Shown piece after piece: positions 1-64,000 of a stretch of 64,000 nt of DNA. This DNA comes from an uncultured Prochlorococcus sp. (GTDB taxonomy: Bacteria > Cyanobacteriota > Cyanobacteriia > PCC-6307 > Cyanobiaceae): positions 62,001-126,000 of the forward strand of contig CACJPB010000001.1 of assembly GCA_902595175.1 (NCBI GenBank), read 5' to 3'. Each line of letters begins with the position of its first letter. Positions within the stretch are counted from its first letter, which is position 1. The notes under the pieces are model-generated. The model saw only the letters and a list, made by a program, of their open reading frames with translations. It was not told the DNA's origin and did not search any database. The position numbers and the translations under genes were made by a program.

Positions 1-1369
1 CAATATGAGCCCATTTAATCTCTTTATCAAAGAATTCCTCTAAAAATAAAGCAGCAGTTATTGAACCACCTGCTCTAGGACCTGTATTTTTCATATCAGC
101 TATATGAGACTTTAAACCTTCTTTATAAGATTTTTGTAAAGGCATTTCCCATAATTCTTCCCCAGACTGAGCTGATGCAGCTTTTAGGTCATTTGCTAGA
201 TCATCATTATTGCTCCAGAATCCAGCTACATCATTCCCTAATGCAACAACAATAGCTCCTGTTAAAGTGGCGAGATCAATTATTGAATCGGGTTTTAAAT
301 TTGATGCGTAAGTTAAAGCATCCGCTAATGTGAGTCTACCCTCTGCATCAGTGTTATTTATTTCAATTGTCTTACCATTAGATGCTTTCACCACATCTCC
401 TGGATGTACTGCAGATCCATTTATCATGTTTTCGCAAGATGCCACAATAAAATGAATTTCTAATCCTTTTGGTTTTATTGCCCCAAGTGCTTTTGCTGCT
501 CCTAAAACTGCAGCGCTTCCGCCCATATCATATTTCATCATTTCAATTTGAGAGGCTCCCACTTTTAGATTGTATCCTCCAGAATCAAAGGTTAAACCCT
601 TCCCAACAAGCGCAATCTTTTCTTTTATAGGCCCCTCTGACTTTAAAGTAAGATGTATAAATTTAGGATCTAGATCAGACCCTTTTGCTACAGCTAAATA
701 TGCACCCATCCCTAAATCTTCACAATCTTTTGCCTCTAAAATTTTTACTTCCAAACCATGATCTTTAGCTATTTGAGAAGCTTGTATAGACATTTCCTGA
801 GGCGTAAGACTATTTGGAGGGGCGGCTACAAGTCTTCTAGCTAGTTCTACACCTTCACATATTTGTGATGTCTCTTCAAAGCTAATATTCTCAAATTTTT
901 TCAGATTCAAAAACTCTATTTCTTTAAGAACTGTCTTTTCATCTTTTTTCTTATTGAATCTATTGTCCTTATAGGCAGATAATCTTACTGACTCTGCTAG
1001 TTGATTTATTTCTAGTTGTGAATTTATAAATTCCCAAGGTAGTAAGATGCTCATTTTTTCATTTTTATCAACAGTTTTCCTTACTAGGTTTCCTATAGAG
1101 TTTTCTATATCACTTTTATTTAGGTCTTTTGATTTGCCAAGACCAACTATGAATAAAGTTTCTAATTTTTGATCTAAAAATTCAAAGCTTAAAGTTTTTC
1201 CTTTTTCTCCTTTAAATTTTTTTTGAGTAACTTTTTTTAGTAATAATTTTGGATCAATAACAAATTTTATGTTTTCGAGTTGGCCTGCAATATCTTCCTC
1301 TAAAACTCCAAAAATTAATGAAGCACCTTGCCAGTTATCTAGATTTTTTTGGAATGAGGAAAATTGCAT
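1..1369 (-). CDS. pepA: leucyl aminopeptidase (partial, C-terminus runs off window start)
   Basis: Minus-strand reading frame from ATG at 1369 ([21 protein letters not shown]...) with the M17 signature NNTDAEGRL near 340-366; open at the left edge so missing from the ORF track. Confidence 0.92.
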
Positions 1370-1393
1370 TTGTAAAATGGATTTAATTAGCTT

Positions 1394-2005
1394 TTATTTG
1401 TTTGTGAAAGTAGTTGCCCACCTATCTCGAGTTTCTTTATTAAAAGGTGGTAACCATAAATATATCAGCTGCTGTTCTAATTTACGTCTTAATTTTACTT
1501 CTTTAGGTACATCTAAGAAGAAACGAATATCTTGGTGGCTTGAGAGTTTGTTATGAGCTAGGGCTTCTTTATAGTTCATGAGGTAATTTTTACAGTCATG
1601 TTCTCCCTTCCATCTTTTATTTGCTGAATTTGTTTCTCCAATATAAAGGATTATTTTAGAACTCTCCATCGAGTCAATTACAAAATACATTGCTGGCCCA
1701 TTGTGTATATATTGATTGGTTCTCCAAAAGTTCAATGATAATGGCTGCAAGGAAAACGGATCAATCTTTCTTTCATCGGAAATTGTATTTATAGGAAGAC
1801 TTGTTTGGTGCAAAGTTTTGTTGTGAGTATCTTTTGAAATTTTGAATTGGTGATTATATATTCTTTCCCTCCATTCAGTTAGGATTTTGCCTTTGATTTT
1901 AAGATTATTTGAGTGTTGAAAATTAATTGATGTATTCACATTTGAACCAAATAATTCAATTTGTCTATTTTGGTTTGAAATATTATTTACGTTAAATTTT
2001 TCCAA
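1394..2005 (-). CDS. GIY-YIG nuclease-like protein, conserved cyanobacterial type
   Basis: ORF 203 aa with AMYFVID...ILYIGETNSANKRWKGEHDCKNYLMNY resembling a GIY-YIG core. Confidence 0.65.
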   Translation of the reverse strand: MEKFNVNNISNQNRQIELFGSNVNTSINFQHSNNLKIKGKILTEWRERIYNHQFKISKDTHNKTLHQTSLPINTISDERKIDPFSLQPLSLNFWRTNQYIHNGPAMYFVIDSMESSKIILYIGETNSANKRWKGEHDCKNYLMNYKEALAHNKLSSHQDIRFFLDVPKEVKLRRKLEQQLIYLWLPPFNKETRDRWATTFTNK

Positions 2006-2155
2006 TATTTATGAAACATGTCTACTAAATCTAATTCTGAAAAAATATAAATCAAAGAATTATTTATAAACTAAAATTTATTAATCTTCTAATCAATTTA
2101 AAAGATTCTTGTTATCTTGTAATTGAGCCTTAATCTGCGAAGTAAAAAAATAGAA

Positions 2156-2479
2156 ATGGGATTCTTTGAGTCAGACATCGTTCAAGAAGAAGCTAAAAAG
2201 CTTTTTACAGATTATCAAGAACTTATGAAACTTGGCTCTGATTATGGAAAATTTGATAGAGAAGGGAAAAAAATGTTTATAAAAAAAATGGAATCTCTTA
2301 TGGATCGTTATAAGGTTTTCATGAAGAGATTTGAATTATCTGAAGATTTTCAAGCAAAAATGACAGTAGAACAATTAAAGACACAGTTAAGTCAATTTGG
2401 GATTACTCCTGATCAAATGTTTGATCAAATGAATAAAACCTTAATAAGAATGAAGGATGAACTTGATAAAACTTCTTAA
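2156..2479 (+). CDS. DUF1825 family protein
   Basis: ORF; likely start is internal MGFFESDIVQEEAKKLFTDYQELMKLG at 2156 rather than 2123. Confidence 0.8.
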   Translation: MGFFESDIVQEEAKKLFTDYQELMKLGSDYGKFDREGKKMFIKKMESLMDRYKVFMKRFELSEDFQAKMTVEQLKTQLSQFGITPDQMFDQMNKTLIRMKDELDKTS

Positions 2480-2498
2480 AGTTAACGGTTAAAGCTTC

Positions 2499-3737
2499 AT
2501 GACAGATAATTTAAAATTGCCATCATGGCTTTCAAGAGGAATAGAAGAATATTTTCCAAATAAGGGTACAGATCAGACCTTTTCGGAGATAATTGATCAT
2601 GCGAAAAAAAATAATAAAAAATTAAGAGTTAAACTCGGCATCGATCCAACTGGAACCGATATTCATCTTGGGCACAGCATATTGTTTAAAAAACTTAGGG
2701 CATTCCAAGATAATGGACATATTGCAGTTTTAATTATTGGGGATTTTACTGCTCAAATTGGAGATCCAACGGGGAAAAACAAAACAAGAGTTCAGTTATC
2801 GGAAAAACAAGTTAAGGATAATGCAAAAACATACTTAACTCAACTAGGGATGGGAAAACCAGCCAATGAATCTATTTTAGATTTTGATTCAAAAGATAGA
2901 ATAGAAATTAGATATAACAGCGAATGGTTAAAAGGATTAAATCTTAATTCGATAATTGAATTGATGGGGAGTTCAACAGTTAGTCAAATGTTAGCTAAGG
3001 AGGAGTTTAATAAAAGGTACACTTCGCAAGTCCCAATTGCTTTGCATGAATTCTTATATCCACTACTACAAGGTTACGATTCGGTAGTTGTTCAATCAGA
3101 TATTGAGCTTGGAGGCACAGATCAGAAATTTAATATTGCGATAGGAAGAGACCTTCAAAGGCATTTTAAACAAGACCCTCAATTTGGTATTCTGCTGCCA
3201 ATTTTGACAGGTTTAGATGGAATTAAAAAGATGAGTAAATCTGAATTTAATACCGTCGGTTTAACTGAAGATCCTCTTTCAATGTATTCAAAATTAGAAA
3301 AAGTACCCGATAATGTAATACCCACCTATTTTGAATTACTTACTGAATTAGATTTAAGTTTTCTGGAAAACTCAAATCCTCGTGAATTACAGAGAAGAAT
3401 GGCCTTAGAAGTTACTACTTTATTCCATGGAGCCGAAGAAGCATTAAAGGCGCAATCAAACTGCGAAAAATTATTCCTTGGACACAAAGAAAAAGTTGGA
3501 GAAATTCCAGAGATTTCTTTAAAAGAAGTAGTTTTTCCAGTAAAGTTTTTTTACCTGTTAAGTGCTCTAAAACTTTTCAAATCTAGCAGCGAATCAAAAA
3601 GATCTATTAAAGGTGGGGGTGTAAAAATTGATAGTCAAAAAGTAATAAATCCTGATTTAGTTTTTAATTCAAAAAATGATTTGGAAGGAAAAATTTTGCA
3701 AATTGGAAAAAAAATAATTAAGAGGTTTGAAAACTGA
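2499..3737 (+). CDS. tyrS: tyrosyl-tRNA synthetase
   Basis: [15 protein letters not shown] (HIGH-like) and KMSKS motifs, C-terminal S4-like segment. Confidence 0.96.
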
Positions 3738-3743
3738 AAATTG

Positions 3744-4472
3744 ATGAATAACAGATTTAATTCGGAGGATAAAATAATATTGGCAATTGATGGATTAGAT
3801 GTAAGTCAAGCAAAATTACTTTTGGAAAAATGTCCAAATATTAAGTGGGTGAAAGTTGGTTTAGAACTTTTTGTTAGGGAAGGTCCGAGGGTTATTGAAA
3901 TATTAAAAGGTTTAAATAAAAAAATTTTTTTAGACTTAAAATTTCATGATATTCCAAATACCATGAGCGCAGCATGTTTCCAAGTTTCAAAATTAGGGGT
4001 TGATATAATTTCTGTTCATGCTTCAGCAGGTTTAAAAGCTCTTAAGGATTCGAAAAAAGCATCTTTAGAAGGAGCCACCTCAGTCAGTGTAAAACCTCCA
4101 TTAGTTATAGGAATAACTGTTTTAACAAGCTTTTCTCTTAAAGATTTTCAAACTGATCTTGATAGAAATAATTCAATTGAAGAAAATGTATTGAGACTTG
4201 CAAAGTTATCTTTTGATGCCGGATTAGATGGATGTGTTTGTTCCCCTTGGGAGGTAAAAATGTTGAGATCTATTTATAATAATAATTTTGAACTTATTAC
4301 ACCAGGTATCAGATTAAATGTTGACAATAAAGATGATCAAAATAGAATTATGACTCCATATGAAGCTATAGATAATGGCGCTTCTAAGTTAGTCATTGGC
4401 AGATCAATTTCAAAAGCTATAGATCCCAATAAAGCTCTAATAAAAATATTTAAATCTATTGATTCTGATTAA
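3744..4472 (+). CDS. pyrF: orotidine 5'-phosphate decarboxylase
   Basis: [12 protein letters not shown] signature; ATG at 3744 preferred over TTG 3741. Confidence 0.95.
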
Positions 4473-5049
4473 TTTTGGATTCTTCTCCCTTAAGCAATCT
4501 CGTTATGTTTGTTCTATGTTTCCAGATTACTAATAATGCCACAATTAAACTAATAAAAAAATAAGAGTGTATAAATTTCCCTAAGTAAAAAAACATAAAA
4601 ATAGGAAGTAAGATTGCAGCTGAAATACTGGATAAAGAAACAAATTTAGTTTTTGTTAGGACTATTAAAAAAATACCAAGAGATGCGAGTCCAACTTTCC
4701 AAGAAAGAGCTAAAAACATACCTAATCCAGTCGCAACAGCTTTCCCTCCTTTACCTCTAAGCCAAATTGGCCAAATATGTCCTGAGATAGCTGATATCCC
4801 TGCTATAACTTCTATTAATCCTTGATCTGTATAATATTGAGCAATTTTTACTGAAATAAGGCCTTTCCCAACGTCAATGATAAATACAAAAAGTGCTGGC
4901 CATTTCCCAACATTTCTTAAGACATTTGTGGCACCTGTAGATCCAGAACCTATAGTTCTTAGATCTATATTTTTGAGATATTTTCCAATTAAAAAACCTG
5001 TCGGAAGTGATCCTAAAAGATAACTTACAAAAATTATTAAGATATTCAT
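4456..5049 (-). CDS. plsY: glycerol-3-phosphate acyltransferase PlsY
   Basis: [37 protein letters not shown] motifs; multi-TM. Confidence 0.94.
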
Positions 5050-5054
5050 GAAGC

Positions 5055-6065
5055 TTAGTTTAGTTCAAGATCATCGTAAATTTCATTATCTGAACCAGCA
5101 AATGCAACCCACAATGGGAATTGAAGTATAGGAATTTCTACAGAGGTTTCTGCTGCATCAATGATAATAAATGGCAATTCTTCATTCGCTTCTAATCTAT
5201 CAGCTCTCTCGATGACACCTTCGGGCCTTTCAAAAAGAACAATCCCACTATTAGGTCCAAAGTCATCCCTTGTGAGACCAAGTGAATCTTGAAGAATTCT
5301 TCTCCATTCACCTAGTCGTTCAGGCTGCGAAGCTAAAATAAGAGTCTGAAACTGATCTCCATATAGTTCGCCAAGAATAGATATTAACCCAGCTGATAAC
5401 AAGGCATTTTTTTGTCGAGAACCTCTACTTTCAAGAGAACCTCTGCCGCCCATGCTAAAGAACCAATCATCCATAATTTCTATATCTGATGAATCAAGAC
5501 TCCGTCTTAATTTCCAAGGTTCTGCATAAAAATCAGGTTGTTCTGTAAAACTTGAAAAGCAACTTTTTATAATCTCTTCATCTGGCTTAAATGTTTCAGA
5601 AAGAGCGGGAACATTAACTACATTATTTGTGCTATTCTTCTGTTTTTTCTCATCAAGGGGAGAAGGCTTTACGATTATTGGTTGTGAAACTAATTCAAGT
5701 TTCTCTACATTTTGTGAAAGATTTTGCAAAGCTCCAGTTAAGTACTCTTGAAAGCCTTTAACTCTTTTAGCAATATTGTCTGACTGTCCTTTAAAATTCG
5801 TCTCAATATCTTTTTCTATTAAATTTTTTTTTGTTTCTAACTCTTTTATTTCTTTAACTAAAGAGTCTTTTTTTGTAAAGAGATCTCTAAAAATTTCATT
5901 AGAAATTTCATCAAAAGATTTAGTTGATTTATCATTTTTTGGTGTAATTTTTTTATTTTGCGTTGTATTTTTCTTACTAATTTGTTTGGTTTTATCATCT
6001 GAAATTGACTTATTTGGTAATAATTCCTTTTCAGGATTATTGTCGGAAATTTCTGTATTGGTCAT
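5055..6065 (-). CDS. DUF3086 domain-containing protein
   Basis: 336 aa; charged coiled-coil N-terminus and conserved C-terminal [48 protein letters not shown]. Confidence 0.75.
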
Positions 6066-6100
6066 TTAAATAATTTTGATGATTAGGCAAAGTCTGAATT

Positions 6101-6517
6101 TTAAGAATTTTTAATTTCTAGGGAATCAACTTTTTTTAAGAGCTCATCTTTTAATTGCTTTGGATTAAATAAAATTGGTAACAAATGAGGGCTGGACTTT
6201 TCTCTAAAATAAAAAATACCTGGGATTATAGGAAAAAAGAATTTCCACGATATCCAGTTCTTGAATGGAAAAGTTCTAATCTCTTTCCCTAATTGTAAAA
6301 CGATAAAATCATCATTTGTTATTTTTATTCTTAAGGTGAATGACTGAAGTAATAAAAAAAAGCTAAAAGAAGCAAAAACTATTGTTGGCAAAGAACCAAT
6401 ATTCAAAAACAAAAGCATAAAACTTAAAACTATTAAAATGATTGGCAACCGAAATGAAGGAGATATTATTACTGGTTCCTCTTTTTTTGATTTAATATTA
6501 AACATGATATCACCCAA
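6101..6517 (-). CDS. DUF3119 family protein (two-TM)
   Basis: 138 aa, hydrophobic hairpin then PFKNWISWKFFFPIIPGIFYFRE; overlaps upstream permease gene. Confidence 0.7.
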   Translation of the reverse strand: MGDIMFNIKSKKEEPVIISPSFRLPIILIVLSFMLLFLNIGSLPTIVFASFSFFLLLQSFTLRIKITNDDFIVLQLGKEIRTFPFKNWISWKFFFPIIPGIFYFREKSSPHLLPILFNPKQLKDELLKKVDSLEIKNS

Positions 6518-7265
6518 ATAAAATTTGCGTTAGTAATACATCCATTAAAGATACAGTAACGAGTGTCATTACAACTGCACCTGTTGTACTTGTTCCAACT
6601 TCTTTTGGACCTCCTTTAGTTGTGAGTCCATATCCACAGGCAATGATTGAAATAAGTAACCCGAACACTACAGATTTTATTAACATTGAACTTAAGTCTG
6701 TACTGGTTAAACTCACATTACCTGATCTTACAGATGTCCAAAAAACTATTGGAGGAACTTTATAAAAAATTGTGCTCCAAATTTGTCCACTCCATAAAGC
6801 TACAGATAAAAACAAAAGACACTGTATTGGAGACATTATTACCATCGATAGTAACCTTGGTACTACCAAATATTGGACCGGTTCGGTCCTTAACATTGTT
6901 ATTGCCTCAATTTGTTCTGTGACTTTCATAGTGCCCAGTTGAGCAGCATAGGCAGTGGCAACCTTTCCAGTCATTAAAGTAGCAGTTAGAAGAGGAGCCA
7001 TTTCTCTCGCCATGCCTACTGCTAATAAACCTCCAATTTCACTTGAAACCCCCATACTTGTAAGTTGAGATGCAACTTGAATATTAAATACTGTACCTGC
7101 TGCAATTCCTGTAATTAATACAATTAATAAACTGCCAGGACCTGACTCCATAAGTTGGTCAAAGAGATCATTTTTGGAAATTTTACCCTTAAGGATAAAA
7201 TTAATTGCTTGCCCACCAATGATTAAGCTGCTTAGAAGTCTTTTGAAAAAATTTAGGTAATACAT
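6510..7265 (-). CDS. MlaE-family lipid ABC transporter permease (Ycf63-like)
   Basis: 251 aa, GIAAGTVFNIQVASQL...AREMAPLLTATLMTGKVATAYAAQLGTMKVTEQIEAI, typical MlaE/YrbE motif. Confidence 0.9.
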   Translation of the reverse strand: MYYLNFFKRLLSSLIIGGQAINFILKGKISKNDLFDQLMESGPGSLLIVLITGIAAGTVFNIQVASQLTSMGVSSEIGGLLAVGMAREMAPLLTATLMTGKVATAYAAQLGTMKVTEQIEAITMLRTEPVQYLVVPRLLSMVIMSPIQCLLFLSVALWSGQIWSTIFYKVPPIVFWTSVRSGNVSLTSTDLSSMLIKSVVFGLLISIIACGYGLTTKGGPKEVGTSTTGAVVMTLVTVSLMDVLLTQILFG

Positions 7266-7274
7266 ATCTTTATA

Positions 7275-8672
7275 TTAGTTTGGAATTAATTTTCGATCCC
7301 ATTTTCGCATGATTAAAAGACCAATTATTACTAATATTGAGGGTATAAAACCAATACACAATCTAATAGTTAATTGTGCTGAGTAGCATTGTTCAATAAT
7401 ATTTTGACGATCATTATCAATAAAGCATGATTGATAACCTGATAAATACAATAAAAATCCTAATAATTGAACACTAAACGCGATACCAATCTTCTGAATA
7501 AGTACCATCCAAGCAGTATATAGTCCTGCCGGTTTCTCTGGGTCTTCGTCTATTGCATCAGGAAGTAGTGACCAAGGGATAAGAAAAGCGGTTGAAGCTC
7601 CAATGCCAATAAGACAGATTATGAAAATTAAAAGAATGAACAGAAATATGTTGCCGGCATTTAGGAATAAACTATCTCCAACTCCTGAAATTTTTGATAA
7701 TGAAGGTAAAAATAATGCTGCCGTACATGAAATAATCCACATAATCCCTCCATAGTTTAAAGCTGAAATCCTGTTTAATTTATTTGATACTCTGGTCCAT
7801 ATTTGTAAACCTACTAAAGCACTAATTTGGAAAGGAATCGGGATCCACTTGGCGATATATGTTGGTACATTCAGTACATCTTCTACATATATTAATGCTA
7901 CTGTTTGCATCAATTGTAAGGCGCACCAAAGAAGAATATAAAGCGTGATAACTTTTAGAAATTTTTTATTTTTGAAGATTCTTTTGAATTGAAGTGTTAT
8001 GGCTTCAACTTTTCCTGAAGGTCTTCTTGCTTTTTTGGCGAATGGAGCCAATCCCCAACAAGAAATTAATGTTGCAGCAACTGCAATAAATCCGCTTATT
8101 TTACCCATTAAAAAATATTCATTATTTGCTGATCCTTCAGAACTCAATACAACTCCAGCAATTATTAAACCAGTTAGTCCTGCAATTATTGAGCCAGTAA
8201 ATCTAGATGCGTTTAGTCTTGTTCTTATTGCTGTTTTTTCTGAAATCTCAGTAGATAGGGCTGCAAAAGGAAGATTAATACTTGTATAAGCAGTCATTAC
8301 AATTATAGAAATAATGGCATAGTAAATAGTCTTGGTTAGCACTGAGCCAGTGGGCGTCCACCATATCGCAGCTAAAGAGAAACCAAGAGGAACAGATGCG
8401 AATACCATCCAAGGGATTCTAGGCCCCCATCTTGATTTAGTACGATCACTTAACCATCCAATTAACGGATCATTTACTGCATCCCATATCTTTATTAACA
8501 TTAATAATGAACCTGCAATTATTACTGGTAAACCAGCAGAAATAAAGAATTTGAACAGAAAAAAACCAAATTGCGTCGCGACTAAACCTGTGCCTGCATC
8601 TCCTAGCCCATAAGAGAACATTAATCTTGTTGTTGATCTAGTAATATTTTTTTTCGAGTGTGAATTTTCCAA
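7275..8672 (-). CDS. MFS transporter, GPH (melibiose/sodium symporter-like) family
   Basis: 465 aa, ~12 TM, DAVNDPLIGWLSDRTKSRWGPRIPWM signature. Confidence 0.88.
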   Translation of the reverse strand: MENSHSKKNITRSTTRLMFSYGLGDAGTGLVATQFGFFLFKFFISAGLPVIIAGSLLMLIKIWDAVNDPLIGWLSDRTKSRWGPRIPWMVFASVPLGFSLAAIWWTPTGSVLTKTIYYAIISIIVMTAYTSINLPFAALSTEISEKTAIRTRLNASRFTGSIIAGLTGLIIAGVVLSSEGSANNEYFLMGKISGFIAVAATLISCWGLAPFAKKARRPSGKVEAITLQFKRIFKNKKFLKVITLYILLWCALQLMQTVALIYVEDVLNVPTYIAKWIPIPFQISALVGLQIWTRVSNKLNRISALNYGGIMWIISCTAALFLPSLSKISGVGDSLFLNAGNIFLFILLIFIICLIGIGASTAFLIPWSLLPDAIDEDPEKPAGLYTAWMVLIQKIGIAFSVQLLGFLLYLSGYQSCFIDNDRQNIIEQCYSAQLTIRLCIGFIPSILVIIGLLIMRKWDRKLIPN

Positions 8673-8733
8673 TCTTTTTGCTTTGTTGATTGTTTGATAA
8701 TGTATTATTGCAATGGTAATTCTATTACTTAAT

Positions 8734-8804
8734 GCGGGCGTGGTTTAGTGGTAAAACCTCAGCCTTCCAAGCTGAAGATGCGGGTTCGATTCCCGCCGCC
8801 CGCT
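8734..8804 (+). tRNA. tRNA-Gly (UCC)
   Basis: Cloverleaf GCGGGCG...TTCCAAG anticodon loop...GGTTCGATTCC...CGCCCGC+T; anticodon TCC. Confidence 0.96.
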
Positions 8805-10838
8805 TTAGAATAAATTATTTTTTGCTCCAAATACTCCTTCTGAAATGATTAATAAAGAGCTTCTACTCTTTATTGAAACAAATTTTTCATTGATAGTTAA
8901 GGGCTCAAAAATCTCAGACGTGCTAGTGTCAATAACTTTTAACCAATTATATTGACATTTCGGCAAGGGGAAATCGATACTTTTTGAATATGCATTTAAA
9001 CCTATCCAGACCAGAGGATTTGTTATGCCTTTGTTAATGCTAAAAGCAACTGTGTGAGACCAACTACTCCAATCGGGATTATCTAACTTTGTTCCATGCC
9101 AATGATATGTTGGAAAATTTTCATTAGTTTTATTCTTAAGTAAGAATGATGGATTAAAAATATTTATTAGTTTTTTTCTGATTTTTATAACGTATTTAAA
9201 ATATTCTAATAATTCCAAATCTTGTTGACTATGTTCCCAATTCATCCAGCCCAATAAATTATTTTGGCACCAAGAATTATTGTTACCGCCTTGTGATCTT
9301 CCTATCTCATCACCCATAAGTATCATTGGAACACCTTTAGAGATAAGTAAACTAAGAATAAGATTTTTTTGTTGTCTTTTTCGTAAATCATTAATTAATA
9401 AGTTCGTAGTTGGTCCCTCTGTACCATGATTCCAAGAATTGTTATGGTTATCACCATCTCTGTTTTGCTCTCTGTTGGCAAAATTATGTTTTCTATTGAA
9501 AGTTACTAAATCTTTAAGAGTGAATCCATCATGCGATGTAATAAAGTTTATTGATTTTGGAAAAATAGTATCTTCTTTATAAATCGATGGAGAACCTTTG
9601 ATTTTATCGCTCATATTCCAAGCTGTATCTTTATCCCCCTTCCAAAATCTTCGCAAATCATCTCTAAAATGACCATTCCAAGTGAAAGTATTTTTAGATG
9701 GGAAATCCCCTAATTTATATAGACCACCACAATCCCATGGCTCACTTATAAACTTTATATCAACAAGTTCTGGTTCACATTCTATATCTTCAAAAATTGG
9801 AGGATCATCGAGTGGCGAGAGATTTTCTCCTCTTGATAAGGCAATACCCAAATCAAATCTAAAACCATCTACTCCAAATTCACTCGCCCAACACTTTAAT
9901 GATTCAATTATTAGTTTTCTAACTAATCCTCTATTTGCTGCAATAGTATTCCCACAACCAGATACGTCCTGATAATTTTTATCTTTCCCAATAAAGTAAT
10001 AAAGGTTTTCATCTATACCTTTCCAACATATCGCAGGTCCTTTGTAATCTCCTTCAGAGGTGTGATTGTATACGACATCTAAAATAACTTCAATTTCTGC
10101 CTTATGACACTCCTCTACTAATTTTCTGAATTCCTCTCTATTCTTTTTAGCTGATTCATTCGAAAGGTATTCAAAATGGGGAGTAAACCAATTAATTGGA
10201 CTATAACCCCAAAAATTCTCTAAACCATTTGGTGCATCAGTTGGATCAAAACAAAAAATTGGAAGTAATTCGATTGAGGTGATTCCCAGTTCTTTGAGAT
10301 ATGGAATTTTTTTTAAAAATTTCTTGAAACAACTTTCAGTTTTATCAGTTGATTCAGTGAAGGATTTGATATGGATTTCATAAATAATTGTTTCTTCCCA
10401 AGAATGTTTCGGTCTTGGAAAATCCTTAAAATTAAATAACTTTCTATCGCAAACAACGCTTTTAAGACAAGAATTAGTATTTTCTTGCGTTTTTAATGCA
10501 TTTTCTCTTTTATAACTACCCCACCCAGTTATACCCCTTGAACATGGATCGAGTAGTACTTTTTTTTCATAGTTATTATTGATCGAATTATTTTTTTGTT
10601 TTACTCTAAAAGCATAAATACAACCTTCATTTAGATTTTTTACCTCCGCATGCCAGTAGGGACCTGTATTATGATTCTGATCTAGTTTCAATATACTTTT
10701 TGGGGAAATAGAGCCCTCTTTTTCAAACAATAAGATTTCTACATATTCTGCATTTGTGGCTACTAGGGAAAAATTAACACCTTCTGAAGTTAGAGAACTT
10801 CCTAAGGGAAATGGTTTACCTTTATTGATATAAGTCAC
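8805..10838 (-). CDS. glgX: glycogen debranching enzyme / isoamylase
   Basis: GH13 motifs DVVYNHT, GFRFDLG, FITSHDGFTL; N-terminal CBM48-like GKPFPLGSSLTSEGVNFSLVATNAEYVEILLF. Confidence 0.92.
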   Translation of the reverse strand: MTYINKGKPFPLGSSLTSEGVNFSLVATNAEYVEILLFEKEGSISPKSILKLDQNHNTGPYWHAEVKNLNEGCIYAFRVKQKNNSINNNYEKKVLLDPCSRGITGWGSYKRENALKTQENTNSCLKSVVCDRKLFNFKDFPRPKHSWEETIIYEIHIKSFTESTDKTESCFKKFLKKIPYLKELGITSIELLPIFCFDPTDAPNGLENFWGYSPINWFTPHFEYLSNESAKKNREEFRKLVEECHKAEIEVILDVVYNHTSEGDYKGPAICWKGIDENLYYFIGKDKNYQDVSGCGNTIAANRGLVRKLIIESLKCWASEFGVDGFRFDLGIALSRGENLSPLDDPPIFEDIECEPELVDIKFISEPWDCGGLYKLGDFPSKNTFTWNGHFRDDLRRFWKGDKDTAWNMSDKIKGSPSIYKEDTIFPKSINFITSHDGFTLKDLVTFNRKHNFANREQNRDGDNHNNSWNHGTEGPTTNLLINDLRKRQQKNLILSLLISKGVPMILMGDEIGRSQGGNNNSWCQNNLLGWMNWEHSQQDLELLEYFKYVIKIRKKLINIFNPSFLLKNKTNENFPTYHWHGTKLDNPDWSSWSHTVAFSINKGITNPLVWIGLNAYSKSIDFPLPKCQYNWLKVIDTSTSEIFEPLTINEKFVSIKSRSSLLIISEGVFGAKNNLF

Positions 10839-11096
10839 TTTCTCTTTATCATTGATTAATTAAATATTGAGATAATTTATTCAAATTGCTGATATTAGAA
10901 TAATAGATACAAAATTAAGAAAAAAACTAAAATTTAAGGTTTCACTAATCAACTTTATTTGATTTTGAGATTATTAATTTCCAAATTAATTACAATTTGT
11001 CTATCCATCTTCTTAATGCATAAATAGATTTATAGAGAAAGCTTAATTGTGAGAAAACCAGATTTTTCTTGATTTCAAAATACAAATTATGTTTTT

Positions 11097-11387
11097 TCAT
11101 GTGATGAGAAGGAAATATATCTGAAAATTAATAAAACATAATAAATTGCTCATATTCTTAACTTTATTTATCTTTGACATTTCTTTTCTGATAAATGAAG
11201 TTGGATTTTTTAAGGATAAATCAAGTGCTACCAATGGTTTTAGCTGTTCTATAGTTAAAGGGCCAAATTTTACATAACAAAAAAGTGAGACTATAAAAAT
11301 AAATAATGGAGCTAAAAATGTCCCTAAGATTTGTATAAAGCTTTGCGCCGCCGGCATTTTCGGTTGCCGTATTTGTATTTGCTCCAT
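11097..11387 (-). CDS. small hypothetical membrane protein (weak)
   Basis: 96 aa ORF with one hydrophobic stretch FIQILGTFLAPLFIFIVSLFCYV in an otherwise unoccupied gap. Confidence 0.4.
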   Translation of the reverse strand: MEQIQIRQPKMPAAQSFIQILGTFLAPLFIFIVSLFCYVKFGPLTIEQLKPLVALDLSLKNPTSFIRKEMSKINKVKNMSNLLCFINFQIYFLLIT

Positions 11388-11461
11388 ATGATATGCAAGT
11401 TCGAGGTTTTTAGGCTTGCTTAAAAAACTTGTCTTTAAATCTCTGCTTTATAAACAATTCA

Positions 11462-11737
11462 ATGAACAAAGCTGATTTAGTAAACCTTGTTGCTGCTCGT
11501 ACAGAGCTCACAAAAACTGATGTTTCTTTAGTTGTTGATGCAGCTATTGAAACTATTGTTGACTCAGTAGTGGAAGGCAAAAAAGTCTCCTTACTAGGAT
11601 TTGGTTCTTTCGAGCCAAGAGATCGTTCTGCAAGACAGGGATTAAACCCTAAGACAGGCGAAAAAATAGCAATACCTGCTAAAAGAGTTCCAACATTTTC
11701 TGCAGGTAAACTTTTTAAGGATAGAGTTCAAGGGTAA
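11462..11737 (+). CDS. hupB: HU-family DNA-binding protein
   Basis: MNKADLVNLVAARTELTKTDVSLVVDA...LLGFGSFEPRDRSARQGLNPKTGEKIAIPAKRVPTFSAGKLFKDRV; ATG at 11462. Confidence 0.96.
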   Translation: MNKADLVNLVAARTELTKTDVSLVVDAAIETIVDSVVEGKKVSLLGFGSFEPRDRSARQGLNPKTGEKIAIPAKRVPTFSAGKLFKDRVQG

Positions 11738-11769
11738 TCTTTTTAATCTATTTCTTCTTTTAATGGCAA

Positions 11770-11798
11770 GGTGCTCTTTTAGAGCATCTTTTTTTTTA
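11770..11798 (+). terminator. Rho-independent terminator downstream of HU gene
   Basis: GTGCTC-TTTTA-GAGCAT hairpin followed by T9 tract. Confidence 0.8.
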
Positions 11799-11874
11799 AT
11801 TTCAATAAAATGGAAACAGCTAAATGTTCAAAACTATTAACAAGGTATCTCAAATTTTGAAATCTCTAGAAGTA

Positions 11875-12183
11875 ATGAAATATTTAACTTTTTTATTACT
11901 AAAATTTTTGTTATTTAATTTTGTTATGGCAGAAACAATACCAACAAAATCCAAGATTTTAAAAAACGCAAGTCATTGTACTAAAGATTCTCAAGCCCAA
12001 GTTTGTAAAGAGTTAGTTTTTGAAATAGAAAAACTTCAGTTACTTGTATTTGACCAAAATAGATTCAAATGTCAATCAAGTTTATTGGGATTGCAGTCGG
12101 CAATTATTGAAGCTCATTTTTTAAAAAATATCTCAAATGAAAGAATTTCGTTTACGATCCCATATGTGATTAAAAATTGTTAA
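11875..12183 (+). CDS. small secreted four-cysteine hypothetical protein
   Basis: Signal-peptide-like MKYLTFLLLKFLLFNFVMA then ASHCTKDSQAQVCKEL...FKCQSS...KNC; internal ATG at 11875 preferred to 11824. Confidence 0.6.
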   Translation: MKYLTFLLLKFLLFNFVMAETIPTKSKILKNASHCTKDSQAQVCKELVFEIEKLQLLVFDQNRFKCQSSLLGLQSAIIEAHFLKNISNERISFTIPYVIKNC

Positions 12184-12237
12184 TTATTAAAAAAATTTAT
12201 TTTTTTGGAATATTATAAATTTGGATTTTAAGTTTTA

Positions 12238-12483
12238 ATGGTAAAAGGTTTCTCTGATAATGAAGTTAAAAATGATGCTGCAATAAAAGAATCAAAAAAA
12301 GAAAAAAAAGGCTTAGCAGCTTTTCTTAAAGGCAAGAAATTTACGTACACTTTGCCAGGTAAAAAACAAATAAATATTTTTGGATCAATAGTATTAGGCT
12401 TAAATTTGATTTTAATATTGCTAGTCATCCTTTATTTAAAGAATCAAGAATTCCATGACTTTGTTTTTAATGTTGGCCGTTAA
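12238..12483 (+). CDS. hypothetical basic single-TM protein
   Basis: 81 aa; Lys-rich N-terminus, C-terminal TM IFGSIVLGLNLILILLVILYL. Confidence 0.6.
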   Translation: MVKGFSDNEVKNDAAIKESKKEKKGLAAFLKGKKFTYTLPGKKQINIFGSIVLGLNLILILLVILYLKNQEFHDFVFNVGR

Positions 12484-12538
12484 ATATTTTAGATCGAAAA
12501 AATTTTTTAAATGATATATTAAAATTTTAGAAATTCTT

Positions 12539-12796
12539 ATGAAGATAGTAAATTTAGTATTTCAAGTATTTTTTTTGTTAGTTATACTTCTGTTTTTGAT
12601 ATATTTTCTTACCGGTTATGACTCAGCTTTTGAGGCAGATCAGAATTGTCATTCATATCTCTCAAGTTACGATACCATATCTAGAAATTATGGTTGTGAT
12701 CATGATACTGAGACACATCAGTGGATACTTTACGAGTCAAATGACAAAAATGAACCAGCTAAAATTATTAAGAAATTTAGGTACAAATTTTTATAA
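12539..12796 (+). CDS. hypothetical N-terminally anchored small protein
   Basis: 85 aa; N-terminal TM VFFLLVILLFLIYFLTGY, then C-rich YD...NCHSYLSSYDTISRNYGCDHDTETHQWIL. Confidence 0.55.
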   Translation: MKIVNLVFQVFFLLVILLFLIYFLTGYDSAFEADQNCHSYLSSYDTISRNYGCDHDTETHQWILYESNDKNEPAKIIKKFRYKFL

Positions 12797-13003
12797 ATCA
12801 AATTTTTTATAAAAAAACTTTGCACCTATTATTGATAATATTGCTGTAATTGCGAAAGTAAGATACTGATATATGCTTCCTTCTAAGTAAATTTTATTCT
12901 TATAAAGAGGATAATCAATTAAAGAGCCTAATGTTCCCCAAATTATTACCCACACAGATATGTATAGGATTGCTTTTATTGGATTAGATTTTTTTTCTTC
13001 CAT
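12791..13003 (-). CDS. hypothetical two-TM protein
   Basis: 70 aa, two hydrophobic helices; consecutive with HLIP gene on same strand. Confidence 0.6.
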   Translation of the reverse strand: MEEKKSNPIKAILYISVWVIIWGTLGSLIDYPLYKNKIYLEGSIYQYLTFAITAILSIIGAKFFYKKFDL

Positions 13004-13005
13004 TT

Positions 13006-13230
13006 TTAATTGATACCAAAAATTGAAGAAGTCACAGGCCTGCCACTAAAAACCAACTCGGTTAATATGAGCATTAAGAATCCAATCATAGCTGCTCTAC
13101 CATTTACAAGCTCAGCACTGCTATTAAATCCAAAAACATTCTTAACTTCATCTCCCTGATTGTCTACCCATTTTGAGTATTCATTATCACTTGATGATGT
13201 ATTACTGATATCATCATTTTGATTTTCCAT
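13006..13230 (-). CDS. hli: high-light-inducible protein (HLIP / Hli)
   Basis: Chlorophyll-binding-like motif ELVNGRAAMIGFLMLILTELVFSGRPV; ATG at 13230 preferred. Confidence 0.88.
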   Translation of the reverse strand: MENQNDDISNTSSSDNEYSKWVDNQGDEVKNVFGFNSSAELVNGRAAMIGFLMLILTELVFSGRPVTSSIFGIN

Positions 13231-13294
13231 TGGAGAGCCTTTTTCTTGCATTGTTTTTTTGGTTAATTCTAATAATTTTTAAACTAATTTATTA

Positions 13295-14320
13295 TCAAAT
13301 TAAACTCGATATTATAAAAAAAATTAAAGCAAAAATTATTATCCATAAAAATTGTAATCTCGTAATTAAGTGACAGATTAATTTGATTTTTTCTTCAGTG
13401 CAATTATCTCCAGTCTCATTAATTATTGGCTTTTCAATAATTTCATTTTTATATTTACTTTTACCTCCCAATTTAATACCGGAAATATAGGCAAATATAG
13501 CTTCTGAAATCCCAGCATTGGGCGAATCATATTTTTTACCATCAAGATAACTTTTTTTTATGATTGATCCATAATCATTAACTTTGGAGCTTACTAAAGG
13601 TAACGTTATTAAAACTAATCTTGAAGGAATAAATGTAAAAATATCTTCGATTTTTGCACTGAAAAAACCCAAATATCTAAAATAATCATATTTGTAACCT
13701 ATCATTGAATCTAAAGTACTTATGGCTTTATAAGAAAAACCAAGTGATAAAGGTCCTGGTAGAAAAATTGAATACTTCATAAAAATAATTCCAATAAAAA
13801 TCCAAAATAATGGTCCAAATATTCCATCAACAGAATTTTCGGTAAGGCTTTCTGTACTTGATCTCAAGAGATGTTTTATAGAAGATGACCTTACATCCCT
13901 ACTTACTATTCTTTGTACCTTCTCTCTAATTATTTTCTTATTTTGGTTATTAATTTCCTTTCGTTCTATTAGCTTTGCAATCTCTTTCACACTTGAAATA
14001 AGTCCCTTAGTCGCAATACAACTTGAAAGACCAAAAAAAATTAACAATCCAACAAAAAAATGATTTCTCGATTGCACATAACTTAGTTCTATTAATTTCC
14101 CTAAACCAAAACTCATTCCAATAGTGGATATAGCTACGAAGAAACCACCCCAAAACAATATATTTTTATTTTCTCCAAAATTATTTATTAGGTAATCAGA
14201 TATTTTTTTAATGTAAACGCCGATTACTTGAACAGGGTGGATAAAAAATCTTGGATCGCCGATCAACAAATCAAAACCAATCGATCCAAGGAATATTAAA
14301 AATAAATTTATTTCAGCCAA
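13295..14320 (-). CDS. cobD: adenosylcobinamide-phosphate synthase
   Basis: CbiB family: [43 protein letters not shown]. Confidence 0.92.
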
Positions 14321-15297
14321 CTGAACATCGAGCGCAGACCTTTACCCACTTTCTCAATTTCGTGTTTTGAGTTCTCTTCTCTTAATTTTGTCATTAAGGG
14401 TTTGTTTTTATCGCATTCTTCCACAAAATTCTTAGCGAAAGTTCCATCTTGTATATCTTTTAGAATTTTCTGCATTTCTTTCTTTGTATCACTATTAATA
14501 AGTCTTTTACCACTTACATAATCTCCATATTCTGCAGTATTTGAAATGGAATCTCGCATTTGAGATAAGCCTCCCTTCACCATTAAATCAACAATAAGTT
14601 TTACTTCATGTAAGCATTCGAAGTAAGCAAGTTCGGGTTGATAACCTGCCTCTACAAGAGTTTCAAATCCTGACTTGACCAGTTCTGATAATCCTCCGCA
14701 CAAAACCGCTTGTTCGCCAAATAAATCAGTTTCTGTCTCTTCTTTAAAGTTTGTTTCAAGAATCCCAGCTCTCGTTCCTCCAATTCCTTTGGCGTAAGCC
14801 ATTGCCAATGATCTTGCACTTCCGGAAGAATCCTGCTCAACTGCAAAGAGTGCTGGAACTCCTTGACCATTCTGATATTCCCAACGAACAGTGTGTCCAG
14901 GTCCTTTTGGGGCAATCATTACAACATCCACAAAACTAGGAGGTTTGATAAGTCCGAATCTTATATTGAAGCCATGAGCAAAACTTAGTATCTTTCCTTC
15001 TTTTAAGTTTGGTTCTATTTCCTTAAGGTAAACATCTTTCTGAAACTCATCTGGGAGTAAAATCATAATCCAGTCTGCTTTTTCGCAAGCTTCAGAAACA
15101 TTAAAGACTTGTAGACCATCGCTAATGGCTTTGCTTTCAGACTTACTTCCTTTATATAATCCAACAATTACATCCATACCGCTGTCTTTAAGATTTAGGG
15201 CATGTGCATGACCTTGTGATCCATATCCAATAATCGCTATTGTTTTATTATTTAAAAGACTTAGATCTGCATCTGTGTCGTAAAAGAGTTGGGTCAT
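14308..15297 (-). CDS. ilvC: ketol-acid reductoisomerase
   Basis: [47 protein letters not shown]. Confidence 0.97.
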
Positions 15298-15408
15298 TAG
15301 TTGTAGTTTCTTTGCGTTTAATAGTTATTATTTTAGACATTAAGGTGGTAATAAACCAAAAAAATTATTAATTTAAAAAATTAAAATTAAAATATTAATT
15401 TAGGAAGT

Positions 15409-16020
15409 TTAAGACTGATTTGCTTCGCTTGGATGTGTAATTACTCTATCAATTAATCCATAATTTTTTGCTTCCTCCGCACTTAGAAAATAATCTCTAT
15501 CAGTATCTTTTTCAATTTTCTCAAATGATTGGCCTGTCATATCTGCCATAGACATGTTTAACATATCTTTAATTCTTAAAATTTCCTTGGCTTCTATTTC
15601 AATATCACTTGCTTGGCGTTGAGAGGTCCCTCCTAATGGTTGATGAATCATTATTCTGCTGTGAGGCAAAGCAACTCTTTTACCTTTTGTCCCAGCGGCC
15701 AATAGGAACGCTCCCATGGAGGCTGCGAGGCCTACGCATATAGTTACTACATCACTTTTTACGTATTTAATAGTGTCATAAATTGCCAAGCCAGCAGTTA
15801 CTGATCCTCCTGGGCTATTTATATACAGATAGATAGGTTTGGAATTATCGTCGGAATCTAGATAAAGCATTTGTGCAACAAGGCTATTAGCAATACCATC
15901 ATTCACTTCTTGTCCAAGAAAAAGAATTCTTTCAACACCTAGTCTTGTATATATGTCGACCCATCTTTCGTATTGACTTCCTGGAAGTCTGTAAGGCACG
16001 CTTGGAGTTCCTATTGGCAT
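15409..16020 (-). CDS. clpP: ATP-dependent Clp protease proteolytic subunit (catalytically competent)
   Basis: [34 protein letters not shown] (Ser), [11 protein letters not shown] (His). Confidence 0.95.
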
Positions 16021-16043
16021 GATTTTAAAATTGTTTGTGAGGG

Positions 16044-16715
16044 TTAAATTTTATTTGGGAGATCTTTTTGACTTGTGAGTATTCTATCGATAACTCCATA
16101 ATCTAATGCTTCTTGGGGGTTGAGATAACTCATCCTGTCAGAGTCTTTTGAGAGTTCTTCGATCGTCTTTCCAGTATTACGAGACAATATCTCAAGCATT
16201 GATTTTTTGTTTTTCAAAACTTCCTCAGCTCTTATTTGGATATCGGTTGCTTGGCCTCTTGCTCCGCTTATAGGTTGATGCAAAACAATAGAAGCATGCG
16301 GAAGAGCGGCTCTTTGTCCCTTAGTGCCAGATGAAAGAATAACTGCAGCAGTACCCATTGCTTGTCCGATACATATCGTGTGTACTGGAGGCTTAATATA
16401 GCTTATGGTATCGCAGATAGCGAAAGCTTCTGTTTCAAAACCAACTGCGTCACCAGTGTACCAACTTGTCCCAGTTGAATTGATATAGAAATATATTGGT
16501 TTTTCTGGATCCTCAAACTCTAAATAAAGAAGTTGAGCAATGATTAGCTCAGTAACATCCATTCCTAGTTGTCTTTTCGCATCATCATCTGAAAATAATG
16601 GTAAACCAAGATAAACAATTCGCTCTTTCAGTAAAAGAGAGGGGAGATCTGGGGGCGGGGTCCTCATAACGGTGTTTTCGCCGTAATAAGGAGCAGATAC
16701 AGTCATTTGTATCAC
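16044..16715 (-). CDS. clpR: ClpR (ClpP-like, catalytic Ser absent)
   Basis: ClpP fold motifs but [16 protein letters not shown] replaces GxAASMG. Confidence 0.9.
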
Positions 16716-16747
16716 AAAAATTAAGATTGAACTGATTCTAGCTAGAT

Positions 16748-17857
16748 TTAGCCCTGTGTCGCTGGTGATTTAAAAGATTTGTTTGACTCAGGATTATTTA
16801 TTAGTTTTCCAAAGACCATTCTTCCCGTGGGAGTTTGTAATGCTCCTGTGATGACAATATCTAATCTGCTTCCAACAAAATTCTTTGCCTCATCAATAAC
16901 AACCATTGTGCCGTCATCTAAATATCCAATACCTTGCATTTTTTCTTTGCCTTCTCTCACGATTTTTATATTAAGTGACTCTCCTGGTTGAACTTCTGGC
17001 CTTAAAGCAATAACCAAATCACTCAAATTCATAACTTTTAATTCTTTAACTTCAGCGATCTGAGAAAGATTATAATCAGCCGTAATTAAAGTTCCTGTCA
17101 TGTCCTCAGTAATTTTAAGGAGTTTTTCATCTACCCCATTACCCTCATACTTTGTTGGGTTTATTACAAGTCTTCTGCCATATAAATCTCTTAATTCTTT
17201 TAATAACTTGAGCCCTCTTCTGCCTTTCGACCTTTTTTCATTACTGCTTGAGTCAGCTAAAGTTTGTAATTCATCAATTACACTTTGAGCAACAATTAAT
17301 TGCCCTTCCAATAAGCCACAACTTAATAGGCCATTGATTCTTCCATCAATAATTACGCTAGTATCTAGGATTTTTGGACTTGCAGCAGGGAGGATACCTT
17401 CATTGACTAGATATGCATCAGTGTTATTTGGATTGAATAATCTCAATAATGTTCTTCCATGGGTATCTGCCAACTTATAACCAAGCACACCAAAGAAAAT
17501 ATTGCTTAATATAGCTGCTAATGGTTTTGCGAAAAAAACCTCTCTAGGGAAGGGAATTAATAGTATTGGAGCTAGTAGGAGATTCGCAACAAGTAATCCT
17601 AAAATTAATCCAACGGACCTACTTATTAATAAGTCCGTTGGCATTGTTCTTATTTGATCAAGAAAAGTCTTTCTAAGTTGAAGGAATACGAAACCAGCTG
17701 CTAATCCTACAAAAAAACCAATTATTGCTAAAACAATTCTAAAACCTTCTACATTAGATACCTGTTTGAGTATATCAACTGGCAATAAATCAACACCAAG
17801 CCACCCGGAAGCAGCCCCAGAGAATACAAATAAAATTAATACTAAGATATCTGTCAT
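16748..17857 (-). CDS. PIN/TRAM-domain membrane protein (YacL family)
   Basis: N-terminal TM helices, PIN KILDTSVIIDGRINGLLSCG, C-terminal TRAM EGKEKMQGIGYLDDGTMVVIDEAKNFVG. Confidence 0.9.
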   Translation of the reverse strand: MTDILVLILFVFSGAASGWLGVDLLPVDILKQVSNVEGFRIVLAIIGFFVGLAAGFVFLQLRKTFLDQIRTMPTDLLISRSVGLILGLLVANLLLAPILLIPFPREVFFAKPLAAILSNIFFGVLGYKLADTHGRTLLRLFNPNNTDAYLVNEGILPAASPKILDTSVIIDGRINGLLSCGLLEGQLIVAQSVIDELQTLADSSSNEKRSKGRRGLKLLKELRDLYGRRLVINPTKYEGNGVDEKLLKITEDMTGTLITADYNLSQIAEVKELKVMNLSDLVIALRPEVQPGESLNIKIVREGKEKMQGIGYLDDGTMVVIDEAKNFVGSRLDIVITGALQTPTGRMVFGKLINNPESNKSFKSPATQG

Positions 17858-17953
17858 ATCTATAATCTACTAGGATTTATTAATTGAGTAAATAAGGATT
17901 TTATTTTTTTCGATCCTTAATACTTTTTTGGAGCTTAAAAATGAATTTAGATT

Positions 17954-19177
17954 ATGAATAAGTTTCCAAGGAGTGCTTATGTGCACATTCCTTTTTGCCA
18001 CAGAAGATGTTTTTATTGTGATTTTGCAGTTATTCCACTAGGAAACAACGTTGAAACTTTAAAAGGTTATGGAAGCAAAACTGTTCAAGAGTATTTGCAA
18101 TTTTTATATAAAGAAATATTGTCAATTAAGCATAAATCACCTCTCTCAACGATTTATATAGGAGGTGGTACGCCATCAATTTTAGATCCTACACAAATAA
18201 AAGAATTAATTCATCTTTTTAAAGAAAATTATGGAATTGACTATGGGGCTGAAATCACTATGGAGGTTGATCCAGCTAGTTTTACTCAAGATGATCTTTA
18301 TGGATTCATAAATGCTGGAATAAATAGGTTTAGTCTTGGAGTACAAAGTTTTAATAATCAGATTCTTCAAAAGTCGGGAAGGCGCCATTTGGGAGAAGAT
18401 GCAGAAAAATCTTGTTTATGGTTGAAGAGAGAATATGATTCTGGGTTAATAAAAAGCTGGAGTTTAGATTTAATTCAAAACTTGCCACTTAGTGGATTTA
18501 AAGAATGGCGTGATGACTTAAAAAAAGCAATAACATTTTCACCACCGCATCTATCTGTTTACGATCTAAATATTGAAAATGGGACTGCTTTTAAAAAATT
18601 AGTTAATTTAGGAAAATTAAAACTCCCAAGTGATGAAGAAGCTTTTAGAAATAGTGAATCAACCCATCTAATTTTAAAAAACTCAGGGTATTCAAGATAT
18701 GAAATCTCAAACTATTGCCTTCCGCGACATCAATCGAGACATAATAGAGTTTATTGGAGTGGTTTAGGCTGGTGGGGTTTTGGACAAGGTTCCACTAGTT
18801 CACCTTGGGGGGAAAAGTTAACTAGACCAAGAGTAAGTAAAGAATATAAAGAATGGGTAACTAGACAATACGAATTTAATTTGGATTCATCCCTAATTAA
18901 CAAGGATTTTGTCTATAAAGAACTTGATGAGAAAATAATGTTGGGATTAAGACTCAAAGAGGGTGTAGATATCAAAGAATTGTTTAAAGAACAAAACTGG
19001 GAAAACAAAAAATTTGAAAGCAACTTCATTAGATTACTTAAAGAATGGGAAAGATTTCTTGAAAGTGGTTTATTAGTGAGAAAAGGGAATAGATTCTTTT
19101 TAAGTGAGCCTAATGGAATGGAACTAAGCAATCAAGTTCTTGTTTCTATGTTTAAGTGGTGGGATGAGATTAATTAA
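17954..19177 (+). CDS. hemW: radical SAM heme chaperone HemW / coproporphyrinogen III oxidase-like
   Basis: AYVHIPFCHRRCFYCDFAV CxxxCxxC, IYIGGGTPS. Confidence 0.92.
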   Translation: MNKFPRSAYVHIPFCHRRCFYCDFAVIPLGNNVETLKGYGSKTVQEYLQFLYKEILSIKHKSPLSTIYIGGGTPSILDPTQIKELIHLFKENYGIDYGAEITMEVDPASFTQDDLYGFINAGINRFSLGVQSFNNQILQKSGRRHLGEDAEKSCLWLKREYDSGLIKSWSLDLIQNLPLSGFKEWRDDLKKAITFSPPHLSVYDLNIENGTAFKKLVNLGKLKLPSDEEAFRNSESTHLILKNSGYSRYEISNYCLPRHQSRHNRVYWSGLGWWGFGQGSTSSPWGEKLTRPRVSKEYKEWVTRQYEFNLDSSLINKDFVYKELDEKIMLGLRLKEGVDIKELFKEQNWENKKFESNFIRLLKEWERFLESGLLVRKGNRFFLSEPNGMELSNQVLVSMFKWWDEIN

Positions 19178-19943
19178 GTCTTTCACAATCTACCCATTCT
19201 TTTAATTTATCCTTAAATAATTTCTTACCTTGGATAATTGGTTGGCAAAATGGTGGTTGATCATCATTGAGGCCTAACAAATCTGCAGTAACTCTTACTT
19301 GCCCATCGCAATAATTACCTGCACCTATACCTATTGTGGGAATTGTTAAAGAATTTTGTATTTCTTTAGCAAGCAAATCAGGAATATGTTCAAGAACTAT
19401 TGAAAAACATCCTAATTCCTCAAGGATTGAAGCATCTTTCTTGATTTTTTCTTGGCTTGCTAGGCTTTCTCCTTGTTTTCTTAATCCAATATTTAGATAG
19501 CTTTGTGGTGTAAGACCTATATGACCCATAACAGGAATTCCCATTCTTATTAATCTAGAAATAACTTTTTGTATTTCTGGTTCAGCTCCTTCTACTTTTA
19601 CCGCTTTTGCATATGTGCTCTGAATGATTTTCCCTGCATACTCAACAGCTTTATCCTCACCACATTGGTAAGTCAGAAAAGGCATATCTGAAACGACTAA
19701 AGGTTGTTCCTCAATTTTCTTCTTAAATCCTCTTGAAACTGCATTAGTATGATAAATTATGTTTTCTAAAGTTAATGGCAATGTTGATTTGTATCCTAAG
19801 CAGACCATTGCTAATGAATCTCCTACTAGTACGAGATCAACATTTGCTTGTTCTGCAATAGATCCTGATATGGAGTCCCATGCAGTTAGTGCAATGATTT
19901 TGCGAGATTTTTTTTTATAATTAACTAGGTCTGAGGGTAACAT
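19170..19943 (-). CDS. panB: 3-methyl-2-oxobutanoate hydroxymethyltransferase
   Basis: KIIALTAWDSISGSIAEQANVDLVLVGDSLAMVCLGYKSTLPLTLE; GHIGLTPQS. Confidence 0.95.
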   Translation of the reverse strand: MLPSDLVNYKKKSRKIIALTAWDSISGSIAEQANVDLVLVGDSLAMVCLGYKSTLPLTLENIIYHTNAVSRGFKKKIEEQPLVVSDMPFLTYQCGEDKAVEYAGKIIQSTYAKAVKVEGAEPEIQKVISRLIRMGIPVMGHIGLTPQSYLNIGLRKQGESLASQEKIKKDASILEELGCFSIVLEHIPDLLAKEIQNSLTIPTIGIGAGNYCDGQVRVTADLLGLNDDQPPFCQPIIQGKKLFKDKLKEWVDCERLN

Positions 19944-19990
19944 AATAAATTTTATGTATCTTTTTTAATCAAGAATTGCTAATATGTTTC

Positions 19991-20086
19991 TGACTCGGCC
20001 TTTCGCGGTTTTAACGCCTAAACCTGGTCAGGACCGGAAGGTAGCAGCCACAAGGGATGCTTGAGGCAGGCGAGATAACCGAGTCA
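19991..20086 (+). ncRNA. ffs: Signal recognition particle RNA (4.5S)
   Basis: Conserved apical core CCTGGTCAGGACCGGAAGGTAGCAGCCACAAGGGATG and closing stem TGACTCGG...CCGAGTCA. Confidence 0.93.
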
Positions 20087-20100
20087 CTCTATTTTACCTT

Positions 20101-21216
20101 TTAACCTATATCTTTTTTATTTTGCCTTAATCTCAAAAATTCAGGAATGCTGGCTCCCGACTCTTTATTATCGGAGTAATTATATAAAGGTTGATTAGAT
20201 AATCTGTTTTTTATTCTTTGCTGATTTAATGGTTGGGTTGTTTCAAATCCTGTGGCAATTACAGTAACTTGTATCTCCCCTTCCATTGCCTCATCTACAA
20301 CGGCACCAACAATAATATTTGCTTCTTGATCAACAACATCATAAATAATTTCAGATGCAGAGGTCATGTCTTCTAAAGTCATGTCTTTGCCACCAGTAAT
20401 ATTTATAACGCAGCCTTTAGCTCCATCAATTCTAGCTGCCTCTAACAAAGGACTATTCATTGCTGCCTGTGCTGCCTCTATAGCTCTCGATCTTCCTGAA
20501 CCTATACCTATTCCGAGGAGAGCCGTGCCAGCTTCAGTCATAACTGATCTTACGTCAGCAAAATCAACGTTAACTAATCCTGGGCAAGTAATTATGTCAC
20601 TTATGCCTTTGACTCCCATCCTTAGAACATCATCGGCATTCCTAAATGCTTCTTGAAGAGGAGCTCCTGCTATAACGTCTTTTAATCGGTCGTTTGGGAT
20701 CACTATAAGAGTATCAACGTTTTCAGCTAGTCTTGCAATCCCCTCCTCTGCTTGCCGCATTCTTCTTTTTCCTTCAAAAGAAAATGGTTTGGTAACTATA
20801 CCTACTGTTAGAGCCCCACTTTGTTTTGCTACTTCTGCAACAACGGGAGCTGCACCTGTGCCAGTTCCTCCACCCATTCCAGCGGCTATAAAAACTAGAT
20901 CAGATCCCTCTAAAGCTTGTTGAAGCTCTTCTTTTGATTCTTCGGCTGCTTTTTGCCCAATACTTGGATTACCTCCTGCACCTAAACCTCTAGTAAGGTT
21001 TTGTCCAAGTTGAACCCTACTTTCTGCAGAAGATTGAAGTAGGGCTTGTGCATCTGTATTAAGAACTCTAAATGAAACACCTTCTAAATCACTATTTATC
21101 ATTCTATTTACTGCATTACTGCCACCACCACCTACACCAATAACTTCTATTTTGGCATTTTGGCTTGGAAGGATTTCTCTCGATTGATCAAAGTTTGGAT
21201 TGTTACCGAAGCTCAT
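20101..21216 (-). CDS. ftsZ: cell division protein FtsZ
   Basis: [33 protein letters not shown] tubulin-like signatures. Confidence 0.98.
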
Positions 21217-21395
21217 CTCTTAATAGGGATCTATTACTAGTATTGGGTGCATTATGAACTTACTGCGCTCATCTGTAGGAATTTGTTGAGGAAAATCCTA
21301 AAAATATTTATTTATTAAATATTTTGTTTTGAATGCAAAACCCATATCAACACTACAATAATTAAAAAAAATTACTCAAAATCCTTTTTCAAATA

Positions 21396-22118
21396 TTAGG
21401 GTTTGAACACTTTTATTTTTGGTTTATCTGGATTAGTAAGATCAATACTATCTATTTTTTTTGAAAAGCTACTTTTCTTAAATTCATTTTTCAGATTATT
21501 GATTGTTTGTAATTGATAGTTGATTAAATTTGGCTTAAATCCTAAGAATATTTTTTTTAAATCTTTTTCCTCAATAGTTAGAAACCCATCGGATGAGAAA
21601 GTTATTTTAACTATCTCTAATTCATAATTTTCTAAAGCGATAAAAATGTCAGATAACATTTTTTTAAATTTTTCTTTCCATCCAAAAACTTCTATGTTTA
21701 ATTTGTTCAAAGTTTTTTTGTCTGCATTTTGTTTTTCGATAAAAATTCCCTCTTTATCAATAAAGCCTGATATTTTTTTTTCGTTTAAGATTCGTTCACC
21801 GTAAGCTATTGGGATTCTTGAATCAATATGAACTTTCAAACCAAAAGGAAATAATTCTCTATTTACTGAAACATTCTTTAGAGATAAATTTTGTTTTAAC
21901 TCTTTTTCTAACAAATTAGTTTTGACAAAAATTAATCGGATGGGGAATTTTAAAGATGAATTATTTATCACATCTTTCTGTGAAAATAATTCACTACCAG
22001 AAACCCTAATGTTCTTGATATCAACTTTTTTGAGAGTTTTAATACTTAATAAACTTGTTAAAAATAAAAATGAAATTAGAAAAAAAAAGCTTCTGTTTTT
22101 GATTTTTTTGGTTTTCAC
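21396..22118 (-). CDS. ftsQ: FtsQ/DivIB-type cell division protein (POTRA domain)
   Basis: Single N-terminal TM, KKVDIKNIRVSGSELFSQKDVINNSSL POTRA-like; upstream of ftsZ. Confidence 0.85.
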   Translation of the reverse strand: MKTKKIKNRSFFFLISFLFLTSLLSIKTLKKVDIKNIRVSGSELFSQKDVINNSSLKFPIRLIFVKTNLLEKELKQNLSLKNVSVNRELFPFGLKVHIDSRIPIAYGERILNEKKISGFIDKEGIFIEKQNADKKTLNKLNIEVFGWKEKFKKMLSDIFIALENYELEIVKITFSSDGFLTIEEKDLKKIFLGFKPNLINYQLQTINNLKNEFKKSSFSKKIDSIDLTNPDKPKIKVFKP

Positions 22119-22525
22119 AAGTCACATCTAGCTTTTTCCATCAATTGATCCATCCATTCTCTTGCTTGCTCTGCATCTGAAAAAGGTACATCCATCTCTT
22201 TCCCGTCACCTACTAATCTCAACCTGCACTTACCTTGAGACTCATTTGTTAGAGGAGCTTCTCCTGAAGTTAGTGCCATTAATTCAACTAACTCTAGTTT
22301 TTTGATTATAAAAGTATCTTTTTCTTCAAATTTACCAGCTTCAAATGCGCTCCATCTTAACTCCCCATCTTTTAAGGAGGCTGCACCTGAACTATCTAAC
22401 TTGCATAGTTCAGAATCACTCGCCCAACTTCTAAAAAGATTTTGCCTTCTTCTTTCTAACCATCCAAGCGCAGTTAATAAAATGAAGATTAAAAGTAATG
22501 GTAACCAAAGAAGTCCATGCAACAT
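22115..22525 (-). CDS. conserved membrane-anchored protein of unknown function in the dcw region
   Basis: 136 aa, N-terminal TM then soluble domain; 4-bp overlap with ftsQ start. Confidence 0.75.
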   Translation of the reverse strand: MLHGLLWLPLLLIFILLTALGWLERRRQNLFRSWASDSELCKLDSSGAASLKDGELRWSAFEAGKFEEKDTFIIKKLELVELMALTSGEAPLTNESQGKCRLRLVGDGKEMDVPFSDAEQAREWMDQLMEKARCDL

Positions 22526-22535
22526 TTGATTTAAA

Positions 22536-23603
22536 TTACAAATCTAAAGATATATCTACCAGTTTAGCCACAAGTTGTTCAATTTTTAAACCTGAAGCTT
22601 TCCAAAGCATTGGGAACATACTATTTTTTGTAAAACCAGGAATTGTATTTATTTCATTTAAAAAAATTTTATTTGAAGATTTTTCTAAAAAGAAATCTAC
22701 TCTTGCAAAACCGAAAATATTTAGTGCTCTACAACTTTTTATAGCGATTTCTTTAATTTCTTTTGAGATTTTAGAATCTATTTCGGCTGGGATAATTATT
22801 TTGTTATTTGAGTGATATTTTGAATTGTAATCATACCAATCACTTTCGTAATTAACTTCACCTATCTCGGAGGTTAAGAGTTTTGAATTCCCAATTATTC
22901 CGCATTCAATCTCCCTTACCTCTAAACCTTCCTCTATTAAGATTCTTGGATCTATTCCCCGAGCTTTTTCTAATGCTGGTATTATTTCTGATTCATTTAT
23001 GACTTTGGAGATACCAAGAGATGATCCGGAGTTCGATGGTTTAACAAAAACAGGAAAATTTAATTTTTTTAAGATTTCATGAATTAACTCATTTTTTACT
23101 TCCACATCGTTGAGATCTTGATTCTGAAAAACTAGATAATTAACTTGCGGAAGTTTAAGATTTGAGAAAATTGTTTTCATCAATATTTTATCCATTCCAA
23201 GTGCAGAGCCTATAATTCCACATCCAACAAAAGGTTTCTTTGTGAATCTCAGTAAGCCATGAATTGATCCGTCTTCTCCATTAATTCCATGTAAAAGAGG
23301 AAACCAAACATCAACATTTTGAAATTCAACTCCGTCTAGGAAGTTAATTTTTTCTTGATTGAAAATTTGTGTTTTTGTTGTGTTGTTGTTTTGTGATTCA
23401 GCAATTAGGATTTTTTCTGAACTATCACTATCAAGCCAATCTCCATATTTGTTTATGTAAAAAGCTTTTACTGTAAAGCGCTCTTTGTTTATTTCTGATT
23501 TAAATGCTTGAAAGACTGTTTTTGCAGAGGATATCGATACTTCATGTTCATTAGAATTACCACCAAATATTAACCCAATACATTTTTTCTTTCCCCCAAT
23601 CAT
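22536..23603 (-). CDS. ddl: D-alanine--D-alanine ligase
   Basis: GLIFGGNSNEHEVSISSA, HGINGEDGSIHGLL, FLNEINTIPGFTKNSMFP. Confidence 0.96.
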   Translation of the reverse strand: MIGGKKKCIGLIFGGNSNEHEVSISSAKTVFQAFKSEINKERFTVKAFYINKYGDWLDSDSSEKILIAESQNNNTTKTQIFNQEKINFLDGVEFQNVDVWFPLLHGINGEDGSIHGLLRFTKKPFVGCGIIGSALGMDKILMKTIFSNLKLPQVNYLVFQNQDLNDVEVKNELIHEILKKLNFPVFVKPSNSGSSLGISKVINESEIIPALEKARGIDPRILIEEGLEVREIECGIIGNSKLLTSEIGEVNYESDWYDYNSKYHSNNKIIIPAEIDSKISKEIKEIAIKSCRALNIFGFARVDFFLEKSSNKIFLNEINTIPGFTKNSMFPMLWKASGLKIEQLVAKLVDISLDL

Positions 23604-23612
23604 TTAAAAAAA

Positions 23613-25007
23613 TTATAGATAAAGTTCGCCTGTTAAAGAGAAAGGTCTTGCTTCATTAATTCTGACATCTATCTCATCTCCCAATGAAAAATTAAAGTCA
23701 ATATTTTTTGGAATCTCTACGAAAGTTAGTCTATTTGTTCTAGTTCTACCCATAATTTGTGAGGAATTTTTTGGATTTAAACCCTCAATTAAAACGCTTT
23801 CTATATTATTAATGTATCTTTTGTTTCTGCTCCTAGCAGTTTTCTCGACCAAATCATTAATTTCTTGCAATCTAGCTTTTTTCACCTCTTCTGAAAGTTG
23901 ATTCGACCAAACTGCCGCAGGCGTATTTGGTCTTGGAGAGTATGCTGCTGTATTTACTTGATCAAAGCCAATTTCTGTTATTAGCTTTAACGTATCTTGG
24001 TATTGTTTTTCGGTTTCTCCTGGGAATGCAACTATTGCGTCAGCTGTGATTGATGCATCTGGCATTAATGATCTTATATTCTCGATAATATTTTTATACT
24101 TTTTGATAGTGTATCCTCTGGACATTTGCTTTAAAATCTCATCATTTCCACTTTGGAAAGGAATATGGAAATGTTCACAGACTTTATCAAGTTCATAACA
24201 AGCATGAATCAACCTTTTTGAAAAATATCTTGGATGACTAGTAGCAAATCTTATTCTGCGAATTCCTTTAACATCATGAATATAATATAAAAGATCAGTT
24301 AAAGTATTCTCTTTTCTCCCCTCTTTTGTAGTTCCTGGAAGGTCTCTACCATAAGCATCAATGTTCTGACCCAAAAGAGTAATTTCTTTAAAATTATCAT
24401 CAGCTAATTTTTGGATCTCACTTTTTATCGCATTTGGATATCTTGATTGCTCTTTTCCTCTTACAGAGGGGACTACACAATATGAACATCTTTCATTACA
24501 TCCATAAATAATATTAACCCAGCCACAAATAGAGCTTTCTCTTCTGGCACTAGTTATGTCTTCAGAAATGAAGTTTTCTTCTGTGGCAGCAACTTGATTT
24601 CCTAAATCAACTTTCCCCAGAAGATTCTCAAGATTATTTACGTGTTGAGGCCCCATAACTAGATCAAGTTCTGGGACTCTCCTTAGTAAAGACTCTCCCT
24701 CTTGCTGAGCAAGGCAACCTGCAACAACAAGTTTTAAACTAGGTGTTTTGTGCTTTCTTTTTGCTTGTCTCCCTAGAAAGCTATAGACTTTTTGCTCCGC
24801 ATTATCTCTGATTGTGCATGTATTGTACAAGACCAAATCCGCATTTAATTCATTATCTGCTCTGGTATATCCCATTTTCTCTAATGTACCAGCCATTCTC
24901 TCAGAATCAGCCTTGTTCATTTGGCATCCAAATGTGGTTATCCAATAACTACCAGTAGTTGAATTCTTTTGAAAAATTTTTTCGTCTGGTTTTGTGTTTG
25001 TTAGCAC
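23613..25007 (-). CDS. miaB: tRNA-2-methylthio-N6-dimethylallyladenosine synthase
   Basis: [39 protein letters not shown] tail. Confidence 0.96.
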
Positions 25008-25079
25008 TTTGCTAGGAATTTTTTATGATTCTTTAATTCAAAATTACAATTTAAAAATTTTGCTGCAATTTTTTTTGAG

Positions 25080-25152
25080 GGCGAGCGAGGGGATTCGAAC
25101 CCCCGAATAGCGGCGCCACAAGCCGCTGCCTTAACCACTTGGCGACGCCCGC
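25080..25152 (-). tRNA. tRNA-His (GUG)
   Basis: Reverse complement GCGGGCGTCGCCAAGTGGTTAAGGCAGCGGCTTGTGGCGCCGC...GGTTCGAATCC...CGCTCGCC; anticodon GTG; genome-encoded G-1 at 25153 and C73 at 25080. Confidence 0.95.
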
Positions 25153-25281
25153 CTCACATTTATAAATTTAACAACTGAAGGGTAATTTTTCATAATTATT
25201 TTTATCTTTTAGCGAAATTTGAATTATTTTCTAATTCAGTAAAGTTTTCTTATGATTTAAAATAAAAGAAAATTTAAAAAT

Positions 25282-26517
25282 TTGAGTAATTCCGGCACAG
25301 CTGAGGTTCTTATTCCCAGAAGCCTTTGTTTAATAGAAGATATAGATAACCTCATTATCGATGTAGAGGATTTTTGTTCAGTTTCCATTAGTTGGGAAGA
25401 TGGATTTGTTTCTGAGTTAAAGCCTTTAAAAAATAAAATTACAAAACCAAAAAATATTTTATTCCCAAGATTTGTTGAAACGCATTCGCATTTTGATAAA
25501 TCTTTTACATGGGCAGACTTTCCTAATCTGGAATCAAACTACGGAGGAGCATTATCAGTAAATCTTGAAGAACATAAAACTAGAACTACAGATAAGGTTC
25601 TTGAAAGAGTTGAGAAATCATTAAAACTTGCCATAAAAAATGGATACCGAGCAATTAGAAGTCATATCGATACATACAAAGGTCAATCTATTGATATTTG
25701 GATTGAACTTTTTAAATTACAAAAAAAATTTTCATCTGAGTTGACTCTACAATACGTTGCTCTAGCTCCAGTGGAATTCTGGGATACAAGTGATGGAGAA
25801 GATTTGGCAAAAATATTTTCCTTTAATGGAGGTATTTTAGGAGGTGTTATTGTACCCCCTTTCAATAAAAAAAATGCAAGTAAATTTCTAGCAAAGATGC
25901 TTCTTCTTGCTAGTAAATATAAATTAGAAATTGATTTGCATATAGATGAATCAATTATTGAACCTGGAGCAGGAATAAAAGTTTTATTAGAAACAATAGA
26001 AAATTTAAAAATTAATAGTATTCCGATCACTTGTAGTCATTTGAGTAGTCTTATTTCTCTAAGTAATAGAGAGATTTTAAATTTAGGAGAAAAAATGGCC
26101 GAGAAAAATATTAAGGTTATTGCTTTACCCCTAACAAATTTTTGGCTGCTCAATCGAAGTAACAAATCTACTTCATTAAAAAGACCAGTTGCGCCAATAA
26201 AGCAATTACAAAAATCACATGTGGATGTATCTCTTGGTAGTGATAATGTTCAAGACCCTTGGTACCCATTTGGTAATTTTGACCCTTTTTATATGTTGTC
26301 TTGCTCGATGCCTATGCTTCAACTAAATCCCTGGGAGAGAATGACTCTATCTTCTATTTTTTTAGCTCCAAGTAGATTATTAAATTTAAAATGGGATGGT
26401 TTAATTAAAAAGGGTTGTCCTGCTGATTTTGTGATTTTAGATGCACAAAGATGGGCAGATGTTTTTTCGAGCAATTTAAAGAGAAAAGTATTTATAAACG
26501 GCGATTTATATTGCTAA
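25282..26517 (+). CDS. cytosine deaminase (CodA)-like amidohydrolase
   Basis: FVETHSHFDKSFTW, LDLHIDES, TCSHLSSL, GSDNVQDPWYPFG; TTG start. Confidence 0.85.
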   Translation: MSNSGTAEVLIPRSLCLIEDIDNLIIDVEDFCSVSISWEDGFVSELKPLKNKITKPKNILFPRFVETHSHFDKSFTWADFPNLESNYGGALSVNLEEHKTRTTDKVLERVEKSLKLAIKNGYRAIRSHIDTYKGQSIDIWIELFKLQKKFSSELTLQYVALAPVEFWDTSDGEDLAKIFSFNGGILGGVIVPPFNKKNASKFLAKMLLLASKYKLEIDLHIDESIIEPGAGIKVLLETIENLKINSIPITCSHLSSLISLSNREILNLGEKMAEKNIKVIALPLTNFWLLNRSNKSTSLKRPVAPIKQLQKSHVDVSLGSDNVQDPWYPFGNFDPFYMLSCSMPMLQLNPWERMTLSSIFLAPSRLLNLKWDGLIKKGCPADFVILDAQRWADVFSSNLKRKVFINGDLYC

Positions 26518-26555
26518 TTGGCTAATTTATATACAAAGCATAAAATTTTTTATAA

Positions 26556-27908
26556 ATGATATCAAAACTTAAATTTATAGACAAATTTAGAGAAGTCAAA
26601 AACTTAGAGATCATTGAAAATAAATCCGAAGTAAAAAGACTTTCAAAAGATTTTTATAACTACTCTCCAATCCTTACTGAAAAATTAAACGAATGTATTG
26701 CTGATTTGGTGGTGAGACCTAGTGATCACAAAGCGGTAAAGGAAGTAGCAGAAATTTGTTGGGAATTATCTATCCCACTTACTTTAAGGGGTTCAGGTAC
26801 AGGTAATTATGGACAAGCTGTTCCATTATGTAAAGGAGTTGTAATGCAGATGAGTCAATTTAATAAGTTAGAAGAATTTGATCCAGATACAGGCTTTGTA
26901 AAAGTACAGTCTGGCTGTGTTATGGGAGATTTGAATAAACAATTAGAGAAATATGGGAGGGAATTGAGGTTACTTCCTAGTACTTGGAAAACTGCAACAA
27001 TTGGAGGTTTTATTGCAGGTGGATCAGGAGGTATTGGTTCCATTAGATGGGGCTTTTTAAGGGATCCAGGAAATCTTTTAGGTTTAGAGGCAGTAACGAT
27101 TAATGAAAAACCTGCATTATTAAAATTTGATGCTGAAGAATCCGAACCTCTTAATCATGCTTATGGGACTAATGGAATAATTACTTCTTTATTACTTGCT
27201 ACTGATATTAAACGTAAATGGTACTCATTAGTTATCGACTGTATTGAATTTGAAAAAACAATAGAAATATTAAAAACTCTCACTAGCGCAGCAATTAATC
27301 TGAAATTAGGAGCAATTCTTGAAGAAGAAATTGTAGATCAAATGCCAAAATGGTTTAAAGGTAAATCTAGAAGTCACAAGATATTAATACAATCTACCCT
27401 TGGAGGAATAAAAACCATCGAGCTTATTTGTAAAAAATTTAAAGTTGAATCTACCCTTCTTGGGGAAGAAGAAAAGCTCGTGAATGGAATTTCTGAAGTC
27501 GTATGGAATCATACAACTCTTCATATGAGGTCTAGGGATAAAAATTGGACGTATTTACAGATGCTTTTGCCTCTTAATAATGAACTAGAATTAATTAATT
27601 TTTTGAGAAAAAAATGGGGTAAAAAAGTTCTTTGGCATTTAGAGGCAGTTTCTCAACAAGGATCGCCGCGATTAGCCGCTTTGCCTGTATTAAAGTGGAA
27701 TGGGGCAGAAGAATTAAAAGAAATAATGGAAGATTGTAAGAAACTTGGTGCATTTATTTTTAATCCTCATGTTTTAACAGTTGAAGGAGGAGGCCTCGGA
27801 GTGGTGGATGCAGATCAAGTAAAAGCGAAATTAAGATTTGATCCTAAAGGGCTATTAAATCCAGGGAAATTGGAGGGTTGGGAAGTAAAAGAACAATTTA
27901 AAATTTAA
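26556..27908 (+). CDS. FAD-linked oxidase (GlcD/Dld-like)
   Basis: VVRPSDHKAVKEVAEICWELSIPLTLRGSGTGNYGQAVPLCKGVVMQM; C-terminal RFDPKGLLNPGKL. Confidence 0.88.
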   Translation: MISKLKFIDKFREVKNLEIIENKSEVKRLSKDFYNYSPILTEKLNECIADLVVRPSDHKAVKEVAEICWELSIPLTLRGSGTGNYGQAVPLCKGVVMQMSQFNKLEEFDPDTGFVKVQSGCVMGDLNKQLEKYGRELRLLPSTWKTATIGGFIAGGSGGIGSIRWGFLRDPGNLLGLEAVTINEKPALLKFDAEESEPLNHAYGTNGIITSLLLATDIKRKWYSLVIDCIEFEKTIEILKTLTSAAINLKLGAILEEEIVDQMPKWFKGKSRSHKILIQSTLGGIKTIELICKKFKVESTLLGEEEKLVNGISEVVWNHTTLHMRSRDKNWTYLQMLLPLNNELELINFLRKKWGKKVLWHLEAVSQQGSPRLAALPVLKWNGAEELKEIMEDCKKLGAFIFNPHVLTVEGGGLGVVDADQVKAKLRFDPKGLLNPGKLEGWEVKEQFKI

Positions 27909-29137
27909 CATTTCTGTTTATTCGCAAATTTAATAAATTCAGCAACTAAAAAAATAGAACCTGTTAGAACAGGATGATTAGGTGGCCATTTTTCCAGGGA
28001 AAATAAATACTCAATGGCAAGTTCAAATGTTTTAAATTCAATTGTTTGTTGAAAGTCAATTTCTTTAATCTGAGAAAGATCATTTAATTGCCAACTAGGT
28101 TGGTTTGGAACTGGTACAAGTAATAAGCGATCATTTTTCCTTAGAAGTGTTTTTAATATTGCGTAAATATCTTTTTGTCTTTGGACACCTAAAATCCAAT
28201 AAATTCCTTTATCTTCATTCTCCCAAGTGCTTCGCTCATTAGAGAGTGCTTTTGCAGCAGGATAATTATGCGCACAATCTACAAGAATTTCTTTCTTCAA
28301 ATAATTTATTATTTCTAGCCTTCCGTTCCAAGTTGTCTTTTTAAGACCTTCAGATATGTGTTTTTCTTTTATATTAAATCCCAAATTATTCAGCGCTTCA
28401 ATTGCTCCAACAGCTACTGAAGCATTTTGCTTTTGAAAAATTCCTTTTAATCCAAGCTCATAGCTGTTTGAAATTGAATCTTTCCAAATAATTTCTGCTC
28501 CTACCTCTTTAACTTTTTTGGTTATTAAATTTTTAACTTGACTATTTTGATTGCATGAGATGACAATTGAGTTTTTTTCAATAACTGCTAATTTTTCTTT
28601 GGCAATTTTTTCAATCGTATCTCCAAGAAATTCTTTATGGTCTAAGCCAATATTCCCAATAGCAATGATTGGCCTAGATTTATGGGCTGTTGTCGCGTCT
28701 AATCGTCCCCCTAAGCCAGCTTCAAGAACGAGTAATTCAACTTTTTGATGGTCAAAAAAATTTAGTGCGCAGCAAATGATTTTTTCAAAAGGAGTTAATT
28801 CAAATGTTGAAAATTTTTTTTCTATAAATCTATAGATTTTTTCAAAATCAGTTTTATTAATATTTTTTTTATTAACTCTAATCCTCTCGCATACATCCAA
28901 AAGATGAGGAGATGTCGTTATACCGAAATTCCTTTTAGCTTCAAAAAGTATACTTTCTAAATATGCCGCGATTGATCCTTTCCCATTGGTTCCAATAATC
29001 TGTATCGCAGGGATATTCTTGCAGGGATTACCAAGTTCTTGAAGTGCTTTTTTAATTCTTGATAAACCTAACTTGATATTATCCCTTTCATATTTAGGAG
29101 ATAATAATTCAAAAGTTTTTAAATTTGCATTTTTCAA
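27905..29137 (-). CDS. folC: bifunctional folylpolyglutamate/dihydrofolate synthase
   Basis: IQIIGTNGKGSIAAYLESIL, TTSPHLLDVCERIRVN, GLGGRLDATTA. Confidence 0.93.
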   Translation of the reverse strand: MKNANLKTFELLSPKYERDNIKLGLSRIKKALQELGNPCKNIPAIQIIGTNGKGSIAAYLESILFEAKRNFGITTSPHLLDVCERIRVNKKNINKTDFEKIYRFIEKKFSTFELTPFEKIICCALNFFDHQKVELLVLEAGLGGRLDATTAHKSRPIIAIGNIGLDHKEFLGDTIEKIAKEKLAVIEKNSIVISCNQNSQVKNLITKKVKEVGAEIIWKDSISNSYELGLKGIFQKQNASVAVGAIEALNNLGFNIKEKHISEGLKKTTWNGRLEIINYLKKEILVDCAHNYPAAKALSNERSTWENEDKGIYWILGVQRQKDIYAILKTLLRKNDRLLLVPVPNQPSWQLNDLSQIKEIDFQQTIEFKTFELAIEYLFSLEKWPPNHPVLTGSIFLVAEFIKFANKQKC

Positions 29138-29148
29138 AATTTAAATTG

Positions 29149-30324
29149 CTATAACTCTTCAAAAATTGAATTTAGCTTATCCAAAAGAATATTAATTTCT
29201 CTTCGAGAAATAACTAATGGTGGGACAATCCTTACAACATTTCCTCCTGCAGGAACTACCAGTAATCCTTTATCAAAAGCTTTTAATGTAATTTTTTTTG
29301 CATCAGCATAATCATCATTGATCACAAGACCTTGTATCAAACCTAAACCTCTTTTCCCGCTAATAATATTTGGAAATTTTTTTGATAATTCTTCAAACCC
29401 AGCACTTAATTGTTCCCCTCTTAGATAAACATTATTGATAATATTTCTTCTATTTATTTCTTCTAATACTGTTAGGGCAGCTTTACAAGCGAATGGGTTC
29501 CCTCCAAAAGTGCTTGCATGATCCCCTGGAGAAAAAATGTTGGCTTTTTCTTTTACCAATAATGCTCCAATTGCATGACCTCCTCCTAATCCTTTAGCAA
29601 GGGTGAATCCATCAGGTTCAATTCCCAAATTCTCATAACCCCACATTTTTCCAGTTCGACCTACTCCACTTTGAACCTCATCTAAAATGAGAAGAGAATT
29701 ATATTTATCACATATTTCTCTCAGGTTTTTAAAAAATATTGTACTTCCAGGAATTACGCCGCCTTCGCCTTGTATTGGTTCAACTAAAACGCCGGAAATT
29801 TTTTGATCATTATTTTCACACTCTTCAAATAATTTTTTTACCGAATCAAAATTGTTAAATTTAAAAAATTTGAACCCTTGAATCAATGGTTCGAAACCTT
29901 TTTGATATTTTGGTTGTCCAGTCGCACTTAAGGCTGCAAGCGTCCTTCCATGGAAGCTGGATTCTGCTGCGAGAATTATTGATTTTTTACCTTTATTTGT
30001 TTTATTACCATATTTTTTAATTAATTTAATTGCTGATTCATTTGCTTCCGCACCACTATTACAGAAGAAGACGCTTTTTGCACAACTCATATTCGTTAAA
30101 GTTCTGCTTAATTGTTCTTGTTCTTCAATGTTGTAGAGATTAGAAATGTGCTGAATCTTTTTTAGTTGAGTTGATAACCTTCTTCTTAAAACTCTGTCGC
30201 TATGTCCAAGACTACAAGTTGCTATACCAGCGACTGCATCAAGATACCTTTTACCTGTTTTGTCCCATAGCCAACAACCTTTTCCTTTTTTGAAAGATAT
30301 ATCGAATCGACTATAGGTATTCAT
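29149..30324 (-). CDS. argD: acetylornithine aminotransferase
   Basis: Class III aminotransferase, FCNSGAEANESAIK, LILDEVQSGVGRTG, HASTFGGNPF; true start ATG 30324, ORF extension reads through tRNA-Leu. Confidence 0.94.
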   Translation of the reverse strand: MNTYSRFDISFKKGKGCWLWDKTGKRYLDAVAGIATCSLGHSDRVLRRRLSTQLKKIQHISNLYNIEEQEQLSRTLTNMSCAKSVFFCNSGAEANESAIKLIKKYGNKTNKGKKSIILAAESSFHGRTLAALSATGQPKYQKGFEPLIQGFKFFKFNNFDSVKKLFEECENNDQKISGVLVEPIQGEGGVIPGSTIFFKNLREICDKYNSLLILDEVQSGVGRTGKMWGYENLGIEPDGFTLAKGLGGGHAIGALLVKEKANIFSPGDHASTFGGNPFACKAALTVLEEINRRNIINNVYLRGEQLSAGFEELSKKFPNIISGKRGLGLIQGLVINDDYADAKKITLKAFDKGLLVVPAGGNVVRIVPPLVISRREINILLDKLNSIFEEL

Positions 30325-30329
30325 TAAAG

Positions 30330-30411
30330 TGGGAGCGGTCGGACTTGAACCGACATACCCGAAGGTGCCGCATTTTGAGTGCGGTGCGTCTACCAATTCC
30401 ACCACGCTCCC
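30330..30411 (-). tRNA. tRNA-Leu (CAA)
   Basis: Reverse complement GGGAGCGTGGTGGAATTGGTAGACGCACCGCACTCAAAATGCGGC...GGTTCAAGTCC...CGCTCCC+A with long variable arm. Confidence 0.95.
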
Positions 30412-30690
30412 AAGGCTTTTGAAAAAATGAACTTTTTTATTATAACAAAAATCAACTTATTGACTATTGTTTAGTTCAAGGAACAGTTAACAAGATAATG
30501 TTTGTTAATAGTTAATCTTTTCGATAAAAAAAATAGAATTATTTATTGCATTTGCTGACAAGAAATGAGGGGAAAAAGAAAATTTAAACATTTCTGATAC
30601 ATTTTTGTGATAATCTGCGCTTAAAAGACTTTTTGAAAGGAGATATCTTCATATTTAGTAATATAGTGTTATAATTAATAAAAAAAGAAA

Positions 30691-30798
30691 ATGTCTAAAG
30701 CTCAAGCTAAAAAATTATCTTTTAAATTTGTCCCCTATCTTTTTATTGCAATAACTATATTTACAACATTCGGATCCTGTAGCGGAACTTGGGCATGA
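30691..30798 (+). CDS. putative 35-aa hydrophobic microprotein (MSKAQAKKLSFKFVPYLFIAITIFTTFGSCSGTWA)
   Basis: Read directly; not in ORF track (below length cutoff); TATAAT at 30670-30675; stop overlaps next start. Confidence 0.55.
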   Translation: MSKAQAKKLSFKFVPYLFIAITIFTTFGSCSGTWA

Positions 30799-30905
30799 AC
30801 AAATTCAAAATTAATGGTTTAAATAAAATTTGGTCTAACCGATTTCTAGTTTTGTTTATATTATTTTTGGGTTGTATTTCACTAATCAATATTGCTTACG
30901 TTTGA
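30795..30905 (+). CDS. putative 36-aa single-TM microprotein (MNKFKINGLNKIWSNRFLVLFILFLGCISLINIAYV)
   Basis: Read directly; starts inside ATGA overlap with preceding ORF; strong single TM. Confidence 0.55.
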   Translation: MNKFKINGLNKIWSNRFLVLFILFLGCISLINIAYV

Positions 30906-30942
30906 ATCAATTTTCTTAGTTTTAAAATTTTTTTTAAAAAGA

Positions 30943-32313
30943 CTAAGCTGCTTTGAGTTTTGGAAGATTCTCAGATTTTGGTTCAATTTTATATTCATTC
31001 TCCTCAAAAGTATTTTTACTGATTTCTCTAATTATTTTTACACCTAAATTTTTTAGTTTTAATTCAAAATTTTCATACCCTCTATCTAAATGTTCTAAAC
31101 CATAGAAATTACTACTACCTTTTGCGATAATTCCTGCAATTATTAATGCAGCTGATGACCTCAAATCAGAGCCAACTAGATTCATCCCATGCATTGTTTT
31201 AACACCTTTGATGTGTGCTACGTTTTTGTTTAGTTTTATACTGGCGCCCATTTCATTTAGTAAATAAATATGATTCATTCTGTTTTCGAAAATTGTTTCA
31301 GTTATCTTTGATTCACCATTTGCGATTGTCATCAGAGTTGTAAATGGTGCCTGCAAATCAGTAGGAAAGCCTGGGAAAGGAGCTGTTTCAATATCTACTC
31401 CTTTAATCTCTTTAGTCTTAATAGAAATCGAATTACCTTTAATCGTAATTTTACTCCCACTCTCTTGAAGCTTATTAGTGACAGCTTCAAGATGATGAGG
31501 GATTACTGGAGAAATTGTTATTGAAGAGGAAGTTGCAGCAGCAGCTATTAGAAAAGTTCCAGCTTCTATTCGGTCTGGAATTACTTTATGGGTACATCCG
31601 CCAAGCTTATTAACACCATCAATAATAATTGTTTCTTTACCGGAGTCATAAATTTTTGCCCCCATTTTATTAAGCATTTGGCATAAATCTTGAACTTCAG
31701 GCTCTCTTGCAGCATTTTCAATAGTAGTTCTTCCTTTGGCTAAAGATGCTGCCATTATTAAAGTTTCAGTCGCACCTACACTTGGACAATTTAATTTAAT
31801 ATGAGTGCCATGAAGTCTATTTTTGTCCCCCCTTGTTTTTGCCTTTACAATTCCCTCTTCAATAATAATTTCTGCTCCTAGTGCGATTAATCCATTAATG
31901 TGCTCCTCTATTGGCCTTGAACCAATATTGCAGCCACCTGGTAACGGTACTTGAGCCTCTCCAAATTTAGTTAATAGTGCACCTATACAAAAGAAACTAG
32001 CTCTTAATCCTTTAACAAGTTCATATGGAAGTTCTTTAATCGAAATAGTTGTTGGATCTATTTCTAGTTGGTTGTTTTTACGAACCAAATTCACTCCTAA
32101 ATTCTTTAAGATATTCCCCATCTTTTCAATATCAGTGAGAAAAGGTACATTTTCAAGAATTATTTTTTCATTAGTTAGCAATGATGAGGCTAATAAAACT
32201 AAGGCGGAATTCTTCGCACCACTTATTTCAACTATTCCATTTAACTTACCTTGGCCAAGAATCTTTAAATTTTGCGATTTAAGATATGACTTCGTTTTGC
32301 TTCCGCAAATCAT
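30943..32313 (-). CDS. murA: UDP-N-acetylglucosamine 1-carboxyvinyltransferase
   Basis: GKLNGIVEISGAKNSALVLLASSLL, LPGGCNIGSRPIEEH. Confidence 0.96.
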   Translation of the reverse strand: MICGSKTKSYLKSQNLKILGQGKLNGIVEISGAKNSALVLLASSLLTNEKIILENVPFLTDIEKMGNILKNLGVNLVRKNNQLEIDPTTISIKELPYELVKGLRASFFCIGALLTKFGEAQVPLPGGCNIGSRPIEEHINGLIALGAEIIIEEGIVKAKTRGDKNRLHGTHIKLNCPSVGATETLIMAASLAKGRTTIENAAREPEVQDLCQMLNKMGAKIYDSGKETIIIDGVNKLGGCTHKVIPDRIEAGTFLIAAAATSSSITISPVIPHHLEAVTNKLQESGSKITIKGNSISIKTKEIKGVDIETAPFPGFPTDLQAPFTTLMTIANGESKITETIFENRMNHIYLLNEMGASIKLNKNVAHIKGVKTMHGMNLVGSDLRSSAALIIAGIIAKGSSNFYGLEHLDRGYENFELKLKNLGVKIIREISKNTFEENEYKIEPKSENLPKLKAA

Positions 32314-32496
32314 TAAGACTTAATTTATTAGATTCATCATGACAAACTAATATTATTAAGTCCACCCCATGTAACGTCATGAATATTAATTAAAAGTGAA
32401 AATGTATTTTTTGATTTCTTGGGAAATAAAAATTTAATAAATAATTGATCAAAATATTTATGTAATTAAAATATAGTTGATAACAAATTTTTCAAA

Positions 32497-33345
32497 ATAC
32501 TCATAGAAAATACTTTCCTAAAAATAACTAGTAAAAACAATAATCTAGTTAAAAGATTTAGATCATTTAAAAGAGGATCATCTCCAAAAGATCAAGACTT
32601 TTTTTGCATAGAGGGTACACATCTCATTGAAGAATTAGTGAAGTCTGGAAAAAATCCCTCTAAGATTTTAGTGACCGAAAAATGGCTAAGAAAGAATCAA
32701 AATCTAAGCAAAAAATTTGATGAGTCATTAATAAATATCGTCTCAGAGGAAGTCTTGGCATCTGCGATTTCAACAATTAATCCAGATGGGATAGCAGCTT
32801 TAGTAGAGATTTCAGAAATACCTAATTATCAATTTAATAGAGAAAATGATTTTGTTCTTGTTCTCGACAGAATTCAAGATCCTGGGAATATGGGTAATCT
32901 ATTTAGAACCGCTTTAGCTGCGGGTGTTAATGCAATTTTTTTAGCTGGAGGTGCGCACCCATTAGGCCAAAAGGTATTAAGAGCATCCTCAGGTGCAGTT
33001 TTTCATCTGCCATATTTAAGATTTGATGGCATTGAAGAAGAAATATTAAATTCTTTACTTAAGTCTCTGTTTGAATTATCAAATGTAGGATTTAAGATTT
33101 TCTCTACTAGTAGCCATAATGAGAGTTCAAAAAAACCTTCAAAACCTTACTGGGAAGTTGATTGGTCTAGACGTACAGCATTAATTTTGGGTAATGAAGG
33201 CCAAGGTATTCATAAAAAAATTCAAGAAGCTTTTAGTGAAACAATTACAATTCCGCATAGCGAGATTGTAGAATCATTGAATGTGGCTTGTGTTGCAGTT
33301 CCGTTATTACTAGAACGAAAAAGAGTCGCATACACCTCTAAATAA
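32497..33345 (+). CDS. SpoU/TrmH-family RNA 2'-O-methyltransferase (start uncertain)
   Basis: LDRIQDPGNMGNLFRTALAAG, ILGNEGQGI, IPHSEIVESLNVACVAVPLL; conserved N-terminal KITSKNNNLVKRFRSFKRGSSPKDQDFFCIEGTHLIEELVKSG in frame upstream of the ORF-track start at GTG 32638. 32497 (ATA) is an approximate boundary, not a demonstrated start. Confidence 0.88.
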   Translation: MLIENTFLKITSKNNNLVKRFRSFKRGSSPKDQDFFCIEGTHLIEELVKSGKNPSKILVTEKWLRKNQNLSKKFDESLINIVSEEVLASAISTINPDGIAALVEISEIPNYQFNRENDFVLVLDRIQDPGNMGNLFRTALAAGVNAIFLAGGAHPLGQKVLRASSGAVFHLPYLRFDGIEEEILNSLLKSLFELSNVGFKIFSTSSHNESSKKPSKPYWEVDWSRRTALILGNEGQGIHKKIQEAFSETITIPHSEIVESLNVACVAVPLLLERKRVAYTSK

Positions 33346-33356
33346 AAAAATAAAAA

Positions 33357-34796
33357 GTGACTGATTCAAGTTTTGATTTTGATTTAATCGTAATAGGAGC
33401 AGGATATGGAGGTTTTGATGCCGCTAAACATGCTGCTGGTAAGGGACTGAAAGTCGCAATAGTAGAATCTTCTGATATGGGAGGTACTTGTGTTAACAAG
33501 GGTTGTGTTCCATCTAAAGCTCTTTTGGCTGCAAGTGGAAAAGTTAGAGAAATAGCTAATTATGAACATTTAGCTAAATTTGGTATACATGCTTCACCAG
33601 TAAGGTTCGAGAGATCAAAAATTGCAGATCATGCAAATAATTTAGTTTTAAATGTTAGAGAAAATTTAACAAAAACTCTTAAAAGGAGTGGAGTTGAAAT
33701 TATTTTGGGCATTGGAAGAATTGAAGGAAATCAAAAAGTAGGTGTAAGAGATAAAAACGGAATTGATAAAATTTTCACATGTAAGAATATTGTCATAGCA
33801 ACAGGCTCTTCTCCTTTTGTGCCCCGTGGAATAACTTTGGATAATAGGACCGTATTTACTAGCGATGATGCGGTTAAACTTGAGTGGCTTCCAAGATGGA
33901 TAGCAATTATTGGAAGCGGATATATAGGTTTAGAATTTGCTGATGTTTACACCGCGCTTGGTTGTGAAGTTACCATGATTGAGGCTTTGGAGAATATTAT
34001 GCCAACATTTGATCCAGACATCACTAAAATTGCTAAGAAGAGCCTTATTCAAGCAAGAGATATAGACACAAAATCAAATGTCTTTGCGACAAAAATAACA
34101 CCTGGATGTCCTGTAAAAATAGAACTGACTGATGCAAAATCTAAGGAAGTTGTAGAAACTTTAGAAGTTGACGCTGTACTAGTAGCAACTGGCAGAAGTC
34201 CTAATAGTAATAACTTAAATCTTGAGTCGGTTGGTATCGAAACAGTAAAAGGTTTCATTCCTATAGATGATCAAATGAGAGTTAAGAATGGTGATCAAAT
34301 AATACCTAACATTTGGGCTGTTGGAGATGTAACGGGCAAACTAATGCTTGCCCATACAGCTGCAGCGCAGGGTACTATTGCTGTTGATAATATTTGCGGT
34401 GGTAATGTCGAAATTAACTATAAAAGTATCCCCGCAGCAACCTTTACTCACCCAGAGATAAGTTCAGTTGGTCTCTCTGAAGTTGAAGCTAAAGAGATAT
34501 CTACAAAAGAAAATTTTACTTTGGGAGTTGTCAAAAGTTTCTTTAAGGCTAATTCAAAAGCATTGGCTGAATTAGAGAGTGATGGATTGCTAAAGCTGAT
34601 TTTCAACAAAGATAATGGGAAAGTATTAGGTGCCCATATTTTTGGGTTACATGCAGCTGATTTAATTCAAGAAATTTCGAACGCTATTTCAAGGAACCAA
34701 GATGTAATTGAATTATCTAAAGAAGTTCATACTCATCCTACACTTAGTGAAGTAGTTGAGGTCGCATATAAACAGGCGGCTTCCCAAATAAAATAA
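33357..34796 (+). CDS. lpdA: dihydrolipoyl dehydrogenase
   Basis: [36 protein letters not shown] start. Confidence 0.94.
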
Positions 34797-34807
34797 TATC
34801 TAAAATA

Positions 34808-35695
34808 ATGGAGATAAGACGCAGGCCACCAAATCCAACAGTAAGGGTAGAAAATTTAGAATATGCTGTACCTCATAGAGAAGCACAAGCGAAAAACATT
34901 CTGGAAGAAATTGTATGGCACAAGGATATTGAAATTAAGAATTTTAAAAAAATAGTCTCTTTAGAAGATCTCATCAAAAAGATTGAAAAACTTCCTACTC
35001 CCAAAGATTTTTACAAAAATATCTTGGAGTCAAAAATAAAACCAGGAGTTATTGCTGAAATAAAAAAAGCTAGTCCGAGTAAAGGGGTTATTAGACAAGA
35101 TTTTAACCCTGAAAACATAGCAATTAGTTATGAAGGATTAGGTGCATCATGCATCTCAGTACTCACCGATAAAAGGTTTTTTCAAGGTAGTTATGAAATA
35201 CTCGAAACTGTAAGGAAATCAACTAATCTCCCTCTACTCTGCAAAGATTTTATTATTTCTGCTTATCAGATTTATAAAGCAAGGGTATCTGGTGCTGATG
35301 CAATATTATTAATCGCTGCGATTTTAAGTGATGATGATTTAATTTATTTAAAGAAAATAGCTGATAATTTAAAAATGTGTGTTCTTGTTGAAGTCCATAA
35401 CTCTAATGAATTAGAAAGGATTCTAAAGTTAAATTCTTTTAATTTGATTGGAATAAATAATAGGGACTTAAAGACTTTTAAAACGGATTTAAAAACATCA
35501 AAAGATTTGATGCATACATATGCAGATATATTTTTAAAACAAAATATTATTCCCATAAGTGAATCTGGAATTAATTGTGCCGAAGATTTAGAATCGCTTA
35601 GATCTATTGGAATCATGGGAGTATTAATTGGTGAAACTTTTATGAGAGAAACTGATATTGAACAATCGTTCAAGAAATTATTTAACTCAATTTAA
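34808..35695 (+). CDS. trpC: indole-3-glycerol phosphate synthase
   Basis: [47 protein letters not shown]. Confidence 0.96.
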
Positions 35696-35750
35696 TATTG
35701 ACTTCAAATCATGCTATAAAATTGGATAAACAGAATTGTACTGAATATAT

Positions 35751-36422
35751 ATGCAGGCTGTAATTTTAACAGGTATAGTCGCAGGATTTGTGCATGTAGT
35801 TAGTGGCGCTGATCATCTAATTGCAATGGCACCAGCAGCGATTAATAATCCCCAAAAAGCTTTTAAAAATAGTTTCTCCTGGGGCTTGGGACATTCTTCA
35901 GGAGTCCTCTTGTTAGCTTTTCTAGCAATTTTTATTAAGGATATTACCCCATTAAATAAATTTTCTAGTATTGCCGAATTCCTAGTTGGAATTTCACTTC
36001 TAATTGTTGGAGTATTTGCTATAAAAAATTCTTTTAAATTAAGTATCCACTCGCATTCCCATAAGCATGAGAACGGAATTGCCCATCGTCACTTTCACTT
36101 TCATGTTAAGGAACAAAAAAATAATAATAAGCACTCACATGCTTTGACTGGTTTAGGCTTGCTACACGGTATAGCTGGGGGTTCACATTTTCTTGCAGTT
36201 CTTCCTGCTTTAGCACTCCCTTTAACAAGCGCTTGCTTATATTTGATTTCATATTTGATTGGTTCACTCATAAGTATGAATCTTTTTACTTGTTTAATAT
36301 CTTTTACTACCTTTAAAGCAAGTCAAAAATTTATTAAAAGATTAATAGCTGTAGCAGGAGGGCTTTCCTTTTCTTTTGGACTATTTTGGATTCAAAGAAG
36401 TGCTTCTGTTTTTTTGAATTAA
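35751..36422 (+). CDS. His-rich nickel/cobalt transporter-like membrane protein (NicO/UreH-like)
   Basis: GFVHVVSGADHLIAMAPAA, central HSHSHKHENGIAHRHFHFH loop, GLLHGIAGGSHF; adjacent to Ni-SOD genes. Confidence 0.8.
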   Translation: MQAVILTGIVAGFVHVVSGADHLIAMAPAAINNPQKAFKNSFSWGLGHSSGVLLLAFLAIFIKDITPLNKFSSIAEFLVGISLLIVGVFAIKNSFKLSIHSHSHKHENGIAHRHFHFHVKEQKNNNKHSHALTGLGLLHGIAGGSHFLAVLPALALPLTSACLYLISYLIGSLISMNLFTCLISFTTFKASQKFIKRLIAVAGGLSFSFGLFWIQRSASVFLN

Positions 36423-36698
36423 AAAATTTTTTAATTTATGAATAATTAATTTAGAAGTGACAATCCCAATTATTTTTTCTTTATTGATTAATCCAAATTT
36501 ATTACTATCTTCGCTAAATTCAATATTATCCCCAATAACCTCAACGTTATTTTGATTTACTGAATTTATCCTTTTTATTAGGTTTTGATTTTTAATTGGA
36601 TGACTAAAAATAACTATTTGTCGATTTTTAAGTATTGATTTATTCTTTTTATATTTTTTAAAAAATACAATGTCACCCTCTTTTAGGTAAGGAAACAT
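36381..36698 (-). CDS. sodX: nickel-type superoxide dismutase maturation protease (S26-like)
   Basis: PYLKEGDIVFFKKY..., RQIVIFSHP...LIKRI..., VIGDN; directly downstream of sodN. Confidence 0.82.
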   Translation of the reverse strand: MFPYLKEGDIVFFKKYKKNKSILKNRQIVIFSHPIKNQNLIKRINSVNQNNVEVIGDNIEFSEDSNKFGLINKEKIIGIVTSKLIIHKLKNFLIQKNRSTSLNPK

Positions 36699-36781
36699 TG
36701 ATTCGCCACTAATAATAGCGGTTTTTCTTAAACCTAAAAAATATAAAATAAAATCAAAAAAACTTTTGAAAATAACTCTGA

Positions 36782-37255
36782 TTAACTAGCTTTTACAAAA
36801 GCGTCTGATCTTCCTTTTGAAGCCCAGAAAATATTATGGATTTTTTCTACATAACTCATGAGTTCTTCAGCTTGGGCTAAATCAATATTAACTTTGCATG
36901 CACTGCATAATTTGGCCGCCTTCCAAATGGTTTCATGTAAGTCTGGATAAGTTTCTAAGTGAACTGGTTTAAAGTAATCTGTCCACAAAATTAGAATCTC
37001 TTTCTTTGTTTCTTTTGCTTGCTCTTCTTTAACTGCAACATATCTAGAAAATGTATTACTGTATGTAGCCCACTCTGCTGTATCAGTGCTAGCAGGAGCT
37101 TCTAATGCAATAAGTTTTTTTGTCATTGATAACACTGCTTCAGCTGTAACTCTCATAGATGCTGGGTCGTATACACCACAAGGACCATCGCAGTGAGCAT
37201 GGACTGTCATTGGGGATTTTTTATCTAGAAAAGAATTGATGAATTTACTTAACAT
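36782..37255 (-). CDS. sodN: nickel superoxide dismutase
   Basis: Ni-hook HCDGPCGVYDP following short propeptide MLSKFINSFLDKKSPMTVHA. Confidence 0.97.
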   Translation of the reverse strand: MLSKFINSFLDKKSPMTVHAHCDGPCGVYDPASMRVTAEAVLSMTKKLIALEAPASTDTAEWATYSNTFSRYVAVKEEQAKETKKEILILWTDYFKPVHLETYPDLHETIWKAAKLCSACKVNIDLAQAEELMSYVEKIHNIFWASKGRSDAFVKAS

Positions 37256-37333
37256 TTCAAATATTTGGTGTTGTATATATATTACTTGGAGATTAACTAA
37301 ATTGAAAAGTCTATGATAATTTTCTTACCTAAC

Positions 37334-37906
37334 TTAATTGACTTTTAATAATTCAACTTCAAATATTAAAGTCGCATTAGCAGGTATTACATTTCCAGCT
37401 CCTCTTGATCCGTATCCAAGTTCCGGAGGTATCGTTAATTTTCTTTTACCTCCAACTTTCATGCCTGCTACACCTTCGTCCCAACCTTTTATTACTCGTC
37501 CAGCACCCAAGGGAAAGCTGAATGGAGCTCTGCCGATACTGGTATCAAACTGTGTCCCGTCTTCTAGTATTCCTGTGTAATTTACAGTAACTGTTTGCCC
37601 GGCACTAGCCTCATCTCCTTCCCCGTTTACGATATCTGCAATAATTAGACCACTTTCTGTAGTCCTTGAATTGTTGTCTGAAGGTGTTTCTTCTGCCATA
37701 GCGAAAAGTATAGGATTTGGATCTGATGGGTCTAGTTCAAATAAATTTTTATTTGTGACATTTGATGATTTTGTAACAGGTGATCTTTGAACTGACTGAG
37801 TTCTTGACTCGGCAGCATTAACAACTTGAGGTGAATTAAATTGACTGAAAAGAGTTAATGAAACACAAAAAACAAAAACTGCAAAACTAATGAAGACTTC
37901 TTTCAC
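37334..37906 (-). CDS. FKBP-type peptidyl-prolyl cis-trans isomerase, exported
   Basis: [61 protein letters not shown]. Confidence 0.95.
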
Positions 37907-37992
37907 TTAAATTTTGAAAGTTACTAAGACCTAGTTTACAGAATGAAGGTACAATAAATGGGTGATTATAAATTTAATTTCGTAATTTTAGA

Positions 37993-39480
37993 TTGTTAAT
38001 CCCAACTCAAATTAAAAATCTAAGACAATATTTTTACCCTTGTTTGGGAGGGATTTTAGGAGGTATTTCAGTTTCAACTCATTTTTGGCTGATTTTTATG
38101 CCGATATCATTATTTATTTTATGGAAGGGAAGTGAAAGGAGAATAGCAAATTTTTGTTGGGGTTTTTTCTTTATCTTGATAAGTCATTCTTGGCTTTATG
38201 ATCTTCATCCATTGACATGGCTTGGGTTTTCATGGCTTACAAGTTTAATTATTGCCATTTTAATATTATTATTTTGCGCTTTTTTGGGTGGGATATTAGT
38301 TTATTTATGGGGATTTTTAGTTGAAATTATTCTCTGGAAAGAGGATGTTTTCAAAATGAAAATATTATCTTTAACAGTAAAAGTATTTTTTTTATCTTTG
38401 ACTTGGGGTATTGGTGAATTGATACTTTCTCAAACACCTTTTTTTTGGATAGGTTTAGGAGAGAGTCTTATCCCAGGTGATATTTATCTTGCTGGTTTAG
38501 CAAGATGGATTGGTGCAAGTGGTTTATGCGTATTGCAAATATTGATTGGATTTTGGATTTTTTATATTCAAGGTAGATGGGAAAGAAAACTTTACTTTAA
38601 AAAAATATTTCTTTTAGGAATTTTGGTTTTTATTTTCTTACATTTATTTGGAGGTTTAACAACTCCAATAAAAAGAAATTATGAATTTCCAGTAGCTATT
38701 TGGCAAACTAATATACCAACAAGAGAAAAATTAAAAATAAATGATGAATTTATTGAAGAAAAGCTATCTATCGCTCAAAAGTATGCTTTATCAAACAAAG
38801 TGAAACTTCTTGTTGCTCCTGAAGGAACTCTATCTAATAATTTTTATTTTTCTAAAGGTATTAAGGTTAATACCTTGTCAGGAGGTTTCAGAAATTCAAA
38901 TAATAAGTTAAGAAGTTCTTTACTCGGATTTCAAATTGGAGATAAATCTTTTACCTCATTTATAGATAAAAATAGACTTGTTCCAATAGGTGAAAAAATA
39001 CCTAGTTTTCTAAATAGTTTTTCAAGAGGATTATCTGCAGTAGGAGGAATTCAACCAGGCTCCGATACAAGATTATTTGATCCTAAATTTACACCCCCAC
39101 TAGCAGTAGCTATATGTTACGAAATTAGTAATGGACTAGAAATAAGAAAGGCCATTAATAGCGGTGCAAAACTAATAATAACTGCAGCAAATTTAGATCC
39201 ATATCCAGCTAAGCTTTATAGTCAATTCCTATCTTTGGCTAGATTAAGAAGCATTGAAAATAAGAAAAATAATTTACTAGTATCAAATACCGGTCCTTCG
39301 GGCTTAGTTCAAGATGATGGAAAAATAATTAAACTTTTAGATTATTATGTTGAGCAAAATGAAATAGTGTTCCCTAACTTTTCATCCGAAAAGACTTTCT
39401 ATACAAAATTTGGAGATAAACCTATTTTGTTTTTGTTTATATTATTTATGGGATTAAATTTCTTTTGGGAAATTAACTAA
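37993..39480 (+). CDS. lnt: apolipoprotein N-acyltransferase
   Basis: Multi-TM N-terminus plus nitrilase domain [17 protein letters not shown] start. Confidence 0.87.
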
Positions 39481-40630
39481 TTAATCCACCACCTAATAAA
39501 ATTTCTCCTTTATAAAAAACTGCAGCTTGTCCGGGCGTTACCGAACTTTGACTTTCTTCAAAAATTAATTTAAATGTTGTAGTTGGATTACCTGAATTTT
39601 TCAAAGGTATTAAAGTTCCTCTCACTGGAAGACTTCTATATCTAATTTGTGCTTCTACTTCTATCTCTTGTTTAGGTTCTTCGATTGAAACCCAGTTAAC
39701 CTTTCTAATTATTGCTTCTCTGTTAAATAGATCACTTTTATCTGCTACATAAACTATGTTTTTTACCCTGTCTAAACTTTTTACATATAAGGGTTCAGGC
39801 CATGCGATCCCCAAACCTTTTCTTTGACCTACTGTAAAGTGCTGGATACCATCGTGCGTACCAAGGACTTTCCCATTAACATGCACAATTTCTCCTTCTT
39901 TGGGTTCAATGTGTTTGTCGATAAATCTCTGCATTGAGCCATAATGCTCAACTAAACATAAATCTTGACTTTCTGGTTTTTGAGCAGTTCTAAGGCCTAA
40001 TCTCAAGGCTTCCTTTCTTGTTTCTTCTTTTTTCATTTCACCAAGAGGAAATTCTAATCTGCTTAGTACTTTTTGTGAAAGAGAATAAAGAAAATAACTT
40101 TGGTCTTTGTTGTCGTCAGCACCTCTGAGAAGAAGGAAGTCCTTAAACACAAAGCTCTTGCAATCAAGTTTTTCTGCATAAGATGATTTTTTTATCCTTG
40201 CGTAATGTCCGGTCGCAATATAGGTAAAATCTTTTTTGTTTATTGCGTAATTAAGCATCTCTTCAAACTTCACATTCTTGTTGCACATCGAACACGGAAG
40301 TGGAGTGAATCCTTTCTCATAGCTTTCAGTAGTTTTTTTAATTACCTCTCTTTCGAAAATTTCTCTTGAGTCTATTATTTTGTGATTAATTCCCAAATCT
40401 TCACAAAGGCCAGCAGCATCTACTAATCCTTCGGAACAACAGGAGCCTTGTCCTTTCATTAGCCAAAGAGTTAGTCCCTCAACATTCCAGCCTCTTTCTA
40501 CAAGAAGAGCAGCTGAAAGGGAACTATCTACGCCACCAGAAAGACCTACAATAATATTTTTTTTCTTTTTAGTTTTATTATTAGAAGAAAAAAAGTTCTC
40601 TAATTTTTTATCCTTTTGTGTCTTTAACAT
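39473..40630 (-). CDS. mnmA: tRNA-specific 2-thiouridylase
   Basis: [44 protein letters not shown]. Confidence 0.96.
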
Positions 40631-40675
40631 GGAAGTTTAAATTTTTGAACAGTACTTCAATTGCTTGTACTCATT

Positions 40676-42241
40676 ATGAATGAAATTGTATGGCCAACAA
40701 TTGACTCAGAACATTTAGTTGTTGATTCAAAGCAAATGTTGATTTTAGAGAAAGAAATGTTTTCTGATGGAATGCCACAAGAAGCATTGATGGAAAAAGC
40801 TGGTATCCAAATTAGTAGATGGCTATTAAAAAAGAAACCTCTTCTCAAGGATGGAATAATTGTTTTTATAGGTCCTGGGCATAATGGCGGGGATGGTGCA
40901 GTAATAGCTAGAGAGCTTTTTTTGAAAGGTTTTTTAGTAAAGGTATGGTGTCCATTTCCGATAAAAAAAACATTAACAAATAACCACCTTAATTATCTTA
41001 CATCTATTGGTGTCACGAAATTAGTAGATCCCCCTGAAGCAAATGGTAAAGAACTTTGGATTGATGCAGTTTTTGGTAATAATCAAACAAGAAAAGTTGA
41101 TAATAAATTAATTAAACTTTTTAATCAAAAATTTCATAACAAATATGGCAAGGTAATAAGTATTGATATTCCAACAGGATTATGTCCTGATAAAGGCGAG
41201 CCTTTTTTAGATAACGCAGTAAAAGCAAACTATACCTTGGCAATTGGTCTTAATAAGATTGGGTTGATGCAAGATTCTGCATTGCCTTTTATTGGAGAAT
41301 TACACCATATAGATGTTGGGGTGCCTATTAGTAAACTGTTCAAAGTTAATAAAAAGATTTTTAAGGTTACTTACAAAGATTTAAAAAATATTGATTTACC
41401 TTTTTTACCAAAAAATTCCAACAAATATAAAAGAGGTAGAACATTATTAATAGCTGGAAGCGAAAAATATCCTGGTGCTGCATACTTAGCATTAAAAGGC
41501 GCTGTATCAAGTGGAGCAGGCTATATCTCGGCTGTCCTGCCTGGGTTAGTTGCTGAATCAATATGGCAAGTTGCTCCAGAAATAGTTTTAAAAGATACTA
41601 TGCAATCTAATCAAAATGGAAATGCATCTTTATTTAGTGCATTAAAAAATATTGATTTAAGTCCATTTGATTCAGTAGCTGTTGGCCCAGGAATAGGAAT
41701 TGATAATGATGATTGGCAAAAATCAAAAGACTATCTTATAGATTATGGAGGATTATTGATCTTGGATGCAGATGCACTTAATAGAATTTCGGAATCTAAG
41801 TTAGGGTCAAATTTCTTTTTAGAGAGAAAATTTAAAACATGGATTACACCACATAGCAATGAATTTCGAAGGTTATTCCCTCATATCAATTCTGCTACCA
41901 ATTTAGGGCTAGCTCTTGATGGAGCAAAAGAATTTAACATTAGTATTTTATTTAAGGGAGCTAACAGCATAGTTGCTGATAGTAAAAAAGTTTGGCAACT
42001 TTTCGGAACCGATTCACAGACAGCTCGAGCTGGATTGGGAGATCTTTTGTCTGGATTTATAGCTGGCAGTTCTGCGATTGATTTAACCTTTTGTAGAAAC
42101 ATAACAACAGATTTTTTTGCTAAATACGTACTTTTGCATTCATTTGCTGCATCAAAGTGCAAAAAAGGGTCAAATGCTTCAGCTATAGGTGACGAATTGT
42201 CAAAATTAATGAGAAATATAAAAATGAGGCAAATATCTTGA
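40676..42241 (+). CDS. nnrD: bifunctional ADP-dependent NAD(P)H-hydrate dehydratase/epimerase
   Basis: FIGPGHNGGDGAVIAREL; TLLIAGSEKYPGAAYLALKGAVSSGAGYIS; GLGDLLSGFIAG; ATG 40676 plausible (track 40661). Confidence 0.92.
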   Translation: MNEIVWPTIDSEHLVVDSKQMLILEKEMFSDGMPQEALMEKAGIQISRWLLKKKPLLKDGIIVFIGPGHNGGDGAVIARELFLKGFLVKVWCPFPIKKTLTNNHLNYLTSIGVTKLVDPPEANGKELWIDAVFGNNQTRKVDNKLIKLFNQKFHNKYGKVISIDIPTGLCPDKGEPFLDNAVKANYTLAIGLNKIGLMQDSALPFIGELHHIDVGVPISKLFKVNKKIFKVTYKDLKNIDLPFLPKNSNKYKRGRTLLIAGSEKYPGAAYLALKGAVSSGAGYISAVLPGLVAESIWQVAPEIVLKDTMQSNQNGNASLFSALKNIDLSPFDSVAVGPGIGIDNDDWQKSKDYLIDYGGLLILDADALNRISESKLGSNFFLERKFKTWITPHSNEFRRLFPHINSATNLGLALDGAKEFNISILFKGANSIVADSKKVWQLFGTDSQTARAGLGDLLSGFIAGSSAIDLTFCRNITTDFFAKYVLLHSFAASKCKKGSNASAIGDELSKLMRNIKMRQIS

Positions 42242-42381
42242 AAGAAACAATTTAAGAGAGTTATTTATAGTTTTAAACACATAAGTGTACAAATATTACT
42301 TGAAATCTGAAGCGCGCATTAAATATTTGGCTATTTCCCTAAAAGTGTAAGAGAGTTTTAATACCTAATTTAGGCCAAAGT

Positions 42382-43323
42382 ATGTTCTCATCTATTCCAA
42401 CACAAGCAGATCCGCCTAAAAGGAAAAGCAATGATCCAATTAGTTGGTATTTGCAGAACATCGGTAGGGTTCCTTTATTAACCCCTGCCGAAGAGATTGA
42501 ATTGGGTAATCAAGTTCAGAAAATGATGATTCTTACAGAAGATGGACAATTAAATGAAAAGACTAATGAATTTACAACTCAGCAAAAAAGAACAATAAAA
42601 ATTGGTCGAAGAGCTAAAGAAAGAATGATGAAAGCTAATTTAAGATTAGTTGTCAGTGTGGCAAAAAAATATCAAGGCAAAGGACTGGAACTTCTCGACT
42701 TAGTACAAGAAGGTTCTCTTGGCTTGGAGAGGGCTGTTGAAAAATTTGATCCGACAAGGGGATATAAGTTTTCTACTTACGCTTTTTGGTGGATTAGACA
42801 GAGTATGACAAGAGCAATTGCATGTCAATCAAGAACAATCCGTTTGCCTGTTCACTTAAGTGAAAGGTTAGCTTCTATTAGAAAAGTTAGTAGAGATTTG
42901 GCTCATAAACTTGGTGCTATGCCCAGCAGGATTGAAATTGCAGAGGCGATGGAAATTGACGTAGAAGAGTTGGATTCAGTTTTGAGACAAGCCTTATCGA
43001 CAAGTAGTTTGGATGCTCCAGTAAATGGCGATGACGGCAGAAGCTTTTTAGGTGATTTAATTGCTGATAGTAATAATGAAGAACCTTTAGATCAAGTTGA
43101 ACAAAAAATGCATCAAGAGCAACTTGGTAAGTGGTTAAGTCATTTAAGCGAACAAGAACAACATGTTCTCAAATTAAGATTTGGACTTGATGCAAATGAG
43201 AGACACACACTTGCTGAAATTGGAAGATTATTAGAAGTTTCCAGAGAAAGAGTAAGACAAGTTGAACTTAAGGCACTAAGAAAATTAAGGAATTTAACCA
43301 GAAAATTACCTAGCGGTATTTAA
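42382..43323 (+). CDS. RNA polymerase sigma factor, sigma-70 group 2 (RpoD-like)
   Basis: DPISWYLQNIGRVPLLTPAEEIELG, GLELLDLVQEGSLGLERAVEKFDPTRGYKFSTYAFWWIRQ, HTLAEIGRLLEVSRERVRQVE. Confidence 0.95.
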   Translation: MFSSIPTQADPPKRKSNDPISWYLQNIGRVPLLTPAEEIELGNQVQKMMILTEDGQLNEKTNEFTTQQKRTIKIGRRAKERMMKANLRLVVSVAKKYQGKGLELLDLVQEGSLGLERAVEKFDPTRGYKFSTYAFWWIRQSMTRAIACQSRTIRLPVHLSERLASIRKVSRDLAHKLGAMPSRIEIAEAMEIDVEELDSVLRQALSTSSLDAPVNGDDGRSFLGDLIADSNNEEPLDQVEQKMHQEQLGKWLSHLSEQEQHVLKLRFGLDANERHTLAEIGRLLEVSRERVRQVELKALRKLRNLTRKLPSGI

Positions 43324-43324
43324 T

Positions 43325-44362
43325 CTAATCATTTGCCCAAATATATTTGGTTAATTCTTCTGAAGGGGGTTCGGGGGCTTCAATAGCATTTTTAACTGAC
43401 TCTGTTATCTCTGCATCGATTTTCTTTTCAATAATTTTTAATTCTTCTTCAGTTGCGAATTTACCATTAATAATTTCTTTGGCTAATTTCTTAATAGGAT
43501 CTCTTTTCCCCCAAAACTCCTTTTCTTTTTCAGATCTTAATTCATCTGGATCTGCAAGAGAATGTCCTCTGTATCTATATGTCAAACATTCTAAAAGTGT
43601 TGGACCTTCTCCAGCTCTAGCGCGCTCAATTGCTCTTTGTGCTGCTCCTCTAACTGCCAATACATCCATTCCATCAACTTCCTCACCGTGCATACCAAAA
43701 GCAGACGCTTTTCTCCAGATTTCAGGATTACTAGTAGCTCTATCGTGAGCCATACCGATAGCCCATTTATTATTTTCAACAACAAAAATTATGGGTAATT
43801 TCCATAACTGGGCCATATTCAAACATTCAAAAAACTGCCCATTATTGCAAGTCCCATCCCCAAAGAATGCTGCAGTTACCGCATCACTATTACTATTACC
43901 AGCAACTTCTTTTTTGTATTTACTTGAAAAGGCTGCCCCTAAGGCAACTGGAATTCCTTCTCCAATAAATGCATATCCTCCGAGTAAGTGATGCTCTCTT
44001 GAAAATAAGTGCATGGATCCACCTCGGCCTTTGCTACAACCAGTAGCTTTACCAAAAAGTTCACTCATTACTTCAAATGAGGGAACCCCAGCACTTAGTG
44101 CATGAACATGATCGCGATAAGTGCTACAAAACCAATCATGTTTCTTTTTCATGGCGCCAATGACTCCCGTGCTTATAGCCTCTTGACCGTTATATAAATG
44201 AACGAAACCAAACATTTTTCCCCTGTAATACATTTCTGCACACTTATCTTCAAACCTACGACCAAGCGTCATGTCTTCATAAAGAAATAATCCGGTTTCT
44301 CGATCTAATTCGGCTTTTTTTATGTCTTGAAGATTTGAGATTCTCTCTACGTGTGTTTCCAA
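43325..44362 (-). CDS. pdhA: pyruvate dehydrogenase E1 component alpha subunit
   Basis: [68 protein letters not shown]. Confidence 0.96.
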
Positions 44363-44386
44363 GAAAATACCTTAACGAAGTTTTGA

Positions 44387-44581
44387 TTTGTTAACATTCT
44401 AAGGCATGCTTGGGCAGTTAGAACAATTTTTTATGATTTACCTGATACTGTGGCTGCCAAAATGATGGGACATTCGGTTAGTTTACACACTCAAACTTAT
44501 CACCACTGGATTACTAAAAGAGATCAACAACAGGCAGTAAATAATGCACTTCTAAAAGTTAAAAGAGTTAAAAATAATTAA
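44387..44581 (+). pseudogene. tyrosine recombinase (phage integrase family) C-terminal remnant
   Basis: Stop-to-stop frame FVNILRHAWAVRTIFYDLPDTVAAKMMGHSVSLHTQTYHHWITKRDQQQAVNNALLKVKRVKNN* carries HxxR (RHAWAVR), MGHS and T-x-x-Y-x-H-like motifs; bounded upstream by in-frame TGA and the pdhA 5' end. Confidence 0.7.
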
Positions 44582-44615
44582 AGATTTATAATAATCAAAT
44601 AAAAATAAGGATCAT

Positions 44616-45308
44616 ATGCAAGAAAAACCTTCCTCTTCCGAGAAAATATTTAACCTCGATAATCAAGCAAATAAACTTGGTATGGGAGGTAAATTATCAC
44701 CGGATATCGATGAGAGCTCATATAAAAAAAGAATGCAGCAAAGAAAAGATATTCAAGCCGAAAGACTACAAATTAGAAAAACAAAAAAAGGATTATTGAT
44801 TGTTTTCACAGGTAATGGCAAGGGCAAGACAACTGCATCTTTAGGTATGGCTTTAAGGACGATAGGGCATGGCTATAAAGTAGCAATAATTCAATTTATC
44901 AAAGGAGGCTGGACCACTGGAGAGGAAAAAGCACTTAAAAACCTGTCTTCAAACATATCTTGGCATTCATTAGGAGAGGGATTTACTTGGGAAACACAAG
45001 ACAGAATAAGAGATGAAAAATTAGTTCAAGAGGCGTGGCAACTAGCTAAAAAATACATACAAAACGAATCTTATAGACTTATCATTCTTGATGAAATTAA
45101 TATTGCAACAAAACTTGGTTATCTTGCACCCAAAGAAATAATCACTTTTTTAAAAAGCTTAAATAATAGAAAAAATCATATTGTTTTAACTGGAAGGGGA
45201 GCATCTGATTTAATCATCAATTACGCTGATCTAGTTACAGAAATGAAACTAATAAGACATCCTTTCAAAGAGCAAGGAATAAAAGCACAAAAGTGCGTTG
45301 AATTTTAG
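44616..45308 (+). CDS. cobO: cob(I)yrinic acid a,c-diamide adenosyltransferase
   Basis: LLIVFTGNGKGKTTASLGMALRTIGHGYKVAIIQFIKGGW; LTGRGA. Confidence 0.94.
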   Translation: MQEKPSSSEKIFNLDNQANKLGMGGKLSPDIDESSYKKRMQQRKDIQAERLQIRKTKKGLLIVFTGNGKGKTTASLGMALRTIGHGYKVAIIQFIKGGWTTGEEKALKNLSSNISWHSLGEGFTWETQDRIRDEKLVQEAWQLAKKYIQNESYRLIILDEINIATKLGYLAPKEIITFLKSLNNRKNHIVLTGRGASDLIINYADLVTEMKLIRHPFKEQGIKAQKCVEF

Positions 45309-45434
45309 TTGAAGTAAATTTTATTTGAATTTTATTTAGGCAGGTTTAGAAATGTTTAAAGACGCAAGCAATATCTGAACAAAAAATAAATTTGGCACAT
45401 TTACTTGCTAAGGTCTTAAAAGTACAATTATTGA

Positions 45435-46139
45435 ATGACTTACAAAAGAGTTCTCTTAAAACTTAGTGGTGAAGCACTAATGGGTGAAAAACCTTATGGT
45501 ATTGATCCTGCTATAGTTCAATCAATTGCAGAGGATGTTTCAAAAGTAGTAGAAAATAATGTACAACTTGCAATAGTTGTTGGTGGAGGAAACATTTTTA
45601 GGGGACTTAAAGGATCTGCAGACGGAATGGATCGCGCAACTGCTGATTATGTAGGGATGCTTGCAACAGTAATGAACGCAATTTCACTTCAAGATGGTCT
45701 TGAAAGAGTAGGAGTTGCAACCAGAGTGCAAACAGCAATCGAAATGCAGGAAATTGCCGAACCCTACATAAGAAGAAGAGCCATGAGGCACTTAGAAAAA
45801 GGTAGAGTTGTAGTTTTCGGAGGTGGATGCGGAAATCCATTTTTTACAACTGATACTACAGCAGCTTTGAGGGCAGCAGAGATAAACGCTGAAGTTGTTA
45901 TGAAGGCTACTAAGGTTGATGGAGTATACGATCGTGATCCAAATCAATTTAAAGATGCAAAAAAATATTCCTCTCTCAGTTATCAACAAGTTCTTAGTGA
46001 TGAAATTGCAGTAATGGACAGTACTGCGATTGCACTTTGCAAAGACAATAATATCCCAATTATGGTTTTTGATATATTCAAAAAAGGGAACATTTCTAAA
46101 GCTGTTGCTGGTGAGCCAATAGGCTCTTTAATTAGTTAA
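45435..46139 (+). CDS. pyrH: UMP kinase
   Basis: [42 protein letters not shown]. Confidence 0.97.
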
Positions 46140-46162
46140 AGATCATTTAAATTTTTTTAATT

Positions 46163-46711
46163 ATGAAAGAAAAAGAAATTCAAGAAAATATGAATAAAAG
46201 TATTGAAGCCACACAAAGAAACTTTAATACAATTAGGACTGGTAGAGCTAACGCTTCCTTGTTAGACAGAGTAAGTGTTGAGTACTACGGAGCAGAAACA
46301 CCAATCAAATCGCTTGCCACTATAAGCACTGTTGATTCACAAACAATCTCAATACAACCTTTCGATATTTCATGTTTACAAGCGATAGAGAAATCTATTT
46401 CCATGAGTGATTTAGGTATTACTCCAAATAATGATGGGAAAGTAATAAGAATAAATGTTCCTCCTTTAACAGAAGAAAGAAGAAAAGAATTTTGTAAATT
46501 AGCCTCTAAATATGCTGAGGAAGGAAAAGTAGCCTTGAGAAATATCAGAAGAGATGCTGTTGATAAAGAAAAAAAAGACGAAAAAGATGGCCTTATTTCA
46601 ATTGACGAATCGAGAGATAATCAATCTGAAATTCAGAAAATTACTGATAAATACATCGCTTTAATAGAAACTAAATTGTCTGAGAAAGAGAAGGAAATTC
46701 TAAAAGTTTGA
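46163..46711 (+). CDS. frr: ribosome recycling factor
   Basis: [42 protein letters not shown]. Confidence 0.97.
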
Positions 46712-47841
46712 CAGAATTTGACGTTGTAATAATTGGTGGAGGTCTATCAGGATCTTCCACTGCTCTTAACCTATCAAAGAAAGGATATTCAGTTTTAATT
46801 ATTGAAAAAGAAAAATCCCAAGATTACAAACCATGTGCAGGTGGGATGGCATCTTCAATGCAAAGATTTCTCCCTTTAAATATAGAAGATTGCATAGAAT
46901 CAAAAATTAAAAATGTTGAATTCAGATGGAAGGCTGCAGATAATGTAACTGCTGATCTGACTGGTGAATCCCCATTTTGGATTGTTAAAAGAGAAAAACT
47001 AGATCAATTATTACTTGATGAATCCTTGAGTAATGGAGCTCAGATAATGAGACCATTATTGATAGAAAAAATCATAAAAAAAAATGATAAATGGGAAATT
47101 ACTTGCAATAACAAAATAAAATATATTGCAGAATTTCTTGTAATTGCAGATGGCTCCCAATCGAAATGGGCGAGTTATTTCAATTTAGGGCCAAGAAAAC
47201 CGAAATTTGCCAACACAATCTCATTAAGATTGAAAGGGTTAGGTGAAATACCTAGAGATGCAGTTAGATTTGAGTTTGGATTTATAAAATATGGTTTTGC
47301 ATGGGCATTCCCCCTAAGAGAAAGCTTAAATATTGGTTTAGGTACTTTTATAAATAATGGTCTCTTAGAAAATCAGGCTATAAATAAAGAAGTTATCAGA
47401 GGCTTCGGTTTTGATGATTTTCCTAATAAAACAATTAGTAAGAAACTGAGAATATGGAATGGCTTCCACTCAATTAATGGTGACAAAGTTTTAGCAGTTG
47501 GAGATGCAGCATCTCTATGTGATCCATTTTTAGCTGAAGGAATTAGACCATCTTTAATTAGCAGTTTTTATGCTGCAGAATACATAGATCAGTTTCTATC
47601 AGGGAAAGTAGATGATTTTAATCTTTATACGAAGAAAATTAACAACATTTGGGGGAAATCAATGGCTTGGGGAAGGAGAATAGCCCAAGTATTTTATAGA
47701 TTTCCCAGAACTGGATATCAATTAGGTGTCAAAAGAAAAACTGCACCTAAACGTATTGCTCAAATATTATCAGGAGAAATGAGTTATGAAGATATTGCAA
47801 AAAGAGTTATCAGACGACTTTTAACAAAAAAGGGGGCTTAA
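46708..47841 (+). CDS. geranylgeranyl reductase family FAD-dependent oxidoreductase
   Basis: [51 protein letters not shown]; 4-bp overlap with frr. Confidence 0.87.
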
Positions 47842-47865
47842 TTCTTTTTCAATTCGAACTTAAAT

Positions 47866-48867
47866 TTAGTTAGCAGAAATCAATTTATGATTTTTAATCT
47901 CTGAATATCTTTTTAGTAGCAGCTCTTCTAATTCTTCTATGGCCTTACTGAATCCAGTGATACCCTCACTAAGCTTTTCACTTGCCATTTGATCTTCTAA
48001 CATACTTAATCTGAAATCTTTTTCTTCAAATTCGTAATCAATAGAATTATTTATTTGGGTACTTTCATCTAATTTCCTAACTAACTCTCCTTTTTCTTTT
48101 TTAAGTTCCTCAAGAAATTTTGGTGCGATTGTTAAAAGATCGCAACCTGCTAATTCTTTTATTTCATCGAGATTTCTAAAACTCGCTCCCATTACTTCTG
48201 TCTTGAATCCCTTTTCTTTAAAGTAATTATATATTGTTGTAACCGAAATAACACCAGGGTCTTCAGCACCAACAAAACTAGTTTTACCAGTTTTTGCTTT
48301 ATGCCAATCTAATATACGGCCAACGAACGGAGAAATTAGAGTTATCTTTGCATTGGCACAAGCTACAGCTTGGCAGAAGTTAAAAAGTAAAGTTAAGTTG
48401 CACTTAATACCTTCTTTTTCCAAAATTTCAGCTGCCTTAATTCCCTCCCAAGTTGCGGCAATCTTAATTAATATTCTTTCCTTTTCAATTCCAAAATTTT
48501 TATAAAGATTGATCAATTTTCTTGCTTTTTCTACCGTAGCTTCAGTGTCAAAACTTAGTCTTGCATCAACTTCTGTAGATACACGCCCTGAAATAATTTT
48601 CAATATTTCTTTTCCAAAAAATACTGAAACTTGGTCAACAGTTTCTTTAATTAATTCAATTTCAGAGAATCCTTGGGACAATGCCTTTTGTGAACTTTCT
48701 AAAGCTTTATCAATTAACTTGACATAATCAGGGTTCTTAGCAGCAGCAAGTATTAGAGATGGATTAGTGGTAGCGTCCCTTGGTTGAAATTTTTTTATCG
48801 AATCTAAATCTCCAGTATCAGCGACAACAACGGTCATTGTGGACAATTGTTCTAAAATTGATTTCAT
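47866..48867 (-). CDS. tal: transaldolase
   Basis: [49 protein letters not shown] 48867 ([14 protein letters not shown]) preferred. Confidence 0.95.
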
Positions 48868-48957
48868 ATCTAGATAATCATATATATACATAAACTAGCT
48901 TTTATTCCTGATGAAATCATCAGATAATGAACTAAATATTTATAAAAGTGAAAAATT

Positions 48958-50709
48958 TTAGGGTTTTTTAACAATCATTCCGTGATCTTCAATATTAGGA
49001 GGTAATTTTTCAATTACTATCAAACTTTCGATAATTTCTTTCGCTACAGGCACTGCAACAGTTGAACCATATGCATATGATTTAGATGGCTCATCAACAA
49101 CCACGAGGACAGCAAATTTTGGATCATTAACTGGTAAGGTTGCGACAAAACTACAAACTTTTTTACTTGTATACGAACCATTTATGGCTTTTTGAGAAGT
49201 ACCCGTTTTCCCAGCTATCCTATATCCCTCAATTTTTGCTCCAGATCCACTACCTTGATCAACTACACTCTCCATCCATTCAAGAACAATTTTAGAGACA
49301 TCCGGTGAAAAAAATTGTTTCTTTGGATTTTTATTAACTCTTTCTTTAAAAGATGAGGTTACATGTGGAGTCACTTCAAACCCCCCGTTTGCTAAAGCCG
49401 CATGAAGTTGAACCAATTTAAGTGGCGAGATTGAGAACCCTTTACCAAAAGAAGTTACGGCAGGTTCAATTGATTGATTTACAAATAAATCTTTTCTCTT
49501 TAGTTGGCCAGCAGTTGATTCAAATAAGTCAGTCTCTAAACTTTTATTTATTCCTAATTTTTGTAGCCAATCCCAATAAATTGTGGGGTCTAAATTTTGC
49601 ATTATTTTTACCATCCCAACATTACTTGAAACCTGCAATACTTTTGGATAGTCAATGTATCCATTACCTTTTTTATTCCAATTCGAAAGTGTCCATCCTC
49701 CAACCTTAATCTTTCCAATATCTTCGACTAATCCATCTTTCTGGATTACTTTTTCTTCTAACGCTAAGGCAAGATTAATAGGTTTAAAAGTTGAACCAGG
49801 CTCAAATAAATCTTGAGAATACCAACCCCTAAAGAGTTCGGAATCATACTGCCAAAATTTATTTGGATCATATGACGGTACTGAAACCAAGGAGAGGATC
49901 CGACCATTATTAACATCCATAACTATGGCAAATCCCTTCTTTGCTTTCCATTCGCTTACTTGCTTTGATAATGCATTGAATGACGCTTTCTGTAATTTTG
50001 AGTCTATAGTTAGTCCTAAACTTTTGTAATCATAAATAAAATCACCTGGGGCCGAATTATCCGGGAGAGGAGTTCCATCTCCTCCTCTTTTTATTAAATT
50101 ACTTTTATTAAAAACTTTAATTTGATTATCTAAATGAAGCTCTAAACCTGCTGAGCCTTTATTCTCATCATTAACAAAACCTACAAGATTAGAGTAAAGC
50201 TCTCCTTGGGGATAATATCTCTGCGAATATTTAAACAAATCAAGTCCGCTTATTTGAAGGTTCTTAATCTTTTCTGCCTTTTCTTCAGAAATCTTATCCA
50301 AAAGCTTGATACCAATCATTTTATTATTAAATTTCTCAACGAGTATTTCATTATTAATATCCAAGATAGATGTCAATTTTTTTGTAACTTCTTCAATACT
50401 GCGAACTCTATTAATTGAATCACCAGGAAAATTAAAATATTGTGGATGTGCCCATAATTTGTAGAGAGGTTTATCATAAGCTATTAGTCTATTATTTCTA
50501 TCAACAATTGATCTCCTTATTTTTAAGGAGTTAATTTTAGAAGACTGAATTAATCTAGCTTTCCTTTGCAAATCAGATGCGTTAAAGACTTGCAATTTAA
50601 CTAACCTACCAAACAAACAAAATATTAGTAGTAAACTAAAAAAATAGAGAAATTTAAATCTTCTTTGATCAAGTGGTGTTAGACGAACAATTTTTTTGTA
50701 TTTTTTCAT
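48958..50709 (-). CDS. ftsI: FtsI / penicillin-binding protein 2-3 type transpeptidase
   Basis: FEPGSTFKPI (SxxK), SSN, KTGTSQ motifs; TM at N-terminus; ATG 50709 in TGATGA overlap. Confidence 0.94.
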   Translation of the reverse strand: MKKYKKIVRLTPLDQRRFKFLYFFSLLLIFCLFGRLVKLQVFNASDLQRKARLIQSSKINSLKIRRSIVDRNNRLIAYDKPLYKLWAHPQYFNFPGDSINRVRSIEEVTKKLTSILDINNEILVEKFNNKMIGIKLLDKISEEKAEKIKNLQISGLDLFKYSQRYYPQGELYSNLVGFVNDENKGSAGLELHLDNQIKVFNKSNLIKRGGDGTPLPDNSAPGDFIYDYKSLGLTIDSKLQKASFNALSKQVSEWKAKKGFAIVMDVNNGRILSLVSVPSYDPNKFWQYDSELFRGWYSQDLFEPGSTFKPINLALALEEKVIQKDGLVEDIGKIKVGGWTLSNWNKKGNGYIDYPKVLQVSSNVGMVKIMQNLDPTIYWDWLQKLGINKSLETDLFESTAGQLKRKDLFVNQSIEPAVTSFGKGFSISPLKLVQLHAALANGGFEVTPHVTSSFKERVNKNPKKQFFSPDVSKIVLEWMESVVDQGSGSGAKIEGYRIAGKTGTSQKAINGSYTSKKVCSFVATLPVNDPKFAVLVVVDEPSKSYAYGSTVAVPVAKEIIESLIVIEKLPPNIEDHGMIVKKP

Positions 50710-51137
50710 CAATATCCCCTTTGATATTTGCTATCTACAAAACCTTCAATAAAACTACTTAAATTTTTCTTAAATAAACTTTCTTTTTTTTCTGGAAGTT
50801 TATCTAGATAAATTAAATCTTTAGGTTTAGTTTTTGTATAAGTATTAATAGACTCAAGTTCACTAATATAAAATTCCTCAATTTTGGAAATATAATCAAT
50901 AAGATTATCATTGATAGTTCTTGTTTTAGATAAGTTTTTATATGTATTTGACCATTTTCTTTGACTATTAAATGACAAGAAAAATAAAGTGAAAATTAAT
51001 AACAAAAGAGAGATATTAATGGTGTCGAAAATTTGATGTATTAATTTGATATTAATTATAGATATTCTTTCAGAGTTTTTTTTAGTTTCATATGAAACTT
51101 TTTTTTTTAAATTAAGTTGACTCCCATAAGGTTTCAT
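50709..51137 (-). CDS. hypothetical single-TM/coiled-coil protein upstream of ftsI (FtsL-like topology)
   Basis: 142 aa; TM INISLLLLIFTLFFLSF followed by helical charged segment; stop overlaps ftsI start. Confidence 0.7.
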   Translation of the reverse strand: MKPYGSQLNLKKKVSYETKKNSERISIINIKLIHQIFDTINISLLLLIFTLFFLSFNSQRKWSNTYKNLSKTRTINDNLIDYISKIEEFYISELESINTYTKTKPKDLIYLDKLPEKKESLFKKNLSSFIEGFVDSKYQRGY

Positions 51138-51220
51138 CTATGAATTTTTTTTTAATAAAAGAAGTGTTATTAATTAAATAAACATCTTTTTGTTTGATTC
51201 GCAAGTAAAAATTAAATTCT

Positions 51221-52582
51221 TTATGTCCTCAATAAGAACAAATTTAAGAAAGTCAATCCATTCCACAAAGAATGCATAATCACTGAGGAAAACAAACTCC
51301 CTGAAGCAATTCTTGTAATTGCTAATCCAATCCCCAAAACAAATAATGGCGGCATTTCTCCCAAACTTAAATGGGCTAATGCAAAGATAAAAGCTGAAAC
51401 TATGATGCCCGAAATTACTCCAAAATCTCTTGAAAGAATTGGCAGTAAAATACCGCGAAATATAATCTCTTCAAATAGAGGAGCTAATAGAGTTGTTGTT
51501 ACAAATAATAGAAAAAATGATAAGTAATTATTATTATTGAGAACAATTTCCAGCAAGGGGTTACTACCATTCTGATTCTCGATCAGACTATTCATAATTA
51601 TTGAGATCAATAAAACAAAAGGAACAATTGTTAACCAACCTTTAATTCCCTGGATAATTGCATATTTTATTGGCAAGAAATTGAACTGTAAATAATCCTT
51701 TTTAAAAGTAAATTCACCATTTAAGGATTTAATTTGATAAAAAACTATCCATAATGGCGGAATAGCCATAAAAAGATATCCAAAGAAAATTTTTAAAGAT
51801 TGAGACAATTCATTAGAGATTTTTTTAGAAAAAAGTTCAACCAAACTAATAGAAAATAAAGGTGATACCACTTCTCCTAGAACAACAAATCCACCTGCAA
51901 TTAATAAAACCATATCTATTAATTCTAAATCTAAGGCTTTAATTTCTTTCCAACCAAACTTTTTCAAAGATATGGTTTTCCATAATATTTTTAAAGCCAG
52001 AATAGAGCCAATAAGTATTGTTAAAAGTGGAATTAGTCTTATGGCTAATATTTTAAAAAACATTTTTCTTGAAAATGATTTTGTTATTAATGCGCTATCG
52101 TCAAAATCAAATTTCCTGCTTAAAAGGTGATATAAAAATCTATCACCTTTAAATAAATCAAATTTATCAGAATTTGCTTTATATGAATTATTAGTAGATT
52201 TTTTTTCTATCTCATCAATCAGAAATATAAAGTTTTTATCTTTAAAATCTTTGGATATATTTTTATAAATTAAAAAATCATTTGATTCTGAAGTGATTAT
52301 TCGAATTAATTTATTTCTTTCTGTTAGCTCTTCAAATGGGACATCAGAGAGTGATTTGTTTATTTGATCAATAGGATCATTAATAATAAAAAATTTTTTA
52401 AGATTTACAGGTACTGATTGGACAGATAATTCAGCAATTTCTTGCTCTTTTTGACTAATATCAAATGAAACAGATGGTCTATTTAAACTGTCTCTTAAGC
52501 CTTGTTGCCATACAAAAAAAGTTATGACGATAGAAATAAAGGCTAAAGTGAGTTTTGACTTAGAACTATTTTTAAAGATCAT
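51221..52582 (-). CDS. CPBP family intramembrane glutamic endopeptidase (CAAX protease-like)
   Basis: FEEIIFRGILLP, ISAFIFALAHL, HSLWNGL motifs. Confidence 0.9.
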   Translation of the reverse strand: MIFKNSSKSKLTLAFISIVITFFVWQQGLRDSLNRPSVSFDISQKEQEIAELSVQSVPVNLKKFFIINDPIDQINKSLSDVPFEELTERNKLIRIITSESNDFLIYKNISKDFKDKNFIFLIDEIEKKSTNNSYKANSDKFDLFKGDRFLYHLLSRKFDFDDSALITKSFSRKMFFKILAIRLIPLLTILIGSILALKILWKTISLKKFGWKEIKALDLELIDMVLLIAGGFVVLGEVVSPLFSISLVELFSKKISNELSQSLKIFFGYLFMAIPPLWIVFYQIKSLNGEFTFKKDYLQFNFLPIKYAIIQGIKGWLTIVPFVLLISIIMNSLIENQNGSNPLLEIVLNNNNYLSFFLLFVTTTLLAPLFEEIIFRGILLPILSRDFGVISGIIVSAFIFALAHLSLGEMPPLFVLGIGLAITRIASGSLFSSVIMHSLWNGLTFLNLFLLRT

Positions 52583-52698
52583 AACTTATTATATTCTTGA
52601 AAACTATAGTTAGTTATCATTGAAATTCCTTATATTTATGTATCTATTTTAAGCACGCCATGAGATGATTAAATTATCTTAATTTTTAAATTTATATA

Positions 52699-54027
52699 AT
52701 GGCTATAAGATTAGTTTTAGTTAGGCACGGACTAAGCAGTTTCAATGCAAAAGGATTAATTCAAGGAAGAACTGACGTTTCATTATTAACCGATGAAGGA
52801 TACGAACAAGCCAGAAAAGCAGGAAAAGCATTATCAAAAATAAATTTCGATAAAATCTATTCCTCCCCACTTTTGAGAGCGGCAGAGACTGCAAAAACAA
52901 TTAAAAAGACCTTCAATAAAGAACAAAATATTGTATTCGACGATAATTTGCTAGAGGTAGATCTTAGTGAATGGTCTGGTCTAAAAATTGATGAAATAAA
53001 AAAGAAATTTCCAGAAATTTACCCTATATGGAAAAATGATCCAGAAAATCTTATCTTAAAAAGAAATGACAATAAAACTTATAAACCAATTCAGGAGTTA
53101 TTTTTTCAAGCAACAAATTTTGTAGAAGATATTTTAAAAATTTATCAAGACAAAGATGAAATAAATATTTTAGTTGTTGGACATAATGCTATTCTCAGAT
53201 GTTTAATACTCTTGTTATTAGGAAAGCCTAAGCAAGGTTTTAGAAAAATAAGATTAGAAAATGCTTCTTTCTCGATACTCAATATTTCAAAGAAAGATAA
53301 CTCTTTTAAGACTCAAATTGAATGCTTAAATCAAACTTCCCACCTTAATAAAAATATTCCAAATAAAATTGGAGATTCCAGAATATTTCTAATAAGGCAT
53401 GGTGAAACTAACTGGAACAAAGAAGGTAGATTTCAAGGCCAAATTGATATCCCTTTAAATGAAAACGGAAAAGATCAAGCTAGAAAGACTTTTGAATATT
53501 TGAGAAATATTTCTTTCAATAAGGCATTTTCAAGTTCAATGAATAGGCCTTATGAGACTGCACAAATAATCCTTCAAAATAACAAAGATTTAAAAATTGA
53601 GAAAATAGATTCACTCGTAGAAATCAGTCACGGATTATGGGAGGGTAAATTGGAAGCAGAAATTAGACAAGAGTGGCCTGATTTACTAAAAAATTGGCAT
53701 GATAAACCTGAAGAAGTAATAATGCCCGAAGGTGAATGTATAAAAGATGTATCAGAAAGGTCAGTAGAAGCTTTTGACAAAATTTGTTTGTCTCAAAAGG
53801 ATAATGATCAAACCCTCATGGTTGCTCATGATGCAGTCAATAAAACTCTAATTTGTAATATCCTTGGGATTAATTATTCAAATATTTGGATGATAAAACA
53901 GGGTAATGGCGGCATAACTATAATCGATCTTTTCAATGATCCTTATAAGCCCCCTGTGATTAGCGCTCTTAACATTACAACACACCTAGGGGGAATACTT
54001 GATTCAACTGCTTCAGGAGCACTTTAA
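52699..54027 (+). CDS. tandem histidine phosphatase / phosphoglycerate mutase-like protein
   Basis: Two RHG domains: LVRHGLSSFNAKG and LIRHGETNWNKEG, each with a second His motif. Confidence 0.9.
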   Translation: MAIRLVLVRHGLSSFNAKGLIQGRTDVSLLTDEGYEQARKAGKALSKINFDKIYSSPLLRAAETAKTIKKTFNKEQNIVFDDNLLEVDLSEWSGLKIDEIKKKFPEIYPIWKNDPENLILKRNDNKTYKPIQELFFQATNFVEDILKIYQDKDEINILVVGHNAILRCLILLLLGKPKQGFRKIRLENASFSILNISKKDNSFKTQIECLNQTSHLNKNIPNKIGDSRIFLIRHGETNWNKEGRFQGQIDIPLNENGKDQARKTFEYLRNISFNKAFSSSMNRPYETAQIILQNNKDLKIEKIDSLVEISHGLWEGKLEAEIRQEWPDLLKNWHDKPEEVIMPEGECIKDVSERSVEAFDKICLSQKDNDQTLMVAHDAVNKTLICNILGINYSNIWMIKQGNGGITIIDLFNDPYKPPVISALNITTHLGGILDSTASGAL

Positions 54028-54079
54028 ATTAAGCCTTGTTAAAAATTATTTTGATAAAGTCAAAGTCAGGGGAAAGGCT

Positions 54080-54751
54080 TCATTTACTGAAAAAGCCAAC
54101 TTGACTAAGAGGCCAAAATCTAAAATATGCTTTACCAATTATCTCTTTTTTATGAAGAAATTTACTTCCAGGCCAATATCTTCCATCCCAGCTATTTGAC
54201 CTATTATCACCTAAAACTAAAAAATGATCTTCTGGCACTTTTATGTTTTCAAATTTGCCACAATTATTAAAAGGGGATAATGAGCACTTATAAGAGACAT
54301 AGGGTTCAGGCATTAATTTATTATTTATTATTAATTCACCAATAGAGTTTACACTTACAATTTCTCCTGGAAGGGCTACCACTCTTTTAATATAAGCATC
54401 GCAAGCTTGATCCCTCAAACCAGGAATAAACGACATTGGAGGAAAACTCATAAAAAAACAATATCTTTTTTTTGGTAAAGGCTTAGATCTTGATGAAATT
54501 AATTTTTTGTCAAACGAGTAAGGTGATTTAAAAACAACAATATCTCCTCTTTTTGGTAAAGAGTTTCTTAGCGAAAATTTTTCAATAATTAACCTATCAT
54601 TTATTTGTAATTCTGGGAGCATTGAACCAGATGGGATATAACGTGGTTCTGCAAAAAATGATCTACAAGAAGAAACAAAAAAAGTTAATAGAATCAGTAG
54701 ACCCCATTCTTTTAAAAAACTTTTTATGAAACTAGGCATAGAATTAATCAA
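54080..54751 (-). CDS. lepB: signal peptidase I
   Basis: RYIPSGSMLPELQINDRLIIEKFS, YIKRVVALPGE, GDNRSNSWDGRYWP. Confidence 0.95.
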   Translation of the reverse strand: MINSMPSFIKSFLKEWGLLILLTFFVSSCRSFFAEPRYIPSGSMLPELQINDRLIIEKFSLRNSLPKRGDIVVFKSPYSFDKKLISSRSKPLPKKRYCFFMSFPPMSFIPGLRDQACDAYIKRVVALPGEIVSVNSIGELIINNKLMPEPYVSYKCSLSPFNNCGKFENIKVPEDHFLVLGDNRSNSWDGRYWPGSKFLHKKEIIGKAYFRFWPLSQVGFFSK

Positions 54752-55124
54752 GTCTTAATTTTCTAAACTTATATAAATTGTTTCCATATTCAATTTCGTT
54801 AAAACCTAATATTACTTTTTTTCCTTCGTAAATCAAAAATGGTCTTTTTATTAATTTCCCATCACTTAAAAGAAGTTGAATAATTTCTTTTTTTGACAAA
54901 CGATCAATATCAAGATCAAGAGTTTTAAAGGCTTTACCTCTTGTATTAAAAATCCTTTTCTTATCATCAGAGTATTGTTCTAAGGCTAGATTTAAATAAT
55001 TAACAAGTGGAGGTTCTTTTACAATATCAATTAACTGAAATTCAAAATCTTTGCTTTCAAGCCACTTTGCAGCTTTTCGGCATGTAGAGCATTTTAAATA
55101 ACTATAAAAAATTATTTTTTTCAA
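54744..55124 (-). CDS. ArsC/Spx family thioredoxin-fold protein
   Basis: YLKCSTCRKAAKWLE, FNTRGKAFKTL, RPFLIYEGKKVILGFN. Confidence 0.88.
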   Translation of the reverse strand: MKKIIFYSYLKCSTCRKAAKWLESKDFEFQLIDIVKEPPLVNYLNLALEQYSDDKKRIFNTRGKAFKTLDLDIDRLSKKEIIQLLLSDGKLIKRPFLIYEGKKVILGFNEIEYGNNLYKFRKLRLD

Positions 55125-55126
55125 TT

Positions 55127-55675
55127 TTATTTACTAATATTTGATTTCTTAAGTACTTTAAAGTTTTTCTTTTTTAGAGGCATACAACTTTTCAATAAAT
55201 TTTCAACTACATCAAAATCCCGCCAACCATCAATTTGAACTGTTCTTCCATCGAGTCCTTTACTTGTTCTAAAAAATTCTGCAACATCTTCAAGCTGATT
55301 AGGAGCAATTTGTTTAATACTAACTATGTTAGCCTGCCTAGGATTAGCCATAGGCACACATAAAAGCTTTCCATCATATGCACCACAATCATGCATATCC
55401 AAAACTCCAATAGGTCTAGCTTTTATTAGACAACCCGCAAAAGTTGGTTCGTCCATTATCACCATTGCATCAAGGGGAGCTCCATCTTCAGCAAGGGTAT
55501 TTGGGATAAAACCATAATCAAAAGGGTACCTCACTGAAGAATGTAATACTCGATCTAGGGCCATTATTCCTGCATCAGAACAATATTCATATTTATTCCT
55601 ACTCCCTGCAGGTATTTCAACAACAATATTCACTATTCCCTTCATTGGAGATGGAGGTATTGAACTAAGGTCCAT
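55127..55675 (-). CDS. ppa: inorganic pyrophosphatase
   Basis: EIPAGSRNKYEYC, RYPFDYGFIPNTLAEDGAPLDAMVIMDEP. Confidence 0.95.
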   Translation of the reverse strand: MDLSSIPPSPMKGIVNIVVEIPAGSRNKYEYCSDAGIMALDRVLHSSVRYPFDYGFIPNTLAEDGAPLDAMVIMDEPTFAGCLIKARPIGVLDMHDCGAYDGKLLCVPMANPRQANIVSIKQIAPNQLEDVAEFFRTSKGLDGRTVQIDGWRDFDVVENLLKSCMPLKKKNFKVLKKSNISK

Positions 55676-55919
55676 CTTTTTTAAAATCGTGATTATGAAT
55701 TATCTCGTTTCCTTGAGATAAAGGTCTGCCAATTATAATGCTTATTGAAGGTAAAAAAATTGTCAAAAAGGCAAAAATAATACCTAAAGATGTTATTGAT
55801 AAACTCCTTATACTTAAGGGGTCATCATCATCTCTTTCAAAATCATTTCGAGCAGAACCATGAGAAGATTCTTCGCTTGATTTACTTTGAAAAAATTGCT
55901 TTGATTTCGTGTAACTCAA
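55665..55919 (-). CDS. conserved hypothetical single-TM protein
   Basis: 84 aa, SIRSLSITSLGIIFAFLTIFLPSISIIIG; overlaps ppa start. Confidence 0.65.
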   Translation of the reverse strand: MSYTKSKQFFQSKSSEESSHGSARNDFERDDDDPLSIRSLSITSLGIIFAFLTIFLPSISIIIGRPLSQGNEIIHNHDFKKDGP

Positions 55920-56015
55920 GAACTCTTAATTGGTAAAGATTAAGGAGATAATTAAACATAATTATCCTACATTCAAAATGTCAATTAATCAAAACATTGA
56001 TTAGTGACTTTTTAA

Positions 56016-56366
56016 TTACTCTTTTTCTAGCAAAGACCTAATAGATTTTAGTTCTTCTAATATTTGCACCAGTATATTTTGAGCAGCGGACGAAGGTGTA
56101 TTAAAGACCTCTACAGTAACTTCCTTTATTCTTAAAATATCTTTTGCAAATCTTGCTACTTCATTAGGATGGAATTTTAAAGGGTCTTTTTGATCAGTTC
56201 GAAATTCGGGATTTAATTTTCTTGGATTAAAACTAGGGTTTAGATTTCTTAAATCTGTATTTGTATACCTGTAGACAGAAGCTCTTGATCTATTTAGGAA
56301 TTTTTGAACTTCATCAATACATACTAATTCCTCTTCACTAGAAATATTGGAATCTATATTTTCCAT
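56016..56366 (-). CDS. HTH DNA-binding-like conserved hypothetical
   Basis: 116 aa, VCIDEVQKFLNRSRASVYRYTN resembles a MerR/resolvase-like HTH; C-terminal coiled coil. Confidence 0.6.
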   Translation of the reverse strand: MENIDSNISSEEELVCIDEVQKFLNRSRASVYRYTNTDLRNLNPSFNPRKLNPEFRTDQKDPLKFHPNEVARFAKDILRIKEVTVEVFNTPSSAAQNILVQILEELKSIRSLLEKE

Positions 56367-56541
56367 AAACTTAAGAAAATGACTAAGTAGTAATGAACTT
56401 TTTAAAGAGTTTGAATTTCATTACTGAAGAAGTTAGCAGAAAGTACATTCTTAGACTAGCCGCCTTGAGGGACTCAAGACACTTTGAATTATTTTTTCAT
56501 CTTAATTGATAAAATTAAATATTATCTAAGGATTTTTCTGT

Positions 56542-58344
56542 ATGCGCGTAACCACCTCATTTCCTCTGGGGACACTTCGTGACACACCTTCTGAAGCTGA
56601 GATTATTTCACATCAATTACTCTTAAAAGCTGGGTATATTCGCAGAGTTAACAGCGGTATTTATGCATACATGCCACTAATGCTTCGAGTTATTGAAAAA
56701 ATATCCGCAATAATAGAGAAAGAACTTAATAGTATTGGTTGTACAAAATTACTTTTACCCCAACTTCATCCTGCAGATTTATGGAAAAAAAGTGAAAGGT
56801 GGGAAGGATATACCGCAGGTGAAGGAATAATGTTTAATCTCAAAGATAGACAAGGTAAAGAATTTGGTTTAGCACCAACTCACGAAGAGGTGATTACGAG
56901 TATTGCATCAGAGGCCATCAACTCCTATAAGCAATTACCTCAATGTTTTTACCAAATTCAGACAAAATTTAGAGATGAAATAAGGCCAAGGTTTGGATTG
57001 ATGAGAAGTAGAGAATTCATAATGAAAGATGGTTATTCTTTTCATTCTTCAGAAAAAGATCTAGCTTCTTTCTATGAAAAAGTGGGCAATGCTTATGAAA
57101 ATATTTTTAAATCTTGTGGACTGCAGACAGTAGGGGTTGAAGCTGATAGTGGAGCAATTGGCGGTGCTTCATCTAAAGAATTTATGGTCACTGCTGATGC
57201 TGGTGAAGATTCCATTTTGTTCACTCAAAGCGGTTCTTATGCTGCCAATATCGAAAAAGCTGTTTCTCTACCCTCTCAACCTATTCCACTAAAAGATAAT
57301 ATTGCAGAGTGGTTGGAAACACCTCATCAAAAAACAATCCTAGAAGTTTGCAATAATAACAATTTAGACCCAAGTCAGATTATTAAAGTAGTAATATTCC
57401 TTGCACAGTTCGAAGGTAAGTTTGAGGTCCCAATCCTTGCATGCATAAGAGGCGATCAACACATTAATGAAGTAAAGCTTTTTAACTTGATCAATAAACT
57501 TCATCACTTCAATCTCCTTAATCTTAAAAAGATTGAAGACAAAAATACTATCGAAAAAGATCTAGTTGATTTACCCTTAGGTTTTATCGGGCCAAATTTA
57601 GATAATAAAACTATTAAAGCTAGTTCTAATTGGGAAAAAAAATGGATAAGAATAATTGACCATTCTGCAAGTGACCTTTCAAAGTTTATAAGTGGTGGGA
57701 ATAAAGTTAATTTCCATAAAGTTTTTCAAGAATTTTCTTTTGATTCGAAAGACTATCTAATTGGGGATATCAGGAATGCCAAAAAAGGAGATAAAGTAAG
57801 TATTTATGATGATGAAGAACTTAAAGAAAAAAAAGGTATCGAGATTGGACATATTTTCCAACTAGGTCAGAAATATAGTGAAAAATTAAATGCAAAGTTC
57901 TCTGATAAGGACGGTCAGTTAAAAAATTTATGGATGGGTTGTTACGGAATAGGAGTAACAAGAATAGCTCAAGCGGCTATCGAACAGAATCATGATCAAA
58001 AAGGAATTTGTTGGCCTATCCAGATTTCTCCTTTTGAAGTTATTATTATCCCAACAAACCTAAAAGATCCTATTCAAAGTGATCTTACTGAGCAAATCTA
58101 TAACAACTTTTTAATTAATAAAATAGATGTCCTTCTTGACGATAGAAACGATAGAGCTGGAGTGAAATTTAAAGATGCAGAATTAATTGGTATTCCTTTT
58201 CAGATAATTATTGGCAGAGATTCTATTAATAAAGAAGTAGAACTTTTATGCAGAACAAATAATACTAAGCTTAAAATTAGTACTGATAAATTGTTAGAAA
58301 CATTTATTTCCGAATCTGAAATAATGTACAATAAAAGTTCTTAA
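56542..58344 (+). CDS. proS: prolyl-tRNA synthetase (bacterial type)
   Basis: GTLRDTPSEAEIISHQLLLKAGYIRRVNSGIYAYMPL, class II motifs, INS domain. Confidence 0.97.
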   Translation: MRVTTSFPLGTLRDTPSEAEIISHQLLLKAGYIRRVNSGIYAYMPLMLRVIEKISAIIEKELNSIGCTKLLLPQLHPADLWKKSERWEGYTAGEGIMFNLKDRQGKEFGLAPTHEEVITSIASEAINSYKQLPQCFYQIQTKFRDEIRPRFGLMRSREFIMKDGYSFHSSEKDLASFYEKVGNAYENIFKSCGLQTVGVEADSGAIGGASSKEFMVTADAGEDSILFTQSGSYAANIEKAVSLPSQPIPLKDNIAEWLETPHQKTILEVCNNNNLDPSQIIKVVIFLAQFEGKFEVPILACIRGDQHINEVKLFNLINKLHHFNLLNLKKIEDKNTIEKDLVDLPLGFIGPNLDNKTIKASSNWEKKWIRIIDHSASDLSKFISGGNKVNFHKVFQEFSFDSKDYLIGDIRNAKKGDKVSIYDDEELKEKKGIEIGHIFQLGQKYSEKLNAKFSDKDGQLKNLWMGCYGIGVTRIAQAAIEQNHDQKGICWPIQISPFEVIIIPTNLKDPIQSDLTEQIYNNFLINKIDVLLDDRNDRAGVKFKDAELIGIPFQIIIGRDSINKEVELLCRTNNTKLKISTDKLLETFISESEIMYNKSS

Positions 58345-58370
58345 GGCTTATTTTTTTTGGGAGCTAAGTT

Positions 58371-58808
58371 ATGTTACTGAAATGGACATCAAAATTATTT
58401 TTTAAGAATCTTACCAAAGCTATATCTTTTGCAATATCTTTAATTGTTACTTTTACGCTATTTAGTTCCCCTTCCATAGCTGCAAAAACCGCTATGACAG
58501 GTGACTATACAAAGGATACAATTTCAGTTGTTAAAACATTACAAACTGCTGTTGATACTCCAAAAGATTCTCCAAATAAAGATGAAGTAAGAAGCGAGGC
58601 TCTTACACTCATAACTGACTATATTTCAAGATATAGAAATAGAGGGATGGTAAATAAAACACAATCATTTACCACAATGCAAACAGCATTAAATGCTATG
58701 GCAGGACATTACAAAAACTTTGCAAGTAGACCTTTACCAGATAAACTTAAGGAGCGTTTAACCAAAGAATTTTCTCTTGCTGAAAAAATGGTTCTAAGAG
58801 AAAGTTGA
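58371..58808 (+). CDS. psb27: photosystem II assembly protein Psb27
   Basis: Signal peptide then TGDYTKDTISVVKTLQTAVD...NDYISRYRNRGMV-like core. Confidence 0.9.
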   Translation: MLLKWTSKLFFKNLTKAISFAISLIVTFTLFSSPSIAAKTAMTGDYTKDTISVVKTLQTAVDTPKDSPNKDEVRSEALTLITDYISRYRNRGMVNKTQSFTTMQTALNAMAGHYKNFASRPLPDKLKERLTKEFSLAEKMVLRES

Positions 58809-58835
58809 TACAATTCATTTACTTTTTAAAAGTAA

Positions 58836-60200
<1,365 letters not shown>

Positions 60201-60215
60201 TTTAGTTCCAAATTA

Positions 60216-61217
60216 ATGAAGGAATCCTTTAGACATTTTGAACATAAAAAAGTTGATCTTATTGGTCTGGGAAACGCAATAGTAGATATTATTGTAAATA
60301 TTGAAGATGAGTTTCTTGAGATAAATAATCTGGATAAAGGATCAATGAATCTAATTAATTCTGATGAATCTCAGAGATTGTTAGAAAATTGCAAAGTGAT
60401 CAAACAAATTTCAGGTGGGTCCTCAGCAAATACAGTTGTTTCTTTAGCAGAATTAGGCAATCATGTGCATTTTATAGGAAGAGTGAAAAATGATCAATTT
60501 GGTAATTTCTTTTCTGAAGATATAAAAAAAAGTAAAACAATATTTAATACTCCACCAACTATTGAAGGTGCTCCAACAGCTCATTCAATTATTTTGATTA
60601 CCCCTGACGCACAAAGAACTATGTGTACTTACTTAGGAGCATCTGTAGAGTTTGAGTCAAAAGACATTGACTTTACTATAATTAAGGAAAGTAAATACTT
60701 ATATTTAGAAGGATATTTATGGGACAGCGAATTAGCTAAAAAAGCTTTTATTAAAGCCGCCCAAATTGCAAAACAATCTAATACAAAAATAATTCTCTCT
60801 TTGTCTGATTCATTTTGTGTAGATAGACATCGTCAAAGTTTCTTGGAATTAATTTATGAATATGTAGATATTGTTTTTTGTAATGAATCCGAGGTGTTAA
60901 GTCTATTTAAAAATGATAAATTATCAAGCTGCCAAGAAGACCTAGCTTCTCTATGTGAATTAGTCATAGTAACTCTTGGAAGCAATGGTTCTCTAATAGT
61001 TAACAAAAATAATGTTGAAATAATTGAGTCAATAACGAAAGGCAAGATTATTGATACTACAGGAGCGGGAGATATTTATGCGGGGGGATTTATCCATGGA
61101 TTAATAAACAATTATTCCCTCAAAATATGCGGAGAGATAGCTTCAATTTGTGCGGGGCAAATAATTACGCAATTAGGATCTAGATCGGATATTGCTCTTA
61201 AAGAGTTAATAAAATAG
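60216..61217 (+). CDS. PfkB-family carbohydrate/adenosine kinase
   Basis: GGSSANTVVSLAELGNHVHFIGRVKND; IDTTGAGDIYAGGFIHG. Confidence 0.93.
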   Translation: MKESFRHFEHKKVDLIGLGNAIVDIIVNIEDEFLEINNLDKGSMNLINSDESQRLLENCKVIKQISGGSSANTVVSLAELGNHVHFIGRVKNDQFGNFFSEDIKKSKTIFNTPPTIEGAPTAHSIILITPDAQRTMCTYLGASVEFESKDIDFTIIKESKYLYLEGYLWDSELAKKAFIKAAQIAKQSNTKIILSLSDSFCVDRHRQSFLELIYEYVDIVFCNESEVLSLFKNDKLSSCQEDLASLCELVIVTLGSNGSLIVNKNNVEIIESITKGKIIDTTGAGDIYAGGFIHGLINNYSLKICGEIASICAGQIITQLGSRSDIALKELIK

Positions 61218-61223
61218 ATCTTA

Positions 61224-61535
61224 TCAAATAGTTTTATTCAACCAATCATAATATTTCATCTCAGCATGGTATTTTTTGTAAATAATTTGAGGGACATCAT
61301 ATGTGGAATTTTTATTTACGAAATCAATTAAACAATCTTTAAATTCTAGTTTACTTTTTATAGTGATTTCAAACTCTTTAGTTTCTTCAATATCGTCATC
61401 CCACTCATAAATTGAAAAAATTTGCTTTATGGAAACACAAGCTGCAATTTTTTCTTTTATGAGTAATTTAGCCATTCTCACAGCATTTGTTTTACTTGAT
61501 TCAGTTGCGATAATTACTAATATTTCCATAATCAA
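61224..61535 (-). CDS. cutA: divalent cation tolerance protein CutA
   Basis: LLIKEKIAACVSIKQIFSIYEWDDDIEETKEFEITIKSK. Confidence 0.92.
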   Translation of the reverse strand: MIMEILVIIATESSKTNAVRMAKLLIKEKIAACVSIKQIFSIYEWDDDIEETKEFEITIKSKLEFKDCLIDFVNKNSTYDVPQIIYKKYHAEMKYYDWLNKTI

Positions 61536-61542
61536 TTAAACA

Positions 61543-62343
61543 TCAATACAAGGATTTAATTATATGATTGATCAAATCCTTGTATTGATTAAAAGTGTAA
61601 GAATAATCATTTTTTATTTTTGGCCTTTTAACCAAAAATAACTTCATATTACTTCCAGAAATAATACTTTCCCAGTTTTTCTGAGAATAACTTCCTGATT
61701 CTCTGCATAGAACATAATCTATCTCCCAAAAATCACAGAGTTTTTTTTCTAAAATTCTTTCATTATTTTTACTCGGTTCAAGTATCGCTATATTTGAATT
61801 TTCAATACATGATCCAAAAGCTTTAGTTATACTCTCATAGGTAGGAAGTACCCTTGTAAATACATTTGCCTTACAATTCATATAATAATTTGCTGTATCG
61901 CTAAGGAATCTTGAACCTATTGCCAAAAGAATGTTCTTATTTTCCAAATCAACATTATTTATATCTTTTAAATTATCAATATAAAAAAAATTATTAGTTT
62001 TATTTATTAGAGATTTCCTCTCAAAAAGTAATAGAGGTGTATGAATCTCTTTACATGCATCATTAAGATTTTCAGAAATTATTACGGCAAAAGGATGAGT
62101 AGCATCGACAACGAATGTGATTTTATTTTTATTTATGAAATTAATAATTTGATCTTTATTATTTAATTTACCCGTAATGATATGTAACTTTGGATTTTCA
62201 ATATATGCTTGCCCTGCTTTATGAGTTAAAACACTTGCAAAGACTGAATAATTAAGTTCAAGAAGCCTATTAGCTATTTCAGGTCCATCCGAAGTTCCTG
62301 ATAGGATCCAAACATTTTTATAGCAATTTTCTTGATTCTGCAT
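61543..62343 (-). CDS. cobK: precorrin-6A/cobalt-precorrin-6A reductase
   Basis: VWILSGTSDGPEIANRLLELNY, VVDATHPFA, CRESGSY. Confidence 0.87.
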   Translation of the reverse strand: MQNQENCYKNVWILSGTSDGPEIANRLLELNYSVFASVLTHKAGQAYIENPKLHIITGKLNNKDQIINFINKNKITFVVDATHPFAVIISENLNDACKEIHTPLLLFERKSLINKTNNFFYIDNLKDINNVDLENKNILLAIGSRFLSDTANYYMNCKANVFTRVLPTYESITKAFGSCIENSNIAILEPSKNNERILEKKLCDFWEIDYVLCRESGSYSQKNWESIISGSNMKLFLVKRPKIKNDYSYTFNQYKDLINHIIKSLY

Positions 62344-62371
62344 CAGTATGTCTTTAATTAAATAGTAAGTA

Positions 62372-62797
62372 ATGAATCATTGTTTAATTCAGGCGGTAAT
62401 TAATAGCGCTCCCCAAATGAGGTATACAAAAGAAAACCAAACTCCAATTGCAGAAATGATTGTTAATTTTAAAGGATTACGTAGTGAAGATCCAACCAGA
62501 GAACTCAAGATCATAGGATGGGGAAATATTGCCCAAGAAATGGTAGACGAACTAAAGGAAGGGCAAAATATTGTTATTGAGGGACGTCTAAAGATGAATT
62601 CTGTCACGAGAAAAGACGGAATAAAAGAAAAGCAACCAGAACTAACAGCTTCAAAGATTCATCAAATATCGCCAGTTAACGTTTTTAATTCTGATCAAAA
62701 AGAAAATAACGAGTCATTTGAAAATAAAGAAACCACCGAAAAATCTAGTTGGGATAGTTCACCTTTAGTACCTGAAGTTGACGAAATACCTTTTTAA
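62372..62797 (+). CDS. ssb: single-stranded DNA-binding protein
   Basis: OB-fold: MNHCLIQAVINSAPQMRYTKENQTPIAEMIVNF...GWGNIAQEMVDELKEGQNIVIEGRLKM; acidic tail ending EVDEIPF. Confidence 0.9.
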   Translation: MNHCLIQAVINSAPQMRYTKENQTPIAEMIVNFKGLRSEDPTRELKIIGWGNIAQEMVDELKEGQNIVIEGRLKMNSVTRKDGIKEKQPELTASKIHQISPVNVFNSDQKENNESFENKETTEKSSWDSSPLVPEVDEIPF

Positions 62798-62798
62798 A

Positions 62799-62981
62799 TC
62801 AAATATCATCATTATTTTCTTGAACACTTATAATAAACTTGCTTATTTTTCTTTCAAGTGCGGCAAGTTCGCTTCTGATTTCTGGCCATTTACCCTTATC
62901 AAGATTTTCTAGTAGCCATGCTCTATCTTGATCAAGTTTAAAAATTAAATCTCCTTGATTTGCAGTATTAGAATCTTGCAT
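62799..62981 (-). CDS. conserved hypothetical small protein
   Basis: 60 aa from ATG 62981 (MQDSNTANQGDLIFKLDQDRAWLLENLDKGKWPEIRSELAALERKI). Confidence 0.6.
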   Translation of the reverse strand: MQDSNTANQGDLIFKLDQDRAWLLENLDKGKWPEIRSELAALERKISKFIISVQENNDDI

Positions 62982-63023
62982 AATACTTGTTAGCACATCT
63001 AAAACTCATTCTACTAAATCAAA

Positions 63024-63554
63024 ATGAAGAAATACTTATCTCCTGGGAACTTAATCGTAACCGCTGGGGGTATATTAGCTTTTGTTGGAATGACTGCTTA
63101 TTTTACAGACTCAGTGAATTTAAGTGTACCTACTTTTTTTTATGGAGTACCTATTTTTCTAATTGGATTAGGCTTAAAGACTTCTGAGATACCTCCTGTA
63201 GAGTTGTTTGATAAGACAAATTTTGCGACAAATAAATTTAATAGACCAAAAGAATTAACAGCACTAGTTAAAGATGTTACAAGATGGAGGTATGGGATAA
63301 AAGCTCATCTTGAATCGTCATTAGAATCTTTAAACTTGTGGGACGAGGATAACCCCCCTCAATTAAAAGAAATAGAAGAAATTACAAAGGAAGAAAAAAA
63401 TGGTCTCAGAATGCGTTTCGAATTAAACGCTGTCCCTCTAGAAAAATGGATTGAAAAACAAGAAAGATTAAACAGGTTTTTCGTCAAAGGTCTTGAATCA
63501 GAATTTATTATCGACGATAATAAAAAAGAATTTGATTTTATTCTCTTTTATTGA
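63024..63554 (+). CDS. DUF2854 domain-containing membrane protein
   Basis: Two N-terminal TMs, GLGLKTSEIPPVEL, FDFILFY C-terminus. Confidence 0.8.
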   Translation: MKKYLSPGNLIVTAGGILAFVGMTAYFTDSVNLSVPTFFYGVPIFLIGLGLKTSEIPPVELFDKTNFATNKFNRPKELTALVKDVTRWRYGIKAHLESSLESLNLWDEDNPPQLKEIEEITKEEKNGLRMRFELNAVPLEKWIEKQERLNRFFVKGLESEFIIDDNKKEFDFILFY

Positions 63555-63618
63555 ATATAGGGATATATTTGTAAAAACCTAATTTTTCAATTCAATCAAG
63601 TTTTAATTAGTTTTAATA

Positions 63619-64000
63619 ATGCATGATTCTCAAAGAGTATCAATCTTAAGCGAAGCACTTCCATATATACAAAGTTTCTCAGGTAGAAAAATTGTTATAA
63701 AGTATGGCGGTTCTGTTATGGAAAATGATAATTTAAAAAATGCTTTTTTTAGAGACATAGCACTTTTATCAACCGTTGGGGTTTGTCCGATAGTAATTCA
63801 TGGAGGTGGACCCGAGATTAATAATTGGTTAAAGAAATTAGAAATATCTCCTAAATTCGAAAATGGATTAAGAATTACTGATCAAAAAACAATGGAAATT
63901 GTCGAGATGGTTCTAATGGGTAGAGTTAACAAACAAATTGTAAAAGGCATTAATAAAACTGGATCCTTAGCTGTGGGGATATCAGGTCTTGATGGCAACT
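63619..64000 (+). CDS. argB: acetylglutamate kinase (partial, runs off window end)
   Basis: [34 protein letters not shown]...[20 protein letters not shown] read at right edge. Confidence 0.95.

Follow-up and report, generated by a model that had tools for sequence, protein, structure and literature searches.

The open reading frame (ORF) directly 5' of ftsI in the window, the stretch of 64,000 nucleotides of uncultured Prochlorococcus sp. DNA that was analysed, very probably encodes a divergent cyanobacterial FtsL, a core cell-division protein. The assignment is made because, in sister non-photosynthetic classes, the ORFs situated between mraW and ftsI score on FtsL models and are homologous to the cyanobacterial family to which the window protein belongs. 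The features discussed below are listed in Table 1.

Table 1. The proposed ftsL and its features, neighbouring division genes in the window, and examples of the slr1601 family from other loci
Feature	Position	Strand	Evidence or remarks
ftsL (proposed)	50709..51137	(-)	142 aa, bitopic, ATG start; conserved single-copy family, synteny, profile homology
Transmembrane helix, residues 36-57	50967..51032	(-)	Hydropathy and AlphaFold2
Predicted periplasmic amphipathic helix, residues 58-96	50850..50966	(-)	AlphaFold2, alignment, periodicity; W62 and L69 nearly invariant
KPKDLIYL, residues 104-111	50805..50828	(-)	Alignments; counterpart of the family 'P..TIFL.PAP' segment
C-terminal RGY-COOH	50712..50720	(-)	Family mostly -GY
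TGATG	50707..50711	(-)	ftsL stop TGA shares one base with ftsI ATG; translational-coupling arrangement
ftsI, class B PBP, septal transpeptidase	48958..50709	(-)	Pfam Transpeptidase 1.3e-64, PBP_dimer 3.3e-11
ftsQ, predicted partner	21396..22118	(-)	POTRA_1 4e-9; adjoins ftsZ
ftsZ	20101-21216	(-)	FtsZ domains
slr1601 family example	L171:1441-1836	(-)	NF052344
slr1601 family example	L177:1450-1848	(-)	NF052344
slr1601 family, further examples	L212-L215, L219-L233		NF052344

In the sister classes, seven ftsI loci from four families were compared. In each, the ORF directly upstream of ftsI encodes a bitopic protein and is itself preceded by a gene that reads as mraW; this reading was confirmed with the Pfam MraW model in four loci (E values of 6e-92 to 9e-100). 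The resulting order, mraW-ORF-ftsI, is that of E. coli, where the gene between mraW and ftsI is ftsL. Against the NCBI FtsL models the sister ORFs matched at best at 5.1e-7, followed by 1.8e-6 and 2.4e-6; they are the best genome-wide FtsL_Actino match in five genomes, and one of them matches DivIC at 8e-4. In sister-class family f44 (G342:C7, G344:C16, G348:C3 and G444:C6), the FtsL_Actino model matches best to two small ORFs that recur as a pair away from ftsI, with a spacing of about 4 kb (in G344, about 39 kb).

Homology of the cyanobacterial family to recognized FtsL runs by way of these sister-class proteins. HHalign comparison of the family, built without the window's own GTDB family, with the sister FtsL alignment gave 94.4% (P = 8.7e-8) and a median of 92.7% over half-samples, against at most 5% for reversed decoys and at most 34.6% (median 1.4%) for 40 locally shuffled decoys. 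The picocyanobacterial branch that includes the window protein matched the other cyanobacterial members at 98% (P = 2.3e-13). Compared directly with sister FtsL, this branch gave a non-significant 4% (P = 0.01), so that the window protein is identified by a two-step chain, through the other cyanobacteria, together with synteny. HHalign comparison with the E. coli FtsL as a single sequence was uninformative. The two profile steps, the FtsL-model scores of the sister ORFs and the gene order in both groups strengthen the FtsL-like reading given in the original prediction.

A second family bears on this assignment. The slr1601 family (putative cell division protein, NF052344) comprises small bitopic helical proteins present in 191 of 195 genomes, nearly always in one copy. 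It resembles the ftsI-linked family in being universal, single-copy, bitopic and helical, but its genes do not adjoin ftsI in the loci that were read, and it has a different conserved C-terminal motif, AQEEANLIxPNQRRIIW. As FtsB and FtsL share a bitopic helical design, the ftsI-linked family could be an FtsB/DivIC-type subunit and the slr1601 family the true FtsL; the weak matches of slr1601 members to TIGR02209 (0.0023-0.14) and the DivIC match of one sister ORF point in that direction. Such an exchange of roles is improbable, however, since it is the sister orthologues of the ftsI-linked family that occupy the ftsL slot between mraW and ftsI, and since the slr1601 family reached 9% against sister FtsL (17% in half-samples) where the ftsI-linked family reached 94%. 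Members of the slr1601 family also match DivIC, at 3.5e-4 to 5e-4. An FtsB/DivIC protein would be marked by a DivIC match and a locus independent of ftsI, whereas the locus of the ftsI-linked family is usually beside ftsI, and DivIC (PF04977) is absent among the 25 Pfam families listed for 33 of its members. The ftsI-linked family is thus assigned as FtsL, and the slr1601 family is tentatively regarded as the cyanobacterial FtsB/DivIC candidate.

Conserved synteny of a bitopic ORF 5' of ftsI, proposed as a check in the original prediction, was found across the class as well as in the sister classes, there between mraW and ftsI. Inspection covered ftsI loci from 70 cyanobacterial genomes, representing about 30 families. 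In 57 of these an ORF of the same bitopic family is found immediately 5' of ftsI, and each of the other 13 genomes carries one copy elsewhere (family profile, E values of 1e-22 to 1e-42). The characteristic position of FtsL, 5' of ftsI and after mraW, is therefore seen as ftsI adjacency in the cyanobacteria and as the full gene order in all seven sister-class loci. A search of 195 genomes (107 genera) with the family profile returned exactly one match in 194. The sole miss, G269, coincides with a contig break, the ftsI contig ending upstream inside '...TELGY*'. In each of the 34 named Nostocaceae loci (among them Nostoc, Anabaena, Nodularia and Calothrix) the gene is present and is closely followed by an ftsI-like ORF. 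In Synechococcus elongatus, Synpcc7942_0482 is the gene upstream of ftsI. A profile built without the window's GTDB family (f1) recovers the ftsI-adjacent ORF in 13 f1 genomes (E values of 5e-13 to 8e-5). A scan of named genomes with a Synechococcus elongatus-like query gave no match. One match at 1e-4 (G343:C60) was rejected as a coiled-coil ORF of another kind, situated beside a transaldolase-like ORF; the FtsL of that genome lies upstream of its ftsI (L162).

The divergence of the family is extreme. The window protein alone matched no FtsL model and had no significant match to any other family, a PF04999 (FtsL) search of the source genome gave no match, Pfam scans of the window protein and of 33 members returned chance-level matches only, and a profile search against the PDB found nothing relevant. 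The lack of a significant family match to the single sequence would suit a membrane protein unrelated to FtsL and merely co-transcribed with ftsI. This is very improbable in view of the profile homology to ORFs that are FtsL by their position between mraW and ftsI and by their model matches, and of the universal single copy, which persists even where the gene is unlinked from ftsI. Nor does an unrelated family offer a better fit, the Pfam matches being chance-like and the two commonest NCBIfam families over 33 non-picocyanobacterial members both being FtsL models: TIGR02209 (six members, best 8.7e-5) and FtsL_Actino (five members, best 0.0014).

The curated cut-off of TIGR02209, NF053549 or PF04999 was reached in no cyanobacterial genome, and the same searches passed it in only one to two of 14 control genomes. 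Among these controls are Bacillus subtilis and Caulobacter, which have FtsL. Because most controls also miss the cut-off, the miss is a limit of the models and not a biological criterion; as the models stand, the scores place the family that includes the window protein outside the membership of all three. Genome-wide scans of cyanobacteria with TIGR02209 and DivIC were noisy and returned mostly unrelated coiled coils, and in eight genomes the best TIGR02209 match is the ftsI-linked family gene (hand comparison).

The ORF predicted to encode 142 aa is present on the minus strand and is a real gene. Of the 151 genomes of the genus, taken at all qualities, 119 contain a homologue, including all 51 of at least 90% completeness. 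With a pN/pS of 0.30 against 27 relatives, the frame is clearly coding and under purifying selection. The 3' end of the ORF reads ...CAAAGGGGATATTGATGAAAAAA. The arrangement for translational coupling with ftsI is as originally claimed, but the overlap is TGATG, with one shared base, and not TGATGA; it is kept in all 28 readable genus loci. Although long frames may arise by chance in a low-GC genome, a spurious or non-coding AT-rich frame has practically no probability, being already refuted by the pN/pS value and by the conservation of both the overlap and, in 194 of 195 genomes, the family.

Hydropathy and AlphaFold2 agree on the topology first proposed, with a short cytoplasmic N-terminus, one strong transmembrane helix and a charged, helical C-terminus. 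In the presumed orientation, about 35 cytoplasmic residues precede the transmembrane helix, whose best 19-residue hydropathy window begins at residue 36, with a mean Kyte-Doolittle value of 2.25. AlphaFold2, supplied with 51 relatives, modelled a single helix over residues 17-96 (pLDDT 96-98 over residues 31-90), beyond which come a tail of low confidence and another, short helix. A distant family member was likewise modelled with one continuous transmembrane-plus-periplasmic helix. FtsL has a periplasmic coiled-coil helix contiguous with the transmembrane one; the helix here is continuous and amphipathic, with a period of 3.6 (permutation P = 0.024), and may form a coiled coil. A single transmembrane segment, a variable cytoplasmic N-terminus and a periplasmic C-terminal part, which characterize FtsL, are all found in the family, given the presumed orientation.

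In cyanobacterial members the transmembrane segment is followed by W...Y..L..L...E..L, then by 'GLV..P..TIFL.PAP' and finally by a C-terminal Tyr. The position of KPKDLIYL in the window protein matches that of the C-terminal strand of FtsL by homology, and this segment is proposed to pair as a beta-strand with FtsB/FtsQ. The C-terminal Tyr is invariant in both family alignments (A1 and A2). Among 57 members the ends are GY in 52, AY in four and NY in one, a distribution in which the residue before the Tyr is partly selected for, as the member search was partly filtered on a [GAN]Y ending; the unfiltered profile matches of the 195-genome search mostly reach the last model position. The alignments thus point to an invariant C-terminal Tyr (mostly -GY) as a new feature of the family. 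All seven sister FtsL proteins have an aromatic C-terminus (EGY, EAY, IGF, VGF, AAY, VSY and AAW), so the conserved terminus may predate the cyanobacteria.

The FtsI and FtsQ genes named in the original prediction were confirmed by Transpeptidase and PBP_dimer matches and by an FtsQ-type POTRA match, respectively. The window FtsI finds its best outgroup match, at 220-226 bits, in the PBP of the mraW-ftsL-ftsI cluster, as against 90-91 bits for a second outgroup PBP beside an MreD-like ORF. A further remnant of the dcw cluster is the grouping of ddl, ftsQ and ftsZ on one strand of the window (20101-23603, minus strand). In the window, mraW is not adjacent to ftsL; the gene directly 5', on the same strand and separated by 83 bp, encodes a CPBP-family intramembrane protease (51221-52582, minus strand). 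It is possible that the protease gene and ftsL form one operon in this genus.

With known FtsL (TIGR02209 ftsL_broad, NF053549 FtsL_Actino and PF04999) the cyanobacterial family shares the position 5' of ftsI, bitopic topology, a continuous transmembrane-periplasmic helix, a distal strand-like segment and remote profile similarity, and the sister classes also share the order with mraW. It differs in its scores, which lie below the curated cut-offs, and in its cytoplasmic N-terminus, which is long and basic in most cyanobacterial members but short in the window's genus. In addition, E. coli FtsL ends in NIVVQK shortly after the strand segment, whereas the cyanobacterial proteins have a proline-rich tail with the terminal invariant Tyr. 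CyDiv (All2320 of Anabaena) is described as topologically similar to FtsB/DivIC and as having a role in septum placement, and is reported to be exclusive to filamentous cyanobacteria, monocistronic and near glnB (PMC4748335). By this description it is set apart from the ftsI-linked family, which occurs in all cyanobacteria and is linked to ftsI.

The claim that FtsL goes unrecognized in cyanobacteria accords with reviews that list FtsL and FtsB as absent (PMC7766704, PMC4748335). The identification made here contradicts that published absence, the family itself being a divergent member of FtsL. A study of dcw synteny used gene position to merge 36 ftsL orthogroups and, in passages that do not name the ftsI-linked family, describes most dcw genes as present but dispersed in cyanobacteria (PMC8871954). 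A Prochlorothrix genome table that lists ftsL/ftsB together with ftsA and zipA (PMC5069947) offers no sequence evidence and was set aside. A search that stopped short of the subscription literature found no publication identifying the ftsI-linked family as FtsL, and none on slr1601 or on gene names guessed to neighbour ftsI.

In general, FtsL is essential for division, localizes to the septum and forms a complex with FtsB, FtsQ and FtsWI. Its transmembrane and periplasmic helices pair with those of FtsB, and it is thought to extend the FtsB/FtsQ assembly and to activate FtsWI. The ancestor of the phylum probably had mraW-ftsL-ftsI within a dcw cluster, ftsL then being inherited vertically and usually just the ftsL-ftsI pair being left together in cyanobacteria. 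In the mechanism proposed, which follows that of other FtsL proteins, the short N-terminus of the cyanobacterial FtsL would lie in the cytoplasm, and its one helix would cross the membrane into the periplasm and pair with an FtsB-like partner, for which the slr1601 family is the best candidate. KPKDLIYL ('P..TIFL' in relatives) would join the FtsB/FtsQ sheet as a further strand; in E. coli, the FtsQ sheet gains a strand from FtsB (PMC6134095). The helix around W62 and L69 may provide the FtsB/FtsI contact, and its docking on FtsI could couple FtsQ(B)L to the activation of FtsWI at the septum, while overlapping translation would keep FtsL and FtsI in step. A docking role for the -GY tail is a guess. 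It is conceivable, with chances a little short of even, that cyanobacteria possess a complete, unrecognized FtsQ-FtsB-FtsL module, with slr1601 as FtsB, and that their FtsL bears a phylum-specific docking peptide, an invariant aromatic end (mostly -GY) tethered by a proline-rich stretch, for a divisome partner in the periplasm.

Published accounts of division in cyanobacteria lack FtsL and FtsB, so that the link between FtsQ and FtsWI had no explanation. If the identification of a universal single-copy FtsL and the universal FtsB candidate are correct, the canonical FtsQBL-FtsWI activation pathway would be common to a major phylum. They would also point to precise genes for experiments in tractable strains, with the conserved -GY terminus as a new and easily mutated feature.
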